Shown one piece after another: positions 1 through 64,000 of a stretch of 64,000 nt of DNA. Each line of letters starts with the position of its first letter. Within the stretch, counting starts at the first letter, position 1. The notes beneath the pieces are model-generated. The model saw only the letters and a program-made list of their open reading frames with translations, was not told the origin of the DNA and ran no database searches. Made by a program: the position numbers and the translations under genes. Source of the DNA: Salinirubrum litoreum (GTDB lineage: Archaea; Halobacteriota; Halobacteria; Halobacteriales; Haloferacaceae); NCBI RefSeq assembly GCF_020567425.1, contig NZ_JAJCVJ010000002.1, positions 1,343,068 to 1,407,067 of the forward strand. Direction: 5' to 3'.

Positions 1-464
1 GTCATGCCCGTGACCTCGGCCCCGATCTCCTCGTGGGTGCCGTCCTCGGTGGCGACCGCACTGGCGATGATCGTCGCGGTGCTCTGGGTGAGTTTGTCGC
101 TCGCGGGCGTCTGCTCGCGGGTGACGAGTTCGGCCGTCATCCGGACCTCCGCCTGCGAGGTGTAGTCGTGCTTGTCGAGCAGTCGCTCGGCGGCGTCGCC
201 GCACACGTCCTCGACGCGGTACGTCGGTTCGCTCGTCGCCGTCTCCAGCGTCTCGTCGATGACCTCCATGTTACGGCTCATGTCGGCCCCCTTGCGCGTC
301 GCCGGCAGATCCACGAACACCTCGAACTCCGCCATCAACACGATGGGACGCTTCTCGTCGCGGGCGACCTTCACGAGCTTCTCGACGCCTGTGACCCCTA
401 CCTGACTGAGCCCGACGGTCACGTCGGGCTGGCTTGCCTGTACGTCAGGCAACTGGTGACTCAT
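1..464 (-). CDS. mptA: GTP cyclohydrolase MptA (FolE2/GCYH-IB type), N-terminal part
   Basis: The reverse strand opens with ATG at 464 and stays open to the window edge, giving the first 154 residues ([20 protein letters not shown]...). The opening, the segment around [20 protein letters not shown] and the segment SRNMEVIDE fit the haloarchaeal MptA/FolE2-type GTP cyclohydrolase family, which is normally near 310 residues, so roughly half is missing because of the window limit and not a mutation. The known role of the family is conversion of GTP to a dihydroneopterin cyclic phosphate, the entry step to archaeal pterin/folate and a source of deazaguanine precursors in the cytoplasm. An mptD-type aldolase lies at 36073-36519 and a pterin dehydratase at 56439-56714, so later pterin steps are present but unlinked. 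Confidence 0.88.
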
Positions 465-610
465 CGAGTAGTGGGTAGGGATGTGCGTGATTATGCGTTT
501 CGGTAGGCTGTGGCGGCTGCGCCCACCTCACCGAGGTCGTCGGCTTCGAGAATCGTCGTCGTCGGTCGCCGCTTCGCGGTCGGTCGTCGCGTCGACACCG
601 GGCGGCCGAG

Positions 611-1030
611 TCAGGGCCAGTCGTCGCGGGCCTCGGCCTCGAAGGGGTCGTCCGGTTCGCCGGTCTCCGAGAGCGTCCACCCGGCGGCCTCGGCGGCCTG
701 TTCGAGCGGGAGGAACTCCCAGCCGACCTCGTCGGCCAGCGCGCTGTCCTCGTCGGTCGTCCCGACGAAGACGTGCCGGTCGGTGTCGAACTGCTTCTTG
801 ACGTTCTCCAGACTCTCCTTCGTCCCGCGCGGCCCGGAGAAGAAGTCCTGCCGGATGCGGTGTTTGCGGGTGAAGTTCGTCACGACGTAGGTCGGTTTCT
901 CCGAGACGACGCCGACGTACTCGGTCCACTGGCGGGCGTCGTTGAACACTTCGTTCGGGTTCGCCAGCGCCTTCAGTGCCTCCAACTCGAACGCCAGCGT
1001 CATGTCGGCGCTCCCGCCGCTTCCGTCCAT
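611..1030 (-). CDS. DUF7124-type haloarchaeal protein
   Basis: This 139-residue acidic protein starts at ATG 1030 (MDGSGGSADMTLAFELEALK); an internal ATG at 1003 gives MTLAFELEALKALANP, which is also credible. The core reads as a small alpha/beta domain (TEYVGVVSEKPTYVVTNFTR, then FVGTTDEDSALADEVGWEF), resembling the haloarchaeal DUF7124 group. No catalytic motif or membrane segment is visible, and the C-terminus is an acidic tail. It is 146 bp from the mptA start on the same strand, but nothing links them functionally. The molecular role is unknown to me; the family label is from memory of haloarchaeal annotation. Confidence 0.72.
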   Translation of the reverse strand: MDGSGGSADMTLAFELEALKALANPNEVFNDARQWTEYVGVVSEKPTYVVTNFTRKHRIRQDFFSGPRGTKESLENVKKQFDTDRHVFVGTTDEDSALADEVGWEFLPLEQAAEAAGWTLSETGEPDDPFEAEARDDWP

Positions 1031-1136
1031 ACTCCCTGTTCGGCCTGTCGGGCGCAAAACGGCTTCGGTTCGGTGGGTCCGACGGGACGGCGGTCGGTTC
1101 GACCGAGCGGCCGGGTCGAGCAGTCCGCCGCCCTCG

Positions 1137-1349
1137 TCAGGCGCTCACCTTGAAGTAGCCCGTGAAGACCACCACGTCACCCGGACCGACACGGGTCGAG
1201 GCCTCGGGGCTGAACGCCCGCCCACTGCCGACCGCCGAGGAGATGGCGGTCTGTGTCGGCTCGTCCAACTCGTCGTAGTGGTGGACGGTCGCGTCCGCCG
1301 GGACCGAATCGAGCTGTCGGAGTCTGAAGATCGGGCGTTGGTGTGTCAC
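1137..1349 (-). CDS. Small haloarchaeal protein (DUF7979-like)
   Basis: A 70-residue product begins at GTG 1349 (MTHQRPIFRLRQL) and ends FTGYFKVSA. It has the pattern DATVHHYDELDEPTQTAI followed by a short beta-type end, VGPGDVVVFTGYFKV, similar to the small haloarchaeal DUF7979 domain found alone or in larger proteins. An A/T-rich stretch (ACTTAATCCATATC on the coding strand, about 1366-1380) sits about 20-30 nt before the GTG and could be a TATA box for a leaderless message. No other in-frame start gives a better product. Function unknown. Confidence 0.55.
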   Translation of the reverse strand: MTHQRPIFRLRQLDSVPADATVHHYDELDEPTQTAISSAVGSGRAFSPEASTRVGPGDVVVFTGYFKVSA

Positions 1350-1483
1350 ACGATACCGAATACCATGATATGGATTAAGTCTTGTTCCACCGGCGAACTG
1401 GACGTGAGAATCGGGAGACGCCGAGTGCAAGTACGTGAAACGGCGGGTGCAGTAGGGGAGACGACGGGGGTCGCGAGAGGCGG

Positions 1484-2734
1484 TTACTGCTCTTGTGCCG
1501 GCGCGAGTTTGTCGAGGTCGACCGACTCCTCCATCAGCACGTCCTTCTGGTCGCCGACGACGCGCTCTTCGCGCATCAGCTTCTTGTACGCCGACTGCGG
1601 CGCGAGGTCGCCGATGAGGACGCCGCCGACGATCTTGCCGTCCTTCAGCGCGAGTCGCCGCCACTCGGTGTCGGAGAACTTCTGTTCGACCTCGTCGTCG
1701 CCGATGGTCGGGTGGCCGAAGGAGAGGAACGGGAAGTCGAAGTGCGTGATCGAGTACGAGGAGACCCACCGGAACGGCTCGGTCGCCTCGGGGCCGTTCG
1801 CCATCACTTCGCCCGCGATACTGCCCTGCTCCTTCGCCGACCCCCACGAGCCGTTCTGGCCGTGTTCGCCGAGGATGCTGTCGTAGAACCACGTCAGGTC
1901 GCCCGCCGCGTACACGTCGTCGACGCTGGTCTGCATGTACTCGTCGGTGATGACCGAGCCGTCGTCTTTCAGTTCGATGGGGGTGTCCTGCAGGACCTCG
2001 GTGTTGAAGTCGAGCCCGATGGCGACGCCGGCCCACTCGGCCTCGTAGCGCTCGCCGTCGGGGTCGACGGCGGCCGTGACGTGGCCGTCGTCGTCCGTCT
2101 CGAAGTGGTCGACGCCGGACTGGAAGACCGGCGTGACGCCGCGTTCGCGCATCGCCTGGTGCATGATCTCCGCGCCCTGCTCCGAGAGGGCGTAGCGCCA
2201 CCAGCAGTCACCGCGCATCAGGTAGTGGGCCTCCACGTCCTGTGCGCCACAGATGGCGGCGAGGTCGATCCCGAGCAGCCCGGCACCGACGATGACGCCG
2301 TGTTCGCAGGACTCGACGTTCTGCTTGATCGCGCGGGCGTCCTGGAACGTCCAGAAGTGGTTGATGCCGTCGGCGTCGGAGTTGTCGACCGGCAGTTGCG
2401 AGGGGGTGCCGCCGGTGGCGACGAGCAGTTTGTCGTACCCGATGACCTCGTCGTCGTGCGTCTCCAGTTCGTGGGCCTCGGTGTCGATGTTCGTGACGAG
2501 CGTGTTCAGTTCGAGGTCGATGTCGCGTTCCTCGTACCACCCCTCCTGGTGGATCGAGATGGGCGCTTCGGGCAGTTTGCCCTTGGCGAACTCCTTGATC
2601 AGAATTCGGTTGTAGAGGGCCTCACCCTCGTCTGTGATGACTGTGATGTCGGCGTCGGGCGCTTCCTCGCGGAGGGTCTCGGCGGCCGAACTCCCCGCGA
2701 TCCCGTCGCCGATTATCACGAACGACTGGCTCAT
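1484..2734 (-). CDS. NAD(P)/FAD-dependent oxidoreductase
   Basis: A 416-residue cytoplasmic flavoprotein of the pyridine nucleotide-disulfide reductase fold. It has an N-terminal FAD-binding GDGIAG (9-14), the VATGG hinge (105-109), a second Rossmann loop GVIVGAGLLG (146-155) for NAD(P)H, and YAAGDL near 275, which contacts FAD. There is no CxxxxC redox disulfide, so it is not a lipoamide- or thioredoxin-reductase type. It looks more like the rubredoxin reductase or NirB-type FAD domain group that passes electrons to a separate partner. The C-terminal part contains a well-conserved GGVLIGDLAPQSAYKKLM segment. No partner gene is adjacent, so the electron acceptor cannot be stated. ATG at 2734 is the only sensible start. 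Confidence 0.85.
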   Translation of the reverse strand: MSQSFVIIGDGIAGSSAAETLREEAPDADITVITDEGEALYNRILIKEFAKGKLPEAPISIHQEGWYEERDIDLELNTLVTNIDTEAHELETHDDEVIGYDKLLVATGGTPSQLPVDNSDADGINHFWTFQDARAIKQNVESCEHGVIVGAGLLGIDLAAICGAQDVEAHYLMRGDCWWRYALSEQGAEIMHQAMRERGVTPVFQSGVDHFETDDDGHVTAAVDPDGERYEAEWAGVAIGLDFNTEVLQDTPIELKDDGSVITDEYMQTSVDDVYAAGDLTWFYDSILGEHGQNGSWGSAKEQGSIAGEVMANGPEATEPFRWVSSYSITHFDFPFLSFGHPTIGDDEVEQKFSDTEWRRLALKDGKIVGGVLIGDLAPQSAYKKLMREERVVGDQKDVLMEESVDLDKLAPAQEQ

Positions 2735-2912
2735 GTGCAGGGAGTTCGGATTCGGGGTTAATGTGGGTTGCTATCTCCGTGACCCGTGTGTGTAGACTCT
2801 GGTATCACGACCCGATTCCTTTGATAGCCTAATACGTCCCGGTCGTCCACATCGACCGCACTCGTCCGCCTCCGTGCCTTTCAAGCCGGTCCGACCCCAA
2901 CGACCGATCACG

Positions 2913-3524
2913 ATGAAGATTCGTCAGAACGTCCGCCACTGGGCCACGAAGAAGGGACTCACGATGCCCGTCGTCGGTGACATCGTCACCGAGAAGATGG
3001 TCGATCTGCACGTGAACGTCTTCGGCAAGCGCGCGGCGGAGGGTCGCCGCGCGGAGCGCGAAGCGCACATGGCGGCGTTCTTCGAGTGTACCTTCGACAC
3101 GTATCTGGCCGCGCTGGACTACGGCTACCCCGAGGCCGAGGCCCGCGAGATCACCCACGCGCAGGCGAACTTCGACTTCTACAACCACGGCTGGACGGAG
3201 ATGATGGAGATCACGACCGACGAGGTCGAGGCCCACTACGACCGCTACGCCGACTTCTTCGAGCAGTACGACATCACCATCGCCGACCCGCTTGGCGACT
3301 TCCGCACCCGCGAGATCCCCGACGCGCCGTCGACGCCCGAGAAACTCGCCGACCCCGAACACCCCCACGCCGAGGGCGGCTTCGCGGACGACGTGTACGT
3401 CGAAGGACCGGACGGCGAGTTGGTGGTCGGCGGCAACGCGACCGAACCGGACGACGACGAGGTCGACGTGGAGTCTGCCGTCGGGATGGACGACACCGAC
3501 GGCGACGAAGAAGCGCGCGCGTGA
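2913..3524 (+). CDS. DUF6149-type haloarchaeal protein
   Basis: This 203-residue protein starts at ATG 2913 (MKIRQNVRHWATKKG); a longer frame to 2874 exists, but the conserved start is the MKIRQN one. It contains basic N-terminal residues, a helical core (AERREAHMAAFFECTFDTYL-like segment with several aromatic residues) and a long acidic tail rich in Asp (EPDDDEVDVESAVGMDDTD). The composition matches a haloarchaeal protein of unknown function annotated as DUF6149. No membrane segment or active-site motif is apparent. It is divergently placed from the oxidoreductase with about 180 bp between starts. Confidence 0.72.
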   Translation: MKIRQNVRHWATKKGLTMPVVGDIVTEKMVDLHVNVFGKRAAEGRRAEREAHMAAFFECTFDTYLAALDYGYPEAEAREITHAQANFDFYNHGWTEMMEITTDEVEAHYDRYADFFEQYDITIADPLGDFRTREIPDAPSTPEKLADPEHPHAEGGFADDVYVEGPDGELVVGGNATEPDDDEVDVESAVGMDDTDGDEEARA

Positions 3525-3603
3525 GTCGGCGTCGACAGCACAGCGCGTCGAGGTGCGCTAAGAAACGGACCGAACTGCGTTACGCGAAGCAGACCGAACT
3601 GCG

Positions 3604-4851
3604 TTACGCGAGCGCCGTTCGGAAGTCGTAGTCCGCGCCGGTGTCGTCGTTCCCGTTACCGCCTTTCTCACCGCCGTTCTCCTCGCCCGCGAACCGCCGG
3701 TCGAGGTCCGCCTCGCGGTCGCCCGCGGTGATCTCGACGTCGAGTTCGCGGTCGTCCGGCACGGCGAAGGTCAGTTCGCCGTCGGCGTCGGTCGTCCCGA
3801 CCTGCTCGTCGTTCACGGCGACACTGGCGTTCTCGACTGCGCTCCCGTCGTCGAGCACGCGGAGCGTCGCGTTCTCGCCCTGCGTCACCGCGCCGACGAA
3901 CGAGGCGTTCAACGCCTCCTCGTCGGGGCGCTCGTCGTCGCGTTCGTCGTCACCGGCGTCGCGCTTCTCGTCGTCTTTCCCGCGGTCCTCGCGGTCCGCG
4001 TCGACGTCTCTGATCTCGACTTGGTCGCTCGTGCCGGACTCGCTGACGACCGGTTGGAGGATGTACTTCCCGCTGTTGCCCGCCTTCTTCACCGTGATGT
4101 CGAAGACGAAGTCCACCGCCTCGCCGTTCCCGACCGTGAACTCCGTGTTGAGCTGGAGTTTCTCGCTCGGGAGCTTGACGTTCACCTGCTCGCCGTTCTC
4201 CAGGGTGGCGTTGATCTCGGAGACGTAGACGAACACCTTCGAGTAGGTGCCGTTCGAGACGTTCATGCTCGTAAGTCGGGTCGCGTTCGCCCCCTGCAGG
4301 CGCGTCAGATCGACCGTCCGGTCGTCCACGTCGTAGGTCTCCCAGTCGCCGGGCTCGGAGTCGTCTTCGTCTGCGTCCTCGGTTTCCGAGTCGTCTTCCT
4401 CGTCCGCCTCGTCACCGTCGTCGGTCTCCGGGTCGGCGGTCGAGTTCGGCATCTCGGTCTCGTCGTCGCCCGGTTCCTCCGTCTCGTTCGTCTCCGTCTC
4501 GTCGTCGCCCGGTTCCTCCGTCTCGTTCGTCTCCGTCTCGTCGTCCGACTCCTCGGTCTCGTTCGTCTCCGTCTCGTCGTCCGACTCCTCGGTCTCGTTC
4601 GCGCCCGCGTCGCCACCGTCGGCCTGCTGGAAGCCGACCTGCGTGATGGTGACGTTCAGGTGTTCGAAGTCCTCGATGGCGCTCGGCTGGTCGCTGATGT
4701 AGAACTGGACCGTGCCCGATCCGGAGCCGTCCATCGCGGCCGTCCCGGTAGTGTCGTCGGTCGATCCCACGCCGGGACCGACACCGCCGGTACACCCGGC
4801 GAGGACGACGAGCGTTGCGAACAGTATCGCGGTGAGTCCGTGGCGTCGCAT
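3604..4851 (-). CDS. Repeat-containing DUF4382 lipoprotein
   Basis: A 415-residue exported protein. The N-terminus (MRRHGLTAILFATLVVLAGC) is a lipoprotein signal with lipobox LAGC, so Cys20 would be the lipid anchor on the outer face of the membrane. The region GTVQFYISDQPSAIEDFEHL starts a DUF4382 domain (about residues 45-270, interrupted by an acidic insert). The insert (about 85-165) is built from NETEESDDETET and NETEEPGDDETET repeats plus more Glu/Asp. The C-terminal part, after another charged linker, has a Big/carboxypeptidase regulatory-like beta module (SVAVNDEQVGTTDADGELTF). Substrate unknown; a surface protein or adhesin-like role is possible. ATG 4851 is preceded by an A/T-rich stretch. 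Confidence 0.85.
   Translation of the reverse strand: MRRHGLTAILFATLVVLAGCTGGVGPGVGSTDDTTGTAAMDGSGSGTVQFYISDQPSAIEDFEHLNVTITQVGFQQADGGDAGANETEESDDETETNETEESDDETETNETEEPGDDETETNETEEPGDDETEMPNSTADPETDDGDEADEEDDSETEDADEDDSEPGDWETYDVDDRTVDLTRLQGANATRLTSMNVSNGTYSKVFVYVSEINATLENGEQVNVKLPSEKLQLNTEFTVGNGEAVDFVFDITVKKAGNSGKYILQPVVSESGTSDQVEIRDVDADREDRGKDDEKRDAGDDERDDERPDEEALNASFVGAVTQGENATLRVLDDGSAVENASVAVNDEQVGTTDADGELTFAVPDDRELDVEITAGDREADLDRRFAGEENGGEKGGNGNDDTGADYDFRTALA
4451..4600 (-). repeat. Coding tandem repeats for NETEE(S/PG)DDETET
   Basis: Inside the lipoprotein gene, near-identical units of 36 and 39 bp run in tandem. The translated order is two NETEESDDETET units, then two NETEEPGDDETET units, then a broken one. 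The nucleotide identity between units is nearly complete, so copy number could change by slippage or recombination without breaking the frame. Confidence 0.85.
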
Positions 4852-5002
4852 ACGAAACTGCGATGGGTCGGGAAACGGATATACACCCCATTCCGTTTCG
4901 TGCCGTTCGCACGACGTGAACGGTTTGAACGGTTCGTCTCCGTCTCTCTGGAACCTGACTGCTGTGCAGTGTGGGGCGGTCGAGCCGGGCGTGTGAGTCG
5001 GA

Positions 5003-5108
5003 TCGCCACCCCGAGGTAACTGTGTGTAACTCGGGTCGCCACCCCGAGGTAACTGTGTGTAACTCGGGTCGCCACCCCGAGGTAACTGTGTGTAACTCGG
5101 GTCGCCAG
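5003..5108. repeat. 33-bp perfect tandem repeat, three copies plus partial
   Basis: Units begin at 5003, 5036 and 5069 with TCGCCACCCCGAGGTAACTG and continue TGTGTAACTCGGG; a fourth, diverging copy begins at 5102. The spacing is exactly 33 bp and the three copies are identical. There are no spacers, so this is not a CRISPR. 33 is a multiple of three, and the reverse strand reads as an 11-residue repeat (SYLGVATRVTH) in an open frame. It lies in the 432-bp gap between the lipoprotein start (4851) and the ubaA stop (5284). Confidence 0.92.
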
Positions 5109-5111
5109 CCC

Positions 5112-5303
5112 AAGGGACGTGCGTGGTTCGAGAGGCGCTGGGGGGCGTTCACCCTCGTTGTCTGTGACCGACTCGACCGAACTCTCACCGATCGATTCGA
5201 TACGATCCGGATCGACCGAGAACTCCCACCGCTCGCCGGCGACACTCGACTCGACGAACCACTCGACAAGCCCCTCGCAGTCCTCACTCCCCCTCGATCG
5301 CAC
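5112..5303 (-). pseudogene. Possible coding remnant downstream of ubaA
   Basis: The reverse strand from GTG 5303 reads MRSRGSEDCEGLVEWFVESS and then an acidic stretch ending VTDNEGE at about 5155, with haloarchaeal codon and residue use. It then runs into the 33-bp repeats and stays open into the lipoprotein gene in another frame. No family was recognised and the start is uncertain. It may be a decayed gene end or a chance frame; confidence is low. Confidence 0.25.
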
Positions 5304-6096
5304 ACGAGTCCGTGTACTCCACACCCTCGATGGACTCGACGCCACCCTCGCCACAGATCGGACAGTCGGGGTTCTGCCGGTACGGCACCGTCTCGAAGGT
5401 CATGTCCATCGCGTCGTAGAACAGCAGTCGCCCGGCCAGCAACTCGCCGGCACCGAGAATCGCCTTCACCGCCTCGGTCGCCTGCACACAGCCGACGGTC
5501 CCCGGCAGGACGCCCAGCACGCCGGTCGTCGCGCAGTCCGGCACGGTGCCGGGTTCCGGCGCTTCGGGGAACAGACACCGGTAGCAGGGCCCCTCGGGCA
5601 CCAGCGTCGTCGCCTGTCCCTCGAACTTGTAGATGGCCCCGTGGACCAGTGGTGTCTCGGCGAGGCGGCAGGTGTCGTTCAGGACGTAGCGCGTCGGGAA
5701 GTTGTCCGAGGCGTCGACCACCAGATCGTACTCCGCGACCAGCGACTCGGCGTTGTCGGGCCCGACGCGCGTCCGGTGGCCCTCGACCGTCACGTCCGGG
5801 TTCAGACGGCGGACGTACGCTGCTGCGCTGTCGACCTTCGGCTCGCCCACGTCCGAATCGGCGTGGACGATCTGTCGCTGGAGGTTCGACCGCTCCACGT
5901 CGTCCGCGTCCGCGATGCCGAGTGTGCCGACGCCGGCGGCCGCGAGATACTGGATCACCGGCGAGCCGAGTCCCCCGGCACCGACGACCAGCACCGACGA
6001 ATCGAGCAGTGCTCGCTGGCCCTCCGGGCCGACCTCGTCCATGATGATGTGTCTGGAGTAGCGGTCGAGTTGCGTGCTGTCGAGTGAGAGTGTCAT
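5284..6096 (-). CDS. ubaA: SAMP-activating E1-like enzyme UbaA (ThiF/MoeB family)
   Basis: A 270-residue E1-like adenylyltransferase starting at ATG 6096 (MTLSLDSTQLDRYSRHIIMD). It has the Gly-rich ATP loop VLVVGAGGLGS (35-45), a DASDNFPTR segment (128-136), and two zinc CxxC pairs (171/174 and 245/248). Cys188 in PDCATTGVLG is the expected catalytic cysteine. In haloarchaea the single E1 UbaA adenylates the ubiquitin-like SAMP proteins, serving protein sampylation and sulfur transfer for molybdopterin and tRNA thiolation. The family length is about 270, so the gene is intact. Two MoeA genes at 47653-50921 need the molybdopterin that this enzyme helps make. Confidence 0.92.
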   Translation of the reverse strand: MTLSLDSTQLDRYSRHIIMDEVGPEGQRALLDSSVLVVGAGGLGSPVIQYLAAAGVGTLGIADADDVERSNLQRQIVHADSDVGEPKVDSAAAYVRRLNPDVTVEGHRTRVGPDNAESLVAEYDLVVDASDNFPTRYVLNDTCRLAETPLVHGAIYKFEGQATTLVPEGPCYRCLFPEAPEPGTVPDCATTGVLGVLPGTVGCVQATEAVKAILGAGELLAGRLLFYDAMDMTFETVPYRQNPDCPICGEGGVESIEGVEYTDSCAIEGE

Positions 6097-6226
6097 ACCC
6101 GACGGTTGGCGGGTGCCGGAGATAAGCCTGCGGCCGACCGACACACCGCCATCGGCTCGTGCCCGCAGACGTGACCGACACGCCACGCGACCGAGACTTA
6201 TCAGGCCGGACGACGAACCCGGAGCC

Positions 6227-7159
6227 ATGTCCTCCACTGCCGCCTCCGCGACGTCAGGCTCCGACGATCCCGACCGGAGAGACCACGCCGCGACCGGCTC
6301 CGGGGACCGGGACACGATCCTGCTGCAACAGCTCGCGGTCCTGTTCGGCCTCGGTCTGCTCGGCGTCGGCGCGCTGGTCGCCACGACCTACGTCCAGTAT
6401 CGCGGTCGGGCGAACCTCCCCTTCTCGCCCGAGATCCTCGCGCTCCTCTCGGCGCTGGTGCCGACCATCCTGCTCGCGGTCGCGGTCGTCCTCGGGACCG
6501 TCCTCGCGCCGCGCGTCGGCTTCCGGTCACACGTCGCCGACCGGGTGGAAACCGGGTCGCGCGTCCTGCCGAAACTCGCGGGCGAGTGGCGCGTCGCGGT
6601 CGCAGTCGGCGGCGGTCTCGGCGTCGTCGTGATCCTCCTCGACTTCGGCTTCCAATCCGTCTTCGGGTCGATCACGACGACCAGCACCGTCTCGCCCGAC
6701 GCGGCGCTCCTCGCGCTCGCGGGGTCGATCCCACTCCGAGTGCTGTACGGCGGGATCACCGAGGAACTGCTCCTCCGCTGGGGGTTCATGTCGCTCGCCG
6801 TCTGGCTCCTCTGGAAACTCGCCGGTGTCGTCGGCGCAGTCGGTCGGCGCGGTCGAGACACCGGTGGTGGCGGTGACGGCCCGTCGGCCCCGACCGCCCC
6901 CGCGCCGACCTCGGCAGTCGTCTGGGCCGGCATCCTGATCGCGGCGGTCGCGTTCGGACTCGGCCACCTGCCGACGCTGTTCGCACTCGGGCCGGCTTCG
7001 TTCCCGGTCGTGGGGCGGACGATCCTACTGAACGCTATCCTGGGAACCGGCTTCGGCTGGCTGTTCTGGCGGCGGAGTCTGGAGGCCGCGATGCTCGGCC
7101 ACGTCGCCTTCCACGCGCTGATCGTCCCGGTCTCGGCCGTGGTGATCCTCGTCGGCTGA
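6227..7159 (+). CDS. CPBP family intramembrane metalloprotease
   Basis: The gene starts at ATG 6227 and gives 310 residues with about 7-8 hydrophobic segments. The CPBP (Abi/CAAX) signature is complete: EE at 179-180 followed by Arg184 in EELLLRWG, His247 in FGLGHLPT, and a final conserved motif with His292/His296 in MLGHVAFH. These residues form the glutamate/histidine active site within the membrane. The natural substrate is unknown; CAAX-like prenyl protease or bacteriocin-immunity activity is known only for some family members. The N-terminal 30 residues are a Ser/Asp-rich cytoplasmic tail, and a Gly/Pro-rich loop splits the protein near 207-230. Confidence 0.88.
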   Translation: MSSTAASATSGSDDPDRRDHAATGSGDRDTILLQQLAVLFGLGLLGVGALVATTYVQYRGRANLPFSPEILALLSALVPTILLAVAVVLGTVLAPRVGFRSHVADRVETGSRVLPKLAGEWRVAVAVGGGLGVVVILLDFGFQSVFGSITTTSTVSPDAALLALAGSIPLRVLYGGITEELLLRWGFMSLAVWLLWKLAGVVGAVGRRGRDTGGGGDGPSAPTAPAPTSAVVWAGILIAAVAFGLGHLPTLFALGPASFPVVGRTILLNAILGTGFGWLFWRRSLEAAMLGHVAFHALIVPVSAVVILVG

Positions 7160-7188
7160 GCGAAACAGAAAGAGACGCGACCCGCGAC

Positions 7189-7689
7189 TCAGGCGTCCGG
7201 GAGGAACTCGTCGAGTCGTTCGCCCTGATACGCGCCGTCGTAGGTGCCGTCGTGGTTCGCCTCCGCGAGCACGAACTGGGCGATGCGTGCCCCGCGTTCG
7301 ATCTCGACGTCGTGGTGGACCTGCAGGAGTCCCTCGCCTCTCCCCTCGTAGCCGGCGTCCCAGACCGCCGTGTTCAGCATACAGGAGTTCCGCAGGAGCG
7401 ACGACCGCGGGTAGACGAAGCCGACGTGGCCCTCCGGTACCCGGATCGTCTCGGCGTACTCCACGACGTAGCCCCCTTCGGGCAGGTAGTACGTCGCCGG
7501 ACCGTCCTCGCGCACTTCCGCCAACTCGACCGGTTGGCGTTCGCCGATCTCCTTGCCCTCGCGGCCGATCCGACCGGGGTCGATCTGTTCGGCGACGCCT
7601 GCGACCGTCAGATCGACGCCGTTCGGCTGGATCTGCTCGGACTCGACGGGATCGACCTGCTCTGCGACGAAGTCGCCGGCTCGGAACAT
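7189..7689 (-). CDS. dut: Deoxyuridine 5'-triphosphatase / dCTP deaminase family protein
   Basis: A 166-residue protein starting at ATG 7689 (MFRAGDFVAEQ). It shows the trimeric dUTPase/DCD motifs: NGVDLTV (23-29), PRSSLLR (94-100), the uracil-hairpin-like AVWDAGYEGRGEG (108-120), and ARIAQFVL (134-141). The family splits dUTP to dUMP and pyrophosphate, keeping uracil out of DNA and supplying dTMP synthesis. Haloarchaeal members of this length are annotated as dUTPase. Distinguishing it from a dCTP deaminase depends on the residues of motif 3; I read dUTPase as more likely. Confidence 0.85.
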   Translation of the reverse strand: MFRAGDFVAEQVDPVESEQIQPNGVDLTVAGVAEQIDPGRIGREGKEIGERQPVELAEVREDGPATYYLPEGGYVVEYAETIRVPEGHVGFVYPRSSLLRNSCMLNTAVWDAGYEGRGEGLLQVHHDVEIERGARIAQFVLAEANHDGTYDGAYQGERLDEFLPDA

Positions 7690-7818
7690 ACTCCGCAGTG
7701 TCCGTGACGCGCGCAAAAGCGTGCCGGATCGCGCCGAACACCGACCGCCGGGACGACTCGCCGCCTGTCGCCTCCGCCACGACAGAAGGGCTATGAACCG
7801 GGACCCACAACGCCCGGT

Positions 7819-8445
7819 ATGGCCCGCACGCGCTGGTACATCGCGCTCCTGCTGTTGATCCCGCTGTCGGACGCCCTCCTCCTGGTCGTCCTCTCGCAGT
7901 GGATCCAGTGGCCGGTCATCGTCGCGCTGGTCGTCCTGACGGGACTCGTCGGGATGTTGCTGGTCCGCGCCGAAGGACGGGCGACCCTCCGGAGCGTCCA
8001 GCGAAAGCTGGCGACCGGCGACCTGCCGACGAACGAACTGATGGACGGCGGGATGCTGATCGCGGCGGGGGCGTTCCTGCTCACGCCGGGACTCGTCACC
8101 GACACGCTCGGCTTCCTGCTCGCACTCCCCTTCACGCGCTACCCGATTCGGGAGGTGCTGAAGCGGTTCGTCGTGAAGCCGTACCTCGACAAGAAGGCAG
8201 ACGGCTTCGTCTCCGGTAACGTCTGGGTCGGCGGCTTCCCGCAGGGTGACGACTTCGAGCAGGGCGGCCCGGCGGGACAGTCGGACTTCGGCGACGACGG
8301 CTTCGGTGGCGGTGGCGTCGGCGGGAGTGGTAGCGGCAGTGGCGGCGTCGGCGGGACCGAAGGCTCCGGTGACCGCACGTCACAGTCCGGTGGCTCCGAC
8401 GACGTGTACGACGTGAACTACCGCGTCGAAGAGGAGTCGAACTGA
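7819..8445 (+). CDS. fxsA: FxsA family membrane protein
   Basis: A 208-residue protein with two or three N-terminal membrane segments (about 7-25, 30-48 and 73-95). It has the FxsA hallmarks: the short loop after TM2 with RAEGRATLRSV, then ELMDGGMLIAAGAFLLTPG and FVTDTLGF-like residues before PFTR. The E. coli protein is linked to suppression of phage F exclusion, but the cellular role in archaea is unknown. The last 75 residues form a Gly/Ser-rich low-complexity linker ending in an acidic tail (DVYDVNYRVEEESN), likely cytoplasmic. Confidence 0.86.
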   Translation: MARTRWYIALLLLIPLSDALLLVVLSQWIQWPVIVALVVLTGLVGMLLVRAEGRATLRSVQRKLATGDLPTNELMDGGMLIAAGAFLLTPGLVTDTLGFLLALPFTRYPIREVLKRFVVKPYLDKKADGFVSGNVWVGGFPQGDDFEQGGPAGQSDFGDDGFGGGGVGGSGSGSGGVGGTEGSGDRTSQSGGSDDVYDVNYRVEEESN

Positions 8446-8662
8446 GCGGATCCCTGCGCGTGGTGGCTCTGCGACGGTCGGTCGCTGGTGGTCAGTCGAG
8501 TGCTGGCGGCCGCTCGGGTCGCCAGCGTCGGTCGTGTGGCGTGTGAGCGTGACTCGTTTGCCGAAATAGGTGTTTCGATCCACCCCCGTCGTGAGTCCGA
8601 GACGCAAGCGGGATGCCGAAAAGAAACGCTTAACAGTCGTTGCCGAATACGTGGAAATGCGC

Positions 8663-8736
8663 GGGCCGATAGCTCAGTCAGGTTGAGCGCTCGGCTGATA
8701 ACCGGGAGGTCCACGGTTCAAATCCGTGTCGGCCCA
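8663..8736 (+). tRNA. tRNA-Ile (GAT)
   Basis: A 74-nt cloverleaf: acceptor GGGCCGA pairs with TCGGCCC, the anticodon stem is CTCGG/CCGGG around loop CTGATAA (anticodon GAT), and the T arm has GGTTCAAATCC. The discriminator is A at 8736; CCA is not encoded. A TATA-like CTTAACA lies about 30 nt upstream in the stretch beginning near 8625. There is no intron. Confidence 0.97.
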
Positions 8737-9236
8737 CTCCGATTCTCTCGTGTGTTTCGCTTTCGCAGAATCGTTTCTGGCGGTGTTTCGATCTCTCAGT
8801 CTTTGCTCTCACTTCGAGCGCATCCGCGTGATTCTGCTCGACTGCAAGCCGTGATCCGACAGCGGCGAAATTCGGACAGCCGCCGCACAGAAGCAGGACT
8901 ACGGCAGTTCGTGGTCGAGCAACCGTGTCGTGGAGTGGCGGGCCGGCGAGTGGAACCACCTCGACGGCGTACCGGAACCCGAGGCGGACGGAAGCGCATG
9001 ACAGCGTAGGCGTCCACCCGGTCCTCCACCGACACCCCCGGCGGCGAATACTACTATACTATTGGTGTCCACCGGGCCGGCGGCGCTGGAAACCCGGTCT
9101 CGCCGGGGGCCGGTTTTCGAAGTAGATCGGCGAATCGAGCGAAAACGACGCGAGAGGACTCAGAACGACGATAAACTCGAATATCGACAACAACAGAGCG
9201 GCGAACCGACTATGACACTGGCCGACGACGCGCGTT
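8737..9236. other. Intergenic stretch after tRNA-Ile, with a gene remnant
   Basis: No complete gene is supported over about 500 bp. On the plus strand 8855-9001 reads as a plausible gene end without a start codon (see the pseudogene entry). From 9040 to 9060 there is an A/T-rich CTACTATACTAT tract, and GGTCTCGCCGGGGGCC near 9090-9110 gives a GC-rich segment. I searched for a second copy of the tRNA 3' end in this gap and further on to 10985 and saw none. Confidence 0.5.
8855..9001 (+). pseudogene. Possible 3' fragment of a lost gene
   Basis: The frame following the stop at 8852-8854 translates to 48 residues with a natural haloarchaeal composition, containing QKQDYGSSWSSNRVVEW and WNHLDGVPEPEADGSA before TGA at 8999. 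No ATG, GTG or TTG lies upstream in frame except a late GTG, so a complete gene is not possible here. It looks like the C-terminal end of a protein whose 5' part was lost. No family recognised. Confidence 0.3.
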
Positions 9237-9422
9237 GTGCTGTGGGGCTGGCCGCCTCTCGTCGGGCTGGCGCTGGCCGTGATCGGCGTGGTGATCGATC
9301 ACGACATGGTGGCCGGAATCGGCCTGCTCGGGTTCTTCACCACGGTCGTCCTCGGCGAGTACACGGTCGAGGCGCTGAACAGGTTCCTGCTGTGGGTCCG
9401 GTACTACAGGATGCGATCATGA
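9237..9422 (+). CDS. Small two-helix membrane protein
   Basis: A 61-residue product from GTG 9237 (MLWGWPPLVGLALAVIGVVI), with hydrophobic segments at about 5-20 and 26-42 and a basic C-terminus (RYYRMRS). The stop TGA overlaps the ATG of the next gene (ATGA at 9419-9422), suggesting a translationally coupled pair. The residues and codons look coding, but no family was recognised. The start is uncertain because an out-of-frame ATG at 9212 precedes it. Confidence 0.55.
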   Translation: MLWGWPPLVGLALAVIGVVIDHDMVAGIGLLGFFTTVVLGEYTVEALNRFLLWVRYYRMRS

Positions 9423-9580
9423 ACGACGAACTGCTGAACGTCGCGGCGGGCGTCCTGCTCGGGATCGGCGCGCTGGCGATCAAGCAAGCGATCTTCCCCG
9501 ACGTGTCGGGACTCGTCCCCGGCATCGCGTTCGTGATCGGGGCCTACGCGGTCTCGACTCAGACCGACGACTCGTTGTAG
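9419..9580 (+). CDS. Small membrane protein, coupled to upstream gene
   Basis: A 53-residue protein (MNDELLNVAAGVLLGIGALA...) with two hydrophobic segments separated by KQAIFPDVSG; it ends AYAVSTQTDDSL. ATG 9419 overlaps the previous stop by four bases. A T6 run just after the stop (9593-9598) fits an archaeal terminator, so the two genes probably form one short transcript. Function unknown; such pairs are common in haloarchaeal mobile or viral regions, but nothing here proves that origin. Confidence 0.6.
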   Translation: MNDELLNVAAGVLLGIGALAIKQAIFPDVSGLVPGIAFVIGAYAVSTQTDDSL

Positions 9581-9590
9581 GTCTCGATAA

Positions 9591-9600
9591 CCTTTTTTGA
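9591..9600 (+). terminator. Oligo-T terminator after the small membrane gene pair
   Basis: CCTTTTTTGA at 9591-9600 lies 11 nt after the stop at 9580. T-tracts of this kind are the usual archaeal termination signal. Confidence 0.5.
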
Positions 9601-9678
9601 CAGCAGTTCGACCCGACAGCACGAGTAAGCGAGATCGATATCGTCCATGAAATCAAATTTTAGATCCCGAGCTCACAG

Positions 9679-9969
9679 ATGATAGGGATACGGAGGTGGG
9701 GGTGTCGTGCACTTGCTGAAGGATCAACCGTCGAATATTCCGTAGCAGTGGTGCTAAAAGTAGCAACTGAGCTATTCCTCTCGTTTGCGGTATCACTAGT
9801 GCTTGTCAATGCGGTCGTATTTTTTGGTGGGATCAGTGAACTAACCTCTCTGAGTAGCGAGCCTATCGGAAATTTGCCCCTCATCGCAGTCACCCTGCTG
9901 TTTTACAGACAAGCAATAGCTTGTACGTATATCAACGCCGATATACACAGGGAAATAGAGGAGGATTAA
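9679..9969 (+). CDS. Small membrane protein in an AT-richer patch
   Basis: A 96-residue product starting MIGIRRWGCRALAEGSTVEY; the start could also lie at a later codon (GTG near VEYSVAVV). Two hydrophobic segments are seen, about 20-50 and 63-78, and an acidic C-terminus (DIHREIEED). The codon use is visibly less GC-biased than the neighbours (ATA, TTT, GTA occur), a sign of recent acquisition. Its 3' end overlaps the convergent gene at 9966 by four bases. No family recognised. Confidence 0.55.
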   Translation: MIGIRRWGCRALAEGSTVEYSVAVVLKVATELFLSFAVSLVLVNAVVFFGGISELTSLSSEPIGNLPLIAVTLLFYRQAIACTYINADIHREIEED

Positions 9970-10592
9970 CTCCAGACCATGCTGTCAATGTCGTCACGAG
10001 CAGATCGAGCTATTTCTTTGGGGATGTCTTGAGCAAGGATAACCAACACTAGGAGTAGGTATGCAATATAGTACCCTAGATTCGCAAATGAGATTCCTAC
10101 GCCTTTACCGAATTTTCTCTTCGTATATCGACGTGAGTTTCTCCCCACCCAAGCATCTACGACCGGGCCAATGATTGCGATCAGAACTCCAACAATCACG
10201 CCTTCTTCACTAAGTCCGGAAATAGCTCCAGAAAGCAGGCTCAACAGGGTGATTTCTGAGATTATCATACCGAACATTATCATCATCAGCCCACCCATGT
10301 AGATGATCGCTTCTTTTCGCGTCCAAGATTGCATTCTCTCCGCTACCTCTACTCCCTGGGCGATGTCTTTCTTGCCGGCGTGCCCCATCATGCCAGCTAA
10401 AAAGCCCAGAGTTGCGAGCCAAATAAACGGGGAAGCAGAAGGGTCAAGCCGGCCAATGATTATGCCGGCTATGACAGCACTCGGCACTACAAATATAGCC
10501 AGGATCATCGCCATCCCGATGTACCCAACAAAGGACTTAATCAGATACCCGATGGTGCCGTCAATCTCTGGATTCGGGTTATCGGTGCTCAT
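9966..10592 (-). CDS. Multi-pass membrane protein of unknown function
   Basis: A 208-residue protein from ATG 10592 (MSTDNPNPEIDGTIGYLIK). It has five or six hydrophobic segments (roughly 18-45, 53-72, 94-112, 117-150, 172-192). A basic cytoplasmic loop (RNSRRYTKRKFGKG) comes after the central helices, and a conserved-looking loop GHAGKKDIAQGVEVAERM precedes the third segment. The gene is AT-richer than its surroundings and convergent with the small gene to its left. I do not recognise the family. Together with 9679-9969 it makes a compositionally distinct island beside tRNA-Ile. Confidence 0.7.
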   Translation of the reverse strand: MSTDNPNPEIDGTIGYLIKSFVGYIGMAMILAIFVVPSAVIAGIIIGRLDPSASPFIWLATLGFLAGMMGHAGKKDIAQGVEVAERMQSWTRKEAIIYMGGLMMIMFGMIISEITLLSLLSGAISGLSEEGVIVGVLIAIIGPVVDAWVGRNSRRYTKRKFGKGVGISFANLGYYIAYLLLVLVILAQDIPKEIARSARDDIDSMVWS

Positions 10593-10984
10593 CAACTGGC
10601 CTTTGAGCGAGAGGAATTGTAAGTCTGTGGTCTGTATTTTTGACCCTATTTATCACGGACTGGCTAACCCGTCCAGAATCAGATCGTTAGATATTCACTG
10701 ATTTGTCCATTCACCAGGGATACTCTAAACGACCTCCTGAGTCGAACTGCATCCCAACAACCCACATCCACATTCGACACGAATCAACCGGGTCTCGTCG
10801 CAACCGAGACCGGTTCACTGTACCCAATGAAAACACGGTAAACCAGTCTCCACACAGCATGTCTGCTCCACGAACTATCCAGTGACTATTCCACCGACAT
10901 CACCGAGATACGGCTGTTTCAGAACCTGAAACTGACCAACCACTATTAGTATCTTGTGGCCGATAGGTCGAGGTAGACACCCCA
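10593..10984. promoter_or_regulatory. Pilin upstream region with an inverted repeat
   Basis: This 392-bp gap is AT-richer than the chromosome and holds no convincing gene. A perfect palindrome GTTTCAG-AAC-CTGAAAC occupies 10917-10933, ending about 11 bp before a TATA-like CTATTAG (10944-10950). The TATA is about 35 nt before the pilin start at 10985. The position upstream of the TATA fits an activator or operator site. A second imperfect hairpin (ACCGGGTCTCG / CGAGACCGGT) lies near 10788-10814. Confidence 0.45.
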
Positions 10985-11518
10985 ATGTCCTCCACTGCCG
11001 GGTCGGGCGACAACAGGGCGATCTCGCCGGTGATCGGGGTCGTGCTGATGGTCGCCATCGTCGTCGCCCTCGCCAGCATCTTCGGAGCCATCGCGCTCGG
11101 CTTCGAGGACAAGTTGCAGGAACCGGCCCCCGCAGGAGCGTACGAACGCGCCTACACCGCCAGCGGCGAGGGGAACACCGACGACCGGCCGTTCGTCGTC
11201 ATCACCCACCAGTTCGGGCAGTCGGCCGACGCGAGCAACATCCGGATCCAGGACGACGCCGGCAACTCGATCTACTGGGAGGACGTGTGGACCGGCGGCC
11301 CGGTCGTGAAGGTCGGCGAGTCGGTCCACATCGACGGCTTCGGGAGCGACTCCGTCCTGAACCCGATCTGTGACGCCGGCCAGACCTACTGGATCATCTG
11401 GGAGGACGACGACGGCGACGCGCTGACCGTCCAGAAGTGGACCGTCCCACGCGATCCGCGCCTGCCGCCGGGGTCCCCGTCCGACAGCGACGGTGACGGC
11501 ATCCCGAACTGGTGTTGA
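10985..11518 (+). CDS. Type IV pilin (PilA-like, archaeal pilin N-terminal domain)
   Basis: A 177-residue secreted pilin subunit. The class III signal is clear: a short polar head (MSSTAGSGDNR) then AISPVIGVVLMVAIVVALAS, the archaeal pilin/flagellin N-terminal signature cut before the hydrophobic stretch by a PibD-type peptidase. The hydrophobic helix forms the pilus core and the rest (35-177) would be a beta-rich head. Two features are unusual. There is a cysteine in the head (NPICDAGQ) and another as the last residue, and a DSDGDGIPN motif of thrombospondin type 3 calcium-binding form just precedes that final Cys. No pilus assembly ATPase or membrane gene is adjacent, so it must rely on machinery elsewhere. 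Confidence 0.87.
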   Translation: MSSTAGSGDNRAISPVIGVVLMVAIVVALASIFGAIALGFEDKLQEPAPAGAYERAYTASGEGNTDDRPFVVITHQFGQSADASNIRIQDDAGNSIYWEDVWTGGPVVKVGESVHIDGFGSDSVLNPICDAGQTYWIIWEDDDGDALTVQKWTVPRDPRLPPGSPSDSDGDGIPNWC

Positions 11519-11817
11519 GGCCCCTTTTGTCGCGCCGAGTCGCCGGACTCGTTCGACGTCACAGGCCACCCCGAGCACAACGGGGTCGTGTCGCTCTCGA
11601 CGGTACGCACCGAGCAGGCGAACGAAGGTCGGGCGGGCGGCGGCCTCCCTGCCGAACCACGGGAGACCGCGAGAATCGACGTCGGCGATAGTGGAGACTC
11701 GTCCGCGAGGCGCTGTCCGATTTCGTCGACCGATCCGGCTCTCTCCCGGCCATCGTCGCCGGTGAGTGCCGCGGCCTCGAAGTCGCTACGGTCCCGCCGG
11801 AGGAGCACCCCCGCCAG
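11519..11817. other. Gap between pilin and arsC-like gene
   Basis: About 300 bp without a firm gene. GGCCCCTTTTG just after the pilin stop could terminate it. The reverse strand, reading from a GTG near 11808, gives a gene-like stretch (DFEAAALTGDDGRERAGSVD, then EIGQRLADE) that degrades towards the pilin gene. This could be a remnant following the arsC-like gene, but no family was recognised. Confidence 0.4.
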
Positions 11818-12288
11818 TCACTCGGCGTCGCCGAACAGTTCGTCGAACAGCGCCGCAACCCGCGCCTCGACGTCGTCTCGAATCGCCCGTACCGCCTCCA
11901 GTGGCCGGCCGTCCGGGTCGTCGAGCGCCCAGTCGCGGGCGTCACCGCGCCACGTCGCAGGACAGATACCCTCTGCCGAACAGCCCATCGTCAACACCAC
12001 GTCCACGTCGAGCAGTTCCTCGCGGCCGATTTCGCGGGGCGTCCGGTCGGCGACCGAGATGCCGACCTCCTCCAGGACGGTCACGACCTCCTCGTGAACG
12101 TGGTCCGCGGGGTCGGTGCCGCCGGTCCTGACGTCGATCCGGTCGCCGAGTGCTCGGCGGTCGCGTTCCCGTTCGGCGAACGCGGCCGCCATCTGACTCC
12201 GCCCCGCGTTCTGGACGCAGACGAACGCGACCGTGATCGGGTCGTCGGCTGTGCCGGTCGGCAGGTCGGCCGTCGTGGTGTCTGCCAT
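11818..12288 (-). CDS. arsC: Low-molecular-weight phosphatase / arsenate reductase (ArsC) family
   Basis: A 156-residue protein starting at ATG 12288. The P-loop CVQNAGRSQ (24-32) is the low-molecular-weight phosphatase signature in the form found in thioredoxin-coupled arsenate reductases. DPADHVHEEVVTVLEE and LTMGCSAEGICPATW supply further conserved cysteines, and WALDDPDGRPLEAVRAIRD is the usual Asp-containing end. In this family arsenate is reduced to arsenite through a cysteine relay. No arsenite pump or ArsR gene is adjacent, so arsenate reduction versus phosphatase activity rests on the family motif only. Confidence 0.82.
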   Translation of the reverse strand: MADTTTADLPTGTADDPITVAFVCVQNAGRSQMAAAFAERERDRRALGDRIDVRTGGTDPADHVHEEVVTVLEEVGISVADRTPREIGREELLDVDVVLTMGCSAEGICPATWRGDARDWALDDPDGRPLEAVRAIRDDVEARVAALFDELFGDAE

Positions 12289-12369
12289 CGTCTCGCAGTA
12301 TCCGACCGGCGGAGATAACCGTTCCTCTCCCGCCGACCGTTTCAAATACCAGACGACTCTACGAGACGT

Positions 12370-14049
12370 ATGGACCTGTCCAGCCTCGGGAGCGAGGGTC
12401 CCCTGTTCAAAGCCCGCGAGACAGTCCGCATCTTCCTCGACCGGCGGCCGCCGATCCGCGACCTCCTGGCGAGTCGCTCTCCCACGTTCGATCGACTACA
12501 CGCGGTCGTCCCCTCGACCGCGACGACCGGCGAGGCGGTCGACCTGACGGTACAGGCGTGGGACGAGTACGAGCGCCTGCTCGACGACTTCGACGGGACG
12601 GTCTCGGTGACGGCGACCGACCCCGACGCCTCGGTGCCAGCGACGGTCCGGTTCGACGCCTACAACGGCGGGGTCCGCACCGAGACCGGCCTGTGCTTCG
12701 AGACGCCCGGTACGCACTACCTGACGCTGACGAACGAGCAGACCGGCGAGTCGTTCCACAGCAACCCGATCCGCGTCTTCGCGGACGAACCCGACTTTCG
12801 GCTCTACTGGGGCGACATCCACCTGCACTCGATCCTCTCTGACGGCGTCGGGTCGATGGCGAAGGGCTACCGGTTCGGTCGTGACGTGATGGACCTCGAC
12901 GTGGCCGCGTTCACCGACCACGACACGATGGGCTTCTTCATCCCGCCGTCGCTCCAGCGCAAGCGGATGCACGACGGCCTGTTCGACCGGATGAAGCGAA
13001 CGACCGAGGAGTTCCACGAGGACGGCGAGTTCGTCACGCTGTTCGGCTACGAGTGGACGAAACAGCCCAACGTCGGCGGCCACATCAACGTCTACTTCGA
13101 CGACACCCAGTCGGCGGAACTGTTCGACTCCCACGACCCCGAGACGGACACCTACGAGAAGCTCTGGGCGCGCCTGCGCGAGTGGAACGACGCCCACGAG
13201 ACGGACGTCGTCTCCATCCCGCACCACCCGGCCGAGGCGATGTACCCCTTCGACTTCTCCGAGATGGCGTACGACGACGAGATGGCCCCCCTCGTCGAGG
13301 TGTACTCCCAGTGGGGCTCCAGCGAGCGACCGGGCAGCGACGGGAACCAGTACCCACTGGAGATGGGGCAAGGGGAGATGAACGAACCGGGCCACTACGT
13401 GCAGGACGCCCTCCAGATGGGCTACCGCGTCGGGATGAACGCCTCGGCCGACTACCACGGCCCGCATCCGGGCCACTCGCTGATCCACGCGAAGCCACAC
13501 CTTCCCTCCCTCTCGGAGTGGCTGGAGGACGGCCTCGGCTGGGGGCTGATCTGGCGCGTCTGGAACGAGCGCTCGTACCCCGGCGGTCTGCACGCCTTCT
13601 ACGCCCCCGAGTTGACCCGCGAGGCCATCTTCGACAGTCTCCAGTCCCGGCGGGTGTACGGCACGACCCAGCCACACCGCATCGTCGTCGACTTCCGGAT
13701 CGACGACCAGCGTGTCGGCGAGGCGGACAGCGAGGTGTCGATTCCCGAGGCCGACGCCGCCCGCGAGGTGACCGTCGAGGCGGCCGGGACCGCGCCCATC
13801 GAGCGCGTCGAACTGGTCAAGAACAACGCGGTCTGGCACGAGTACGCGGGCACCGACGACCCGGACGCCGACCTCGACAGCTACACCGCCGACCTGTCGT
13901 GGACCGACGACGCGCCGGTCGAGGGGATGCGCTGGGACGAGGAGCGCGGGACCGACGACGACACCTACTACGTCCGCCTGACGCAGGCCGACGGTGGGAT
14001 GGCGTGGGCCGGCCCGATCTGGGTCACGGTCGCGGACGCAGACGACTGA
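12370..14049 (+). CDS. DUF3604 metal-dependent hydrolase (PHP-like)
   Basis: A 559-residue protein. An N-terminal beta region (45-138) precedes the PHP-type metal site GDIHLHS (148-154) followed by AFTDHD (180-185). Further His/Asp residues occur in IPHHPAEA and NASADYHGPHPGH. This is the layout of DUF3604, a large PHP-superfamily hydrolase group whose substrates are unknown. No signal peptide or membrane segment is seen, so it is likely cytoplasmic. The C-terminal 90 residues form another beta domain. ATG 12370 follows a TTCAAATACC TATA-like stretch about 25 nt upstream, suggesting a leaderless message. Confidence 0.85.
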   Translation: MDLSSLGSEGPLFKARETVRIFLDRRPPIRDLLASRSPTFDRLHAVVPSTATTGEAVDLTVQAWDEYERLLDDFDGTVSVTATDPDASVPATVRFDAYNGGVRTETGLCFETPGTHYLTLTNEQTGESFHSNPIRVFADEPDFRLYWGDIHLHSILSDGVGSMAKGYRFGRDVMDLDVAAFTDHDTMGFFIPPSLQRKRMHDGLFDRMKRTTEEFHEDGEFVTLFGYEWTKQPNVGGHINVYFDDTQSAELFDSHDPETDTYEKLWARLREWNDAHETDVVSIPHHPAEAMYPFDFSEMAYDDEMAPLVEVYSQWGSSERPGSDGNQYPLEMGQGEMNEPGHYVQDALQMGYRVGMNASADYHGPHPGHSLIHAKPHLPSLSEWLEDGLGWGLIWRVWNERSYPGGLHAFYAPELTREAIFDSLQSRRVYGTTQPHRIVVDFRIDDQRVGEADSEVSIPEADAAREVTVEAAGTAPIERVELVKNNAVWHEYAGTDDPDADLDSYTADLSWTDDAPVEGMRWDEERGTDDDTYYVRLTQADGGMAWAGPIWVTVADADD

Positions 14050-14075
14050 GACGCGAGAGTGTTCGCGGTGACCGA

Positions 14076-15116
14076 CTACCTCGGTGCCGACACCACGGCG
14101 GTCCCGTCGTCGGCTTCCGCCACGCTCACCTCGAATCCGAACGCGCGGATCGTCTCGCAGTTCGTCCGGACGTGGTCGGTGACACGCGGGACGCGAACCG
14201 CGCCGCCGGCGAGCGCAAGCGGGACCAGCAGTTGATCGGCGAGGTGTGTGTCGACCGGCGGGGCGTGGGCACGTTCGGGTCCCCCGTCGAGCCACGCCAG
14301 CAGTGGCTCCACGGCACGTTCGGCGATCTGTTCTGCGGGGACGCCCTTCTCCCCGAGTGCGTCGAACCCCGCCCGCCCCGGCGCACAGTCGGCGACGACC
14401 GCGATCGCGGAACCGGGCGATGCGGTCTCGTCGTAGCCGATTCGGGGCTCGGCGACCGCGAGGTCGGGAGCGCTCTCGCCCAGCGCCTCGACTGCGGTGT
14501 CGGCCTGTCGCTCCGCGACTTCGGGGTCGGCCAGCGACTCGCTGGCGACCGAGTAGACTGCCACGGAGTCGACCGGGCCGCGGTCGGTCAGGTCGAGCGG
14601 GCTGGGGTCGCTCGGGTGGACGGTCAGCGTCGCCTCGCCGCCGCCGGCGGGGTAGAAGCCGCGCCGGGCGACAGACAGGTCGGCGTCGAGACCGTGCTCG
14701 GCAAGCAGCGGGAGTTTCGCGTGCCGGAGGAAGTCGGCTGTCGGCGACCACGCCACGTCGGTCCCGCCGTGGGCGGTGACGGTCAGCGACTCGTCCAGCG
14801 CGACCGCGAGTGGGAGGACGACGTCGAACAGCAGGGTGACGCTCCCGGCCGTCTGGAGGTCGATCTCGACCGGGTCGCTGGCGACCGTCTCGGGGGCGAA
14901 CTCGACCGCTGTCGTGCCGACGTCGTCGCCCGTCACGTCGGCGTCGCCGATCTCACCGGCGAGTCGGACCGCGCCCCGGTGCTGGTGTTTCAGGCCGGGG
15001 TTCGGGCGGTTGGCGCGCACGTCGGTCATCCGGAAGGCCTCGCCGGTGACGAGCGACAGGGAGAGGGCGGTTCTGAGTTGCTGGCCGCCGCCGGCCGCGC
15101 CGTCGAGTTCGAGCAT
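14076..15116 (-). CDS. rtcA: RNA 3'-terminal phosphate cyclase
   Basis: A 346-residue enzyme starting at ATG 15116. It begins with the family signature LELDGAAGGGQQLRTALSLS; Arg and Gln here contact the RNA end. AGSVTLLFDVVLPLAV and RRGFYPAGGGEATL are the inner conserved parts. The expected catalytic histidine is in VDTHLADQLLVPLAL near residue 290. RtcA converts a 3'-phosphate RNA end into a 2',3'-cyclic phosphate using ATP, through an enzyme-AMP intermediate. Length matches the family. No rtcB is adjacent. Confidence 0.93.
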   Translation of the reverse strand: MLELDGAAGGGQQLRTALSLSLVTGEAFRMTDVRANRPNPGLKHQHRGAVRLAGEIGDADVTGDDVGTTAVEFAPETVASDPVEIDLQTAGSVTLLFDVVLPLAVALDESLTVTAHGGTDVAWSPTADFLRHAKLPLLAEHGLDADLSVARRGFYPAGGGEATLTVHPSDPSPLDLTDRGPVDSVAVYSVASESLADPEVAERQADTAVEALGESAPDLAVAEPRIGYDETASPGSAIAVVADCAPGRAGFDALGEKGVPAEQIAERAVEPLLAWLDGGPERAHAPPVDTHLADQLLVPLALAGGAVRVPRVTDHVRTNCETIRAFGFEVSVAEADDGTAVVSAPR

Positions 15117-15217
15117 GGGGTGGTGGTTCGTGGCCCCGAGTCGTAGGTGTACGGGTACGGAGAGATCGGTGGATACGCCGGATAGAACACTGCCGAATCG
15201 GTCTTCGAGGTGGAGTC

Positions 15218-15470
15218 GGTCGAATCGGTCGCAGACGGCGAGCGGTGAAAGCCCCCGGTCTCTCGACCCGCCGCGTCTGGTGAGACCTCCGGTCTCGCCC
15301 TGTCACCGGCGCGGCGCGCCGGTTTCCAGCGGGACCTCCGGTCCCGCCCGGCTTTCGTCGTCGGGGCGGGATCGAGATTCTGGAGAGCGAAGCTCTCCAA
15401 CGTCTCGTTCACTTCGTTCACGAGACCGCCGGCCCCTTTCGGTCCCACCCGAGTGTGCGAACGCTCACGT
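15218..15470 (-). repeat. Dispersed hairpin element, copy A
   Basis: Read on the reverse strand it starts with GGGTGGGACCGAAAGGGGC (near 15450) and ends with GGGGGCTTTCACCGCTCG, then CGTCTGCGACCGATTCGAC. Between them lie perfect hairpins at about 15279-15299, 15305-15323, 15329-15347, 15382-15398 and 15402-15426. Most have direct counterparts in copy C (same arms, same order when read in element orientation). The arm pair GGTCTC/GAGACC next to the conserved ends closes the array. This copy lacks the 5' module (CCAGTCG...CTGGCGCG) seen in B, C and D. Confidence 0.85.
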
Positions 15471-15694
15471 CGCTACTAGTCGTCACCCGGCGAATCGTCT
15501 GTCGATTGGGAACCCAGCAATCGCAGTACGCCCCGAACCTCCCCGACTGCCGACGACGCGACCCGCGAGCAGATCCTCACGGTGTTCGGACACTGCTCGG
15601 TGCCGGTCGTCGACGGGTCGCGTCCTGTCGGGGTCTTGGCTGTCGTCGGCTGTTCGGGTGACGAGTGTGGCGTGCGCTTCCCCTCAGAGTCCGG

Positions 15695-15950
15695 CGCGCG
15701 CGTCGTGGTCGCGCGCGATGGAGGCGAACGCGGGCGGTGCGGAGAGCGTTCGCCGAGGCTGGGGCGGTCGAGGTGCGGTGCGGTCGCGGTTCCGCTGGGA
15801 GGTGCGCTACTAACAGTAGCGGTGCTGTCGCGGTCTGCTGTGCTGTTCGCGGTCGCTGTTGCCGTGCTGTCGTGATTCGCAGTGCTGTCGCTGTCTGCTG
15901 TGCCGTCGGAGTTGCGGTTCCAGTGGTGTCGCGGTCGTCTCGCTCAACCC
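15695..15950 (+). repeat. Palindrome plus low-complexity repeat module, copy 1
   Basis: A GC palindrome (GCGCGCG...CGCGCG near 15696-15718) is followed by GAGGCGAACGCGGGCGGTGC and GAGAGCG..CGAGGCTGGGG, then by a tract built from GCGGTGCTGTCGCGGT and TGCTGTGCTG words up to about 15930. The first 60 bp match a second copy at about 30428-30490 at most positions. It stops about 80 bp before the DUF2103 gene. Confidence 0.8.
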
Positions 15951-16028
15951 CCTTACAGTCCCACCTCGGTTCACCCGCTCCTCGCGTCGAACGAACGCAC
16001 TTATCCACTCCCGCACCCCACCACCGAT

Positions 16029-16748
16029 ATGGACTGCCGGCGGTGTCACACCCCCCTCGACAAACCGGGCGACTACTGCCTGGTCTGTGACACCGCAAAC
16101 GCCGACGCCGTCGTCGCCGACTTCGCCCGGGACCGCGCCGACCTGACGATGCTCCACGAGGACGAGGTGGTCGGCGAGACGACGATCACCACGGTCCCCG
16201 ACGACGGCGAGGAGACCGGCGTGATCGAACTGCGGAACTACGCCGGCAGAGTCGCCGACGAGATCAGGCGCAAGCGCCCCGAGGTCGTGTACGCCGCCGG
16301 GGACCGCGACGCCCTGCGGGAGACCCGCGCGCAACTGCACTACGAGTTCTACCGCGTCACCGGCGAGGACCTCGTCCAGTCGGTGCTCGAACGCCGGGGG
16401 GAACGCGCGCTCGCGGTCGTCGAGACGCCACCGCGCGAGAAGATCGGCGGGAGCCACTCCACCGTCATCGGCGACCGGAAGGGTCGGCGGGCGATCAGCA
16501 CCGTCGCCGGCCACCCGCACGTGAAGAAGATCGTCCCCGGCCCCATCGACGCCGGCGGAAAAAGCTCGCAGTCGGGCCTCCGGGCGAAGGTGACCCGCGC
16601 GGACGACAACGGGAACGTGCGACTCCTCCTGCGGGACGGTTCCAGCGTGCAGGAGAACCGCGTGGTGACGACCGCGATGAACCGCGAGACGGGCGAGCGC
16701 GTCCGTGACGACCTGAACGAGGCGCTGCGCGAGGCCGAACTGCAGTAA
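16029..16748 (+). CDS. DUF2103 metal-binding protein
   Basis: A 239-residue protein from ATG 16029. The N-terminus is a zinc ribbon with CxxC pairs (CRRCHTPLDKPGDYCLVC, Cys3/6/17/20), followed by a domain with IELRNYAGRVADEIRRKRPE and then VIGDRKGRRAISTVAGHPH, PGPIDAGGKSSQSGLRAKVT and LLLRDGSSVQENRVVTTA. This is DUF2103 (COG4031), found in archaea and some bacteria. RNA- or nucleotide-related work is plausible from its company but is not shown. It lies 48 bp before L37Ae-rpoP-pcc1, on the same strand, probably in one transcript. Confidence 0.85.
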   Translation: MDCRRCHTPLDKPGDYCLVCDTANADAVVADFARDRADLTMLHEDEVVGETTITTVPDDGEETGVIELRNYAGRVADEIRRKRPEVVYAAGDRDALRETRAQLHYEFYRVTGEDLVQSVLERRGERALAVVETPPREKIGGSHSTVIGDRKGRRAISTVAGHPHVKKIVPGPIDAGGKSSQSGLRAKVTRADDNGNVRLLLRDGSSVQENRVVTTAMNRETGERVRDDLNEALREAELQ

Positions 16749-16796
16749 CCTCGACTCGTAGCCTTTTTGAGTGCGCCGACGGTACGAGACGGTACT

Positions 16797-17066
16797 ATGG
16801 CCGAGAAGAAGGCACGCACTGTCGGGAGCGCGGGACGGTTCGGCGCACGATACGGGCGCGTCGCCCGCAAGCGCGTCTCCGACATCGAGGCGGACACGAA
16901 CAACGCGAAGGTCGACGGTGACTCCGTCAAGCGAATCGGCACCGGCATGTGGAAGAACGAGGAGACCGGCGAGGTCTTCACCGGCGGGGCCTACCGCCCG
17001 CAGACCCCCGGTGGCAAGCAGGTTCGCCGGTCGATCCGTGCGGCACTCTCCGGCGACGACGAATGA
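16797..17066 (+). CDS. rpl37ae: Ribosomal protein L37Ae (eL43) lacking its zinc cysteines
   Basis: An 89-residue large-subunit protein starting at ATG 16797. [20 protein letters not shown] (10-29) and the end [13 protein letters not shown]...VRRSIRAAL are typical of archaeal L37Ae. Most members have a zinc ribbon with two CxxC pairs between these blocks. Here the matching stretch is [20 protein letters not shown] and then [10 protein letters not shown], with no cysteine in the whole protein. So the fold must hold without zinc, or another metal ligand is used. The gene overlaps rpoP (ATGA at 17063-17066), linking ribosome and polymerase subunits. Confidence 0.9.
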
Positions 17067-17197
17067 GCTACAAGTGCTCCCGCTGTAAGCGCGACGTCGA
17101 ACTCGACGAGTACGGCGGCGTGCGCTGTCCGTACTGCGGCCACCGCGTCCTGCTGAAGGAACGGTCCCGCGACGTGAAGGAAGTTGACGTGGAGTAG
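17063..17197 (+). CDS. rpoP: DNA-directed RNA polymerase subunit P
   Basis: The full gene gives 44 residues ([19 protein letters not shown]...). It is a zinc ribbon with Cys5/Cys8 and Cys22/Cys25 ([15 protein letters not shown]), the usual archaeal Rpo12 length. It is a small structural subunit of the archaeal RNA polymerase. The start overlaps the L37Ae stop by four bases and its stop overlaps the presumed pcc1 start, so the three are translationally coupled. Confidence 0.94.
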
Positions 17198-17456
17198 CGG
17201 CGACCCTCCCCACGACTGCCACCTCTCCGTTTCGCTGTCCGACGAGCGACGCGCACGCCTCGTCGAACGCGCCCTCGCGGTCGAGGTCGGCGAGATCGAC
17301 GACGCCCGGTCCAGCGCCACGGTCGCCCGCGAGGCCGACACGGTCTCGGTCCACGTCGCCGCCGCCGACCTCGTGGCGCTCCGCGCCGGCGTGAACACCT
17401 GGACGCGCTTTCTCGACACCGCCGAGCAGATGCTCGCGGTCGCCGACGACGCCTGA
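17184..17456 (+). CDS. pcc1: KEOPS complex subunit Pcc1
   Basis: A 90-residue protein that needs a TTG start (17184), inside the last codons of rpoP; no later start codon precedes the conserved domain. The core [40 protein letters not shown] and FLDTAEQML is the Pcc1 dimerisation fold. KEOPS with Kae1 and Bud32 makes the threonylcarbamoyl adenosine at position 37 of ANN-decoding tRNAs; Pcc1 holds Kae1. In archaea it often sits with rpoP and L37Ae, as here. Confidence 0.87.
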
Positions 17457-17863
17457 CGACGGGCCGACCTCGAGTACGACCGACGACCGACTCGACCAGT
17501 ACTTCTACAGACGACACACTCGCCAGTCGACCGGGCTGGCGCGACACCTCGGCGGCGTGGGGCCGCCTCGGGCGACACCTCGGCGGCGTAGGGCCGCCTC
17601 GGAAGACGCCGCCAGTCGCAGGAGGCCCACACGCTGACCCGACCGGCCCACCGAGCGTTGCACGGTGGGTCGCAGATTCACCGGGTGGGACTGAACGGGG
17701 CCGAGAGCGCGGGGGCTTTCACCGCTCGTCGTCTGCGACCGATTCGACAACACCCGCGCCGGAAGTCGCCCCGCACCGCTCGCCGTCCACGTCGAACTCG
17801 ATACCGTTCACGAATATACGAACAGAATGTTCGTAGATTCTCAGGCCACGTTTCTCACGGAAG
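17457..17863. other. Gap between pcc1 and M48 protease, filled by element B
   Basis: This 407-bp gap has no gene. Element B covers 17521-17748. The remainder, 17749-17863, holds an A/T-rich stretch (ATACGAACAGAATGTTC) lying after the stop of the reverse-strand protease gene; it carries an inverted GAACAGAATGTTC palindrome at about 17820-17832. Confidence 0.6.
17521..17748 (+). repeat. Dispersed hairpin element, copy B (short form)
   Basis: It has the 5' module CGCCAGTCGACCGGGCTGGC followed by two tandem 31-bp units (17541-17571 and 17572-17602; GCGACACCTCGGCGGCGTGG then GGCCGCCTCGG). A middle module comes next (GCCAGTCGCAGGAGGCCCAC). The core follows: GGGTGGGACTGAACGGGGCC, only about 10 bp, then GGGGGCTTTCACCGCTCG and GACCGATTCGAC. 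The internal hairpin array seen in A and C is absent, so B shows the minimal ends of the element. Confidence 0.87.
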
Positions 17864-18829
17864 TCACCGACTCCGACCCCGCGACGCGACCGCACCACGG
17901 GATCGGTCCGACTCCGCACGTTCCACCAGTCGATCCACGCGGTCGTCCACCGGCGGGTGCGTCGAGAGCAGGCGCGTCCACCGGTCCCGGTCCTCGTCGT
18001 CGTGGACGTACAGCGGCGAGAGCAGGCTCCACTCGGGGGAACTCGCGCGTTCGATCTTCCGGAGCGCCCGCGCCAGCGCGAGGGGGTCGCCCGTCACCTC
18101 GACCGCGCGGTCGTCGGCCGCGAACTCCCGCCGCCGAGAGTGCGCCCGGACCAGCAGGGTGACGGCGACGAACACGGCCAAGAGGACCTGTCCGACCGCC
18201 CGGCGCAGTCGCGCGACCGGGTTCGCGTCCCACCCCTGCGGCCGGCCGGCCGCCCACGCCACCCCGCGTGTGATGCCGGTCAGGAGCAACGAGACCGGAA
18301 ACAGCGCGACGAGGACGACCCCGAACAGCGTCCGAAAGAGACCGAGCGCGAGCGTCTGGACGAGGCTGTCCCGACTCTCCAGGTGCGCGAGTTCGTGGGC
18401 GACGATGGCCCGCAGTTCCGCCGGTTCGAGGAGTCGAAAGAGCGACCGATCCAGCACGACCGCGCCACTGCCTCGGCTGCCGAGTGCCAGCGCGTTCGGT
18501 GCCTGCATCGTGGCGACGTACAGCGCCGGGCGACCGATCTCCATCCGCGCCGTGAACCTGTCGAGCCAGCCGTGGACCGTCGGCGCACGCCGGGCGTCGA
18601 CGGCCACCGCGTCCAGCGAGACGAGCGTCTGCCGCGTCCCGACGCGGTAGCTCAGATAGCTGAACAGGAGTGCCGACCCGACCACGACCACCACGGTCGT
18701 CTCCAGCGACAGGCCGTCGACCCACAGCGACCGCAGGAGGAGCAGACTGAGGTACGCCCCGCCGGCGTAGACGGCGAAGACGCTCACGCCGACGAGGAGC
18801 ATCGAGAGCCGGAGGGCGAGTCGGCGCAT
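17864..18829 (-). CDS. M48 family membrane metalloprotease (HtpX-like)
   Basis: A 321-residue membrane protein from ATG 18829. Two N-terminal membrane segments (about 7-32 and 44-62) are followed by a peptidase domain with the zinc site HELAH in AIVAHELAHLESRDS. A further Glu comes from RRREFAADDRAVEV, then two more membrane segments lie in between (FRTLFGVVLVALFPVSLLLT; VGQVLLAVFVAVTLLV). These are the HtpX/M48 hallmarks; the family degrades misfolded membrane proteins. The C-terminal STHPPVDDRVDRL is another family motif. The bacterial heat-shock link is known, not shown here. Confidence 0.9.
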   Translation of the reverse strand: MRRLALRLSMLLVGVSVFAVYAGGAYLSLLLLRSLWVDGLSLETTVVVVVGSALLFSYLSYRVGTRQTLVSLDAVAVDARRAPTVHGWLDRFTARMEIGRPALYVATMQAPNALALGSRGSGAVVLDRSLFRLLEPAELRAIVAHELAHLESRDSLVQTLALGLFRTLFGVVLVALFPVSLLLTGITRGVAWAAGRPQGWDANPVARLRRAVGQVLLAVFVAVTLLVRAHSRRREFAADDRAVEVTGDPLALARALRKIERASSPEWSLLSPLYVHDDEDRDRWTRLLSTHPPVDDRVDRLVERAESDRSRGAVASRGRSR

Positions 18830-18959
18830 GGCCGCCGATACGAACGCATCGGAAAAACGGCTGTCGCCTTCCGGCGACGAGCCGCCCGCGCGTCGAGGCG
18901 AGGCGGGACGGCACCACCGCTAGCCGACGGGAGAGACAGAGATAGAGAGACGAGAGAGC

Positions 18960-19574
18960 TTACCGTGCGGCGGCCGCGACGCGCTCTTTCTCTTCTTTCT
19001 GGTTGATCGCGTACGTCTGGAGGTCGTAGTCCGCCGCGCCGACCAACTGCTGGGCCAGCGACTCGGCGGCCGAGGTCTTCGTCTTGTACGAGCCCTTCTT
19101 CGCACCCTCTGCGATGAACATCAGACCCTGGTCGACACGGCGCTGGGGTGCCACGTCGACGGCCTTCGGGACCGAGATGCCACCGTACTTCAGGCGGACG
19201 GTCTCCTCGCGCGGGGCGGCGTTCTCGACGGCGGTGACGAGTACCTGCGCCGGGTTCTCGTCGGTGCGCTCGTGCACCAGATCGAAGGCGTCACGGACGA
19301 TGCGGGTCGCACGCTGCTTCGCGCCCGTGTTGTCTTCGGTCTGCATCAGCCGGTTGATCAGACGCTCGACGACGCTGATCTCCGACTTCTGGAACTGTTT
19401 CGAGGCGTGGCGACCCATCGTGTGGGCGATGGGCGTCACGCGCAGGTAGCGTTCCGTCGAGGGGTCGTCGTACTCGATCTCCGAGACGTCCCACTCGCCA
19501 AAGAGTAGCGCGTTCGCGGCGGCGTCCTCGCTGGCGGCCGGGGCCTCGGGTTCGGGGGAGTCACTCTCCGACAT
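18960..19574 (-). CDS. rps7: 30S ribosomal protein S7
   Basis: A 204-residue protein with an acidic N-terminal extension (about 35 residues, rich in Glu/Pro/Ala), usual for haloarchaea. The S7 body has MGRHASKQFQKSEISVVERL, DNTGAKQRATRIVRDAFDLV and YGGISVPKAVDVAPQRRVDQ, and ends in YAINQKEEKERVAAAAR. S7 binds 16S rRNA and organises the head of the small subunit. It starts one base after the S12 stop and must be cotranscribed with it. Confidence 0.96.
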   Translation of the reverse strand: MSESDSPEPEAPAASEDAAANALLFGEWDVSEIEYDDPSTERYLRVTPIAHTMGRHASKQFQKSEISVVERLINRLMQTEDNTGAKQRATRIVRDAFDLVHERTDENPAQVLVTAVENAAPREETVRLKYGGISVPKAVDVAPQRRVDQGLMFIAEGAKKGSYKTKTSAAESLAQQLVGAADYDLQTYAINQKEEKERVAAAAR

Positions 19575-19575
19575 C

Positions 19576-20004
19576 TTATCTCACCGGCTTCTCCGCGTTC
19601 CCGCGAACCAGTTCGATCATCGAGACGCCGTTGACCTTCTCGACCTTGTAGTTGACACCGGAGAGGTCGCCCATCGCGCGACCCTTCGCGCCACCGATGC
19701 CGGCGATGGTCACCTCGTCGTGTTCGTCGATGAAGGAGATGGCACCGTCGCCGGGACAGAACGCCGTGACCTGTTTGCCGTTCTTGATCAGTTGGACACG
19801 GACGCACTTCCGGATGGCGGAGTTCGGCTGCTTCGCCTCGATGCCGACCTTCTCCAGTACGATGCCTCGACCCTGCGGTGCCCCCTCCAACGGGTCGGAC
19901 TTCTTGCGAAGCCCACGCTCCCGTCGGGCGTACTCCGAGTCGGACCATCGTCGCTTCTGACGGTCCTTCTTGAGTTTGCGGGCGGCGTATTTGCCGTTCG
20001 CCAT
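19576..20004 (-). CDS. rps12: 30S ribosomal protein S12
   Basis: A 142-residue protein starting at ATG 20004 ([20 protein letters not shown]). It shows [19 protein letters not shown] and the loop [17 protein letters not shown]. The universally conserved decoding-centre region is intact, including the KQPNSA site. Length matches archaeal S12. The gene order S12-S7 is that of the str operon, but neither NusA/RNA polymerase genes upstream nor EF-2 downstream are in the window. Confidence 0.96.
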
Positions 20005-20201
20005 AGTACACGCTGGTTCCCGACGGAGCTTCTTAAGCCTCCCGTTTCGTACCCGGCGAGACCGGCGCAGGTCGCAGTAGCGGGGTGTAAGAAGCGATCT
20101 GAGCCAGTTTCGACCCCGGATCACGGTCGCTCAACGACGCGCAGGCGGTAAGACGCGTGGAGAGTCGTTCGCTGGCGGATCGGGTACTGGCGGATCGGCC
20201 G
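20005..20201 (-). promoter_or_regulatory. Promoter region for rps12-rps7
   Basis: The reverse strand has a GGCTTAAGAAGC element (20025-20040, part of GCTTAAGAAGCTCC) about 25-35 nt before the S12 start, a good TATA box. A leaderless or very short-leader message is implied. A second TATA-like TTCTTACACC occurs near 20090. Confidence 0.5.
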
Positions 20202-20432
20202 TTACCCCGACGGACGGTGCCGGTCAGCCTCGTACCGGGCGGTCACGGCGCGTGCCCACCACGGATCGAGGCGGAACTCCTCGCGCAGGTGGCGTCGTCG
20301 GTCGACCGGTGTCACGTCGTCGTACGCGCTGTCGTACTCGGCGAGCACGCGGAACCACTCCGGCCAGCCACGGCCGGTCGCGGACATCACGTCGGTTTCG
20401 GAGATGGCGTCGAAGTCGGCCACTGGAATCAC
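20202..20432 (-). CDS. Small protein with DUF4287-like end
   Basis: A 76-residue product from GTG 20432 (MIPVADFDAISETDVMSATG). The pattern TGRGWPEWFRVLAEYDSA, then RRRHLREEFRLDPWWARAVT and ARYEADR closely matches the tail of DUF4287-type domains, which have W-EWF and WWAQ-VT-GYE. No catalytic residues can be named. Its 80-bp upstream gap to the DUF7504 stop suggests co-transcription with that gene. Function unknown. Confidence 0.55.
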   Translation of the reverse strand: MIPVADFDAISETDVMSATGRGWPEWFRVLAEYDSAYDDVTPVDRRRHLREEFRLDPWWARAVTARYEADRHRPSG

Positions 20433-20511
20433 CGCTTCAGAACGAAGCGCCCGACTCTACGTGGAGTTCCGAGAAGTACTTTCTGGGCCGACGGTCGAGA
20501 CGGCGCTCGAA

Positions 20512-21168
20512 CTATCGCGTTCGGACGACTCGCCCGTCGTCGTCGAGGCTGACGACCGCGTCGAACAGCGTCTTCAGCGACTCCATCGTCTGGTCGTCGT
20601 GGGCGGCGGGGTCGACGTGGAAGTGCCCGACCGCACCGGCGGTCGCGACCCGCCCGGTGAGCACGTGGAGGAACCGGTAGGCGGTCTCGAACTCCACGTA
20701 CTGGAGCATGGCGGTGATCGAGTCGAAACAGAGGCTCGTCGGGTGCGCCGGTCCCCACGCCTCGAAGTACCGACTGACCGTGATCCCCAGTCCGGTCAGA
20801 TCACTCGGGTTCTCGACGGCTTCGACCGGGTTCGGCGGGCCACTCCCGCTCGTGTCGGCCGATCCAGACGCCTCCGGACCACCCACGGCCGCCGAGGCGG
20901 CGGCCGCCGACCGCATGGTGTCGCCGACGCTGACGACACCGAGGTTGGCCGGCGTGGCGTCGGCGTGTCGCCGCCACGAGGAGAGTTTCTCGTCCGGCCC
21001 GCGCGTGTACGTCACCCACAGCAGATTCTCGCGGTCCGTCGGGTGACAGTGGAGGAGGTCGGTACAGACCGCCGCCCGGTCCGGGTCCGTCGAACTCGAC
21101 TCGACGAGCACGGTCGCTGCCTCCCCGAGTGAGTCCCGAATCGGTGGCTGAGAAACGTGCGTTGGCAT
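20512..21168 (-). CDS. DUF7504-type RecA/KaiC-like protein
   Basis: A 218-residue protein from ATG 21168 (MPTHVSQPPIRDSLGEAATV). It has the beginnings of a RecA-like fold (TVLVESSSTD, then NLLWVTYTRGPDEKLSSW, NLGVVSVGDT, TSLCFDSITAMLQYVEFETA, VGHFHVDPAAHDDQTMESL, FDAVVSL), but no Walker A sequence is visible. So it matches haloarchaeal DUF7504, a non-canonical ATPase-like or signalling protein group. A Gly/Ser-rich linker of about 40 residues interrupts it. It is 79 bp downstream of the DUF7854-like gene on the same strand. Confidence 0.78.
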   Translation of the reverse strand: MPTHVSQPPIRDSLGEAATVLVESSSTDPDRAAVCTDLLHCHPTDRENLLWVTYTRGPDEKLSSWRRHADATPANLGVVSVGDTMRSAAAASAAVGGPEASGSADTSGSGPPNPVEAVENPSDLTGLGITVSRYFEAWGPAHPTSLCFDSITAMLQYVEFETAYRFLHVLTGRVATAGAVGHFHVDPAAHDDQTMESLKTLFDAVVSLDDDGRVVRTR

Positions 21169-21247
21169 GGCGACGGCCTCCTGAGTTAGTACGTAGCTCG
21201 AATCGCCAAAACAAAACTGTTGTGGTCTCCGTACGGGTGGGACTCTC

Positions 21248-21616
21248 TCACCCGAGCGGTTCGACCTCGAAGGTGAGCGTGTCGTCGTCGGCCGACTGAT
21301 CTCTACCGTCGGTGGTCTGCCGTCCCTCGTCGTCGGACTGGGTCGCGTCGCCGGCACTCGTCGACCGGGGTCCGTCGTCCGCGAGCGTCCGGACTCGGTC
21401 ACGCGCCGCCGCCCGACTCTCGGCGACGACGACGGTGTCCGCGACGGCCTCGTCGCCGGTCGCCCGGTAGACGGTGCGACCCTCGGCTTCGAACTCGGTG
21501 GCGTAGGTGCGGAGAACCGTCACCACCCGGCGCTCGGTTCCGGCCAGATCGCTCTCGCCGGCCTCGAACGCCCGGATCGCGTCCTCGACGTTGCGGAGTG
21601 CGGAGATGCGGTCCAT
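21248..21616 (-). CDS. Small DUF7854-type protein after MCM
   Basis: A 122-residue acidic protein (MDRISALRNVEDAIRAFEAG) starting one base after the mcm stop, so it is cotranscribed and probably coupled. The front half (RNVEDAIRAFEAGESDLAGT...VLRTYATEF) is a small domain typical of a haloarchaeal DUF found next to MCM. The second half is a charged low-complexity region ending TLTFEVEPLG. Its role in replication is suggested only by place. Confidence 0.68.
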   Translation of the reverse strand: MDRISALRNVEDAIRAFEAGESDLAGTERRVVTVLRTYATEFEAEGRTVYRATGDEAVADTVVVAESRAAARDRVRTLADDGPRSTSAGDATQSDDEGRQTTDGRDQSADDDTLTFEVEPLG

Positions 21617-24600
21617 CTACGTCGTCCTCAGGTGGCCACTGCTCGGCTCGTACACTTCACCCTGCCGGCGCAGTTTCTCGATCTCGTGTTCGGCCTTCGA
21701 CCGGTCCATCCCGACGTCTTCGGCGCGTTCGAGCACCTCCTCGACCGGTGCCCCCTGCTCGTACTCGCCCTCGATGTCGTTGATGAGTTGGCGGATGTTC
21801 TTCACGCGGTCGCGCTGGGTCTTCGACCGCCCGGTCTCGACCACGTCGGCGTCGAACTGCCCGGTCTCGGGGTCGACGCCGATGTCCTGCAGGCACGACC
21901 GGACGATCTCGATGACGCGCTCGGCGTCTTCGATCTCGACGGTGTCCGACAGGCGGACTCGCGCGCTGGCTTCCGAGAGGCGGACGATGGCCTCCAGTTT
22001 CCGGGCGGTGACCGGGACGGGCGCGTCCTCGTCGGCCCCCTTCGCCCGGAGGTCGACGTAGAAGTCGCGGATCGCCTGCTTCGCCTCGTCGGTCATCGTC
22101 GGGTAGCAGGTCCGCTTCGCGTAGGCGATGTACTTCCGGAGCAGTTCGGGTTCGATCTCCGGAGCCACGTCCTCGGTCACGTTGTCGACCTGCTCCTGCG
22201 TGAAGTTCGAGTTGGTCGTGTTCGTCCGCTGGGTGTGGAGCTCCCCGGCGTAGTTCGTGTTGATGATGTGGTCTGCGAGGTCCGCGTCCTTCTCCGGGTC
22301 GGGCTGGTCGGTGACGGTGAAGATGAGGTCGAACCGCGAGATGAGCGCGGGTTCGAGGTCGATCTGCTCGCCGATGGGCTCGTACTGGTCGAAGCGCCCG
22401 TACTTCGGGTTCGCCGCCCCGAGCAGCGAACAGCGCGACTTGAGCGTCGCGTTGATTCCCGCCTTCGAGATGGAGATCTCCTGCTGTTCGAGCCCCTCGT
22501 GCATGGCGGAGCGGTCCTCGGAGTTGTGAACGATCATCCCGTTTGCGACGAAGTTGTGGGTTCCCTCGACGGTGAGGTCGTAGACCCTCGTGTCACGCTT
22601 TCGGGCGAGGATCTCCTCGTAGAGCGCGGATACGTCGCTTCTCACATCGTCGACGAGGCCGAGCGATACGTCTCTGACCGTCGTAAAGTTCCCAACATCG
22701 ACTGCTCCGGAAAACCATCGTGAGACAGTCGAACCCGCCACGCCCATCTCTGTGGCGACCTGCTGAAGAGAGATATCGTGTCGGTCGAGTTCCGCACGGA
22801 GATCGTCCCACGAGACGGCACTCGGTTCGTCGCAGAGCAGTGATTCTGCACGTCTGCTAACGTCCTCCCGCGGACAGCCAAGCGTCTCTGCCAACTCCCT
22901 CTTCAGAACCGGGACTCGCCCGTCGTCTGCTGTGTACTCCGTCGACTCGACCGATTCGACCGACGCGACACGCCGCCAGCGAACGTCACCGTCGACTAGG
23001 TTCCCGAGCCGGCTCAAAGACGTTCCAGCGACCGAATCGAGTATCGTCTGGATACGAGCGACTGCGGTCGTGCGAAGGCTCTCGTCGGATTCCCACAGTT
23101 CGGAGACTCTCTGTTGAGAGTAGCAGGTTCCGCTGGCCAGGTCGCGTTGGGAAATGTGGTACTCGTCGGCCAGTTCGGAGAGTACCTCCCAGCCCGTCGA
23201 TTCGTCCAGCCGCGTTCGATCTTCCCGTGCCTGTTCACGGCGGGAACGGAACGTCTGGTAGATTCTCTCCGCTCTGTGGAGCGATGCGTTCGCGTCTCCG
23301 TTCTCGAAGTTGCAGTACGTCGTGGCGTTCACTCCACACTCGGACTGATACAACCGGAGGGATTCCCGGAGATCGCCGAGATCGGCTCCGAGATCCGGGA
23401 GTACGTCGAGGACCGCTCTGTCCCCGGTCGTCTCGTCGGTCGTTCGTGCGAGTGCCTCGGATTTTCTGTCGAGCGTGAACCCGATCTCGCGCTGGAACGT
23501 CGTGAGGGAGTCGTCCGCCGTGATTGCGAGAACGAAGAGATCACGGCGGTCGTCTCGTTCTCGCCGCTGGATTTGACACCGAATACCGAACTCCAAGCAG
23601 AGCATCTTCGTCCCCAGTAGGAGTTCGTAGCTACTCGATGCGATCCTGATCGCGCGTTCGCCTACTCCGCCCTCTGAATCTGCGAGTGCCCGAACGAATG
23701 CGGCCTTCGTCGCTCTACTCCCTCGACCGACTCCTTCGGGAACCCTCTTTCCTTCGTAGGTTTCCAAGTTCAACCCGGCATTGAGCAGGTCGTCCACGAC
23801 TGCTCGCCCGTGAAGTCGAACTGTCTCGACTCCGTCGTCACGTTGCTCGCTCGGGTGCCGTACCGGATCGAGTTCGTACGCCTCACGACAGACGGACTCG
23901 AAGTGTGAGAGTAGCTGTTCCTCTTTGTTGGTAAATCGGATTCCGTGGCTTCCGCCGTCGTCGTCACTGTAGACGTTGCCGTCGCCTGCGATGTATCCGA
24001 GTATTGCCCCCTTCGCAGGACCGACAGAGACCGTGTCTTCGACCAACTCGTCACACGGCACGTCGGGCGGTTCAGTGTCAAGGGCGACCGTGCCACCGTC
24101 AGTCGCTTCTTCTCTGATCGACTCGGGCACGTAGACCCAGTCTCCGGCATCGAGTTCGGCAGTCGGACGCTCTACCCGCTCGCCATCCTCGAAGACGAAG
24201 AAGGGGTGATCGGCTGTCGCAGTCACCGATTCGCCGGATTCCAGCGCCACCTCGTGAAGCGTCTCCGGCGCATCGTACTCGTGGACTGCCCTCACGTCAC
24301 GCCGGACAATTCTGCCCTTGTCGTCCATCGTCCAGACTGCTGGAGCGTCGCCTCGGATCGTCCGACCGTTCCGGAGTCGCTCGATATCGCCGGCTTCGCT
24401 CGCTCGGTGTGCAATCTCCCGAATCGGGAGGATTCCGTCGGTCGTGTGGACGAGTGTGTCTCCGGTCACGCACCGCATCTTGTCGAGTTCGTCCACGGCC
24501 GCGATCCCCTTGTCGGCGAGGACGAGCGCACCAGCCTCGAGCGTCCACTGCTGTCCGTCGCCGAAGTCGTCCTGCACAGCCGCTGCAGTGAGCCCCGCGC

Positions 24601-25675
24601 TGGACGTGCCTTTCCCGGAGGTGTAGACGGAACGTGGTGCGATATGTCGGATATATGACAAAAGTTGGCTCTTACCCGTACCCGGATCACCGATCAGTAG
24701 CATGTGCAGATCGCCACGAATCCGTGAACCGTCCGGGAGATGCTTCGTCACGCCCGAGAACAACTGCAGGATCATCGCCAGCTTCTGCTGGTCGTAGCCG
24801 TAGATGGAGGGCGCGACCGAGGCGACCATCGCCTCGTAGAGGTCGTCACGCGAGGAGAGTTCGACGATCTCCTGTTTGTCTTCGTCGGTGATGTCCATGT
24901 CCTCGAACTCCTCGTCGTCGATGCGCAGGGAGACGCCGTCCATGTAGAGGTCGAAGACGGGCGACTTCTCGCGGTCGTTGCCCATCTGTTCGATGTGGAG
25001 GACGCCGACCATCGTCACCTGGTCGCCGGCCGTGACGCGCCCGGTCACGTCGTCTTCGAGGTTCACGTCGATGCTCTGGGGCGTCTCACCGCCGCGCAGG
25101 CCCTCCGGCGACTCCTGGATGCGGACCTTCTGGGAGTCGACGAACTCGGACTGATCGAAGTTGACCCGGAACGGGCCCTGTCGCTCACAGCCCTGACACT
25201 CGTGCGGTTCCTGGAAGTTGCCGTCCGACTGCGGGATGTAGGTCATCGTCCCACAGCGCTGGCACTCGAAGGCCGCCTCGGTGATCTTCGGGCGGACGTC
25301 GGTCGCCTTCCGGACGATGCCGGACACCGAGATGAGTTTCCCGATGTGGTCGTCGTGGACGCGGATGTCCCGGATGTCCACGTTCTTCTCGCTCGGGAGG
25401 TGCTCGATGCGGACGTGTGCCTGCCCGAGTTTCACGTCGGCCGGCAGGTCGTACAGTCGGAGCGCCTCCTCTGCGTACTCCTGTAGCTGGTCGGGCTGGT
25501 CCAGATAGTCCTCCGCGAGGTCGGCGTCGAACCGGTAGAGGTCGTCGTAGTCGACGAGCAGAGACCGCTTCTCGTTGGGGTACTGCTGGGCGAGTTGCCC
25601 GATGGCCTCCCGGTAGTAGTTGCGGTAGAACTGGATGAACCGATCCGTCAACTCTTGGTTCTGCCCAGTCGCCAT
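21617..25675 (-). CDS. mcm: Minichromosome maintenance helicase MCM, with one intein
   Basis: The 1352-residue precursor starts at ATG 25675 (MATGQNQELTDRFIQFYRNY). It carries an N-terminal domain with a zinc finger (Cys138, 141, 160, 163), an AAA+ motor with Walker A GDPGTGKS (329-336) and Walker B IAAVDELDKM (391-400), the Arg-finger region SRFDLIFTV, and a C-terminal winged-helix (EYEQGAPVEEVLERAEDVGM). A 650-residue intein interrupts at Arg401; after splicing the helicase is 702 residues, the usual size. MCM forms the hexameric replicative helicase. Without splicing the motor would be split next to its catalytic Glu, so DNA replication depends on the protein splicing. It is followed immediately by a small protein. 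Confidence 0.96.
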   Translation of the reverse strand: MATGQNQELTDRFIQFYRNYYREAIGQLAQQYPNEKRSLLVDYDDLYRFDADLAEDYLDQPDQLQEYAEEALRLYDLPADVKLGQAHVRIEHLPSEKNVDIRDIRVHDDHIGKLISVSGIVRKATDVRPKITEAAFECQRCGTMTYIPQSDGNFQEPHECQGCERQGPFRVNFDQSEFVDSQKVRIQESPEGLRGGETPQSIDVNLEDDVTGRVTAGDQVTMVGVLHIEQMGNDREKSPVFDLYMDGVSLRIDDEEFEDMDITDEDKQEIVELSSRDDLYEAMVASVAPSIYGYDQQKLAMILQLFSGVTKHLPDGSRIRGDLHMLLIGDPGTGKSQLLSYIRHIAPRSVYTSGKGTSSAGLTAAAVQDDFGDGQQWTLEAGALVLADKGIAAVDELDKMRCVTGDTLVHTTDGILPIREIAHRASEAGDIERLRNGRTIRGDAPAVWTMDDKGRIVRRDVRAVHEYDAPETLHEVALESGESVTATADHPFFVFEDGERVERPTAELDAGDWVYVPESIREEATDGGTVALDTEPPDVPCDELVEDTVSVGPAKGAILGYIAGDGNVYSDDDGGSHGIRFTNKEEQLLSHFESVCREAYELDPVRHPSEQRDDGVETVRLHGRAVVDDLLNAGLNLETYEGKRVPEGVGRGSRATKAAFVRALADSEGGVGERAIRIASSSYELLLGTKMLCLEFGIRCQIQRRERDDRRDLFVLAITADDSLTTFQREIGFTLDRKSEALARTTDETTGDRAVLDVLPDLGADLGDLRESLRLYQSECGVNATTYCNFENGDANASLHRAERIYQTFRSRREQAREDRTRLDESTGWEVLSELADEYHISQRDLASGTCYSQQRVSELWESDESLRTTAVARIQTILDSVAGTSLSRLGNLVDGDVRWRRVASVESVESTEYTADDGRVPVLKRELAETLGCPREDVSRRAESLLCDEPSAVSWDDLRAELDRHDISLQQVATEMGVAGSTVSRWFSGAVDVGNFTTVRDVSLGLVDDVRSDVSALYEEILARKRDTRVYDLTVEGTHNFVANGMIVHNSEDRSAMHEGLEQQEISISKAGINATLKSRCSLLGAANPKYGRFDQYEPIGEQIDLEPALISRFDLIFTVTDQPDPEKDADLADHIINTNYAGELHTQRTNTTNSNFTQEQVDNVTEDVAPEIEPELLRKYIAYAKRTCYPTMTDEAKQAIRDFYVDLRAKGADEDAPVPVTARKLEAIVRLSEASARVRLSDTVEIEDAERVIEIVRSCLQDIGVDPETGQFDADVVETGRSKTQRDRVKNIRQLINDIEGEYEQGAPVEEVLERAEDVGMDRSKAEHEIEKLRRQGEVYEPSSGHLRTT
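22523..24472 (-). mobile_element. MCM intein with LAGLIDADG homing endonuclease
   Basis: The insert is 1950 bp, 650 codons, in frame. It starts with Cys402 (CVTGDTLVHT) and ends with GMIVHN, followed by Ser of the C-extein (SEDRSAMHEGLEQQ). Splicing blocks are visible: A CVTGDTLV, B ESVTATADHPFF, F VYDLTVEGTHNFVANG, G MIVHN. The homing endonuclease motifs are LGYIAGDGN (about 559-567) and FVRALADSEG (about 660-669). The insertion site, DELDKM-R/S right after Walker B, is one of the known hot spots in archaeal MCM. The region is less GC-biased than the exteins. Confidence 0.95.
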
Positions 25676-25760
25676 TGCCACGGGCTTAGTTCGGCATCGG
25701 GTAAGAACTGTCGGGTCACAGCGAAAGTGATCGGCGGGCGTCCGACAGAGCAGAACCGCA

Positions 25761-27218
25761 CTACACGACCGACTCGGGTCCTCTGAGCGCGACGAACGCC
25801 CCGACCGCGACCAGCACCGCGAGGCCGACCGTGCCGACGACGCCGACGGTCCCCGTGAGGCCGACCGACGCGAGCACCCCCGGCAGACCGAGCGCGGTGA
25901 ACAGCGTGAACAGCAGGAACACCGGCAGCAGGACGCCGACCACGAGGAGCCACGGTGTCGAGAGTTGGCGGGCGAATTCGCCCGCGCCGCGCTCGAACTC
26001 CACGACCGCGTCCCGGCCGAGCACCCAGCCGACGAACAGCAGGAAGGCGGTCAGTCCGAGCGTCAACATCGTGTCCACGACCGGCCCGGCCACGACGCCG
26101 AACAGCGACTGGTCCAGCGCGGTCGCGCTCCCGGTGACGCCCACGAGGACGAGGAGTCCACCGACCGCGACCGGTCGCGAGACGCCGAACTCGTCGACGA
26201 GGAAGGAGACCGGCAGTTCGAGCATGCTGATGGAACTCGACAGCGCCGCCAGCGAGACGACGCCGAAGAACGCGACGGCGACGAGTTCACCGGCCGGGAG
26301 CGTCGAGAACGCGCCCGCCAGCGAGACGAACACTGCGCCGGGACCGCCCCCTGCGGTCGGCCCGGCGGTCGGGTCGATCCCCTGCGAGAAGAGCAAGGGG
26401 AAGACGACCAGTCCCGCGAGGACGCCGACTGCAGTGTTCAGCAGGGCGACGGTCGCGCCGTCGAACGGGAGCGATCGGTCCTCGCCGAGGTAGGAGGCGT
26501 AGGTGATCATCGTCCCCGCACCGACCGAGAGCGTGAACAGCGCTTGCCCCGCCGCCGGCCCCAGTACGCCGAGGAAATCGCCCGCGAGGACGCTCGGGTC
26601 GAACCGGAGGTAGAAGTCGTAGCCGGCACCGGCGTTCGGTTGGCCGGCGGCCCACACTGCGAGTGCGACGAGCAGGACGGCCACGCCGGGGACCATCAGC
26701 GTCGTGCCGACCTCGATGCCCCGCCGGACGCCCCCGAGGACGACTGCACCGGTGAGGAGGAGGAAGACGAGGTGCGCCACCACGGCGTCGGGACCGACCG
26801 CGACCGCGCCGAAGAACGCGCCGGGGTCGGCGAAGTACGGGACCGCTCCGATCCCGACCGCGCCCGTGACGCTCGCGGCCGTGTACCGGAGAATCCACCC
26901 GCCGACGACGCTGTAGAACGAGAGGAGGACGACACCCGTGAGGACGCTGAAGACGCCGACAAGCGGCCAGACGCGGGAGTCGGTGAGCGCCCGGAACGCC
27001 CCGTAGGGGTTCCGGTTCGTCCGGCGGCCGATGACGAACTCGGCGAGCAGACCGGGGACGCCGACCAGCAGGACGATCGCGAGGTAGACGACGAGGAAGG
27101 CGCTCCCGCCGTTCTCGGCGGTCATCCACGGGAACCGCCAGAGGTTGCCCAGTCCGACTGCGCTCCCGACTGCGGCGAGGATGAACCCGACGCGCGTCGC
27201 CCACGTCTCACGTGCCAT
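25761..27218 (-). CDS. Sodium-dependent transporter (NSS/SNF family)
   Basis: A 485-residue membrane protein with 11-12 predicted segments. The N-terminal GSAVGLGNLWRFPW (18-31) is the NSS signature lining the substrate and Na sites. EFVIGRRTNRNPYGAF follows, and GAGTMITYASYL and ALSSSISMLEL lie in helices 6-8. The neurotransmitter:sodium symporter family imports amino acids or similar small molecules with Na+. The substrate cannot be told from sequence. No regulator is adjacent; the 812-bp upstream gap holds repeat element C. Confidence 0.9.
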   Translation of the reverse strand: MARETWATRVGFILAAVGSAVGLGNLWRFPWMTAENGGSAFLVVYLAIVLLVGVPGLLAEFVIGRRTNRNPYGAFRALTDSRVWPLVGVFSVLTGVVLLSFYSVVGGWILRYTAASVTGAVGIGAVPYFADPGAFFGAVAVGPDAVVAHLVFLLLTGAVVLGGVRRGIEVGTTLMVPGVAVLLVALAVWAAGQPNAGAGYDFYLRFDPSVLAGDFLGVLGPAAGQALFTLSVGAGTMITYASYLGEDRSLPFDGATVALLNTAVGVLAGLVVFPLLFSQGIDPTAGPTAGGGPGAVFVSLAGAFSTLPAGELVAVAFFGVVSLAALSSSISMLELPVSFLVDEFGVSRPVAVGGLLVLVGVTGSATALDQSLFGVVAGPVVDTMLTLGLTAFLLFVGWVLGRDAVVEFERGAGEFARQLSTPWLLVVGVLLPVFLLFTLFTALGLPGVLASVGLTGTVGVVGTVGLAVLVAVGAFVALRGPESVV

Positions 27219-28030
27219 TAGGTGGCATTCGACGGAGGTGCTGTAAGACGGTTTCGAGTCGTCTAAGCGTCACTGTGAGACGATAACGGTTTTTGAGGGC
27301 CAGCGAGCCGAGTCGACGACGACCGAGACAGCCAGAGAACTCTGCTCGCGTCACACTCACCAGTCAGATAGGCTGGCGCGACACCTCGGCGGCGTGGGGC
27401 CGCCTCGGGCGACCCTGTGTCGCGCACTTCGCCGGGATGCACCCGGCTCAGGCGAGCCGACGGTCGCAGGGAGGCGCTCACGCTGAAACCGACTGGTCCA
27501 CCGGGTGGTGCGTGCGCTTTCGCAAACTTCGGGTGGGACTGAAAGGGGCCGACCGCTCGACCCCTCCCGGACGACGAAAGCCGGGCGGGACCGTCGGTCC
27601 CGCTGGAAACCGGCGCGCCGCGCCGGTGACAGAGCGAGACCGGAGGTCTCGCCAGCAGACGGGCGAGGAGGCGTGGCTCGCCCGTCAGTACCGCAGGGAG
27701 GGAGAGCCAGCTTGCTGGCTCGACCGACTGAGGAGCGCACCGAGTGTCTCGTGAGCGAAGCGAACGAGACTCAGCGAGAGCTTCGCTCTCGCCAGACGCG
27801 GCGGGTCGAGCGGTCGGGGGCTTTTACCGCTCGTCGTCCACGACTCGGGTAAAACCGGCCGCTTCGACTGGGGATTTTCACCACTCGTTGCCCGCGACCG
27901 ATTCGACAGGGAGGACGCCGAGAGCGACCACACCGACACCGATGTCACCAACGTATTCCACACAGTATGGCAACGATTGCGCCAACCCGGGAACATAAAT
28001 TTGAAACCCGGTCCACCGGCTACCCCACGT
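27219..28030. other. 812-bp gap with repeat element C
   Basis: No protein gene is supported. The gap holds hairpin element C (27361-27908) between the divergent NSS transporter and ilvA. A stretch ACATAAATTTG at about 27992-28002 sits about 30 nt upstream of the ilvA start and is the likely TATA box. A T5 run (GGTTTTTGAGG, near 27290) lies left of the element. Confidence 0.7.
27361..27908 (+). repeat. Dispersed hairpin element, copy C (long form)
   Basis: The fullest copy. It has 5' module CAGTCAGATAGGCTGGCGCG plus one CGCGACACCTCGGCGGC unit, a middle module CGCAGGGAGGCGCTCACGCT, then GGGTGGGACTGAAAGGGGCC at about 27531-27550. Seven perfect hairpins follow: 27585-27603, 27609-27627, 27634-27652, 27658-27686, 27704-27721, 27746-27770, 27774-27792. 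The array closes with GGGTCGAGCGGTC pairing to the opening GACCGCTCGACC. The 3' end is GGGGGCTTTTACCGCTCGTC (27817-27836). A second degraded 3' end follows to 27908 (GGGGATTTTCACCACTCG). Confidence 0.9.
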
Positions 28031-29242
28031 ATGCTCTCGCTCGACGACGTGCGCGACGCTCGCCCTCGCGTGGCCGAGGTCGCCCGGCACACACCGCTCG
28101 ACTACTCACACACCTACTCGCGGCTGACCGGCGCGGACGTCCACCTCAAGTTGGAGAACTTCCAGCGCACCGGGTCGTTCAAGATTCGCGGCGCGTCGAA
28201 CCGGATCGGCACCCTCTCCGAGGCGGAACGCGAGGCCGGCGTCGTCACCGCCAGTGCCGGCAACCACGCGCAGGGGGTCGCGCTCGCCGCCTCCCGTGCG
28301 GGCGTTGACTCGAAGATCGTCATGCCGCGCCACGCGCCCATCTCGAAGGTGAAGGCCACCGAACGCTATGGCGGGGAGGTCGTCCTCCACGGCGAGGACT
28401 ACAACGAGGCGCAGGACCGCGCCCACGAGATCGCCGAACAGGAGGGCCGAACCTACGTCCACGCCTTCGACGACGAGGACGTCATGGCCGGCCAGGGCAC
28501 CATCGGACTGGAGATCGTCGAGGACTGTCCCGATCTGGACACCGTGGTCGTCCCCATCGGCGGCGGGGGGCTCATCTCCGGGATCGCCACCGCGATCAAG
28601 GGGAAACACCCCGACGCTCGCGTGATCGGCGTGCAGGCCGAAGGCGCGTCGAGTGTGGCCGACTCCCTCCAGAAGGGCGAGATCGTCTCGCGGGACAGCG
28701 TGGACACCATCGCCGACGGGATCGCCACCCGGCACGTCGGCGAGAAGCCCTTCGAGGTCATCCGGGAGCGCGTGGACGAGGTCGTGACGGTCTCCGACGA
28801 GGAGATCGCGGTCGCGCTGACCTACCTGCTCGAACGCTCGAAGACCCTCGTCGAGGGTGCGGGTGCGGTGGCGCTCGCGGCCCTGCTGTTCGAGACGTTC
28901 GAGTACAGCGAGGGCGAGACCATCGTCCCGGCGCTGTGTGGCGGCAACATCGACATGAACACCCTGACGACCGTCATCATGCGCGGCCTGGTCGAGACCG
29001 GCCGCTATCTGAAGATCAAGACCGTCCTGCGGGACCGCCCCGGCGCGTTGGAGCGCCTGATCGAGGTGATCGCCGGCCAGCAGGCGAACATCTACGCGAT
29101 CCGGCACGACCGCACCTCGCGTGAGATCGGGATGAACGCCGCCGAGGTGGAACTCGACCTGGAGACGCGCGGACACGACCACGTCGAGGAACTGCTCACT
29201 GCCCTGCGCGACCACGACTACGAGGTCGAGACGCTGATGTGA
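28031..29242 (+). CDS. ilvA: Threonine ammonia-lyase (threonine dehydratase)
   Basis: A 403-residue enzyme starting at ATG 28031 (MLSLDDVRDARPRVAEVARH). It has the PLP lysine at Lys51 in TGSFKIRGAS, SAGNHAQGVALAASR, and a Gly-rich cofactor loop GGGGLISG. The last 75 residues form an ACT-type regulatory domain (TVLRDRPGALERLIEVIAGQ). It converts threonine to 2-oxobutanoate and ammonia, through an enamine/imine that can damage PLP enzymes. The neighbouring ridA (29313) encodes the deaminase that clears that intermediate. The short form with one ACT domain is between the catabolic and biosynthetic types; isoleucine inhibition cannot be decided here. Confidence 0.93.
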   Translation: MLSLDDVRDARPRVAEVARHTPLDYSHTYSRLTGADVHLKLENFQRTGSFKIRGASNRIGTLSEAEREAGVVTASAGNHAQGVALAASRAGVDSKIVMPRHAPISKVKATERYGGEVVLHGEDYNEAQDRAHEIAEQEGRTYVHAFDDEDVMAGQGTIGLEIVEDCPDLDTVVVPIGGGGLISGIATAIKGKHPDARVIGVQAEGASSVADSLQKGEIVSRDSVDTIADGIATRHVGEKPFEVIRERVDEVVTVSDEEIAVALTYLLERSKTLVEGAGAVALAALLFETFEYSEGETIVPALCGGNIDMNTLTTVIMRGLVETGRYLKIKTVLRDRPGALERLIEVIAGQQANIYAIRHDRTSREIGMNAAEVELDLETRGHDHVEELLTALRDHDYEVETLM

Positions 29243-29312
29243 ATCAGGGGGTAAACCACGCCCCGAGCGCCGGACCACACGCTTTTACTCCCGGCCGGTC
29301 GTCGCCCGAGGT

Positions 29313-29699
29313 ATGAAGCGAACCATCAGCACGGACGCGGCACCGGCCGCAGTCGGCGCGTACAGTCAGGCGACGACGAATGGCGACCTGCTGTTCACCG
29401 CCGGGCAGATTCCACTCACGCCCGACGGCGAACTGCTCGACGACGCCTCCATCGCCGAACAGACCGAGCAGGCGCTGGACAACGTCGTGGCGATTCTGGA
29501 CAGCGAGGGCGCGACGCCCGAAGACGTGCTGAAGGTGACGGTGTTCATGGACGACATCGAGGACTTCGACGAGATGAACGAGACCTACGCGACCTACTTC
29601 GAGTCGGCACCACCGGCGCGGTCGGCCGTGGAGGTCGCCAACCTGCCGAAGGGTGCCGGCGTCGAGATCGAAGCCATCGCGGTCGTCGACGACGAGTGA
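29313..29699 (+). CDS. ridA: Rid family reactive intermediate/imine deaminase
   Basis: A 128-residue trimeric cytoplasmic enzyme. PAAVGAYSQA, LFTAGQIPLTPDG, KVTVFMDDIEDFDEMN, PPARSAVEVANLPKGAGVEI contain the YjgF/RidA signature and the Arg105-type residue (PPARSAV) needed for hydrolysis of 2-iminobutanoate and relatives. Placement 70 bp downstream of ilvA on the same strand gives a direct metabolic reason: RidA removes the enamine IlvA releases. The next gene starts inside its stop (GTGA at 29696). Confidence 0.93.
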   Translation: MKRTISTDAAPAAVGAYSQATTNGDLLFTAGQIPLTPDGELLDDASIAEQTEQALDNVVAILDSEGATPEDVLKVTVFMDDIEDFDEMNETYATYFESAPPARSAVEVANLPKGAGVEIEAIAVVDDE

Positions 29700-29902
29700 C
29701 GCCTCGTCGGAAGTCCGCCCTGCTGTGGGGCGCGGTCGGCCTGCTGGCCTTCCTCGTCCTCGTGCAGGGCTACCAGTTGCTCGTCGGGCCGACGCCGGTC
29801 GGCTTCCTCGGGAAACTCGCACTCGCCGTCGTCGTCGGTATCGTGGCCGGTGGGGTGTCGTACCTGCTGGAGGGCCGACTGGCACGGAAAGGAAGGACTT
29901 AA
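29696..29902 (+). CDS. Small two-helix membrane protein (DUF7981-like)
   Basis: A 68-residue protein from GTG 29696, coupled to ridA by a four-base overlap. It has two membrane segments (about 9-28 and 39-59) and a basic end (EGRLARKGRT). It corresponds to a short haloarchaeal membrane family, DUF7981 by memory. Its coupling to ilvA-ridA is a positional fact; no function is known. Confidence 0.65.
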   Translation: MTPRRKSALLWGAVGLLAFLVLVQGYQLLVGPTPVGFLGKLALAVVVGIVAGGVSYLLEGRLARKGRT

Positions 29903-29929
29903 ACTTCGGACGGCGGTAGAACGACGTGA

Positions 29930-30010
29930 GCCGGGATGGCTGAGTGGTAAAGCGCACGCCTGGAAAGCGTGTTCCCTCTGGGATCCAGGGTTCAAATCCC
30001 TGTCCCGGCG
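29930..30010 (+). tRNA. tRNA-Ser (GGA)
   Basis: An 81-nt tRNA. Acceptor GCCGGGA pairs with TCCCGGC, anticodon stem CACGC/GCGTG around CTGGAAA (anticodon GGA). A long variable arm (TTCCCTCTGGGA-type) marks class II, and the T arm has GGTTCAAATCC. The discriminator G is as expected for archaeal tRNA-Ser. CCA is not encoded. A TATA-like ACTTAAAC lies about 30 nt upstream, inside the end of the preceding gene. Confidence 0.97.
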
Positions 30011-30082
30011 CTCTCTTACGATTTCGACTTGGTAGATGTGGGTGTAAAATCGGTCTGTGATGCGACCTCTGCTGAATCTGTC

Positions 30083-30354
30083 GTGGACAACGAGGGGTGA
30101 AAGCCCCCGGTCTCTCGACCCTCCGGGACTCCCCTGCGCGCTTCCTTCACGAGGGCGCGTCGCGTTGCTCCGCGCCCTCGTTCAGTCTAGTGCTTGAGTC
30201 GTCCGGGAGGGATCGAGAGACCGGCCCCTTTCAGTCCCACCCGGCGATTTCGCGGGGACGCATGCAACTCTCGGTGGACCAGTCGCTTTCAGCGTGAGCG
30301 CCTCCCTGAAACCGTCGGCGCGAGCTAAACTCGCGCCAGCCCACTCGACTGGTA
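30083..30354 (-). repeat. Dispersed hairpin element, copy D
   Basis: On the reverse strand it reads CCAGTCGAGTGGGCTGGCGC, a hairpin GGCGCGAG/CTCGCGCC (30319-30339), the middle module GGGAGGCGCTCACGCTGAAA, then GGGTGGGACTGAAAGGGGCC. A long stem closes the core (GGTCTCTCGA and TCGAGAGACC arms, continuing GTCCGGGAGG), and it ends GGGGGCTTTCACCCCTCG. Inside, one large hairpin ACGAGGGCGCG/CGCGCCCTCGT spans 30149-30181. The arms differ from those of copy C yet pair equally well. Confidence 0.88.
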
Positions 30355-30399
30355 GGCGTGTCGTGAGTCGGGATTTTAGTCCGGTTGTCGCGTTGCGGT

Positions 30400-30705
30400 G
30401 CGGATGGCGCGCGAGGAACGCGCGAGGGAGGCAGACGCGGGCGGTGCGGAGAGCGTCTGTCGAGGCTGGGGAGGTTCGAGGTGCGGTGCTGTCGCGGTGG
30501 CGGTTGCTGTGCTGTGGCGGTATCGGTTGTGGTCGAATAGTCCGTGTGTACCGGATCGAGTAGCGGTGCTGTCGCGGTCGCGGTCTGCGGTGCTGTGCGG
30601 TCGTCTCGTCGGTGTGCTAGCAATCGTAGCGGTGCCGGTGCTGTGGCGGTCTACGTTACCGAGACACTCGCCGTCGCAGTCGCTGTCACGGTCTCGTCCG
30701 GAGTA
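30400..30705 (+). repeat. Palindrome plus low-complexity repeat module, copy 2
   Basis: It begins with a hairpin (GCGCGCGAGGAACGCGCG near 30406-30423), then GAGGCAGACGCGGGCGGTGC and GAGAGCG..CGAGGCTGGGG (about 30428-30472). A long tract of GCGGTGCTGTCGCGGT-type words follows, extending to about 30705. The first 60 bp align with copy 1 at 15721. As with copy 1, it lies shortly before a plus-strand gene. Confidence 0.8.
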
Positions 30706-30768
30706 GCCACCACCTACGGAGAAGTAGGAACAGAAAAGATTTGGACGCCCGCCCGATACCACATCTCG

Positions 30769-31854
30769 ATGTACGACTTCGTGGTCGTCGGCGTCGGTCC
30801 GGCCGGAGCGCGGTTCGCCCGGCGCGCGAGCGAGGTCGGCTACGACGTGCTGGCACTCGAAAAGGGCGAGGTCGGCACCCCACTCGCCTGCTCCGGACAC
30901 GTCAGCACCGACATTTGGGAGTTCGTCCCCGACGCTGCCCGCGAGCGCCTGTTCCAGAACCGCGTCTTCGGCGCGCGCTTCCACGTCGGCGGCCCCGACT
31001 CGCACTCGTACCCCTTCTACAAGGACGAGGAGATCTCGAACGTGATCGACCGCGTCGGGTTGGACCGCACCCTCGCGGACTGCGCCCGCGAGGCCGGTGC
31101 CGACGTGCGCGAGGGCCACACCGTCACCGCCGTCGAGGAACACCGCGACCGGGTGGTCGTCACCGCCAGCGTCGCTGACGGCGGGACGACACAGTTCGAA
31201 GCTCGCATGGTCGCCGGCGCGGACGGCCCCGTCTCGCGGGTCCGCCGCGAGGTCGGCCTCCCGGAACCGGCCGAGAAACTCCACGGCGTCCTCGCCTTCA
31301 CCGACGAGGCGGATCACTCCGACTTCGTGGACGTCCACCTCACCGCGCCGCGCTTCTTCGCGTGGCGCATCCCCCGTGGCGACGCCGGGGTGGAGTACGG
31401 ACTCGCGGCCCCGCCGGGGAAGGAAGTACAAGAACTGTTCGACCGCCTGACCGCCGCCTACGACGTGGAGACCGACCGCTTCTGTTCGGGGGCCATCCCG
31501 ATCGGCCCGCCGGACAGCGTGACGACCCGGCGCGTCTTCCTCCTCGGTGACGCCGCCAGCCAGACGAAACCGTTCACCGGCGGCGGCATCCTCTACGGGA
31601 TGACCGCCGCCGACCGCGCCGTGGCGACAATCGACCCCCGGACGCCCTCCTCGCTCGCCGACTACGAACGCGCGTGGCGCGACGAACTCGCCTCGGAGAT
31701 TCGGCTGGGCCACCTCGTCCGCCGGGCGTACTCGCTCCCGGAACCGGTCCAACATCTCGGCTTGCGCTCGCTGTCGGGTGAGATCGGCGTCCACATGGAC
31801 CGGCCCTCGTCGTTCTTCTCGCCCTCGCACCTCCGGACACTGGTGAAGCGGTAA
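30769..31854 (+). CDS. Geranylgeranyl reductase family flavoprotein
   Basis: A 361-residue FAD protein from ATG 30769 (MYDFVVVGVGPAGARFARRA). The Rossmann loop is at 6-15, ACSGHVS (about 42-48) is the family Cys-containing motif, and FLLGDAASQTKPFTGGGILY (about 253-272) holds the FAD ribitol. These fit digeranylgeranylglycerophospholipid reductases, which saturate the isoprenoid chains of archaeal lipids at the membrane. Haloarchaea have several paralogs, so the exact substrate (lipid or menaquinone chain) is not certain. Confidence 0.88.
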   Translation: MYDFVVVGVGPAGARFARRASEVGYDVLALEKGEVGTPLACSGHVSTDIWEFVPDAARERLFQNRVFGARFHVGGPDSHSYPFYKDEEISNVIDRVGLDRTLADCAREAGADVREGHTVTAVEEHRDRVVVTASVADGGTTQFEARMVAGADGPVSRVRREVGLPEPAEKLHGVLAFTDEADHSDFVDVHLTAPRFFAWRIPRGDAGVEYGLAAPPGKEVQELFDRLTAAYDVETDRFCSGAIPIGPPDSVTTRRVFLLGDAASQTKPFTGGGILYGMTAADRAVATIDPRTPSSLADYERAWRDELASEIRLGHLVRRAYSLPEPVQHLGLRSLSGEIGVHMDRPSSFFSPSHLRTLVKR

Positions 31855-31913
31855 TCGGGACAGCCAGTCCGGCTTGGCGACCGCCCTCCCGGTCGACACC
31901 GGTTCGACTCGGG

Positions 31914-31973
31914 GACGCCGACACGACACTCGACCGAGAGATCGACGCCGACACGACACAGAACCGAGAAATC
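31914..31973. repeat. 30-bp tandem duplication
   Basis: GACGCCGACACGACAC occurs at 31914 and again at 31944, each followed by six different bases and then GAG(A)GATC-like ends, so the unit is exactly 30 bp. It lies in the 206-bp gap upstream of the gene at 32061. A TATA-like GAAAAGATATCC follows at about 32024-32035. Confidence 0.7.
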
Positions 31974-32060
31974 CGTCGTGCTCACGGGACGCCGCACCGT
32001 CCACCTATTTCGTGGGCGCAGTGAGAAAAGATATCCCTGATCACTCCGAACACCACCAGC

Positions 32061-32726
32061 ATGGTCTCATTCCCCGGTGGTGCTGTCGACGACGAGATCA
32101 CCGAGACCGCGTCGTACATGGCCGAACAGACGTGTCTCGGCTTCATCGCACACGACGACGGACGGCACGGGGCGGCGGTCGACGCTTTCTACGAGGTGGA
32201 CCGGCGGCAGTTCTCACACGTGGGCGACGAGGCCGCCCGTCGCGGTGCGACCGCGTTCGTCGACGCACTGTGGGCGAAAGACGCGATCGAAGCCGAGCAC
32301 CGCGACGACGCCGGTGCGCTCGCCAGAGACGATCTGCGCGGTGCCGACTGGACGGGCGTCGAACGCCGATTCCGGGAGCGTGCCGACGCGCTGGGCATCG
32401 CCCCCGACTACGCGTGGAAGAGTACGGACTTCTGGCGGAACCACAAGGTCGGTGGCGACTACTGGACGCCTGCCCTCGAAGCGCAGGTGTACGAGATCAG
32501 AGCCGCCGTCCGCGACGCCGCTCACCCGGAGAAGCCGAGCGACGGGCAGTCCGGGTACGGCCCCGAGGCGACGCGGTACCTCCTCGGCGTCGAACTCCAC
32601 GACATGCACACCGAGTTCCACTGGCGGCAGGCACGCGAGGTCATGACGCCGTACTTCGAGTTCATCCTCCGGGAGCACCGCGACAGTGACCTGATCGATA
32701 CGATCCCGACTGCCGGCAGTTCGTGA
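32061..32726 (+). CDS. Conserved-looking hypothetical protein
   Basis: A 221-residue acidic cytoplasmic protein I do not recognise. It is rich in His, Trp and Tyr (KSTDFWRNHKVGGDYWTPAL; YGPEATRYLLGVELHDMHTE; FHWRQAREVMTPYFEF) and appears all-alpha. A helical bundle with several His/Glu pairs (HDMHTEFHW) might bind metal, but this is a guess. No signal or membrane segment. The neighbours (GGR-like enzyme upstream, a small DUF7522-like protein downstream, 100 bp away) do not suggest a role. Confidence 0.7.
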   Translation: MVSFPGGAVDDEITETASYMAEQTCLGFIAHDDGRHGAAVDAFYEVDRRQFSHVGDEAARRGATAFVDALWAKDAIEAEHRDDAGALARDDLRGADWTGVERRFRERADALGIAPDYAWKSTDFWRNHKVGGDYWTPALEAQVYEIRAAVRDAAHPEKPSDGQSGYGPEATRYLLGVELHDMHTEFHWRQAREVMTPYFEFILREHRDSDLIDTIPTAGSS

Positions 32727-32827
32727 GCCCGGATCTGTCGACAGCACGAGTTGTCTGCCGACTCGTCGTTCGTGTGAATTGCGGGGGACCACGACTGATT
32801 TAACCTTCTAACGCTAACGACCTATCG

Positions 32828-33214
32828 ATGACCGATCACGACGCGCTCGTCTCGGACCTCAGAAGTATCGCCGACGACGCCGTCCTGGGTATCGGTGTGT
32901 ACGACGGCGGCGACTACGACGTGCTGTTCATCAGAGACGACTTCGCACAGCGGTACGCGCAGGATCGGTTGGACGAGATCGCCCGCGACATGTACCTCGA
33001 AGGCGTCTCCGTCGAGTACCAGCAGCAGATGCTGAACGACATGGGCGACCTGAACGCGACGATCCGTCTGTTCGACGGCGGCACCTCGATCAACGTCCCG
33101 CTCTCGGAGAACGCGGGCGTCGGCGTCGGGCTGGACGACACCGCGTCACTCTCGGAGGTCGGCGACATCGTTGCCCGGTGTGTCGACTTCCGCGAGGCCC
33201 AGTACGAAGACTGA
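32828..33214 (+). CDS. DUF7522-type small haloarchaeal protein
   Basis: A 128-residue acidic protein (MTDHDALVSDLRSIADDAVL). The pattern VGVYDGGDYDVLFIRDDFA-like, ARDMYLEGVSVEYQQQML, LNATIRLFDGGTSINVPL and GVGVGLDDTASLSEVGDIVA fits the haloarchaeal DUF7522 group, related to small sensor-like domains. No catalytic residue is obvious. The start follows TTTAACCTTCTAACG, a TATA-like stretch about 25 nt upstream. Function unknown. Confidence 0.75.
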   Translation: MTDHDALVSDLRSIADDAVLGIGVYDGGDYDVLFIRDDFAQRYAQDRLDEIARDMYLEGVSVEYQQQMLNDMGDLNATIRLFDGGTSINVPLSENAGVGVGLDDTASLSEVGDIVARCVDFREAQYED

Positions 33215-33267
33215 GCCCACACCGATCCCGGCGTCCCGACCCGTGCCGACGCTGGATACGGTCCGAC

Positions 33268-34356
33268 TCACTCCGGATAGACCGGCAGTCGCCCCGACCG
33301 GTCGCTCCCCTCGACGAACGGGAGCGACGTGCGCGTCGCCGTCACTTCTTCCCCGCCGACCCTGACGGTCAACTCCGTCGTCTCACGGTCGAAGTCCACC
33401 AGCGCGAGTGCGACCGGGCGCTCCAGACTCGGGCTCTCGACGGCCCGCGTCACCTCGCCGACCGTGCTGTCGCCGTCGAACACCGCCGCACCCGCAGCGG
33501 GCACCGAGTCGGGCAGGAGGCCGACGAGTCGCTGGCTGGGGCGGCCCCGGTTCTCGACCTTCGAGACGACCTCCTGGCCGACGTAACAGCCCTTCTCGAA
33601 GTCCAGTGCCGACCGGAGACCGAGGACGTTCGGGATCCGGTCGACGAGTTCCGGTTCGAACAGCGGGGTGCCGGCCTCGCAGGTCAGCGTGTCCCACGTC
33701 CGGTAGCCGAACGGGACCGCGTTCACGCCGCGTAAGAGGAGCGTCTCGAACACCTCGTCGGCGGCGTCGGCCGCACAGACGACCTCGTACCCCTCCTCGC
33801 CGGTCGGTGCGTCCGCGGCGATCACGGTCACGCCCTCGTCGGCCATCGACCCCCGGACGAAGGTGCCGGCCGGTTCCGGCGCGCCCGCGTGGTTCAGGAC
33901 GCTCGCGACCTTCTCGGTCGCCTGCGGCCCGTGGACGCCGAAGACGCCGAAGTCGGCCGAGGCGTCCCGGATCGTCACGTCCTGCACGAACGTCTTCGCG
34001 CTCCAGTCCTCGACGAGTGGGCCGGCGCGGTCCGGCGGCGTGAAACAGAGCAGACGCTCGCCGGCGTTGTAGATGGCCATGTCGGTCTCGATACGGCCCT
34101 GTGGATCGAGCAGGAGCGCGTAGACGCCCCGGCCGTTCTCCGCGGGGACGCGGTTCGAGACCGCGTTGTCCACGAAGTCGACCCGGTCGTCGCCCTCGAC
34201 GACGACGACGCCGTAGCCCATCTCGATCACGCCGACACCGTTGCGGACCGCGCGGTGGGTGCGTTCGGCGCGGCCGTAGTCGCGGACGATCTCCCGCCCG
34301 CCGCGTTCCTCGAACGTCGCCCCGTGTGCCGCGTGTGTGTCGCGGACGACAGTCAT
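33268..34356 (-). CDS. ygfZ: YgfZ/GcvT family folate-binding protein
   Basis: A 362-residue protein with a GcvT-like aminomethyltransferase body. The signature KGCYVGQEVVSKVENRGRPS marks YgfZ/CAF17-type proteins, which bind tetrahydrofolate and assist Fe-S cluster repair or assembly, rather than the glycine-cleavage T protein. The rest contains DYGRAERTHRAVRNGVGVIE and DLQGRIETDM-like (DPQGRIETDMAI) folate-binding segments and a C-terminal beta barrel (TVGEVTRAVESPSLERPVAL). Without other gcv genes near, the YgfZ role is preferred. Start ATG 34356. Confidence 0.86.
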   Translation of the reverse strand: MTVVRDTHAAHGATFEERGGREIVRDYGRAERTHRAVRNGVGVIEMGYGVVVVEGDDRVDFVDNAVSNRVPAENGRGVYALLLDPQGRIETDMAIYNAGERLLCFTPPDRAGPLVEDWSAKTFVQDVTIRDASADFGVFGVHGPQATEKVASVLNHAGAPEPAGTFVRGSMADEGVTVIAADAPTGEEGYEVVCAADAADEVFETLLLRGVNAVPFGYRTWDTLTCEAGTPLFEPELVDRIPNVLGLRSALDFEKGCYVGQEVVSKVENRGRPSQRLVGLLPDSVPAAGAAVFDGDSTVGEVTRAVESPSLERPVALALVDFDRETTELTVRVGGEEVTATRTSLPFVEGSDRSGRLPVYPE

Positions 34357-34439
34357 GCCACCGGGTACGCGACCGGCGTGTAACGGGCTTTCGCTTGCGA
34401 CAGGCGCGAGATGTTCCCGCTCGGAGGGGCGGCCGCCGG

Positions 34440-34739
34440 CTACAGACCGAGTCGCTCGCGGATCGCGTCGATGAAACTCTCCTCTTCGTCCAACTCCTCG
34501 CTCGGATCGGGGACGACGCGGTCGGCCGGGAGGATGCGGACACGCTCGGACTCGTGTTCGACCTCGATCAGGCCGTCGGCTTTCAGCGCGCCGAGTGCGT
34601 CCTCGATGGCGTCGATGTCGGCCTCGACCGCAGCCCGGACCTCGAACACGGTCATCCCGTCCTCGGCCCGGTCCACGAGCGCGTCGAGTACCGCGACCTC
34701 GATGTCGGCGCGATCCCGGTACTCCCGCTTTGCTCTCAT
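34440..34739 (-). CDS. DUF6432 winged-helix protein
   Basis: A 99-residue protein starting at ATG 34739 (MRAKREYRDRADIEVAVLDA). Residues 1-70 look like a winged helix: three helices (IEVAVLDALVD, VFEVRAAVEAD, DAIEDALGALKADGLIE) followed by a wing VEHESERVRIL. This matches haloarchaeal DUF6432. DNA binding is likely but targets are unknown. The C-terminal 25 residues are acidic. It follows the ygfZ-like gene by 84 bp in transcript order upstream. Confidence 0.75.
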   Translation of the reverse strand: MRAKREYRDRADIEVAVLDALVDRAEDGMTVFEVRAAVEADIDAIEDALGALKADGLIEVEHESERVRILPADRVVPDPSEELDEEESFIDAIRERLGL

Positions 34740-34879
34740 AGGCGTCACAACGTCCGGCGTCGTTTTACCGTTACCGCCCACGTCGACGGCCCGAGACTCT
34801 CGGCGGCCGGCCCGGCGTCAGACGGGCGTCGGACGCCGAGGGGGTGTTTTTTTGGTGTCCGGTTCGGAACCTCGTGGCA

Positions 34880-36037
34880 ATGGGTCTGAGATGTCTGCTC
34901 GGGCACGATTACGGGGACCCCGAGTTAGAACGCGACCGAGACGAACAGGGTGAGGAGGTGGTCGTCACCATCCGGGAGGTGGCGACCTGTACGCGCTGTG
35001 GTGCCGAGCGTGTCGTCAGCGAGAACAAGGAGGTCACGTCCATCGCCTCTCCGGCGGAGATCGAGGGCCTCGCCGCGGACGACGCCCACGACGCCGAGGT
35101 CGTCGACGCCGACGGCGTGACGATGGGCGGCGACCAGTCGGCGTCCGCCGAGTCGGCAGTCGAGACCGAGGCACCCGACGCGGCGGCCACGTCGACGCCG
35201 GCGGACGCGGCCGATTCGACCGACTCGACCGACACGCCAGCCACGCCCGCCGACGGGGACGCGGACGTCCCGGAGACGACCGACGCGGACGCCGAGGGTG
35301 GGGCGGAGATCATCGACGAGACCACCGACGAGGAACACACCCCGACGGCAGACGAGGTGGAGGCGCCGGTCGCCGACGCCGAACCGGGCGACGCCGACGA
35401 CGGGCCCTCGGCCGAGGAGGACGACGGCGTCATCCTCGACGCCGACGAGGAGTCCGAGTCGGGCGAACGCGGTCACGGCGAGTGGCCCGAGGCCGACGAC
35501 GTGAACGACGGGCCACCGGAGCAGACGCCGACGATCGAGGAGGTTCGCGGCGAGGACGACGCGACGGCGGCGACCGGCGCGCCGGCCGATGGCGAGGACT
35601 CGACAGCCGGCGACGAGACGCGCGACGCGGAGGTCGTCTCCGAGACCGAGCCAGACCGGGCACAGTGGCCCGAACAGGTCGGAGACGACGAAGGGTTCGA
35701 CGCCGAACCGAGCGACGGGAGCGCGACCGACGTGGAGTTCGGCGGTATCGCACCCGAGTCGGACTCACAGCAGGGTGACTCGCCCGAGGACGTCGAGACG
35801 GTCGAAGACGGCTTCGACGCCGAGTTCGTCGACAACGGGTCGGAGGCCAGTCGTGCGGCGAACGGCGCGATCACCCGCGCGACCGCGATCGACACGACGC
35901 GGGACTCGGAGGACGTCCCGACCGAGTACGTCTGTCCGGAGTGTGGCCTGCGCCGGCCCGCCTCCGGGTCGTCGATGCGCGAGGGCGACATCTGTCCCGA
36001 GTGCAAACGCGGCTACATCGCCGAAGAACCGCGCTGA
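34880..36037 (+). CDS. DUF7093-type acidic protein with two zinc ribbons
   Basis: A 385-residue protein from ATG 34880 (MGLRCLLGHDYGDPELERDR). It has CTRCGAERVVSENKE near residue 38, and at the C-terminus CPECGLRRPASGSSMREGDI followed by CPECKRGYIAE. About 280 residues between them are an unusually acidic, low-complexity linker (Asp, Glu, Ala, Thr). The layout, with a ribbon at each end of a disordered bridge, is that of haloarchaeal DUF7093. No catalytic role is visible; the ribbons may bind nucleic acid or protein. Confidence 0.8.
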   Translation: MGLRCLLGHDYGDPELERDRDEQGEEVVVTIREVATCTRCGAERVVSENKEVTSIASPAEIEGLAADDAHDAEVVDADGVTMGGDQSASAESAVETEAPDAAATSTPADAADSTDSTDTPATPADGDADVPETTDADAEGGAEIIDETTDEEHTPTADEVEAPVADAEPGDADDGPSAEEDDGVILDADEESESGERGHGEWPEADDVNDGPPEQTPTIEEVRGEDDATAATGAPADGEDSTAGDETRDAEVVSETEPDRAQWPEQVGDDEGFDAEPSDGSATDVEFGGIAPESDSQQGDSPEDVETVEDGFDAEFVDNGSEASRAANGAITRATAIDTTRDSEDVPTEYVCPECGLRRPASGSSMREGDICPECKRGYIAEEPR

Positions 36038-36072
36038 CTCGGGGTCCGTCTCTCCTGTCTGCTGTTCTCTCC

Positions 36073-36519
36073 TCACTCGACGACCGAGACGAGTTTCATC
36101 AGCGGGTAGCCCTCTTCCATCTCCATGCGCGTCTCGACCGTGACGTCCTCGTACCGGATGCGCATCTCGACTTCCATGAACCGCCCCGTCAGTTCGGTGT
36201 AGTCGGCCGTCGAGTTCGCCAACTCCTCGGCGAGTGCGTCCCCCAGGATCGACACCGTGACCGACTCGCAGTGTGGCTGGTTCTCGATGGCCTCGCTCAT
36301 CGCGCGTTCGAGGCTGTCGGCGCTGTCCGGCGAGAGCGGCGTCCCGGCGAACTGGTGGTACAGCGAGCCGAACTTGATGCCGGCCTCGAAGCAGGCCTGC
36401 TGTGGGTCGGTGATTTCCTTTGTTGTCGTGTCCGAATCGCGGTCGTCGGCCGTGTCCGCGTCGTGCTCGTCGGTCGCGCCGGTGCTGTCGCCGGTCGCGT
36501 CCGAATCGTGATCGTTCAT
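36073..36519 (-). CDS. mptD: Archaeal dihydroneopterin aldolase family protein (MptD-like)
   Basis: A 148-residue protein. After an acidic N-terminal tail (about 35 residues), the domain PQQACFEAGIKFGSLYHQFA, then LERAMSEAIENQPHCESVTV and MEVEMRIRYEDVTVETRME, matches the archaeal MptD/DUF381 family, unrelated in sequence to bacterial FolB. It cleaves dihydroneopterin to hydroxymethyl-dihydropterin and glycolaldehyde in pterin synthesis. Start ATG 36519. It is 116 bp from the divergent azf gene. With mptA at the window start it supplies two steps of the same pathway. Confidence 0.86.
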   Translation of the reverse strand: MNDHDSDATGDSTGATDEHDADTADDRDSDTTTKEITDPQQACFEAGIKFGSLYHQFAGTPLSPDSADSLERAMSEAIENQPHCESVTVSILGDALAEELANSTADYTELTGRFMEVEMRIRYEDVTVETRMEMEEGYPLMKLVSVVE

Positions 36520-36635
36520 ACCCGATCCTCGGTCGGCGGGGAGAAATGGGTGACGGGACCGCGAGCGTCAGCCAGCCGACTTGAACCCGGCCGAACCGCA
36601 TCATACAAGACCCTCGTCGGCCGATAGGAGAGTGA

Positions 36636-37457
36636 ATGGACGACCCGGTACTGCTCACTGGGGCGGGGGGACGCGTCGGGCAGGCGATCCTCCGCGATCT
36701 CGGCTCCCGATACGACTGGCGACTCTTAGACCGGGAACCGCTCTCGCGGTCGAAACTCCCCGAGGGCGTGACGAGCGACGACGTGATCGTCGCGGACGTG
36801 ACCGACGAGGACCGGATGCACGAGGTCATGGAGGGCGTCGGCGCGGTCATCCACCTCGCTGGCGACCCCCGGCCGGAGGCGACGTGGGAGAGCGTCCTCC
36901 GGAACAACATCGACGGGACTCACTCGGTGATGTGGGCCGCCGCGAAGGCCGACGTCGAGAAACTCGCCTTCGCCTCCTCGAACCACGCGGTCGGTGCCTA
37001 CGAGACCGACGACCGGAAGCCCGACCTCTACCGCGAGAGCGACGACTACCGACTCGACGGGAGTGAGTCGCCGCGGCCGAGCAACCTCTACGGCGTGAGC
37101 AAGGCGACCGGCGAGACGCTCGGGCGCTACTACCACGACCACTACGGTCTGTCGGTCGTCTGCGTCCGGATCGGCAACCTCACGAAGGGGCACCCGCCGC
37201 GCGACTACGAACGCGGACAGGCGATGTGGCTCTCCTACCGCGACTGTGCGCACCTGTTCGACTGCACGCTCACGGCCGACTACGGCTACGAGATCGTCTA
37301 CGGTATCTCCGACAACGACCGGAAGTACTACTCCATCGAGCGCGCCCGCGAGGTGCTGGGGTACGAACCGCAGGACAACTCCGCGATGTTCTCGCTCGAC
37401 GGCACGCCGAAAGAGGAGTACGCCGACCAGACGCCCGACGGCGCGTCCTCGGACTGA
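36636..37457 (+). CDS. azf: NAD-dependent glucose-6-phosphate dehydrogenase Azf (extended SDR)
   Basis: A 273-residue enzyme (MDDPVLLTGAGGRVGQAILR). Rossmann TGAGGRVGQ at 8-16, FASSNHAVGAYETDDR (substrate/Ser part), catalytic YGVSK at about 149, and YERGQAMWLSYRDCAHLFDC. It closely resembles the Haloferax Azf protein, which oxidises glucose 6-phosphate with NAD+ and is unrelated to bacterial Zwf; this is the first step of the haloarchaeal oxidative pentose phosphate route. SD-like GGAG lies about 10 nt before ATG 36636. Confidence 0.9.
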   Translation: MDDPVLLTGAGGRVGQAILRDLGSRYDWRLLDREPLSRSKLPEGVTSDDVIVADVTDEDRMHEVMEGVGAVIHLAGDPRPEATWESVLRNNIDGTHSVMWAAAKADVEKLAFASSNHAVGAYETDDRKPDLYRESDDYRLDGSESPRPSNLYGVSKATGETLGRYYHDHYGLSVVCVRIGNLTKGHPPRDYERGQAMWLSYRDCAHLFDCTLTADYGYEIVYGISDNDRKYYSIERAREVLGYEPQDNSAMFSLDGTPKEEYADQTPDGASSD

Positions 37458-37490
37458 GCGTCCGGCTCCGTCTCGTTTCTCGACACTGCC

Positions 37491-38144
37491 TCAGTCGAAC
37501 AGCCCCTCTACGTCTTCCTGCTCGCGCTCTCGCTTCGCCAGATGCGACGAGAGTCGCTGGTAGATCAGGTCCCGCTGAACCGGGTCGTCGGCGAAGTCCA
37601 TCACCAGCGCGGTGAAGCGCGTCTCGGTTCCCTCCCGCACCTCTTCGCGGGCGGCCTCGACCGCACGAGCAATCACGTCAGCGTCGAAGGCGTCGTACTC
37701 CCCGGCGATCACCTGCGCCGCCACCGCGGCCGTCTCGAAGTCGAGTTCGGCCGGCCGCAGGCGCTCGCCGTCGATCCGCAGGGCGAGTGGCGGGCGACGT
37801 TCGATCACCTCCGGGTCGGCGTGCAGGACCGCGAGATACCGCCGGATCCCCGCGAGGTTCACGCCGCGGTAGTCGCTCGGCAGGTCCGCGAGGTACTCGC
37901 CCGCGCTCTCCGCGAGACCGGTCGCACCCGACCAGTTGCGTCTCCGGGCGTGGTAGACGGCGGCGGTGAACTGGATCAGCCCGTGGAGGAGACGTTCGTC
38001 GTCGGTGTGCTTCGGGAGGTCGAGCCAGTGGTCCTCCCACGCGTCGTGGGCCGCGTGGTACTCGCCGATGTCGTAGATCGCCACGCCGGCCCGTAGTGCG
38101 CGGGTGAGGTCGGACTCGCTCGCACCGCCTGCCGCGTCGGTCAT
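37491..38144 (-). CDS. DUF309 domain protein
   Basis: A 217-residue protein from ATG 38144 (MTDAAGGASESDLTRALRAG). The conserved DUF309 core, YDIGEYHAAHDAWEDHWLDL followed by LLHGLIQFTAAVYHARRRNW, is an all-helical bundle with a His/Glu/Trp face. Then comes LADLPSDYRGVNLAGIRRYL. The family's function is unknown. A further 90-residue part is haloarchaeal (DVIARAVEAAREEVREG). It faces azf convergently. Confidence 0.84.
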   Translation of the reverse strand: MTDAAGGASESDLTRALRAGVAIYDIGEYHAAHDAWEDHWLDLPKHTDDERLLHGLIQFTAAVYHARRRNWSGATGLAESAGEYLADLPSDYRGVNLAGIRRYLAVLHADPEVIERRPPLALRIDGERLRPAELDFETAAVAAQVIAGEYDAFDADVIARAVEAAREEVREGTETRFTALVMDFADDPVQRDLIYQRLSSHLAKREREQEDVEGLFD

Positions 38145-38217
38145 GCCGAGACGTCGGTCGCCCCCGGACAAAGGCGTTTCTCGGTCGAATCCGGTCGTCT
38201 CTTTCGACACGGTATCG

Positions 38218-38302
38218 GTGTGCTACCACGGCACAGGCAGTCCGTACCGCACTGGCCAGCGAGACATACCTATGCCTCTCGGCCACCGATATGGTAGCAC
38301 AC
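38218..38302. promoter_or_regulatory. 11-bp inverted repeat around a divergent promoter
   Basis: GTGTGCTACCA at 38218-38228 is repeated inverted as TGGTAGCACAC at 38292-38302. The arms flank the gap between the DUF309 gene start (38144) and the zinc-ribbon gene (38362). Spacing of 63 bp is too long for a tight hairpin and fits two binding sites for a regulator. Confidence 0.45.
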
Positions 38303-38361
38303 ACCATGATCGTTCTCCGCACCGCGTCCGCTCTCCGACCGACTCAGACCGGCCGTTCGCC

Positions 38362-38589
38362 ATGAGACACTGCGTTCGCTGTGGTGACGGGTTCCTGTTG
38401 ACGAACCGGTATCGCGGGAACTACTGTCCGGACTGTCACACCGCGTGGCTCGACCGGGCGAAGTCGTCGGCCGCGACCGACGCCGACAGCCCGCCGCGAC
38501 TGCTCGCTCGTCGGACGCGCCGGCGGACCTCCGGTGATCGACACGCTCCCGAGGAACGACGACGTGACCGAACCGGTCGGGAGGAGTGA
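38362..38589 (+). CDS. Small zinc-ribbon protein
   Basis: A 75-residue product starting at ATG 38362. MRHCVRCGDGFLLTNRYRGN, then YCPDCHTAWLDRAKSS has CxxC...CxxC (Cys4/7 and 22/25) and a basic tail rich in Arg (LLARRTRRRTSGDRHAPEER). It resembles haloarchaeal small zinc finger proteins. A longer frame exists upstream, but the ATG next to the zinc ribbon is best. Nucleic acid or protein binding is a reasonable idea, not proven. Confidence 0.6.
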   Translation: MRHCVRCGDGFLLTNRYRGNYCPDCHTAWLDRAKSSAATDADSPPRLLARRTRRRTSGDRHAPEERRRDRTGREE

Positions 38590-38631
38590 GCCGAGACGGG
38601 TGTCGCCACTCGGCGGTGGCGTCGGTAGAAA

Positions 38632-38704
38632 CGTCCTGACGGAGATTTGAACTCCGGTCCCTGGCTCCGCAAGCCAAGAGGATAGTCCACTACCCTATCA
38701 GGAC
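38632..38704 (-). tRNA. tRNA-Arg (GCG)
   Basis: A 73-nt tRNA on the reverse strand. Acceptor GTCCTGA pairs with TCAGGAC. The anticodon stem TTGGC/GCCAG flanks loop TTGCGGA, giving anticodon GCG for CGC/CGU. T arm GGAGTTCAAATCTCC. Discriminator G. CCA not encoded. Confidence 0.96.
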
Positions 38705-38827
38705 TCATCTTGTGATACACCGGACCTACTTAAGTCGGTTACGATCCGACCGGCCCGCGCGAGAGAGGCACAAGCGATTTTTTGACTCTTCCGAAGGCCT
38801 TTGAAAATGCCCCCACAACCGGGAGGT

Positions 38828-39319
38828 ATGCGACGACGCGAACTGCTCTCGACGGTCGGAGTGGCGGTCGGAACTGCGCTGGCCGGCTGTGTCGGCAGTG
38901 GGCCGGACACGGGCACCGGCGACGATTCGGACGGTGACTCGGGTGGTTCCGAGGACACCAGCACGCCGGCCACGCCGAGCATGACCGGCCAGCGCCTGAC
39001 CGAACTCGACGAGTGCCCCGAGAACGGGAGCGCGAGCGTCGCGTGGGGCGAGACCGACGTCACGGTCACCGGCTGTCTCACCGGGCGGAACGGCTGTTCG
39101 GTCCCGGTGCTCGGCTCGGCCGAGTACGACGCCGCGGCGGACGAACTGGCCGTGACCGTCACGACCGAGGAGGACGACGCCGGCGGGGCCTGCACGCAGG
39201 CGCTGACCGACCTCGGCTACGAGGCGACGATGACCTTCGAGAACGGCCTGCCGGACCGGGTCGTCGTCACCCACGAGACGATGGGCGAGACGACGACCGC
39301 CGCCGACGCGAGTCGGTGA
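38828..39319 (+). CDS. Predicted Tat/Sec lipoprotein of unknown function
   Basis: A 163-residue exported protein from ATG 38828 (MRRRELLSTVGVAVGTALAG, then C at 21). The RRREL start looks like a Tat signal with lipobox ALAGC. A Gly/Ser/Asp/Thr linker (22-54) precedes a small domain with four cysteines: ELDECPENGSASVAWG, VTGCLTGRNGCSVPVLGSAE, GGACTQALTDLGYEATM. The Cys positions suggest two disulfides on the cell surface. No known family recognised. Confidence 0.75.
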   Translation: MRRRELLSTVGVAVGTALAGCVGSGPDTGTGDDSDGDSGGSEDTSTPATPSMTGQRLTELDECPENGSASVAWGETDVTVTGCLTGRNGCSVPVLGSAEYDAAADELAVTVTTEEDDAGGACTQALTDLGYEATMTFENGLPDRVVVTHETMGETTTAADASR

Positions 39320-39497
39320 CGGCGGGCGAGACGTGCCGGTGACTCGAAGGCGACCGAAGCTTCTTGTGTGAAGCCGGACCCACCGACGGTATGCTCACCG
39401 GCCGCCGGCCTCCGAGATCGAAACCACCCGACAGCACCGCCACAGCGGGCCAAGGACAACGCTTAAGCGCGATCCTTTCCTGCCTTCGGACACGATT

Positions 39498-39545
39498 ATG
39501 GGAGCCATGACACGACGCCGGGGAGGTGCGCGTCCGTGGGCGTGA
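39498..39545 (+). promoter_or_regulatory. Upstream short ORF overlapping rpaC start
   Basis: Between the TATA (GCTTAAGC, 39461-39468) and the rpaC GTG (39536), ATG at 39498 opens a 15-codon frame that ends with TGA at 39543-39545, overlapping the start of rpaC by 10 nt. A strong Shine-Dalgarno GGAGGTG (39522-39528) sits 7 nt before the rpaC GTG. Leadered messages with a real SD are a minority in haloarchaea, so the uORF could couple or gate translation. Confidence 0.5.
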
Positions 39546-41014
39546 TCGAGGACGTGTACGACGACCTCGACACCGACGTGGAGTTCGAGGAGTTCGAGGC
39601 CGCAGTCGAGGACAAAGTCGAGCAGATGGGTGGACTCGCGGACGAGGAGACGGCCGCGATGCTGATCGCACACGAACTGCGCGACGAGGAGGTCAACAGC
39701 ATCGCCGACATCGAACCGGGGATGGACGACGTGAAGTTCATCGCCAAGGTGACGAGCGTCGGCGAACTCCGAACCTTCGACCGGGACGACGCCGACGACG
39801 ACCAGGACGAGGGGAAGGTCGTCAACCTCGACGTGGCCGACGAGACCGGCACCGTGCGCGTCTCCTTCTGGGACCGGATGGCCGAGGACGCCGTGGAGTC
39901 ACTGGAGGTCGGCGAGGTCCTCCGCATCGCCGGCCGCCCGAAGGAGGGGTTCAACGGCCTCGAAGTGAGCGTGAACAAGGCGGAACCGGACCCCGACGCC
40001 GAGGTCGACGTGCAGGTGCTGGACACCTACCGCGTGGAGGACCTGACGCTCGGCGCCTCCGACGTGAACCTGAAGGGGAAACTGCTGGACGTGGACGACG
40101 GCTACCGGACCTTCAGCCGCGACGACGACTCCGAGGGGAAGGTCGCCAACCTCGCCATCGGCGATCCGACCGGCCGAATCCGGGTCACGCTGTGGGACGA
40201 GAAGGCCGAACTCGTCGAGGATCTCTCGGCGGGCACGTCCGTCGAGGTCGTCGACGGCTACGTCCGGGAGCGTGACGGCGACCTCGAACTCCACGTCGGC
40301 AACCGGGGGGCGATCGAGGAACTCGACGAGGAGATCGAGTACGTCCCCGAGACGACCGACATCGCCGCCGCCGAGATCGGCCAGACGGTCGACATCAAGG
40401 GCGGCGTCATCGAGACCGACCCCAAGCGTACCTTCGACCGCGACGACGGTTCGGAGGGGCAGGTCAGAAACATCCGCGTGAAAGACGACACCGACGACAT
40501 CCGGGTCGCGCTGTGGGGCGACAAGGCCGACCTGGACATCGAACTCGCGGACTACGTGATCGTGACCGACGTGGAGATCCAGGACGGCTGGCAGGACGAC
40601 AGAGAGGCGTCTGCCGGGTGGCGCTCGACCGTCACGGTGACCGATCAGCCAGCGGACGCCGGCGGTGCCGACACCGCCGCGACCGAGGACGCCGGCGGAA
40701 CCGACACCGACGCCGGACTCTCGTCGTTCGGGTCGTCCGGTGACGGCAGTTCGACCGGCGGCGACGAGGGGGCCGCCTCCGCAGACGGCGGGACGGGCGG
40801 CGTGACGGCGACGACCGCCGACGCCGACGGCGACGAGGCCGGCGGCGTCACGGAGTTCACCGGGACCGTCGTGCAGGCCGGGAGTCCGGTCGTGCTGGAC
40901 GACGGGCAGGAGACCCGGAGCGTCGAGACCGACGCCGACCTCAGACTCGGCGAGGAAGTGACGGTTCGCGGCCGGGAACAGGACGGCCGAATCGACGCCG
41001 ACGAAGTGTTCTGA
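39536..41014 (+). CDS. rpaC: RPA-like single-stranded DNA-binding protein
   Basis: A 492-residue protein starting at GTG 39536, preceded by a strong SD. After a short N-terminal helical part (VEFEEFEAAVEDKVEQMGGL), three OB folds follow. Each holds the RTFDRDD-type segment and a VRVSFW / IRVTLWDEKAE / IRVALWGDKAD strand: about 70-165, 180-275 and 285-380. A low-complexity linker precedes a fourth short OB-like end (TVVQAGSPVVLDDGQETR). This is the architecture of haloarchaeal RpaC/RPA2 proteins. It protects single-stranded DNA in replication and repair. A histone gene follows after 90 bp. Confidence 0.9.
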   Translation: MGVIEDVYDDLDTDVEFEEFEAAVEDKVEQMGGLADEETAAMLIAHELRDEEVNSIADIEPGMDDVKFIAKVTSVGELRTFDRDDADDDQDEGKVVNLDVADETGTVRVSFWDRMAEDAVESLEVGEVLRIAGRPKEGFNGLEVSVNKAEPDPDAEVDVQVLDTYRVEDLTLGASDVNLKGKLLDVDDGYRTFSRDDDSEGKVANLAIGDPTGRIRVTLWDEKAELVEDLSAGTSVEVVDGYVRERDGDLELHVGNRGAIEELDEEIEYVPETTDIAAAEIGQTVDIKGGVIETDPKRTFDRDDGSEGQVRNIRVKDDTDDIRVALWGDKADLDIELADYVIVTDVEIQDGWQDDREASAGWRSTVTVTDQPADAGGADTAATEDAGGTDTDAGLSSFGSSGDGSSTGGDEGAASADGGTGGVTATTADADGDEAGGVTEFTGTVVQAGSPVVLDDGQETRSVETDADLRLGEEVTVRGREQDGRIDADEVF

Positions 41015-41059
41015 TCGGGACGAGGGCCGCGTGGCACCTGTCGGCCGGCGGTCACAGCC

Positions 41060-41104
41060 CCGCGACGGAAAGCATTATACGCCGCACGGTCACGATATGA
41101 GCGT
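41060..41104 (+). promoter_or_regulatory. Histone promoter
   Basis: GCATTATACGCC at about 41072-41083 is a clean archaeal TATA box about 25 nt before ATG 41105, implying a nearly leaderless message for the histone-HDAC pair separate from rpaC. An out-of-register ATG at 41098 precedes the chosen start by seven bases. Confidence 0.55.
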
Positions 41105-41536
41105 ATGAGCGTAGAGTTGCCGTTCGCGCCGGTCGACACGATCATCCGGCGGAACGCCGGGCGCCTCCGGGTGAGTGCCGACGCGGCCGAGGAGTTGGCA
41201 CGGCGAGTGCAGGACCACGGGGCGGACCTCGCGGTCGCCGCCGCCGAACAGGCGACCGCCGACGGTCGCAAGACGCTGATGGCGGCGGACTTCGGCGTCG
41301 AACAGGTCGTCACCCGCGACGAGTTGGAACTGCCGGTCGCACCGGTCGACCGGATCGCACGACTCAAGATCGACGACAGCTACCGCGTGTCGATGGACGC
41401 CCGGATCGCGCTGGCGGACATCCTCGAGGACTACGCCGACAACGTGGCGTCGGCCGCCGCGACGCTGGCCCGCCACGCCGACAGACGCACCATCCAGGCG
41501 GAAGACATCGAGACGTACTTCGCCCTCTTCGACTGA
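41105..41536 (+). CDS. hstA: Doublet archaeal histone
   Basis: A 143-residue protein containing two fused histone folds. Fold 1 (about 4-66): LPFAPVDTIIRRNAGRLRVS then AEELARRVQDHGADLA. Fold 2 (about 76-141): LPVAPVDRIARLKIDDSYRV then DILEDYADNVASAAATLARH and RTIQAEDIETYF. Haloarchaeal histones are single-chain dimers of this kind, acidic at the surface. Loop Arg residues for DNA contact remain. Its stop overlaps the ATG of the next gene (TGATG at 41534-41538). Confidence 0.95.
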   Translation: MSVELPFAPVDTIIRRNAGRLRVSADAAEELARRVQDHGADLAVAAAEQATADGRKTLMAADFGVEQVVTRDELELPVAPVDRIARLKIDDSYRVSMDARIALADILEDYADNVASAAATLARHADRRTIQAEDIETYFALFD

Positions 41537-42543
41537 TGCAGTTCGGCTACAGCGAAGCCTGTCTGGAGCACGACACCGGCGACCGGCACCCGGAGAACCC
41601 AGACCGCCTCCGGGCGATCAAGCGCGGCCTCCAGAAGCGTCACGGCGTCGAGTACGTGGACGCCGACCCCGCGAGTACGGCCGCTGTAGCCGCCGTCCAC
41701 GACGAGGACTACGTCGCCGACGTCGAGTCCTTCTGTGAACGCGGCGGCGGCAACTGGGACCCCGACACCGTCGCCAGCGACGAGACGTGGGACGCCGCGC
41801 TCGCGTCGGCCGGCCTCGCCCAGTGGGCCGCCGAGGACGCGCTCCGAGGGGCAGACGGTCGCCGGACGCCCTTCTCGCTCGGCAGACCGCCGGGACACCA
41901 CGCCGTCGAGGACGACGCGATGGGCTTCTGTTTCTTCAACAACGCGGCGGTCGCGGCCCAGTCGGTCCTGGACGACGGACCGGCCGACAGCGTGGCGATC
42001 TTCGACTGGGACGTCCACCACGGCAACGGGACACAGGACATCTTCTACGACCGGGGCGACGTGTTCTACGCCTCCTTCCACGAGGACGGCCTGTATCCGG
42101 GCACCGGCGAGTTGGACGAGATCGGCGTCGGCGACGGGAAGGGCGCGACGCTGAACGTGCCGCTCCCGGCCGGTGCCGGTGACGCCGACTACCTACTGGC
42201 CAACGACGAGGTGCTCGCGCCGGCACTCGCCCGGTTCGATCCGGACCTGCTCGTCGTCAGTGCGGGCTTCGACGCCCACCGGCACGACCCGATCTCGCGG
42301 ATGCGCGTCTCGACGGAGGGCTACGCCCTCTTGACCGAGCGGATGCAGGAGATCAGAGACGACGTGGACTGCCCGCTGGCGTTCGTACTGGAGGGGGGAT
42401 ACGGCCTCGACACGCTCTCGGACGGCGTGGCGACGGTCCACGAGACGTTCGACGGCCGGAGTCCCATCGACCCCGACGAGGACCCCGACGAGGACGTGGT
42501 CGAACTGGTCGCCGAGGCCCGTGAGATGCACGACCTGGACTGA
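41536..42543 (+). CDS. Histone deacetylase family hydrolase (AcuC/APAH-like)
   Basis: A 335-residue zinc hydrolase starting inside the histone stop. Motifs: HPENPDRLRAIKRGL, RPPGHHA (catalytic His pair), FCFFNNAAVAAQ, DWDVHHGNGTQDIFY (zinc ligands Asp/His), SAGFDAHRHDPI, LEGGYGLDTL. This is the arginase/deacetylase fold of class II HDACs, acetylpolyamine amidohydrolases and AcuC. The substrate is unknown: acetyl-lysine in histone or other proteins, or acetylated small molecules. The overlap with the histone gene makes coupling strong. Confidence 0.93.
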   Translation: MQFGYSEACLEHDTGDRHPENPDRLRAIKRGLQKRHGVEYVDADPASTAAVAAVHDEDYVADVESFCERGGGNWDPDTVASDETWDAALASAGLAQWAAEDALRGADGRRTPFSLGRPPGHHAVEDDAMGFCFFNNAAVAAQSVLDDGPADSVAIFDWDVHHGNGTQDIFYDRGDVFYASFHEDGLYPGTGELDEIGVGDGKGATLNVPLPAGAGDADYLLANDEVLAPALARFDPDLLVVSAGFDAHRHDPISRMRVSTEGYALLTERMQEIRDDVDCPLAFVLEGGYGLDTLSDGVATVHETFDGRSPIDPDEDPDEDVVELVAEAREMHDLD

Positions 42544-42581
42544 CGACACGGCTGTTTTCCCGGTCTGACTCGGGTCTCTGA

Positions 42582-43964
42582 CTACGGTTTCGGGTCGAAG
42601 TACCCGGCGAGTTCGACGCCGAACTCGTCGGTGAGGCTCGCGAGGTCGTCACCGACCAGCACGTCGTACCCCGCGTCGAGTGCGGTGGCGACGTGCGTAC
42701 CGAGTGCCACGTCGAACAGCGCGTCGCTCCGGAGGAAGTCGGCCGCGCTCGTGAACTCGCGGTCGCGTTCGACGACGAACCGGTCGCCGTCGAGGAAGGG
42801 ACCGTAGACAGCAGGCGGGTCGTCGGCGTCGGCAGAGTCGGCCTCGCCGTCCGCGTACGTCCCGAAGAAGCCCTCGGCGTGTTCGCGGACGTGGACCGGC
42901 GGCCCGCCGTGGCGCTGGATGGCCGGTCGCTCGGCGACTTCGAGTTCACACAGCAGGACGGCGCGGTCGTCGGCGAAGGTGGTCGCGCGGAGCACGTCGA
43001 AGCCCCGGCGGTCGAGTTCGCTCCGGACGCCCGACAGCGAGCGTCTGAGCTGTGGATACAGTTGGTCGGCGACGATGTCGGGTGTCTCGAAGACGACCGC
43101 GACCGGGGTCGTCCCGCGCCGCTCCAGATGGCGGCGGAGGTCCTCGGCAGCGAGCGGTTCGGTGTCCGGCGGGAAGAACAGGTCCTCGCGGGGGGTCGCG
43201 AGGAGGTCCCGCGCGTAGTGCTGGAGGCGTGCGACGTTCTCCGGCGCACAGACGGCCGCGACGTTGCGCTCGGGGTCGGTCGGGTCGATCACGACGAGTG
43301 GATCGTCGAAGGTCGCGGTGCCGTGGTCTTCCGGGTCGAGTTCCACCGGTGGCTGCCAGTCGCTCGCGGCGTCGAGCAGTGGCCGGAAACCGCCGTACTC
43401 GACGACGAGTAGCTCCGTGAGATAGCCCGAGAAGCCGCGCGTCCGGAGGTTGCTTCCGTAGGCACCGATACCCTTCAGGAAGCGTTTACAGACGCGCACG
43501 TCGGCCGCGAGGTCGTCGGTCAGGCGTCCCCGGAGATACTCGGTGTGGAAGGGCGTGCGGTCGACCGCCGACTGGATCTCGGACGCGTCGTCGACGTCGT
43601 AGCAGGGGACGAGGTCGACCTCGAACCCCTCGAACTCGCCTTTGACGTAGGGGTGTTCGGCGTACTCCTCGTGGCCGTCCGGGAGGACCGCGTGGCCGAC
43701 CTGCAGGCCGTAGCGTTCCAGCGTCTCGCGGTCCAGGTCCGGCGGGAAGCGCACGAACAGGTCGATGTCGCGGTCGCCCGAGAGCCACGTACCGCGAGCC
43801 GTCGAGCCGACCTGGATCGCGTCTGTCGGGACGGGGAGGTCGGCGGTGGCGGACTCGACGCGCGACAGGAGGGTCGCCGTGGCGTCGGCCATGCGCTGGC
43901 GTTCGTCGGCCGAAGGGTCGATGCGGTCGCGGACGCGCGCCACGACGGCGTCGAGGTCGGTCAT
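42582..43964 (-). CDS. cca: CCA-adding enzyme (archaeal class I)
   Basis: A 460-residue tRNA nucleotidyltransferase from ATG 43964. The catalytic site is QVGSTARGTWLSGDRDIDLF, with Gly53-Ser54 and Asp66/Asp68. KGEFEGFEVDLVPCYDV supplies the third acid. VCKRFLKGIGAYGSNLRTRG and GFSGYLTELLVVEYGGFRPL are further class I marks. It adds CCA to tRNA 3' ends; none of the four tRNA genes in this window encodes CCA, so it is essential. It is followed by the tRNA-Asn gene on the other strand. Confidence 0.95.
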   Translation of the reverse strand: MTDLDAVVARVRDRIDPSADERQRMADATATLLSRVESATADLPVPTDAIQVGSTARGTWLSGDRDIDLFVRFPPDLDRETLERYGLQVGHAVLPDGHEEYAEHPYVKGEFEGFEVDLVPCYDVDDASEIQSAVDRTPFHTEYLRGRLTDDLAADVRVCKRFLKGIGAYGSNLRTRGFSGYLTELLVVEYGGFRPLLDAASDWQPPVELDPEDHGTATFDDPLVVIDPTDPERNVAAVCAPENVARLQHYARDLLATPREDLFFPPDTEPLAAEDLRRHLERRGTTPVAVVFETPDIVADQLYPQLRRSLSGVRSELDRRGFDVLRATTFADDRAVLLCELEVAERPAIQRHGGPPVHVREHAEGFFGTYADGEADSADADDPPAVYGPFLDGDRFVVERDREFTSAADFLRSDALFDVALGTHVATALDAGYDVLVGDDLASLTDEFGVELAGYFDPKP

Positions 43965-44125
43965 CGTCCGGTGTTCGAGCGAGTCGGCCGAAAGCGTGTC
44001 GGAACGGCGGGCGGTCGGCGGGCACGTGTCGACCGGCGGCCAGTGGGTCGTGTCACGGGCTGTCGCGGTCCCGTCGCCCGAAAGCGAAAGCCCTAATTAA
44101 GTACCTCGTGTTATCGGGAGATAGA

Positions 44126-44198
44126 GCCGTCGTAGCTCAGTTGGTAGAGCACCTCGCTGTTAACGAGGTGGTCCCAGGTTCGAGCCCTGGCGACGGCG
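44126..44198 (+). tRNA. tRNA-Asn (GTT)
   Basis: A 73-nt tRNA. Acceptor GCCGTCG/CGACGGC, anticodon stem CCTCG/CGAGG around CTGTTAA (anticodon GTT), T arm AGGTTCGAGCCCT. Discriminator G, CCA not encoded. A TATA box CTAATTAAG lies about 30 nt upstream at 44092-44100. Confidence 0.97.
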
Positions 44199-44485
44199 TG
44201 GTTCTCCTCGAGACATGCCTCGTGAGCCGGAGGTGTGCGTATCGTTTCGTGTGGAGATCGTGAGTGGAACGTGTGTCGGACGTCGGTCTCTTCCTCTCGG
44301 TCGTGAACGCCGGCGCGTCACGCCGTCCGACGAGTGGGCTGTCGGACCAGTCCGACAGAACGGGTCACGGCTCACGAGCGCCACGGTGAGTCGGGAGGTG
44401 GTCGGCAGAAGTCGGTATCGAGCGCCGGAGCGTCCGGGCGTCGATGTGTCGCAGTCGCGTGTCGAGGCGTCGGTGTGTCGCCGGT

Positions 44486-44737
44486 TCAGCTGTCGGCGGT
44501 GACGTAGATCATCGGGCCGACGACGAGCAGTACGATCCCCAAGAAGAGGTAGTGGAACGGCAGAATCGACTGCGGCGTCAGCGCGAAGATCAGCCCGAAC
44601 ACGGTGACGTTGATGCCGATCAACTGCTGTGATCTCAGGGGGAGCGCCCCGAGCGTCGTCACGACGAAACCGAGGAGCAGCGCCTGCCCGACGTTGTAGT
44701 TGAGCAGAAAGCTGTCGATCACCTGTAGCGGGAGCAT
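44486..44737 (-). CDS. Small three-helix membrane protein
   Basis: An 83-residue protein (MLPLQVIDSFLLNYNVGQAL) with three hydrophobic segments (about 16-34, 40-56, 60-80). It has no charged signature and ends IYVTADS. Similar short proteins occur in haloarchaea without assigned function. It lies 91 bp downstream of another small membrane gene on the same strand. Confidence 0.65.
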   Translation of the reverse strand: MLPLQVIDSFLLNYNVGQALLLGFVVTTLGALPLRSQQLIGINVTVFGLIFALTPQSILPFHYLFLGIVLLVVGPMIYVTADS

Positions 44738-44828
44738 CCTTGGCCGTAGTTCGACCGGAATCGGCCATTAAAGTTCCGTTCCCGGTCGGCGTCACCCGCC
44801 CCCCGTTCGCCGACGCCAGACGGCGGCG

Positions 44829-45074
44829 TCACTCCCGATCCATCGGGCCGGTGATGTCCAGCGGGCGGAGCCAGCCCCACCAGATCACGACGACCATCCC
44901 GCCGTACCCGAGGACGTAGACCACCATACCGAGCGTGTCGTACCCCAGTTCGCCGAGGAACCGGCGGGCGATCCCGGAGCCCGCGACACCCACCAGCAGG
45001 ATCACCGCGAGCAGGAGCGTGTCGCTCGTCAGCAGGCTCCGCCCGCCGTCTGCCGCACTCGCGTCGTCGCTCAT
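44829..45074 (-). CDS. Small two-helix membrane protein
   Basis: An 81-residue protein from ATG 45074 (MSDDASAADGGRSLLTSDTL). An acidic head precedes two membrane segments (about 19-35 and 47-66), and the tail is GWLRPLDITGPMDRE. A longer frame runs 5' but has no support. Unknown function. Confidence 0.65.
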   Translation of the reverse strand: MSDDASAADGGRSLLTSDTLLLAVILLVGVAGSGIARRFLGELGYDTLGMVVYVLGYGGMVVVIWWGWLRPLDITGPMDRE

Positions 45075-45203
45075 ACCCCCAGTTGGGAACCGACGACCCT
45101 GAACCCCTCGGTTCGTCGCGCCCGCTCCCCCTCGTCCTCCGCGCCCGCCACTGTGACACACACTCACGATGCCGCTTTACCGGCGGGCGTCGTGGCGACC
45201 GTC

Positions 45204-46457
45204 ATGGACTACCGCTCCGTCCCCGAGTCGCACCGCGAGGCGTTCTTCGACGCGGTGCGCTACGCCTTCAGGCCGGAAGACGGCCCGGCGTGGGAGCGAC
45301 CGGACGACGACGAAGACCGACCGAGACCGATGACGCTGCGCGGGATGTACGACGCCGACCCGGCGACGCCGGACGCCGAGTTGTCCGCCGACGACCTCCA
45401 CGCGACCGGCGGCTACTACGACTTCACGACCCGCATCCGCGACGACTGGCACACCGCCGGCGGCGTGAGCGTCGTCACCGCCGATCCGACGATCCGGCGC
45501 TCGGGCGTCGTGGCGACGATGCTCGACGAGATGCTCGCGGAGTTCCGCGACGAGGGCGTCGACTTCTCCGTCCTGTGGCCCTTCGAGTACGACTTCTACC
45601 GGCGGTTCGGCTGGGCGAAGTCGAACGACACCGCACTCGTGACACTTCCACCAGAGGCACTCGCGGCGGTCGCCCCCGACCCGGCCGGCGAGTTCGTCCG
45701 CCTCACAGCCGACGACTGGGAGACGGTCGAGTCGGTCCGCGACGAGTGGGCGACCGAGGCGCTGGCGGTCCGGCGGAGCGAGGCGTTCTGGCGCTACCGC
45801 ATCTTCGACTCCTGGCAGTCGGACCCCTACGCCTACGGCTGGGAACGCGACGGGGAGCTTCGCGGCTACCTCGTCTACCGCGTCGAGGAAGGCGAGGGTG
45901 ACGACGGGAAGACGATGGCAGTGACCGAACTCGCGGGCGTGGACCGCGAGGCGACCGACCACCTGTACCGCTTCTGCCGGAACCACGACTCGCAGGTGGA
46001 GTCGGTCCGCATCCGGCTGCCGGTCGACACGTCGCTCCTCGACCGACTGACCGATCCGCGCGCGGCCGACGTCGAAATCCGACCGGGACCGATGGTCCGC
46101 ATCGTGGACGTGGCGCGCGCGCTGTCGGCGCTGTCGTACCCCGCCGGCGTCTCGACGACGGTCACGCTGTCGGTGTCCGACCCGCGCTGTGACTGGAACG
46201 AGGGACGCTTCGAACTCTCGGTCGCGGACGGCAGCGGGACCGTGACGTGGCTAACCGAGACGAGTGAGGCGGGTGCGGACGCCCACCTCGGGGTCGGGCC
46301 GCTGTCGCAACTCGCGGTCGGGTCGCTGTCGGCGAGCGAGTTGGCGTCCTACGGCGACGTCGCGGGGCCGGACCGGGACGCGCCGGCCGAACAGACGGTC
46401 GAGACGCTGGCCGCGCTGTTCCCGAAGGAACCGGTCTACCTGCGGGAAGGGTTCTGA
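45204..46457 (+). CDS. GNAT N-acetyltransferase, Eis-like
   Basis: A 417-residue protein from ATG 45204 (MDYRSVPESHREAFFDAVRY). The first 150 residues form a GNAT domain with the acetyl-CoA loop SVVTADPTIRRSGVVATMLD, then WPFEYDFYRRFGWAKS. A second GNAT-like half follows (KTMAVTELAGVDREATDHLY), and the last 110 residues form an SCP2/sterol carrier-like domain (EGRFELSVADGSGTVTWLTE). This is the layout of the Eis family, multi-acetylating enzymes in bacteria. The substrate here is unknown. Confidence 0.87.
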   Translation: MDYRSVPESHREAFFDAVRYAFRPEDGPAWERPDDDEDRPRPMTLRGMYDADPATPDAELSADDLHATGGYYDFTTRIRDDWHTAGGVSVVTADPTIRRSGVVATMLDEMLAEFRDEGVDFSVLWPFEYDFYRRFGWAKSNDTALVTLPPEALAAVAPDPAGEFVRLTADDWETVESVRDEWATEALAVRRSEAFWRYRIFDSWQSDPYAYGWERDGELRGYLVYRVEEGEGDDGKTMAVTELAGVDREATDHLYRFCRNHDSQVESVRIRLPVDTSLLDRLTDPRAADVEIRPGPMVRIVDVARALSALSYPAGVSTTVTLSVSDPRCDWNEGRFELSVADGSGTVTWLTETSEAGADAHLGVGPLSQLAVGSLSASELASYGDVAGPDRDAPAEQTVETLAALFPKEPVYLREGF

Positions 46458-46543
46458 CGCGCCGGGCGTCGGGGCATCGTCGCTGTCGGCGATCTGGGCG
46501 GCGAGACGCCTATTCTTTTGTCGGCACCGGGAGTACTCGGGGT

Positions 46544-47569
46544 GTGGTCGACCTACTGCCCCTCCTGTTGTTCGCCGCCGCCGGGACCGCCCTCGCCTGG
46601 AAGGGCGGCGAGGTACTCGTCGCCTCCTCGGATCGCCTCGGGGCGTACTACGGCCTGCCGGCCATCGTCCAGGGGGCGATCATCGCCGCCGTCGGCTCGT
46701 CGTTTCCGGAACTGTCGAGTACCGTCATCGCGGCCGTGATCTACAACGAGTTCGAGATCGGCGTCGGTGCCATCGTCGGCTCTGCCGTGTTCAACATCCT
46801 CGTCATCCCGGCGGTGTCGGCTCTGCTCGGCGAGGGGAGTCTCGCGTCGAACCGCGATCTGGTCTACAAGGAAGCGCAGTTCTACATCCTCTCCATCGCC
46901 GTCCTCCTGTTGACGTTCTCGATGGCGGTGATCTACTTCCCGACGCTCGGCAACGGGACGCGACTGGACGGGACGCTGTACTGGTGGCTCGCGCTCGCGC
47001 CGGTCGCCTTCTACGGCCTCTACATCTTCATCCAGTACCACGACACCATCGAGTACGTCCCGGACGTGCCCATAGACACCGGGCGCATCGACCCGCGCAG
47101 AGAGTGGGGGATGCTCGTCGTCTCGTTGGTCCTGATCCTCGTCGGCGCGGAGTTCCTCGTCCGGGCGGCCGTGGGGTTGGGTGACGCGTTCGGCACCTCG
47201 ACGTTCCTCTGGGGCTTGACGGTCGTCGCGGCCGGGACGAGTCTCCCGGACACCTTCGTCTCGGTGTCGGCCGCGCGGGTCGGCAACGCCTCGGTCAGTC
47301 TGGCGAACGTCCTCGGGAGCAACATCTTCGCCCTGCTGGTGGCGTTGCCGGCGGGCGTGATCGCGGCGGGCCAGACGACGGTGGACTTCGGGGTCGTCGT
47401 CCCGATGATGGGCTTTCTCATCGTCGCGTCCATCGCCTTCTTCGGCGTGCTCCGGACCGACATGGTGTTGTCCCGGCGCGAGTCGTATCTGCTGTTGGGC
47501 TTCTACGGCGTGTTCATCGTCTGGTTGATCTCCGAGAGCCTCGGCGTCACGAATCTGGTGCGGTTGTGA
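46544..47569 (+). CDS. Calcium/sodium antiporter (CaCA family)
   Basis: A 341-residue membrane protein starting at GTG 46544, with 10 membrane segments. The two alpha repeats are clear: IIAAVGSSFPELSSTVIAAV followed by GAIVGSAVFNILVIPA in the first half, and TVVAAGTSLPDTFVSVSAAR followed by ANVLGSNIFALLVALP in the second. These bind the exchanged cations. The YrbG/NCX-like family expels Ca2+ using Na+. In the second repeat the usual GTSLPE has Asp (GTSLPD), a conservative change. Confidence 0.9.
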   Translation: MVDLLPLLLFAAAGTALAWKGGEVLVASSDRLGAYYGLPAIVQGAIIAAVGSSFPELSSTVIAAVIYNEFEIGVGAIVGSAVFNILVIPAVSALLGEGSLASNRDLVYKEAQFYILSIAVLLLTFSMAVIYFPTLGNGTRLDGTLYWWLALAPVAFYGLYIFIQYHDTIEYVPDVPIDTGRIDPRREWGMLVVSLVLILVGAEFLVRAAVGLGDAFGTSTFLWGLTVVAAGTSLPDTFVSVSAARVGNASVSLANVLGSNIFALLVALPAGVIAAGQTTVDFGVVVPMMGFLIVASIAFFGVLRTDMVLSRRESYLLLGFYGVFIVWLISESLGVTNLVRL

Positions 47570-47652
47570 CCGACGAGTAGCACAGCGACACCCACACTAC
47601 ACCACCCGAGACGACAGGTGTTCTTTTCCCCACAGCCTCCCAACCGCGAGTC

Positions 47653-48975
47653 ATGAGCCACGACGACCTGAAGCGATCCGGGTTCAAACACCGGACCCGG
47701 ATCGCCGAGGCGCGCGAGCGACTGCTCGCCGCCCTGACGTCGACCGACCGGACCGAGTCGGTCCCGCTCGGCTCCGCCGACGGCCGTGTCCTCGCCGAGT
47801 CGATCACGGCCGGCGTCCCGGTGCCGGGGTACGACCGCGCCGCGATGGACGGCTGGGCGGTCCGCGCCGAGGACACCTTCGGCGCGTCCGACCGCTCGCC
47901 GGCGATCCTCCGGCAACACGCAGACGCCGAGACCGACTCGGCCGCTCCGGCCGACGTCGACTCCGTCCCGCCGGGCGAGGCGGTCCGGGTCCACACCGGG
48001 AGCGCGATGCCCGGAGGCGCAGACGCGGTCGTCATGATCGAACACACCGAGGCGGTCGGCACCGAAGTCGAGGTGTTCGACGCGGTCGCCGAAGGCGAGA
48101 ACGTCGGTGACGCGGGCGAGGACGTGGCGGTCGGCCAGCGACTGTACGATCCCGGCCACCGACTGCGGCCCTCCGATCTCGGCCTGCTGAAGTCGGTCGG
48201 GATCGACACACCCGAGGTGTACGCGGAACCGACCGTCGGCGTCGTCCCGACCGGCGACGAGATCGTCCAGCACGACCCGAGTCCGGGCGAAGTCATCGAG
48301 ACGAACGGCCTGACCGTCTCACAGCTCGTCGAGCGCTGGGGCGGGCAGGCGACCTACCGTAACATCGTCCCGGACGACCCGAACGCGATCCGGGCCGCGA
48401 TCCAGCGCGACCTGACGAAGGACGTCGTTGTCACGACCGGCGGGTCCTCGGTCGGGGAGCGCGACCACACGGTCGAGGTGATCGACGAGTTGGGCGAGGT
48501 GCTGGTCCACGGGGTCGCACTCAAGCCGGGCCACCCCGTCGCGCTCGGCGTCGTCGAGGAGACGCCAGTGCTCGCACTGCCGGGCTACCCCGTCGCCTGC
48601 ATCGTCAACGCGGTGCAGTTCCTGCGGCCCGCCATCAGAGCGGTCGCCGGTCGGGAGTCACCGGTACCGGACCACCCGACCACCGAGGCGACCCTCGCCC
48701 GGAAGATCGACAGCGAACCCGGCGTCCGGACGTTCGCCCGCGTCCGACTGGCGTCCGACCGTGCGGACCCGGACGCAGGCGTGGACGACACCGACGACAC
48801 CGACGACGCCAGCGACCGGGCCGGCCGTCCGCAGGCGATCCCGACGCGGGCCTCCGGATCGGGCGTCCTCTCGAGCGTCGCCCTCGCCGACGGGTGGGTC
48901 GTCGTCCCCGAGGACAGCGAGGGGATTCCGGCCGAGGCGACCGTCGCGGTCGAAGACTGGGAGTGGTCGCCGTGA
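47653..48975 (+). CDS. moeA: Molybdopterin molybdenumtransferase MoeA (first copy)
   Basis: A 440-residue enzyme (MSHDDLKRSGFKHRTRIAEA). VPVPGYDRAAMDGWAVRAED is the MoeA start motif, then VHTGSAMPGGADAVVMIEHT, PTGDEIVQHDPSPGEVIETN, TTGGSSVGERDHT and ALKPGHPVALG. The LPGYPVACIVNAVQF loop and a C-terminal beta part follow. MoeA inserts molybdate (or tungstate) into adenylated molybdopterin. An acidic insert with Thr/Asp repeats lies near residue 375. Its stop overlaps the start of a second moeA (GTGA at 48972). Confidence 0.93.
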   Translation: MSHDDLKRSGFKHRTRIAEARERLLAALTSTDRTESVPLGSADGRVLAESITAGVPVPGYDRAAMDGWAVRAEDTFGASDRSPAILRQHADAETDSAAPADVDSVPPGEAVRVHTGSAMPGGADAVVMIEHTEAVGTEVEVFDAVAEGENVGDAGEDVAVGQRLYDPGHRLRPSDLGLLKSVGIDTPEVYAEPTVGVVPTGDEIVQHDPSPGEVIETNGLTVSQLVERWGGQATYRNIVPDDPNAIRAAIQRDLTKDVVVTTGGSSVGERDHTVEVIDELGEVLVHGVALKPGHPVALGVVEETPVLALPGYPVACIVNAVQFLRPAIRAVAGRESPVPDHPTTEATLARKIDSEPGVRTFARVRLASDRADPDAGVDDTDDTDDASDRAGRPQAIPTRASGSGVLSSVALADGWVVVPEDSEGIPAEATVAVEDWEWSP

Positions 48976-50921
48976 GCGACCGGAAGGAGTTCCGCGACCT
49001 CGCCTCGCCCGAGGAAGCCCACGAGGCCATCGCCTCGCTGGACCTCTCGCCGGGGACCGAGACCGTCCCGCTGGCCGAGGCCAGAGGCCGTGTCCTCGCC
49101 GAGCGGATCGACGCCGGGATGGACGTGCCGGGCTTCGACCGGGCGTCGATGGACGGCTACGCGGTCCGCGCCCGCGACACCTTCGGCGCGGACGAGGCCG
49201 ACCCGGCCGTCCTCGAGTTGATCGGTGAGGTCCACGCCGGCGAGGAACCGGACGTGACCGTCGAACCGGGCACCTGCGCGGAGATCTCCACCGGCGCGGT
49301 GATGCCCGACGGTGCCGACGCGGTGGTGATGGTCGAGCGCACCGACGAGGTCGACGCGGGAATCGCGATCCGCACCTCGCTCGCGCCGGGCGACCACGTG
49401 ATGCTCGCCGGCGCGGACATCGCGGCCGGCGCGCGTGCACTCGGCCCCGGCACGGAACTGACGCCACGCGAGATCGGCCTCCTCTCCGCGCTCGGTGTCG
49501 ACGAGGTGCCGGTGGCCAGAAAGCCCCGCGTCGGTATCGTCTCGACCGGCGACGAACTCGTCCGCCCCGGCGAGCAGTTGCACAGCGAACGCGGCCAGAT
49601 CTACGACGTGAACAGCTACACGGTCGCCGCCGGCGTCGCCGAGGCGGGCGGTGAGCCAGTCCTGTACCCGCACGCCGGCGACGACTACGCGGAGATGGAA
49701 CGCCTGCTCGTCCAGGCCAGCGAGGAGTGTGATCTGGTCCTCTCTTCCGGCTCTACCTCGGCCAGCGCGGTGGACGTGATCTACCGCGTCATCGAGGAAC
49801 GCGGCGACCTCCTGCTCCACGGGGTCGCGGTCAAGCCCGGCAAGCCGATGTTGATCGGGCGACTGGACGACGGAACTGGCTCGTCGGCGGACACCGACGA
49901 CGGTGCCGAAGACGGTGGTGCAGGACGGTCGCAGTCGGCTTACGTCGGACTGCCGGGCTACCCGGTCTCGGCGCTGACCATCTTCCGGACGTTCGTCGCG
50001 CCGGCGATCCGGGCGGCGGCCGGCCTCCCCGAACCGGCGACCGCCACGATCACCGGCCGGATGGCCGTCCGGGAGCGCTACGGTGAAGGCCGCTTGCGCC
50101 TGATGCCGGTCGGCCTCGTCGAGAGTGAGGCGGGCGAGACGCTGGTCTACCCGGTCGACAAGGGCTCCGGCGCGACGACCAGTCTCGTCGAGGCGGACGG
50201 CGTCGTCGCGGTCGACCCGGACACCGAGTATCTCGCGGAAGGCGAGTCGGTCGACGTGCAGTTGTTCTCCCCCGAGGTGCGCCCGCCGTCGGTCTTCGGC
50301 GTCGGCGAGGACGACCCACTGTTGTCGCGTCTGCTGGACCGACTCGACCGACCGCGCTACCTCCCGGTCGGGAGCCGCGAGGGACTGCGCCGCCTCCGGA
50401 ACGGCGTGCCCGACGTGGCGGTCGTGGCCGGGCCACGAGAGCGGGAGGTCGAGACGGTCGAACTCGGGGGCTGGACCCGCGAGTGGGGGCTGGTCGTCGC
50501 CGCCGACAACCCCCGAAACGTCGCCGGACTCGCGGACCTCGTGGACCGCGACCTGCGCTTCGTCAACCGCGACACGAACTCGGGGCTCCGGACGAGTCTC
50601 GGGAACGCGGTCGCCGCCCTCGCGGACGAACGCGGTACCACGCGTCACGACCTCGTGGCGGCGATCGACGGCTTCGAGTTGACGGTGAAGGCGGTCGAGA
50701 GTCCGGCCCGGAAGGTCGACGCCGGCGACGCCGACGCGGGACTCGGCCTGCGGGCGACCGCCGACCGACTCGGCCTCGGCTTCGTCCCACTCGGCGAACA
50801 GTCGGTGGTCGTCCACGCGAACCCCGACCGCGCCGCGAAGCCCGGCGTACGGGCACTCGACGCCGTACTCGACGCTCTCGACGATCTCGTTGTCGCGCTA
50901 CCGGGATTCGACCGGGTCTGA
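48972..50921 (+). CDS. moeA: MoeA fused to a periplasmic-binding-like (PBP) domain
   Basis: A 649-residue protein from GTG 48972. Residues 1-415 are a complete MoeA (VPGFDRASMDGYAVRARDTF; STGAVMPDGADAVVMVERTD; STGDELVRPGEQLHSERGQI; SSGSTSASAVDVIYRVIEER; AVKPGKPMLIGRLDDGT; LPGYPVSALTIFRTF). From about 425 the tail (LLSRLLDRLDRPRYLPVGSR, FVNRDTNSGLRTSLGNAVAA, GLRATADRLGLGFVPLGEQS) is a PBP-type domain (PF12727), as in molybdate or LysR-type sensors. It might bind molybdate/tungstate and feed it to the enzyme. The two MoeAs may serve Mo and W, or form a heterodimer. Confidence 0.92.
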   Translation: MSDRKEFRDLASPEEAHEAIASLDLSPGTETVPLAEARGRVLAERIDAGMDVPGFDRASMDGYAVRARDTFGADEADPAVLELIGEVHAGEEPDVTVEPGTCAEISTGAVMPDGADAVVMVERTDEVDAGIAIRTSLAPGDHVMLAGADIAAGARALGPGTELTPREIGLLSALGVDEVPVARKPRVGIVSTGDELVRPGEQLHSERGQIYDVNSYTVAAGVAEAGGEPVLYPHAGDDYAEMERLLVQASEECDLVLSSGSTSASAVDVIYRVIEERGDLLLHGVAVKPGKPMLIGRLDDGTGSSADTDDGAEDGGAGRSQSAYVGLPGYPVSALTIFRTFVAPAIRAAAGLPEPATATITGRMAVRERYGEGRLRLMPVGLVESEAGETLVYPVDKGSGATTSLVEADGVVAVDPDTEYLAEGESVDVQLFSPEVRPPSVFGVGEDDPLLSRLLDRLDRPRYLPVGSREGLRRLRNGVPDVAVVAGPREREVETVELGGWTREWGLVVAADNPRNVAGLADLVDRDLRFVNRDTNSGLRTSLGNAVAALADERGTTRHDLVAAIDGFELTVKAVESPARKVDAGDADAGLGLRATADRLGLGFVPLGEQSVVVHANPDRAAKPGVRALDAVLDALDDLVVALPGFDRV

Positions 50922-50985
50922 TCGCGGGGAGCGGGGTGTCCGACCGCCACACACTTATTTACCATCTGCTTACGTAGGAACGATC

Positions 50986-51810
50986 ATGTCAGCCACGACG
51001 ACCGTGCTCCACGTCGACGACGATCCGGAGTTGCTCGCCCTCACGTCGTCCGTTCTCGACCGTGACGGTCGCTTCGAGGCCATCACCGCCGAATCGGCGA
51101 GTGAGGGACTGCGGCGTCTCTCAGAGACCAGCGTCGACTGTGTGATCAGCGATTCGGTCCGACTGCCGGACGGCGAGACGTTCGCCTCGACGGTCGGTCG
51201 CGACTACCCCGACCTGCCGGTGATCCTGTTCACCGCGAAGTCGGCCACCGAGGTCACCGACGAACTCCGTGGCGGGTCGGTGACGGAGTACGTCCGGAAG
51301 GCCGGTGCGAACGACTTCGAGACGCTCTTGGCACACCTCTCCCGCGTCGTCGGTGATCGCGCGCCCCCCGACACGGCCGACGACTCCGACGAGACAGCAG
51401 GAGAGACGGACGGGACCGCGACCGGTGGAGCGACCGAGACGACCGCCGAGTGGTCGGTCGCAGAGACGGACACGGCCACCGATCCGGACGCGTCGAGCGA
51501 CCCTCCGGTGCGAGTGATCCCCGACCTCGGCCCCGAGTGGACGGTCGTCGGCTTCCACGACTGGGAAGATCCGGAGGAACTCACCACGTCTGTCGTCGCG
51601 GCGGTGGCCGGGATCGCCGACACGGAGATGGAGACGCTCCCGTCGTTGTATCACGAGGTCGACCCGGAGGCGGTCGCCGACGTCGTCTGCCCCCGGTCGG
51701 ACGGGAGCTACCGCCACGGCGTGCAGGTTCGGTTCCACTACATCGGGTTCGAGTGTGCCGTCACCGGGAGCGGCGCCGTCGCGGTCCGTGATCTGTCCGC
51801 CGACGAGTGA
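50986..51810 (+). CDS. Response regulator with HalOD1 output domain
   Basis: A 274-residue protein from ATG 50986 (MSATTTVLHVDDDPELLALT). The receiver (1-125) has acid pocket Asp11/Asp12, phospho-site Asp56 in CVISDSVRLPD, and Lys85 in FTAKSA. After an acidic linker the C-terminal HalOD1 domain (EELTTSVVAAVAGIADTEME, then LPSLYHEVDPEAVADVV) follows, a common haloarchaeal output whose function is unknown. No partner histidine kinase is nearby. A TATA-like ACTTATTTACC about 30 nt before the start suggests a short leader. Confidence 0.88.
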   Translation: MSATTTVLHVDDDPELLALTSSVLDRDGRFEAITAESASEGLRRLSETSVDCVISDSVRLPDGETFASTVGRDYPDLPVILFTAKSATEVTDELRGGSVTEYVRKAGANDFETLLAHLSRVVGDRAPPDTADDSDETAGETDGTATGGATETTAEWSVAETDTATDPDASSDPPVRVIPDLGPEWTVVGFHDWEDPEELTTSVVAAVAGIADTEMETLPSLYHEVDPEAVADVVCPRSDGSYRHGVQVRFHYIGFECAVTGSGAVAVRDLSADE

Positions 51811-51846
51811 CCGCCGCGACCCGATAGGTTCGGGGGACGACGACGG

Positions 51847-52554
51847 TCAGCGGTCCGGCCGGCCGCCGTCGGTCAGCGACCGCGCAGACTCCGCCGGAAC
51901 GATGTCGTCGTCGTCGTCCAGCAGATCGGTGAACGACTCCACGCGGTAGTCGCCCAGCACGCACTGGCCTCTCCGGGTCGGATCGTGGCGTTCGATGTGG
52001 ACGCCGTCCAGTCCGGCGTTCCACGCCGCGCCGATGTCGTTCGCGCCGTCGCCGGCCAGCACACCCCGGTCGCCGTCGGTCGCACCGAGTTCCCGGAGGA
52101 CGCGCTCGACCGGCGCGGGGTCGGGTTTCCAGCCGGTCTCGTCGGTGCAACAGCAGATCGTGTCGAACCAGTCGCGGATGTCGAGGTGGTCGAGCACGGG
52201 GTCGGTCAGGAACGACTGGCAGTGGGTGACGAGTCCGACCGGCGTGTCCGGGTCGAGTTGCCGGACGAAGCGCGCGGCGTCCTCGTGGAGGTAGGTCGCC
52301 TCGGCGCGGGCCTGCGGGTCCTCGACGGCGTGGAACGCCGGCCAGAACGCCTCGGGGTCGATGCCCCACGCCTCCAGTTGTGGGTTGCGCGCGCCGCCGA
52401 GACCGTGCCAGAGGACCTCGGCCTCGCGGTCCGAAAAGTGGCGGCCGAGGCGGTCGCCGACGCGGTCGAACGTCTCGCGGGTGTACGCCCACTCCGCGTC
52501 CACGAGCGTTCCGTCGAGATCGAACAGCCACACGTCGTAGTCGTCGGCGACCAT
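51847..52554 (-). CDS. HAD family hydrolase (phosphatase-like)
   Basis: A 235-residue enzyme. DVWLFDLDGTLVDAEWAYTR gives the Asp nucleophile and acid, PVGLVTHCQSFLTDPVLDHL the Thr motif II, WKPDPAPVERVLRELG the Lys motif III, and VLAGDGANDIGAAWNAGLDG the Asp motif IV. It belongs to the phosphoglycolate phosphatase/beta-phosphoglucomutase subgroup (cap type C1, helical). The actual phosphate ester is unknown. Confidence 0.86.
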   Translation of the reverse strand: MVADDYDVWLFDLDGTLVDAEWAYTRETFDRVGDRLGRHFSDREAEVLWHGLGGARNPQLEAWGIDPEAFWPAFHAVEDPQARAEATYLHEDAARFVRQLDPDTPVGLVTHCQSFLTDPVLDHLDIRDWFDTICCCTDETGWKPDPAPVERVLRELGATDGDRGVLAGDGANDIGAAWNAGLDGVHIERHDPTRRGQCVLGDYRVESFTDLLDDDDDIVPAESARSLTDGGRPDR

Positions 52555-52685
52555 CGGGAGCGAAGGTAGGTCGCTATCCGGTAAGTACCTTCTGACCTTT
52601 CAGATCGTTCGACGGGGCGTAGGCAGTGGCTGTGGCGTCGACGCACGATCTACGAAAAGACGAGACAGCAGTCGGGTGGTGGCGC

Positions 52686-54494
52686 TTACTCGTCGGCCGA
52701 GACCGGTTCGGGGCCGAAGGGGTTCGCGTTGTCCATGTTGTGGCGGCACTGGACGGCAGCCACGTCGAACCGGAAGCCGGCGCTGTCGGTCTGGACGACG
52801 TTGATGAGCCCGTCGTTGTCGAGGTCGGCGGCGTCGAAGCCACCGAACTGGACGAGTTCGTCGGCCAGCGTCAGCATGCCGTCGTCGTCCTGGTCTTCGA
52901 GACCGGGGCGAGAGGAGGGCAGTTGGCTGAAGCCACGGCCGCTGGCCTCCCACGCTTCGGCGGACTGCTCGTTGTAGCACGGCAGGTACCAGTTGACCGC
53001 GATGCAGGTGACACCCGGGTCGACACAGGTCGCGTCGTCGCCGGTCGCGTCCACCCGGACGTTCTCGGTCTGGAGGGGGTTCAGCGCGATGCCGCCGTCG
53101 GCGGCGTCGAGGAAGCCCGCGAGCGAGCCACGGTACAGCAGGATATCGGGCAAGAGCGTCCGAGCGACCTCGGTGATGAGGCGTTCTAAGTCCTCCACGT
53201 CGGCGAAGAACAGGGTCTCGCCGGCGGCGTTCTCGTCGGCGATGTCCGCGAGGAACTGCTGGTCGCTGGGCGATTCGATCGCGGAACCGATGCCGACGGT
53301 CACGAGCGTGACGTCCGGAACCGCCGCGCGGAGGTCGTCGATGGCCGCGAGGACGGTGTTGCGGGCGCGATCGATCTCGGTCGCACCGGCCTCGGGCGAC
53401 CGGGTCGCACCCTCGAAGCCGTCGTCGTCGCTCGCGGACGGCTCGTCGTTGAACCGACCGTCGGTGAACAGCACGACGTACTTGTCGGTGTCCGCGACTG
53501 CGGGGTCGGCTTCGGCGTATAGCTGTCGTGCGGCGTCGAGGCCGTAGTACGCGCCGGTGCCGCCGGTGTAGTCGGCCGCTTCGAGGTCAGCGATCGCGGC
53601 CTCGAAGTCGCTCTCGGAGTTCGTCAGGCTGGAGGTGCGTCGCTCGGCAACGAGCGGGCGGTCGCCGTAGCTGACGAGGCCGAGGTAGTTGTCGCCGAGG
53701 TCGTCGGTCGCGCCGTCCGGGTTGAACACCTCGAGCAGGTTCCGCAGGCCCTGTGCCTGTGCGGTCTGTCGCGCGGGGGTCATCGAGCCGGAGCGGTCCG
53801 AGACGAAGACGGCCGAGACGCCCTGGCCGCCGTCACGCAGGTTGTTGCAGTTCGTGTCGTACCACGCCTCGACGTAGACGAAGTCGTCGAGTTCACCGGC
53901 CGCATCGCCGGCGTCGCCGTTGGAATCCTCCGGTTCGTAGACGACGTTCTCGCCGTCGTCGGTGCTGACTGCCTTCAGCCACATGTACGCGGGGTTGTCA
54001 CAGGCGTGCAGCGAGAGCGTGAACTCGCCTTCGTCCTTCGGCTTCACGTCGTCGAGGGTGAACATGACGCCCTCCGCGCCGTCGATCAGCCCGAGCGACT
54101 CGTCGTCGCCACAGCCGATAGCCTTCGTGAGTTCGCCCCAGTCGTCTTCGGTGTAGAGGTCGCCTTCCTCGACGTCGTCGCGCTCTGCGGCCTCACTCGT
54201 GCTGTAGCGCGGGTTCGGCACTTCGTCCAGCACGTAGCGGTCGTCTTCGCCATCGCCGTCGAGGTCGGTGTCGGGGATCAGGCCTAACGAGTCGAACTCG
54301 GTCGCGCGGTTCCACGGGAGGTACGTCGCGCGGTAGTCGAGTTTGAGGTCGATCTTGCCCGCCTGCAGCGACGCGGAGACCTGTTCCTCGTCGCTGAAGA
54401 AGGCGGTCGTGCCGAGTCCAGCGCCTGCGGAGGCGATGCCGATTGTGCCGAGGCCCGCGAGGACCGAGCGGCGTGAGATGCTGTAGTCCGTCAT
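52686..54494 (-). CDS. Secreted vWA-domain protein with calcium-binding loops
   Basis: A 602-residue exported protein from ATG 54494. Its N-terminus (TDYSISRRSVLAGLGTIGIA, then SAGAGLGTTAFFSDEE) is a twin-Arg signal of the SipW/TasA-like haloarchaeal type. The von Willebrand A domain, about 225-420, has a MIDAS site at 233-237 (DRSGS), then VLFTDGRFN and VTLVTVGIGSAI. Calcium-type DxDxDG loops occur before it (DTDLDGDGEDDRY) and near the C-terminus (DQDDDGMLTLADE; DLDNDGLINVV), the last two spaced like a dockerin/EF-hand pair. Eight or more Cys residues suggest disulfides. A surface adhesion or cell-envelope protein; ligand unknown. Confidence 0.85.
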   Translation of the reverse strand: MTDYSISRRSVLAGLGTIGIASAGAGLGTTAFFSDEEQVSASLQAGKIDLKLDYRATYLPWNRATEFDSLGLIPDTDLDGDGEDDRYVLDEVPNPRYSTSEAAERDDVEEGDLYTEDDWGELTKAIGCGDDESLGLIDGAEGVMFTLDDVKPKDEGEFTLSLHACDNPAYMWLKAVSTDDGENVVYEPEDSNGDAGDAAGELDDFVYVEAWYDTNCNNLRDGGQGVSAVFVSDRSGSMTPARQTAQAQGLRNLLEVFNPDGATDDLGDNYLGLVSYGDRPLVAERRTSSLTNSESDFEAAIADLEAADYTGGTGAYYGLDAARQLYAEADPAVADTDKYVVLFTDGRFNDEPSASDDDGFEGATRSPEAGATEIDRARNTVLAAIDDLRAAVPDVTLVTVGIGSAIESPSDQQFLADIADENAAGETLFFADVEDLERLITEVARTLLPDILLYRGSLAGFLDAADGGIALNPLQTENVRVDATGDDATCVDPGVTCIAVNWYLPCYNEQSAEAWEASGRGFSQLPSSRPGLEDQDDDGMLTLADELVQFGGFDAADLDNDGLINVVQTDSAGFRFDVAAVQCRHNMDNANPFGPEPVSADE

Positions 54495-54700
54495 CACCCC
54501 TTCGCAGGCGACATATCGGTATAGGTATAGGTCGAGTGTCGGTAGACTAACCAGTCGGTAGAGACGGCTACGTACCGCTTAGATGCCTGGTAAGCAGTAC
54601 ATACTGGACGAGTTTGCCACGGACCACGCTGGCGACTCGGGTCGTGTCGCTCGCCCACGTCGTGTCGGTCGTCGCTTCCGGATCGGTCGCCGACGCCGAT

Positions 54701-55084
54701 TCAGGCCTCGTCGTCAACGACCCGGATCGAACTCCCGAGGTAGGTCGTCAGCACCCGCGAGGCGGTGTCGTCGCCGAACTGATCGACGTCCTCGGCGATG
54801 GCCGCTTTCAGCGCGTCGAGGTACGCCTCGTCGGTCGCCAGTTCCGAGAAGGTGACAGCGACGACCGGCACGCCCAGCAGTTCCTCGGCGCGGTCCCGGA
54901 GGTGTCGTTCGTCGGCCACCTCGCCGCGCCAGCAGTTGTCGCGGAAGAACAGCCACTCGTCGTCGGGATCGCCCGGTTCGACTGCCGGGACGCGCAGGAC
55001 CGTCTCGAACTCTGCGGGGGCGACCGACACCCCTCCCTCGGGTGCGAGACGGAACCGGACGCGGAAGACGTACTCGGCGTGCAT
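54701..55084 (-). CDS. LWR-salt-type haloarchaeal protein
   Basis: A 127-residue protein (MHAEYVFRVRFRLAPEGGVS). The conserved part PDDEWLFFRDNCWRGEVADE, then LLGVPVVAVTFSELATDEAY and LDALKAAIAEDVDQFGDD matches the haloarchaeal family annotated as LWR-salt protein; where most members have DNLWRGE, this one has DNCWRGE. The name reflects a motif and salt-loving hosts, not a function. No membrane or signal segment. Start ATG 55084. Confidence 0.78.
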   Translation of the reverse strand: MHAEYVFRVRFRLAPEGGVSVAPAEFETVLRVPAVEPGDPDDEWLFFRDNCWRGEVADERHLRDRAEELLGVPVVAVTFSELATDEAYLDALKAAIAEDVDQFGDDTASRVLTTYLGSSIRVVDDEA

Positions 55085-55217
55085 AGGGGGACTTCGACGT
55101 CTGCGGTCTTCGGCGTTCTGGCGTCGGCCGGTGATCGGTGGTCGCTGTCGTGCGTCGGCGGTCGCAGGCCACCACGGGAGCGAAAGTCACAGGCCGACCC
55201 GGACCGACTCGGGCGGT

Positions 55218-55538
55218 ATGTCGTGGTATCTGCTCCTGCTCGCGGGACTGTTCGAGATCGCGTGGGCGATCGGACTGGAGTACTCCGAGGGGTTCACCAG
55301 GCCGGTGCCGACCGTCGCCACCGGACTGGCGATGCTCGTCAGCGTGGTGTTGCTCGCGCGGGCGGTACAGGACCTCCCGGTCGGGACGGCCTACGCGGTC
55401 TGGACCGGGATCGGTGCGGTCGGGACCGCGACGCTCGGGGTCGTGCTGTTCGACGAACCGGCGACCCTGGTCCGAGCAGGATTTATCGGCCTGATCGTCG
55501 TCGGCATCGTCGGTCTGCACTCCGTCTCGGGCGCGTGA
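55218..55538 (+). CDS. sugE: Small multidrug resistance (SMR/EmrE-SugE) transporter
   Basis: A 106-residue protein from ATG 55218 with four membrane helices. The essential membrane-embedded Glu is in LLAGLFEIAWAIGLEYSEGF (residue 13); PVGTAYAVWTGIGAVGT and VLFDEPATLVRAGFIGLIVV are typical of SMR. The AWAIGLE motif leans to the SugE/Gdx subgroup (guanidinium exporter), but this cannot be shown here. It is a proton-coupled antiporter acting as a dimer. Confidence 0.88.
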   Translation: MSWYLLLLAGLFEIAWAIGLEYSEGFTRPVPTVATGLAMLVSVVLLARAVQDLPVGTAYAVWTGIGAVGTATLGVVLFDEPATLVRAGFIGLIVVGIVGLHSVSGA

Positions 55539-55583
55539 CTCGAAGACGACCGACTCTTGTATCGCTCGCCTGAATCGGGTGCC

Positions 55584-55766
55584 GTGCCCCGAAACTCCCC
55601 GCTCGCGGTCCTCCTCCTCGTCGTCCTCCTGATCGTCGTCCCACTGGCACTGGTGTTCTGGTTCCCACTCGCTGTCTTCCTGCTCGCAGTCGGTGGTGGA
55701 TACCTCCTCGTCCGGTGGTATCTCCGACGCCGACTCGAACGGGGACCGAGGGACCGAAGTACCTGA
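55584..55766 (+). CDS. Small membrane protein
   Basis: A 60-residue product from GTG 55584 (MPRNSPLAVLLLVVLLIVVP) with one long or two short membrane segments and a basic tail (YLRRRLERGPRDRST). It is 45 bp after the SMR gene on the same strand. Short and start uncertain; real coding is likely because of the strong hydrophobic pattern. Confidence 0.55.
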   Translation: MPRNSPLAVLLLVVLLIVVPLALVFWFPLAVFLLAVGGGYLLVRWYLRRRLERGPRDRST

Positions 55767-55778
55767 GAGACGTAGTCA

Positions 55779-55845
55779 GAACTCCGCGTTCACCAGTTCG
55801 GCGAGCCGAATGTCCTGATCGGAGATGCCGCCGACCTCGGGGTCG
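55779..55845 (-). repeat. Detached second copy of the pterin dehydratase 3' end
   Basis: On the reverse strand 55779-55845 encodes GGISDQDIRLAELVNAEF with a stop, nearly the same as the last residues of the dehydratase gene (GGISDQDVRLAELVNAEF at 56439-56500). The two DNA copies share about 60 bp with a handful of mismatches, in the same orientation, and enclose the hicBA pair. The copy has no reading frame upstream that makes sense as a gene. Confidence 0.88.
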
Positions 55846-55879
55846 TCACCGCGTTGCGGTCTGAGGCAGATTGTCGCTG

Positions 55880-55913
55880 GATACTTATCCCGTTCCGCCC
55901 GTACTCGTAATCG
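55880..55913 (+). promoter_or_regulatory. Promoter of the hicBA pair
   Basis: GGATACTTATCCC (55879-55891) is a TATA box about 25-30 nt before ATG 55914, so the message is leaderless or nearly so. The box is itself a partial palindrome (GGATACTTATCC), which would suit antitoxin binding. Confidence 0.5.
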
Positions 55914-56183
55914 ATGGCCAGCACCTCCCGAGACGCCGACGACCACACCGACGAAATTCGGCTGTGGCCCGAGGACGACTGGTGGATCGCCAGACACGTC
56001 GAGACAAGCGTCACCACACAGGGAGAGTCGCGCGAGTCGGCACTCTCGAATCTCGACGAGGCAGTCGCGCTCCACAGGGGAGAGATCGGTCGTGAACCGA
56101 CCGACGACGAACTCCGGGCGGCCGGAATCGACCCCGAAGACAACGAGACGGGGACGCAGGCCCCACCTGACGTGCTGGAGTAG
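55914..56183 (+). CDS. hicB: HicB-like antitoxin
   Basis: An 89-residue protein (MASTSRDADDHTDEIRLWPE). The partially degraded RNase-H-like HicB fold is visible: DDWWIARHVETSVTTQGESR, then ESALSNLDEAVALHRGE and a tail with EIGREPTDDELRAAGI. It neutralises the HicA RNA-cleaving toxin encoded by the next gene. Gene order is antitoxin-toxin, the reverse of the E. coli hicAB order, with no gap (stop 56183, next ATG 56184). Confidence 0.85.
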   Translation: MASTSRDADDHTDEIRLWPEDDWWIARHVETSVTTQGESRESALSNLDEAVALHRGEIGREPTDDELRAAGIDPEDNETGTQAPPDVLE

Positions 56184-56435
56184 ATGGCCCGACGAACGTT
56201 CTCGGGTCTCGAAGTCGTCAAAGTACTCGTGAACGTCGGTGGATTCGAGTGGCGTCGAACGACCGGGGATCACGCACAACTGCACTACGAACACCCGACG
56301 AACGACACCGACCGCCGGCAGGTGACAGTCCCCCTCCACGACGAGTTACGAACTGGAACACTTCGAGAAATCGCCGATAGTGCTGGCGCGAACGACTTCG
56401 GCGCCTTCTGCGACTGGATAGACAGTAACAGCTGA
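56184..56435 (+). CDS. hicA: HicA-like mRNA interferase toxin
   Basis: An 83-residue protein (MARRTFSGLEVVKVLVNVGG). It has the HicA double-stranded RNA-binding-like fold: a first helix with SGLEVVKVLVNVGGFEWRRT, then the catalytic His in TGDHAQLHYEH, RRQVTVPLHDELRTGTLREI (basic strand and helix). HicA cleaves mRNA to halt growth when HicB is lost. It ends three bases before the pterin dehydratase stop (convergent). Confidence 0.88.
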   Translation: MARRTFSGLEVVKVLVNVGGFEWRRTTGDHAQLHYEHPTNDTDRRQVTVPLHDELRTGTLREIADSAGANDFGAFCDWIDSNS

Positions 56436-56438
56436 CGA

Positions 56439-56714
56439 TCAGAACTCGGCGTTCACCAGTTCGGCGAGTCGCACGTCCTGATCGGAGATGCCGCCAGCCT
56501 CGTGGTCGGTGAAGCGCACTTCGACCTTCTTGTAGTGGATGCGGATCTCGGGGTGGTGCCACTCCTCTTCTGCGATCTCCCCGACCGTCGTGGCGAACGA
56601 CACGCCGTCGAGGTAGTCGTCGAACTCGTAGATGCGGACGATCTCGTCGTCCTCGCGCTCCCAGTCCTCGGGCAGTTGCGATTCGATCTCCTCGTCGGAC
56701 AGTAGTTCACCCAT
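56439..56714 (-). CDS. 4a-hydroxytetrahydrobiopterin dehydratase (pterin carbinolamine dehydratase)
   Basis: A 91-residue protein from ATG 56714 (MGELLSDEEIESQLPEDWER). The active site HHPEIRIHYKKVEVRFTDHE (His-His and the second His) is characteristic. Then comes AGGISDQDVRLAELVNAEF. The family dehydrates 4a-hydroxytetrahydropterin after aromatic hydroxylation and can act in pterin recycling; in archaea its partner is not known. The 3' end of this gene is duplicated beyond hicBA (55779-55845). Confidence 0.9.
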   Translation of the reverse strand: MGELLSDEEIESQLPEDWEREDDEIVRIYEFDDYLDGVSFATTVGEIAEEEWHHPEIRIHYKKVEVRFTDHEAGGISDQDVRLAELVNAEF

Positions 56715-56766
56715 ACCCGGTTGTCGCTCGGCGCGGGAATAAAGGATGTGCCCGTCGCCGGTCGGG

Positions 56767-57573
56767 TCACCCGACGAGACCGAAGACGAGCGCCACCGCA
56801 CCGAGCACCCCGGCGACCGCGCCGGCGACGATCCGGACCGTCGCCAGCGACCGATCCTCGACCAACTCGGCTTCGGACTTGTCGGAGATGAGAAACAGTG
56901 GCTCCTCGCCGGCCGCGTCGGTGGGAAGCTTCTGGATCAGCATATTCCGGACGTTGCCACCCCAGACGTGTTCGTCTTCGGGCTTCTTCTGGACCGTCCC
57001 GTAGACGTACACCTGCTCGCCCGGTCGCACGAGTCGCTGGGTGTACCGCCGGTCGCCCTCCTGTGTCCCCCAGTCGAGTGCCGCGATCAGCGGGCGATCC
57101 GGCTGACCGGGTGTGTCGGCACGGGCGATGAACGCCTGGACGTGATCGGGTTGTGGGTCCGTGCTCCCGACTTCGATGGTCTGCCGGTCGCTCCAGTCGA
57201 TCTCCAGTGTCGCGCCTTGGGGCCGGACGAGCACCTCGCCGGAGTCGTCCTCGACGAGGAACGGGACGCCGTCGACACCCTCGCCTTTCGACCACCAGCG
57301 CCCGCCGTCGTCGTCTTCGTCCCACTCTTCGACCTCCCACTCGGCGACGAGGCAGTCCTCGCCGGTGAACGGGGCAGGTGCGGTGCCGTGTTCCTCGGTC
57401 GGTTTGGCGGTGCCCGTGATCTCCGCGGGACCTTCGGTGAGTGTCGAGATTTGGCTGGTGGCCGTCGACTCCATGACCTCGCGCTGTCGTTTGCGAGTCC
57501 GACCGGTGTAGAGGAGCCACGCGCCGAGTACCGAGAGGAGGAGACCGGCGACGAGGAAGACGGGGTTAACCAT
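56767..57573 (-). CDS. GIDE-domain membrane protein
   Basis: A 268-residue protein with an N-terminal membrane helix (PVFLVAGLLLSVLGAWLLYT) and a C-terminal one (TVRIVAGAVAGVLGAVALVF). Between them, the beta-rich domain (AEITGTAKPTEEHGTAPAPF, then TGEDCLVAEWEVEEW, PFLVEDDSGEVLVRPQGATL, VRPGEQVYVYGTVQKK) is the GIDE fold known from mitochondrial E3 ligase MUL1, here without the RING finger. In prokaryotes the function is unknown. Its start overlaps the PIN gene end by eight bases. Confidence 0.8.
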   Translation of the reverse strand: MVNPVFLVAGLLLSVLGAWLLYTGRTRKRQREVMESTATSQISTLTEGPAEITGTAKPTEEHGTAPAPFTGEDCLVAEWEVEEWDEDDDGGRWWSKGEGVDGVPFLVEDDSGEVLVRPQGATLEIDWSDRQTIEVGSTDPQPDHVQAFIARADTPGQPDRPLIAALDWGTQEGDRRYTQRLVRPGEQVYVYGTVQKKPEDEHVWGGNVRNMLIQKLPTDAAGEEPLFLISDKSEAELVEDRSLATVRIVAGAVAGVLGAVALVFGLVG

Positions 57574-58105
57574 CGTTCTCTACCCCCGATGGTTCCGTGT
57601 CATCCGACCCTGCCGCCAACTTGAACAGTCGCCGAGCGTACCGATAGATCGGCGCACCGAGCCAGTCGCGTTCGTCTGCGATTGTCTGTAGTGCGGCTCT
57701 CGCTTGGGCCTCTGTAAGAACGCTCCTTCGTACCGACGCTCGAAGCAAAATCGGCGAGAGTGCGACATCGGCATCTACGAGCGCTTGCAACTCCGGCAGT
57801 GCTCGGAAGTCATCTGTAACGAGAAAGGTTGCTCCGTGATTTCGGACTGCCGCAACACAACTCGCTTCACCTGCGTCGATTCGACTCGTTACGAGCGACT
57901 CGTCGGTACTGTCGACGACCGTCATCTCGGACACCACATCGAGCGCGACAGCCGCCGCCCGACCGTGTCTGTCGTCGTACTCAGCTGTCTCTTCTAACTC
58001 TGTGACTATCGTCTTCGTCGTTCCGAGGTCGAACTCGCGGGCGATTGGATGGAGAACGTCGCCGACACCCAACGAGACGAACGCACTCGTGTCTACGACG
58101 ATCAT
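57566..58105 (-). CDS. PIN-domain protein (probable VapC-like toxin)
   Basis: A 179-residue protein (MIVVDTSAFVSLGVGDVLHP). The PIN metal-binding acids are Asp5 in VVDTSAFVSL, Glu in IDAGEASCVAA, and Asp in ATFLVTDDFRALPELQAL. A longer C-terminal helical part than usual VapC (about 130) follows (RRSVLTEAQARAALQTIA and on). It directly follows a ribbon-helix-helix gene (stop TAG 58106-58108, ATG 58105-58103), so it is the toxin partner of a TA pair. The RNA target is unknown. Confidence 0.83.
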   Translation of the reverse strand: MIVVDTSAFVSLGVGDVLHPIAREFDLGTTKTIVTELEETAEYDDRHGRAAAVALDVVSEMTVVDSTDESLVTSRIDAGEASCVAAVRNHGATFLVTDDFRALPELQALVDADVALSPILLRASVRRSVLTEAQARAALQTIADERDWLGAPIYRYARRLFKLAAGSDDTEPSGVENDG

Positions 58106-58408
58106 CTACTGATCGGCGAGTTCGTCGGCCAGTCGCTCCCCCTCGTCGAGTAGCTCCTTCGAGGCGCGGACCGACTCGGCGTCTTGCCGACCGATTATCG
58201 CAACGAGTGCGTCGAAGCCAATCGTTCCGTCGAGGTAGAGTTCGACTACAGACTCTCGGAACTGTTCGTCGGACTCCTTCTCGTCGAGATACTGCTGGAG
58301 TGCTTCGGTCAGGATCTCGGTTCGGTTCTTGTGTGTCACCTCGGCGGCGATGTCAGCCTGTTCGACCAGCTTCTCGGGTAATCGGAAGTTGACTCGTTTG
58401 CTACTCAT
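58106..58408 (-). CDS. Ribbon-helix-helix antitoxin
   Basis: A 100-residue protein (MSSKRVNFRLPEKLVEQADI). The RHH strand VNFRLPEKLVEQADIAAEV and HKNRTEILTEALQQYLDEKE form the DNA-binding part, and the second half (VVELYLDGTIGFDALVAIIG) likely wraps the PIN partner. Antitoxins of this type repress their own promoter. A clear operator lies at the start (see the site at 58409-58432). Confidence 0.85.
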   Translation of the reverse strand: MSSKRVNFRLPEKLVEQADIAAEVTHKNRTEILTEALQQYLDEKESDEQFRESVVELYLDGTIGFDALVAIIGRQDAESVRASKELLDEGERLADELADQ

Positions 58409-58440
58409 TTGTACATACGTCGTACATACAAAGGTAAAAG
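58409..58440 (-). promoter_or_regulatory. Antitoxin operator overlapping the start site
   Basis: GTACATAC occurs at 58411-58418 and again at 58422-58429, 11 bp apart (one helical turn); each half is part of a wider near-palindrome TTGTACATACGTCGTACATA. On the coding strand a TATA-like CTTTTACC sits immediately upstream (58433-58440) and ATG 58408 immediately downstream. Binding of the RHH protein would therefore cover the transcription start. Confidence 0.7.
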
Positions 58441-58482
58441 TTTGGCGCCGGCTCGCTCACGACCGGCGCGTGTCGCTACCGA

Positions 58483-58704
58483 CTACTCCCCCTCGTCCTG
58501 CAGTCGCTCACCGAGCACGTAGCCGAATCCGAGAAACCCGGTCATCGCCAGAGCGATGAACACGAACACGGGATCGATCAGCGTGCCGAGGCCGGCCCGT
58601 TCGGCGGCGATCAGGTACAGCCACGCGAGTCCGCCGAGGAGGACAACGACGAACGCGCCGACCACGAGTTGTAGTCTGTCGGAGACTATCGTATCTCGGA
58701 ACAC
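58483..58704 (-). CDS. Small two-helix membrane protein
   Basis: A 73-residue protein (MFRDTIVSDRLQLVVGAFVV) with membrane segments at about 12-30 and 44-64, and an acidic tail (GERLQDEGE). It lies 30 bp beyond the stop of the TrpD-like gene in the same direction. Function unknown. Confidence 0.62.
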   Translation of the reverse strand: MFRDTIVSDRLQLVVGAFVVVLLGGLAWLYLIAAERAGLGTLIDPVFVFIALAMTGFLGFGYVLGERLQDEGE

Positions 58705-58734
58705 ACCGCCCGAGAATAACTGTTCTGTGCCGGG

Positions 58735-59805
58735 TCAGAACGCCTGCAGGTCTTCGAGCACTGCCTCTGCCGACCCGTCTGCGATGACGGCCCGCGCCTC
58801 CGCCAGTCCGGCGTCCAGCGTCTCGACGTCCTCGCGCGCGTACATCCGGACAGCGGCGTTCAGCGCGATGGCGTCCGCGAAGGCGTCCTCGCGGTCGCCG
58901 GCGAGCACCTCCCGCGTGATCGTCGCGGAGTCGCCGGCCACGTCGTCGGGATTCACTTCGAGGTCCTCGGTCTCCATGTCCATGCCGTACTCGGCGGTCT
59001 CGATCTCGAAGTCGTCCAACTCGCTTCCCTCGCTCCACTCGGCGACCTTCGTGTAGCCGGGCCGGATGTCGTCGTACCCCTCCATCCCCTGGAACATGAC
59101 CACGCGGGAGACGTCAAGTCGCTCCGAACCGCGGAACGTGTCGATCATCTTCTTGGCAAAGGCGAGGTGGTAGAACGAGCCGAGGTGGACGTCGGTGTTC
59201 GCCGGGTTGGCGATGGTCTCGATGGTGTTGACGAACGTCCGGACGCCCATCTGATCGCGCCGCTCCCACAGGTCGTGGATCGCGGGGTTGAACGCCGGCT
59301 GGTAGTAGAAGCCGAAGCCGGTCTCGTCGACCATGTCCGCCGACTCGCTCGGCTGGAGTTCCGTCCGGACCCCGAGGTCGTCGAGGACGTGTTTGTAGGC
59401 GTCCTGCTTCTGGGTCGGCACGCGGTCGCCGGAGTGGGCGACGACCGGCGTCCCGGCGGCGGCCGCGACGATACCGGCCGCAGGCCCCAGAATCGCCGTC
59501 TCGCCCTTCCCGTCGTAGTTCGCGCCGCAGTCCACGGGGTCGGCGTCCGGTTCTGCGTACTCGACGCGTTCACACATCACGTCGGCGTACGCCGACAGTT
59601 CCTCGGGGACGTTGTGCTTCCACCGGTTCGCCAGCCAGAAGGCACCGAGCGTCGTCGGGTCCGGTTCGCCCGCGAGGATGCGCTCGAAGGCTTCGGTCGC
59701 CTGCGCGCGGGTCATGTCCTCGGCGGACTTGGTGCCGGAGCCGACGACCTCCGTCATCAACCGCTTCAGGGGCCACTCACCGAACTGTTGGGTCGCTTCT
59801 GCCAT
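58735..59805 (-). CDS. Anthranilate phosphoribosyltransferase-like protein (TrpD2 type)
   Basis: A 356-residue protein (MAEATQQFGEWPLKRLMTEV). It has the TrpD fold: a helical N-terminal domain (TEAFERILAGEPDPTTLGAF), then a nucleotide/PRPP domain. The motif GANYDGKGET replaces the usual GTGGDG..T loop, and VAHSGDRVPTQ stands where TrpD has VAKHGN. FNPAIHDLWERRDQMGVRTF and NTIETIANPAN follow. The changes at the anthranilate and PRPP sites suggest a paralog with another substrate, as in YbiB/TrpD2 proteins. No trp genes are adjacent. Confidence 0.82.
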   Translation of the reverse strand: MAEATQQFGEWPLKRLMTEVVGSGTKSAEDMTRAQATEAFERILAGEPDPTTLGAFWLANRWKHNVPEELSAYADVMCERVEYAEPDADPVDCGANYDGKGETAILGPAAGIVAAAAGTPVVAHSGDRVPTQKQDAYKHVLDDLGVRTELQPSESADMVDETGFGFYYQPAFNPAIHDLWERRDQMGVRTFVNTIETIANPANTDVHLGSFYHLAFAKKMIDTFRGSERLDVSRVVMFQGMEGYDDIRPGYTKVAEWSEGSELDDFEIETAEYGMDMETEDLEVNPDDVAGDSATITREVLAGDREDAFADAIALNAAVRMYAREDVETLDAGLAEARAVIADGSAEAVLEDLQAF

Positions 59806-59940
59806 GTGTGAGACGTGGGACGCGGTGAGGAAAAACGTCCCGCTATCGGAGGACAGGATCCGGCGTGTGTTCCATCGGGAGGGTCCGTTCCCGCGTGGCC
59901 GCCGAAACGTTCATCGCCCGGAGCGTCACACCACAGACAC

Positions 59941-60723
59941 GTGTCCTCTCCGCTCGCCACCTCCCGCACCAGCACGCCGTCCCGCGTCGAGACGCTCCCG
60001 TACTTCCTCGCGGTCGGCGCGGCCATCTTCCTCGGTATCCACTTCGTGGTTCCGTGGCTGGTCGCCCAGGGTGTCCCGCTCCTGTTCGCCTTCTCCGGCG
60101 CGCTCTTTCTGCCGATCCTCGCCGGCCTGCTCGTCGCACTCGGGGCCTACCGACGCGCCGGCGGTCGCTGGCGACGCGCGGCACTCGTCGCCCGATTCCG
60201 TCTCGCCCGGCCGAGTCGCCGCGAGTGGCTGATCTTCGTCGGGGCGGCGGTCGGCGTGCTCCTGCTCGAAGGTCTGCTCGAACCGGTCGCGGGGGTGCTG
60301 GTCGCGACGCTCCCGCTTCCCGTCCCGCCGGTGCTGCCGGCGCTGTTCGACCCGCGCGTGAGCCTCGCGGTCCCACCGACCGAGTTCATGGGCGTCACGC
60401 TGGCGGGTGCCTGGTGGGTCGTCGCGGTCTGGACGGTGGCGTTCGTGATCAACGTCGGCGGCGAGGAACTGCTCTGGCGGGGCTACCTCCTGCCGCGACA
60501 GGAGGCCGTCTTCGGTCGGTGGGCGTGGCTCGTCAACGGCCTGCTGTGGGTCGTCGCGGTCCACGCGTTCATGTGGTGGACCCTCGTCGGACTGCTGCCG
60601 ACCGGCCTGGTGACGCCGTATCTCGTCCAGCGGTACGAGTCGACGTGGGCCGGGATCGTCGTCCACGGCCTCGGCAACGCGCTGTGGTTGGGACTGCTGG
60701 TCGTCGGTGTCGTGGGTGGGTGA
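59941..60723 (+). CDS. CPBP family intramembrane metalloprotease (second)
   Basis: A 260-residue membrane protein from GTG 59941 (MSSPLATSRTSTPSRVETLP). About 7-8 hydrophobic segments. The CPBP motif EELLWRGYLLPRQE (EE and Arg, near 179-192), then VHAFMWWTLVGLLPTG (His) and IVVHGLGNALW (His) make a complete site. It shares motifs but little else with the CPBP gene at 6227. Substrate unknown. Confidence 0.86.
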   Translation: MSSPLATSRTSTPSRVETLPYFLAVGAAIFLGIHFVVPWLVAQGVPLLFAFSGALFLPILAGLLVALGAYRRAGGRWRRAALVARFRLARPSRREWLIFVGAAVGVLLLEGLLEPVAGVLVATLPLPVPPVLPALFDPRVSLAVPPTEFMGVTLAGAWWVVAVWTVAFVINVGGEELLWRGYLLPRQEAVFGRWAWLVNGLLWVVAVHAFMWWTLVGLLPTGLVTPYLVQRYESTWAGIVVHGLGNALWLGLLVVGVVGG

Positions 60724-60825
60724 GTGTCGGTCGGCGAGGTGTCGGTGTTCCGCGTGGACACCGATCGACCCGGCTCCCGGTGTCCCGAGTGAGTACGGCG
60801 AGAGACGTGTCCCGCCGACTCCCGC

Positions 60826-63003
60826 TCAGAAGGTGAGTCGCTCGCCGAGTCGGCGCGTGAGCGACGGCCGTGTAGACTCGTGGGGGTAGACGGTGACCGT
60901 CGTACACCCCGGCGTCGGGAAGGCCGGGCGGTCGTCCAACAGCGCGTCGAAGGGGCCGGTAGCCGTACCACGGCGCACCAGGAGGTCCGGACGGGGCGGT
61001 CGGCCGCCGTCGGTCCGGATCGACTCGGACTCCACCGGCACGTCGAGCATCGCCGACAGTTCGGCCTGATACTCGTCGATCGTGCGCCGGCGCTGGTCGG
61101 AACTGTCGCCGCCGACCGGGTGCCACAGCGAGATCGTGCCGTCGTTCGCGGCGGCGACGGCCTCGGCGACGGTCACCGCGAGCGGCGGGTAGGGCGCGTT
61201 CACCCCGGAGAGGGCGACGCTGGTCGGGGCCTCGTAGCCGAGGTTGTCGACGAGGAGCACGTCACACGGGGCGTGTCGGACGACCCAGTCCACGGGGTCG
61301 CCGACGAGCCGCGACCGGAGGCGCAGCGGTTCGTGTTCGGCGACGACGGTGTCGACGCCGCGCTCGTCGGCGAAGTTGACGACCGCGTGTTTCGTGTCGT
61401 GGCTCACGACCTCGTCGCCCTCGATATCGACACCCAAGTCCGTCGAGAGCGCCGTCATCCGGGACTCGAAGGAGACGTCCGCCGACGACTGGACCGTCGC
61501 GTCCGCCGTGAGCGGTGCCTGGTCGGGAATCTCGTCGAACCGGACGGCGACCACGCGGCCGCCGTCACCCCGGACGAGGTCGGCCGCCAGCGAGACGAGT
61601 GCGCGCTCGCGTCCCTCGTCGACGTCCTTCGTGAACGCGACGAGCACCTCGCGCGTCGCCGTGTCGATCGTCGACTCGACGTCGGTCAACGCGTCACGGC
61701 CGACCTGCCGGCGGATGGCGTCCGTGGCCGCCCCCTCGCGGTCGACCCGCGGGCGGACGTAGCCGAGGTACCAGACGACGCTCCCGACGACGATGAGTAC
61801 AGCGCCGGCGAGCGCGACGGTCCCCATCTGTGTGAGGAGCAGGACGCCGGTCACAACCCCGAAGATCTGGACGTACGGGTACAGCGGGGAGCGGAAGGCC
61901 GGGTCGTACTCGGTGCTCCCCTCACGGAAGGCGACGACGGCGACGTTGATCAGCGCGAACACCATGATCTGGAACGCGCTGGCGAGTTTGGCGATCTCCA
62001 GGATCGGGACGAACGCGATGAGCACGAGGAGCACCGCGCCCGTGAGCGTGATCGAGGCGGTAGGCGTCCCGAACCGGTCGCTGATCGTCGACAGCGACGG
62101 CGGGGCGAGTTTGTCGCGGCTCATCGCGAAGGGGTACCGGGACGACGAGAGGATACCCGCGTTCGCCGTCGAGATCAGTGCGAGAATCGCCGCGAGGATC
62201 ACTGCGATCACGCCGAGTTGTCCGAGCGTCGCCTCGGCGGCGACGGCCACCGGCGTCAGCGACCCGGCGACGCTCCCCGGGTCGGTGACACCGACGAGCA
62301 CCGCCACGATCCCCACGTACAGCAGCGTCGTGAAGACCAGCGAGCCGAGGATGCCGAGCGGGATGTTCCGGTCGGGGTTCTCGACCTCCTCGGCGACGCT
62401 GGCGACCTTGGTGACGCCGGCGTAGGAGACGAACACCAGGCCGGTCGCCGCCAGCAGACCGCCGACGCCCGAGTCGAAGAAGCCGGCGTAGTTGCCCGAC
62501 TGCACGCTCGGTGCGCTCCCGGCGGCGAACCAGCCGAGCGCCGCCAGCATCACGACGACGATGGCCAACTGGAGCCGCCCCGTCTGTTTCGCCCCGACGA
62601 GGTTCACCAGGATCAGCACCGCGGCCAGGCCGAGCGCGACCGGCTGTAACGGGAGGTCGAACAGTAAGAGGAGATACGGCACACCGCCGACGAGCGCGAG
62701 TGCGCCCTTGAACGACAGCGAGAACCACGTCCCGACACCCGCGATCGTCCCGAGGAGCGGGCCCATCGCACGCTCGATGTAGATGTACGTCCCGCCGGCC
62801 TCCGGCATCGCGGTCGCCATCTCGGACTTCGACAGCGCCGCCGGGACGACGAGTAGCCCGGCGAGCAGGTACGCGAGGATCACCGCGGGTCCGGCGATCT
62901 CGAGTGCGAGCGCCGGGAGGATGAAGATACCACTCCCGATCATCGCCCCGATACTGATCGCCAGGACCGACGGGAGTCCGAGGTCGCGCTGGAGCTCCTT
63001 CAT
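60826..63003 (-). CDS. APC-family amino acid permease with Usp-type C-terminal tail
   Basis: A 725-residue protein from ATG 63003 (MKELQRDLGLPSVLAISIGA). The first 430 residues are a 12-helix APC permease: IGAMIGSGIFILPALALEIA is the substrate loop, then MPEAGGTYIYIERAMGPLLG and SVAEEVENPDRNIPLGILGS. The remaining 290 residues are soluble: first a UspA-like domain (REVLVAFTKDVDEGRERALV...), then a second more divergent one. Haloarchaea often fuse universal stress domains to permeases, likely for ATP or signal sensing. The regulator next door is an Lrp/AsnC protein, divergent. Confidence 0.9.
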   Translation of the reverse strand: MKELQRDLGLPSVLAISIGAMIGSGIFILPALALEIAGPAVILAYLLAGLLVVPAALSKSEMATAMPEAGGTYIYIERAMGPLLGTIAGVGTWFSLSFKGALALVGGVPYLLLLFDLPLQPVALGLAAVLILVNLVGAKQTGRLQLAIVVVMLAALGWFAAGSAPSVQSGNYAGFFDSGVGGLLAATGLVFVSYAGVTKVASVAEEVENPDRNIPLGILGSLVFTTLLYVGIVAVLVGVTDPGSVAGSLTPVAVAAEATLGQLGVIAVILAAILALISTANAGILSSSRYPFAMSRDKLAPPSLSTISDRFGTPTASITLTGAVLLVLIAFVPILEIAKLASAFQIMVFALINVAVVAFREGSTEYDPAFRSPLYPYVQIFGVVTGVLLLTQMGTVALAGAVLIVVGSVVWYLGYVRPRVDREGAATDAIRRQVGRDALTDVESTIDTATREVLVAFTKDVDEGRERALVSLAADLVRGDGGRVVAVRFDEIPDQAPLTADATVQSSADVSFESRMTALSTDLGVDIEGDEVVSHDTKHAVVNFADERGVDTVVAEHEPLRLRSRLVGDPVDWVVRHAPCDVLLVDNLGYEAPTSVALSGVNAPYPPLAVTVAEAVAAANDGTISLWHPVGGDSSDQRRRTIDEYQAELSAMLDVPVESESIRTDGGRPPRPDLLVRRGTATGPFDALLDDRPAFPTPGCTTVTVYPHESTRPSLTRRLGERLTF

Positions 63004-63337
63004 CCGGTCGGAGCTCCGTCCGGGCGTCGGTCGGGCAGCCCCGCCGTGGCGGCCGCCGCCAGCACCGTGGCGTCGTTCGTGGAGTTCTGTGTCGATACGT
63101 GCGGTATCTGACCGATAGTCGTAGACATCTGTCTGTGTCCCAGTTGTCTCTCCGTTGAAGACAGTTCGGGATAAAAGGAGCGATTCCGATGACGGATCGT
63201 CAAAAGATCATGGATAATTCGACGAGCTGTCTTCACGCTCTGTGAGTGGTGCGACCCGTCCGGCGTCGTCGGTCGCCTCGCTCGAGGGGTCGCGGAAGCG
63301 GGGGTACTAAACAGACGACAGTCGAACGACTCAGGAC
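63004..63337. promoter_or_regulatory. Divergent permease / Lrp control region with AGACA half-sites
   Basis: The 334-bp gap has no gene. Half-sites of one type recur: AGACA-TC-TGTCT at 63123-63134, GAAGACAG at 63157-63164, and CTGTCTTC at 63227-63234. A TATA-like ATAAAAGG (63171-63178, reverse-strand CCTTTTAT) would drive the permease with a leader of about 150 nt. TACTAAAC near 63305-63312 would serve the regulator. The sites fit an Lrp-type dimer or octamer. Confidence 0.5.
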
Positions 63338-63823
63338 ATGAGAGACGGCGAACTGGACGCGATCGACCGGTCGATCCTCTACTACCTGCAGCAGGACGCT
63401 CGTCGAACGTCGTCCAGTGACATCGCAGACCACCTCGATCTGTCTCCGAGCACCGTCCGGACACGGCTCAACAAACTCGAAGCGAGCGGTGTCATCCGGG
63501 GCTACTACGTCGACGTGGACTACGATCTGGCGGGCTATCCGCTGTACACCAAGATCATCTGTACCGCGCCGGTCACGCAGCGAGGCGACCTCGCGAGTCG
63601 GGCGCGGGAGGTCCACGGCGTCACGGCGGTCCGCGAGATCATGACCGGCAAGCGCAACGTCTACGTCAACGCCATCGGCGAGAGTCACGACGACCTCAAC
63701 CGGATCGCCGAGGAACTCGACTCGCTCGGTCTCGACATCGTCGACGAACAGATCATCAGAGACGAGTACGTCTGTCCGTATCACGGCTTCCTCGACGACG
63801 CGGCGACGGACACGCCGGACTGA
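63338..63823 (+). CDS. Lrp/AsnC family transcriptional regulator
   Basis: A 161-residue regulator (MRDGELDAIDRSILYYLQQD). The N-terminal wHTH (1-60) has SSSDIADHLDLSPSTVRTRL and NKLEASGVIRGYYVDVDYDL. The RAM ligand domain follows (LYTKIICTAPVTQRGDLASR, VHGVTAVREIMTGKRNVYVN). A C-terminal extension ends YVCPYHGFLDD. It probably controls the divergent APC permease, sensing an amino acid. Confidence 0.9.
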   Translation: MRDGELDAIDRSILYYLQQDARRTSSSDIADHLDLSPSTVRTRLNKLEASGVIRGYYVDVDYDLAGYPLYTKIICTAPVTQRGDLASRAREVHGVTAVREIMTGKRNVYVNAIGESHDDLNRIAEELDSLGLDIVDEQIIRDEYVCPYHGFLDDAATDTPD

Positions 63824-63865
63824 CCGCCGACTCGACCGCCAGTTCCGCCCCGGTCGCGCCGACGC

Positions 63866-63878
63866 GAGGTTTTTTCAT
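63866..63878 (+). terminator. Oligo-T terminator after the Lrp gene
   Basis: GAGGTTTTTTCATC with T6 at 63870-63875 lies 46 nt after the stop at 63823. It is a likely terminator for the Lrp gene, or a TATA-distal stretch for the gene at 63901. Confidence 0.4.
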
Positions 63879-63900
63879 CGTCTTCGAGAACGCTTTCGCC

Positions 63901-64000
63901 ATGGTCGGGCCGGACCTCGACACCGAGGCGGCAGGCGAGAACGTCGCGGGCGAGCGCCCCGCACCGGAGCCCACGGGCGTCACCGACGAGACGACGGTCC
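63901..64000 (+). CDS. Start of an unidentified gene, cut by the window edge
   Basis: ATG 63901 opens a frame to the end of the window (33 residues): MVGPDLDTEAAGENVAGERP, then APEPTGVTDETTV. Composition is acidic and coding-like, but the visible part is a linker-like N-terminus and tells no function. Confidence 0.5.
   Translation, partial: MVGPDLDTEAAGENVAGERPAPEPTGVTDETTV

Follow-up and report, generated by a model that had tools for sequence, protein, structure and literature searches.

In the haloarchaeon Salinirubrum litoreum, a unit of about 590 bp carrying hicBA was probably inserted near the 3' end of phs, with the duplication of about 60-70 bp of the gene end. As the insertion event duplicated the end of the gene, phs would have kept an intact end, and the second copy would have been displaced beyond the unit, where it sits and is now decaying. 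The window analyzed here is the whole stretch of 64,000 nucleotides, and the relevant features, in its coordinates, are as follows.

54701..55084, minus strand: LWR-salt protein gene (NF033910, E 3.5e-46), the ancestral downstream neighbor of phs
55220..55538, plus strand: SMR-like small transporter gene, read from the sequence, left of the displaced end
55557..55766, plus strand: orf69, coding for a small hydrophobic protein, left of the displaced end and not beside phs in relatives
55776..55845, minus strand: displaced (pseudo) copy of the phs 3' terminus, covering roughly the final 19-23 codons and the stop, matching the phs end at 63/70 positions
55846..56438, plus strand: inserted unit of 593 bp comprising a putative promoter region, hicB, hicA and 3 bp, delimited by its junctions and not beside phs in relatives
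55846..55913, plus strand: hicB leader with a TATA-like stretch, GGATACTTAT, a putative promoter by sequence inspection
55914..56183, plus strand: hicB-like antitoxin, 89 aa, DUF7387 (PF24113, E 8e-30)
56184..56435, plus strand: hicA toxin, 83 aa (PF07927, E 2e-11)
56439..56508, minus strand: intact phs 3' end, the second repeat copy, starting exactly at the stop codon
56439..56714, minus strand: phs, pterin-4a-carbinolamine dehydratase, 91 aa, intact (Pterin_4a, PF01329)

The preliminary description had proposed that a duplicated end of the dehydratase gene flanks the hicBA pair, and the duplication is real: a repeat search recovers 55776-55845 and 56439-56508 as direct repeats of 70 nt with 63/70 identical positions (90%) at a spacing of 663, and comparison of the window with itself assigns the pair an E of 3.9e-18. 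The repeats bracket hicBA and its putative promoter exactly; therefore, hicBA is the cargo of the duplication. The best-conserved block corresponds to the last 19 codons plus the stop (about 57 nt), with weaker similarity 5' thereof, at the hicB-proximal edge. The displaced copy translates as GGISDQDIRLAELVNAEF followed by a stop, against GGISDQDVRLAELVNAEF and a stop in the gene itself, and it has a proline where phs and every aligned relative have a histidine. A whole-genome search, which the preliminary description had called for, found only these two copies of the 70-nt repeat and no third, the next-best match being 29 nt within an unrelated gene. The displaced copy is closest to the phs of its own genome, no relative exceeding 54/70; hence, it arose in this lineage. 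A foreign source of the displaced end was accordingly rejected within the sampled relatives. The genome has one complete copy of phs, so a second full paralog, which had been named as a finding that would speak against insertion, was likewise rejected as its origin.

Within the unit, the hicB stop is immediately followed by the hicA ATG, and the HicA domain thus adjoins a HicB-like partner with which it could be cotranscribed, the two constituting a predicted HicAB type II toxin-antitoxin pair. A CTTAT motif occurs at the equivalent position of the leader in most related hicBA loci (upstream 60 bp, 38 loci). On the other side, the stops of hicA and phs lie 3 bp apart. The 593 bp hold hicB and hicA alone and are devoid of a transposase, integrase or recombinase, in agreement with the earlier observation that the unit has no integrase.

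Comparison of the region 3' of the dehydratase gene in relatives points to an originally uninterrupted site. In 25 of 29 family loci (L034-L062), the LWR-salt gene follows phs after 3-115 bp, with one gene end each, and is itself usually followed by a HAD phosphatase gene; in the remaining 4 of 29, the LWR-salt gene is absent beside phs. hicBA lies beside phs in none of the 29 examined relatives, nor was it found adjoining phs among the other 147 family genomes searched. The comparison genomes are all outside this genus, and the empty site of phs is accordingly defined at the level of synteny. These comparisons support the proposal of the preliminary description that the phs 3' end received hicBA as a very small unit devoid of a recombinase. 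Its account that only hicB, hicA and a promoter lie between the repeats holds, but it missed that the distance from phs to the LWR-salt gene in the window is 1354 bp in total, made up of hicBA, the displaced end, orf69 and the SMR-like gene. Since the last two lie between the displaced end and the ancestral neighbor, at least one further event is needed. The SMR assignment is a reading of the sequence, with no Pfam match at E 1e-3, and SMR homologs in relatives occur at other loci. The candidate pairing of orf69 and the SMR-like gene as co-travelers was rejected, since searches of relatives did not place orf69 next to an SMR gene. That the unit belongs to a halovirus or plasmid was also rejected: hicBA alone finds matches, on nine plasmids of haloarchaea and one virus, and the hicBA-phs arrangement is in no halovirus or plasmid record searched.

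Several other features of the window deserve mention in their own right. A gene for a von Willebrand factor A domain protein (52686-54497) lies between the LWR-salt and HAD phosphatase genes, which adjoin in most relatives, and constitutes a second interruption of this gene group. On the other side, 1 kb from phs, a gene for an RHH protein (PF01402) is followed by one for a PIN-like protein (57566-58408), likely a further toxin-antitoxin pair. Further direct repeats, 77-89% identical, occur at 15712-15790 and 30419-30498, at 15196-15278 and 30048-30130, and, as a tandem pair, at 4991-5059 and 5057-5125.

Orthologs of hicBA are spread over many loci, and the arrangement recurs around them at other genes. 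The 3' end of ligA is duplicated around hicBA in three genomes (G394, 158 bp; G471, 179 bp; G301, 94 bp), the repeat block of G471 beginning exactly at the ligA stop; that of an SDR gene in two (G268, 45 bp; G328, 39 bp); and that of a gene for a 160-aa protein in one (G357, 138 bp). The units are about 580-640 bp long, start 50-100 bp before hicB and end 2-64 bp after hicA, with repeats of 39-179 bp. For ligA and the SDR gene, empty sites are available at the base level: the displaced end of G471 and its flank align with the corresponding ligA end and following DNA in G309, which lacks hicBA, and the displaced ends and flanks of G328 and G268 align with the congeneric G235 and G495. In all three, the displaced end runs directly into the ancestral downstream sequence, and the ligA and SDR cases are, as read from these alignments, single insertions with target duplication. 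Two ends around one hicBA would likewise be produced if an ordinary hicBA insertion were followed by a tandem duplication of the phs end plus hicBA and the loss of one hicBA copy. Such a course is most improbable, as it requires two events per locus at several loci and the continuity of the displaced end with ancestral downstream DNA in G471, G328 and G268 is what a single insertion predicts.

The geometry of an intact end, cargo and a displaced end also fits elements integrated at gene 3' ends, so that hicBA could be a non-autonomous or deleted integrative element served by a tyrosine recombinase in trans, with the repeats as attL and attR; certain other hicBA copies do reside in arrays with a conserved att-like repeat. 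We consider this highly unlikely for the loci at hand. The target genes (phs, ligA, the SDR gene and that for the 160-aa protein) are unrelated, the repeats share no common core and vary from 39 to 179 bp, the unit is without a recombinase, and searches of the window and of a sampled 400 kb of this genome did not recover the array repeat. There is thus no sign of the site-specific integration at a gene end that the preliminary description had entertained, because the targets are unrelated.

A third alternative, homology-facilitated illegitimate recombination, has more to commend it and is still unlikely. Here, a linear hicBA-carrying fragment from a relative would have entered via a homologous crossover within phs and an illegitimate join on the other side, making the intact end foreign and the displaced copy the original of the host. 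The process is documented in bacteria (PMC3240628), and it would account both for the 10-15% divergence between copies in several cases and for hicBA at ligA in several genera. The ligA locus of G471, set against the sister species G309, bears on it from both sides. The intact end differs from G309 at 5 sites, at 3/5 of which the displaced copy equals G309; however, the intact end matches the sister at 174/179 positions and the displaced copy at 163/179, making the latter the more diverged, and ligA remains 93-97% identical to the sister through the final bins, with no drop toward its 3' end. This single case favors, on alignment evidence, a genuine duplication of the target, the spare copy having drifted afterwards, rather than a replacement end of foreign origin, and the element-borne replacement end suggested in the preliminary description is disfavored in what is the sole testable case. 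The alteration of the displaced phs copy at the conserved histidine is, moreover, as decay predicts.

Other cargo also lies between duplicated gene ends, which the preliminary description had named as a finding that would support insertion. Duplicated ligA ends surround an RHH antitoxin (PF01402) and a RelE-like frame at L311 (G341:C3 near 99587). In the S. litoreum genome itself, outside the window, a sugar-nucleotide dehydrogenase gene has 115 bp of its end duplicated around an RHH/RelE-like pair (G000:C2:1446153-1447066). Both RelE-like frames have an early TGA; their name, like that of the dehydrogenase, comes from reading the sequence, and the RelE-like frame has no Pfam match. Further cases in this genome were sought in about 464 kb.

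Close flanking direct repeats are enriched around hicBA in general. Within 300 bp on either side, they occur at 16 of 108 distinct hicBA units (15%), compared with 26 of 4256 pseudo-units (0.6%) set in 40 stretches drawn from these genomes (p 6e-16). The sample has one genome per species and some loci are of shared ancestry; grouping by shared flanks yields 66 clusters, 10 of them with a repeat, and with one representative per cluster p is about 4e-7. The cut-off (score >=20) was set after the first results, and the excess persists at all thresholds from 16 to 50. The gene-end status of the repeats was decided by eye from translations. About 85% of hicBA units have no flanking repeat, and it is absent also at ligA in G255 and G416; therefore, other routes or erosion must be assumed. 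Flanking repeats other than gene ends are conserved array spacers (L273, L288, L289, L274-L276), intergenic repeats (L081, L242) and IS- or MITE-like ends. In L242 (G469) and L081 (G052), non-coding repeats of 140-200 bp, at least three within 2 kb, separate hicBA and neighboring toxin-antitoxin pairs. Short IS- or MITE-like ends (beginning CACTTCGCGGCCCCGAT and CGTGCTGAATACAG) flank hicBA in L277 (G183), L278 (G158), L230 (G043) and L075 (G021).

The arrays are integron-like in organization, as seen at 9488-15970 of L289 (G208:C12:132100-152000) and likewise in L288, L294, L276, L273, L275 and L303. A repeat of about 57 bp, CACCGAGCCTACTAGTAG-N4-TCGCCCGGTAGTGTTCCGGGCGTACAT, with a CGCCCGG/CCGGGCG stem, recurs in a single orientation between cassettes, many of which are toxin-antitoxin pairs (hicBA, DUF433+DUF5615, UPF0175+PIN and others). 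At the array edge is a repeat variant with only the right half in common. No obvious recombinase is present within about 5 kb upstream, and viral contigs, plasmids and phages yielded no match to the repeat.

Among known systems, the closest parallel is provided by restriction-modification units, which are known to insert with long, variable target duplications on the order of 100 bp (PMC3874152; PMC1643837; PMC3031569, citing Nobusato 2000 and Furuta 2010). As there, a small addictive pair without a recombinase is bracketed by long, variable target repeats where a relative has a single-copy target, and the loci have in common with these units each structural feature that was examined. Unlike there, the cargo is a type II toxin-antitoxin pair (hicBA, elsewhere RHH/RelE-like) rather than restriction-modification genes, the units occur in haloarchaea, and time and again the duplicated stretch is a gene's 3' end, with the gene itself left intact. 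The hicBA loci are thus best read as archaeal instances of the insertion with long target duplication described for restriction-modification genes, the cargo in this case being toxin-antitoxin pairs; we found no earlier report of such insertion for toxin-antitoxin pairs in the open-access literature searched, of which our coverage was partial. The archaeal integrative elements at gene or tRNA 3' ends are alike in having an intact and a displaced end, whereas the hicBA loci are without an integrase and share neither a fixed target nor a fixed repeat core. Homology-facilitated illegitimate recombination (PMC3240628) similarly places foreign DNA beside a homologous gene with one illegitimate junction, but predicts the foreign intact end disfavored in G471. 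The IS605-type elements, PATEs and MITEs of haloarchaea (PMC3119063) likewise include short mobile DNA that has no transposase, in the same archaeal group; however, PATEs have near-terminal palindromes and no target duplication, and MITEs have terminal inverted repeats, and neither such palindromes nor such inverted repeats are found at the ends of the hicBA unit in the window.

What is observed is the duplicated gene end, the sites empty in relatives, and the return of the pattern at gene ends unrelated to one another and with two toxin-antitoxin families. As to how this came about, the duplication probably resulted from captured DNA being joined into a break whose ends were staggered, with an offset of tens of bases up to about 200, and then filled in. 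Gene 3' ends would be favored because duplication there repairs the gene. Such insertions may persist mainly with addictive cargo: precise deletion of the insert through the direct repeats would otherwise follow, and leftover toxin would poison any cell that lost the pair. Repeat-mediated deletions are known in haloarchaea (PMC3119063).

The recurrence at other gene ends and in other haloarchaea suggests that these tiny units spread without a mobility enzyme of their own. How toxin-antitoxin pairs move without a carrying mobile element is an old question. A wider proposal, which we advance tentatively and consider just short of an even bet, is that haloarchaeal toxin-antitoxin pairs are recombinase-free minimal mobile units whose insertion with long target duplication has hit the 3' ends of unrelated genes over and over, with addiction retaining the otherwise unstable duplications. 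The loci have the appearance of dated scars, each with an empty site, an insert whose ends can be seen and a displaced copy of the gene end usable as a clock. Through them, a mechanism familiar from restriction-modification genes would be extended to archaea and to toxin-antitoxin cargo, and the idea that addiction preserves unstable duplications becomes directly testable.
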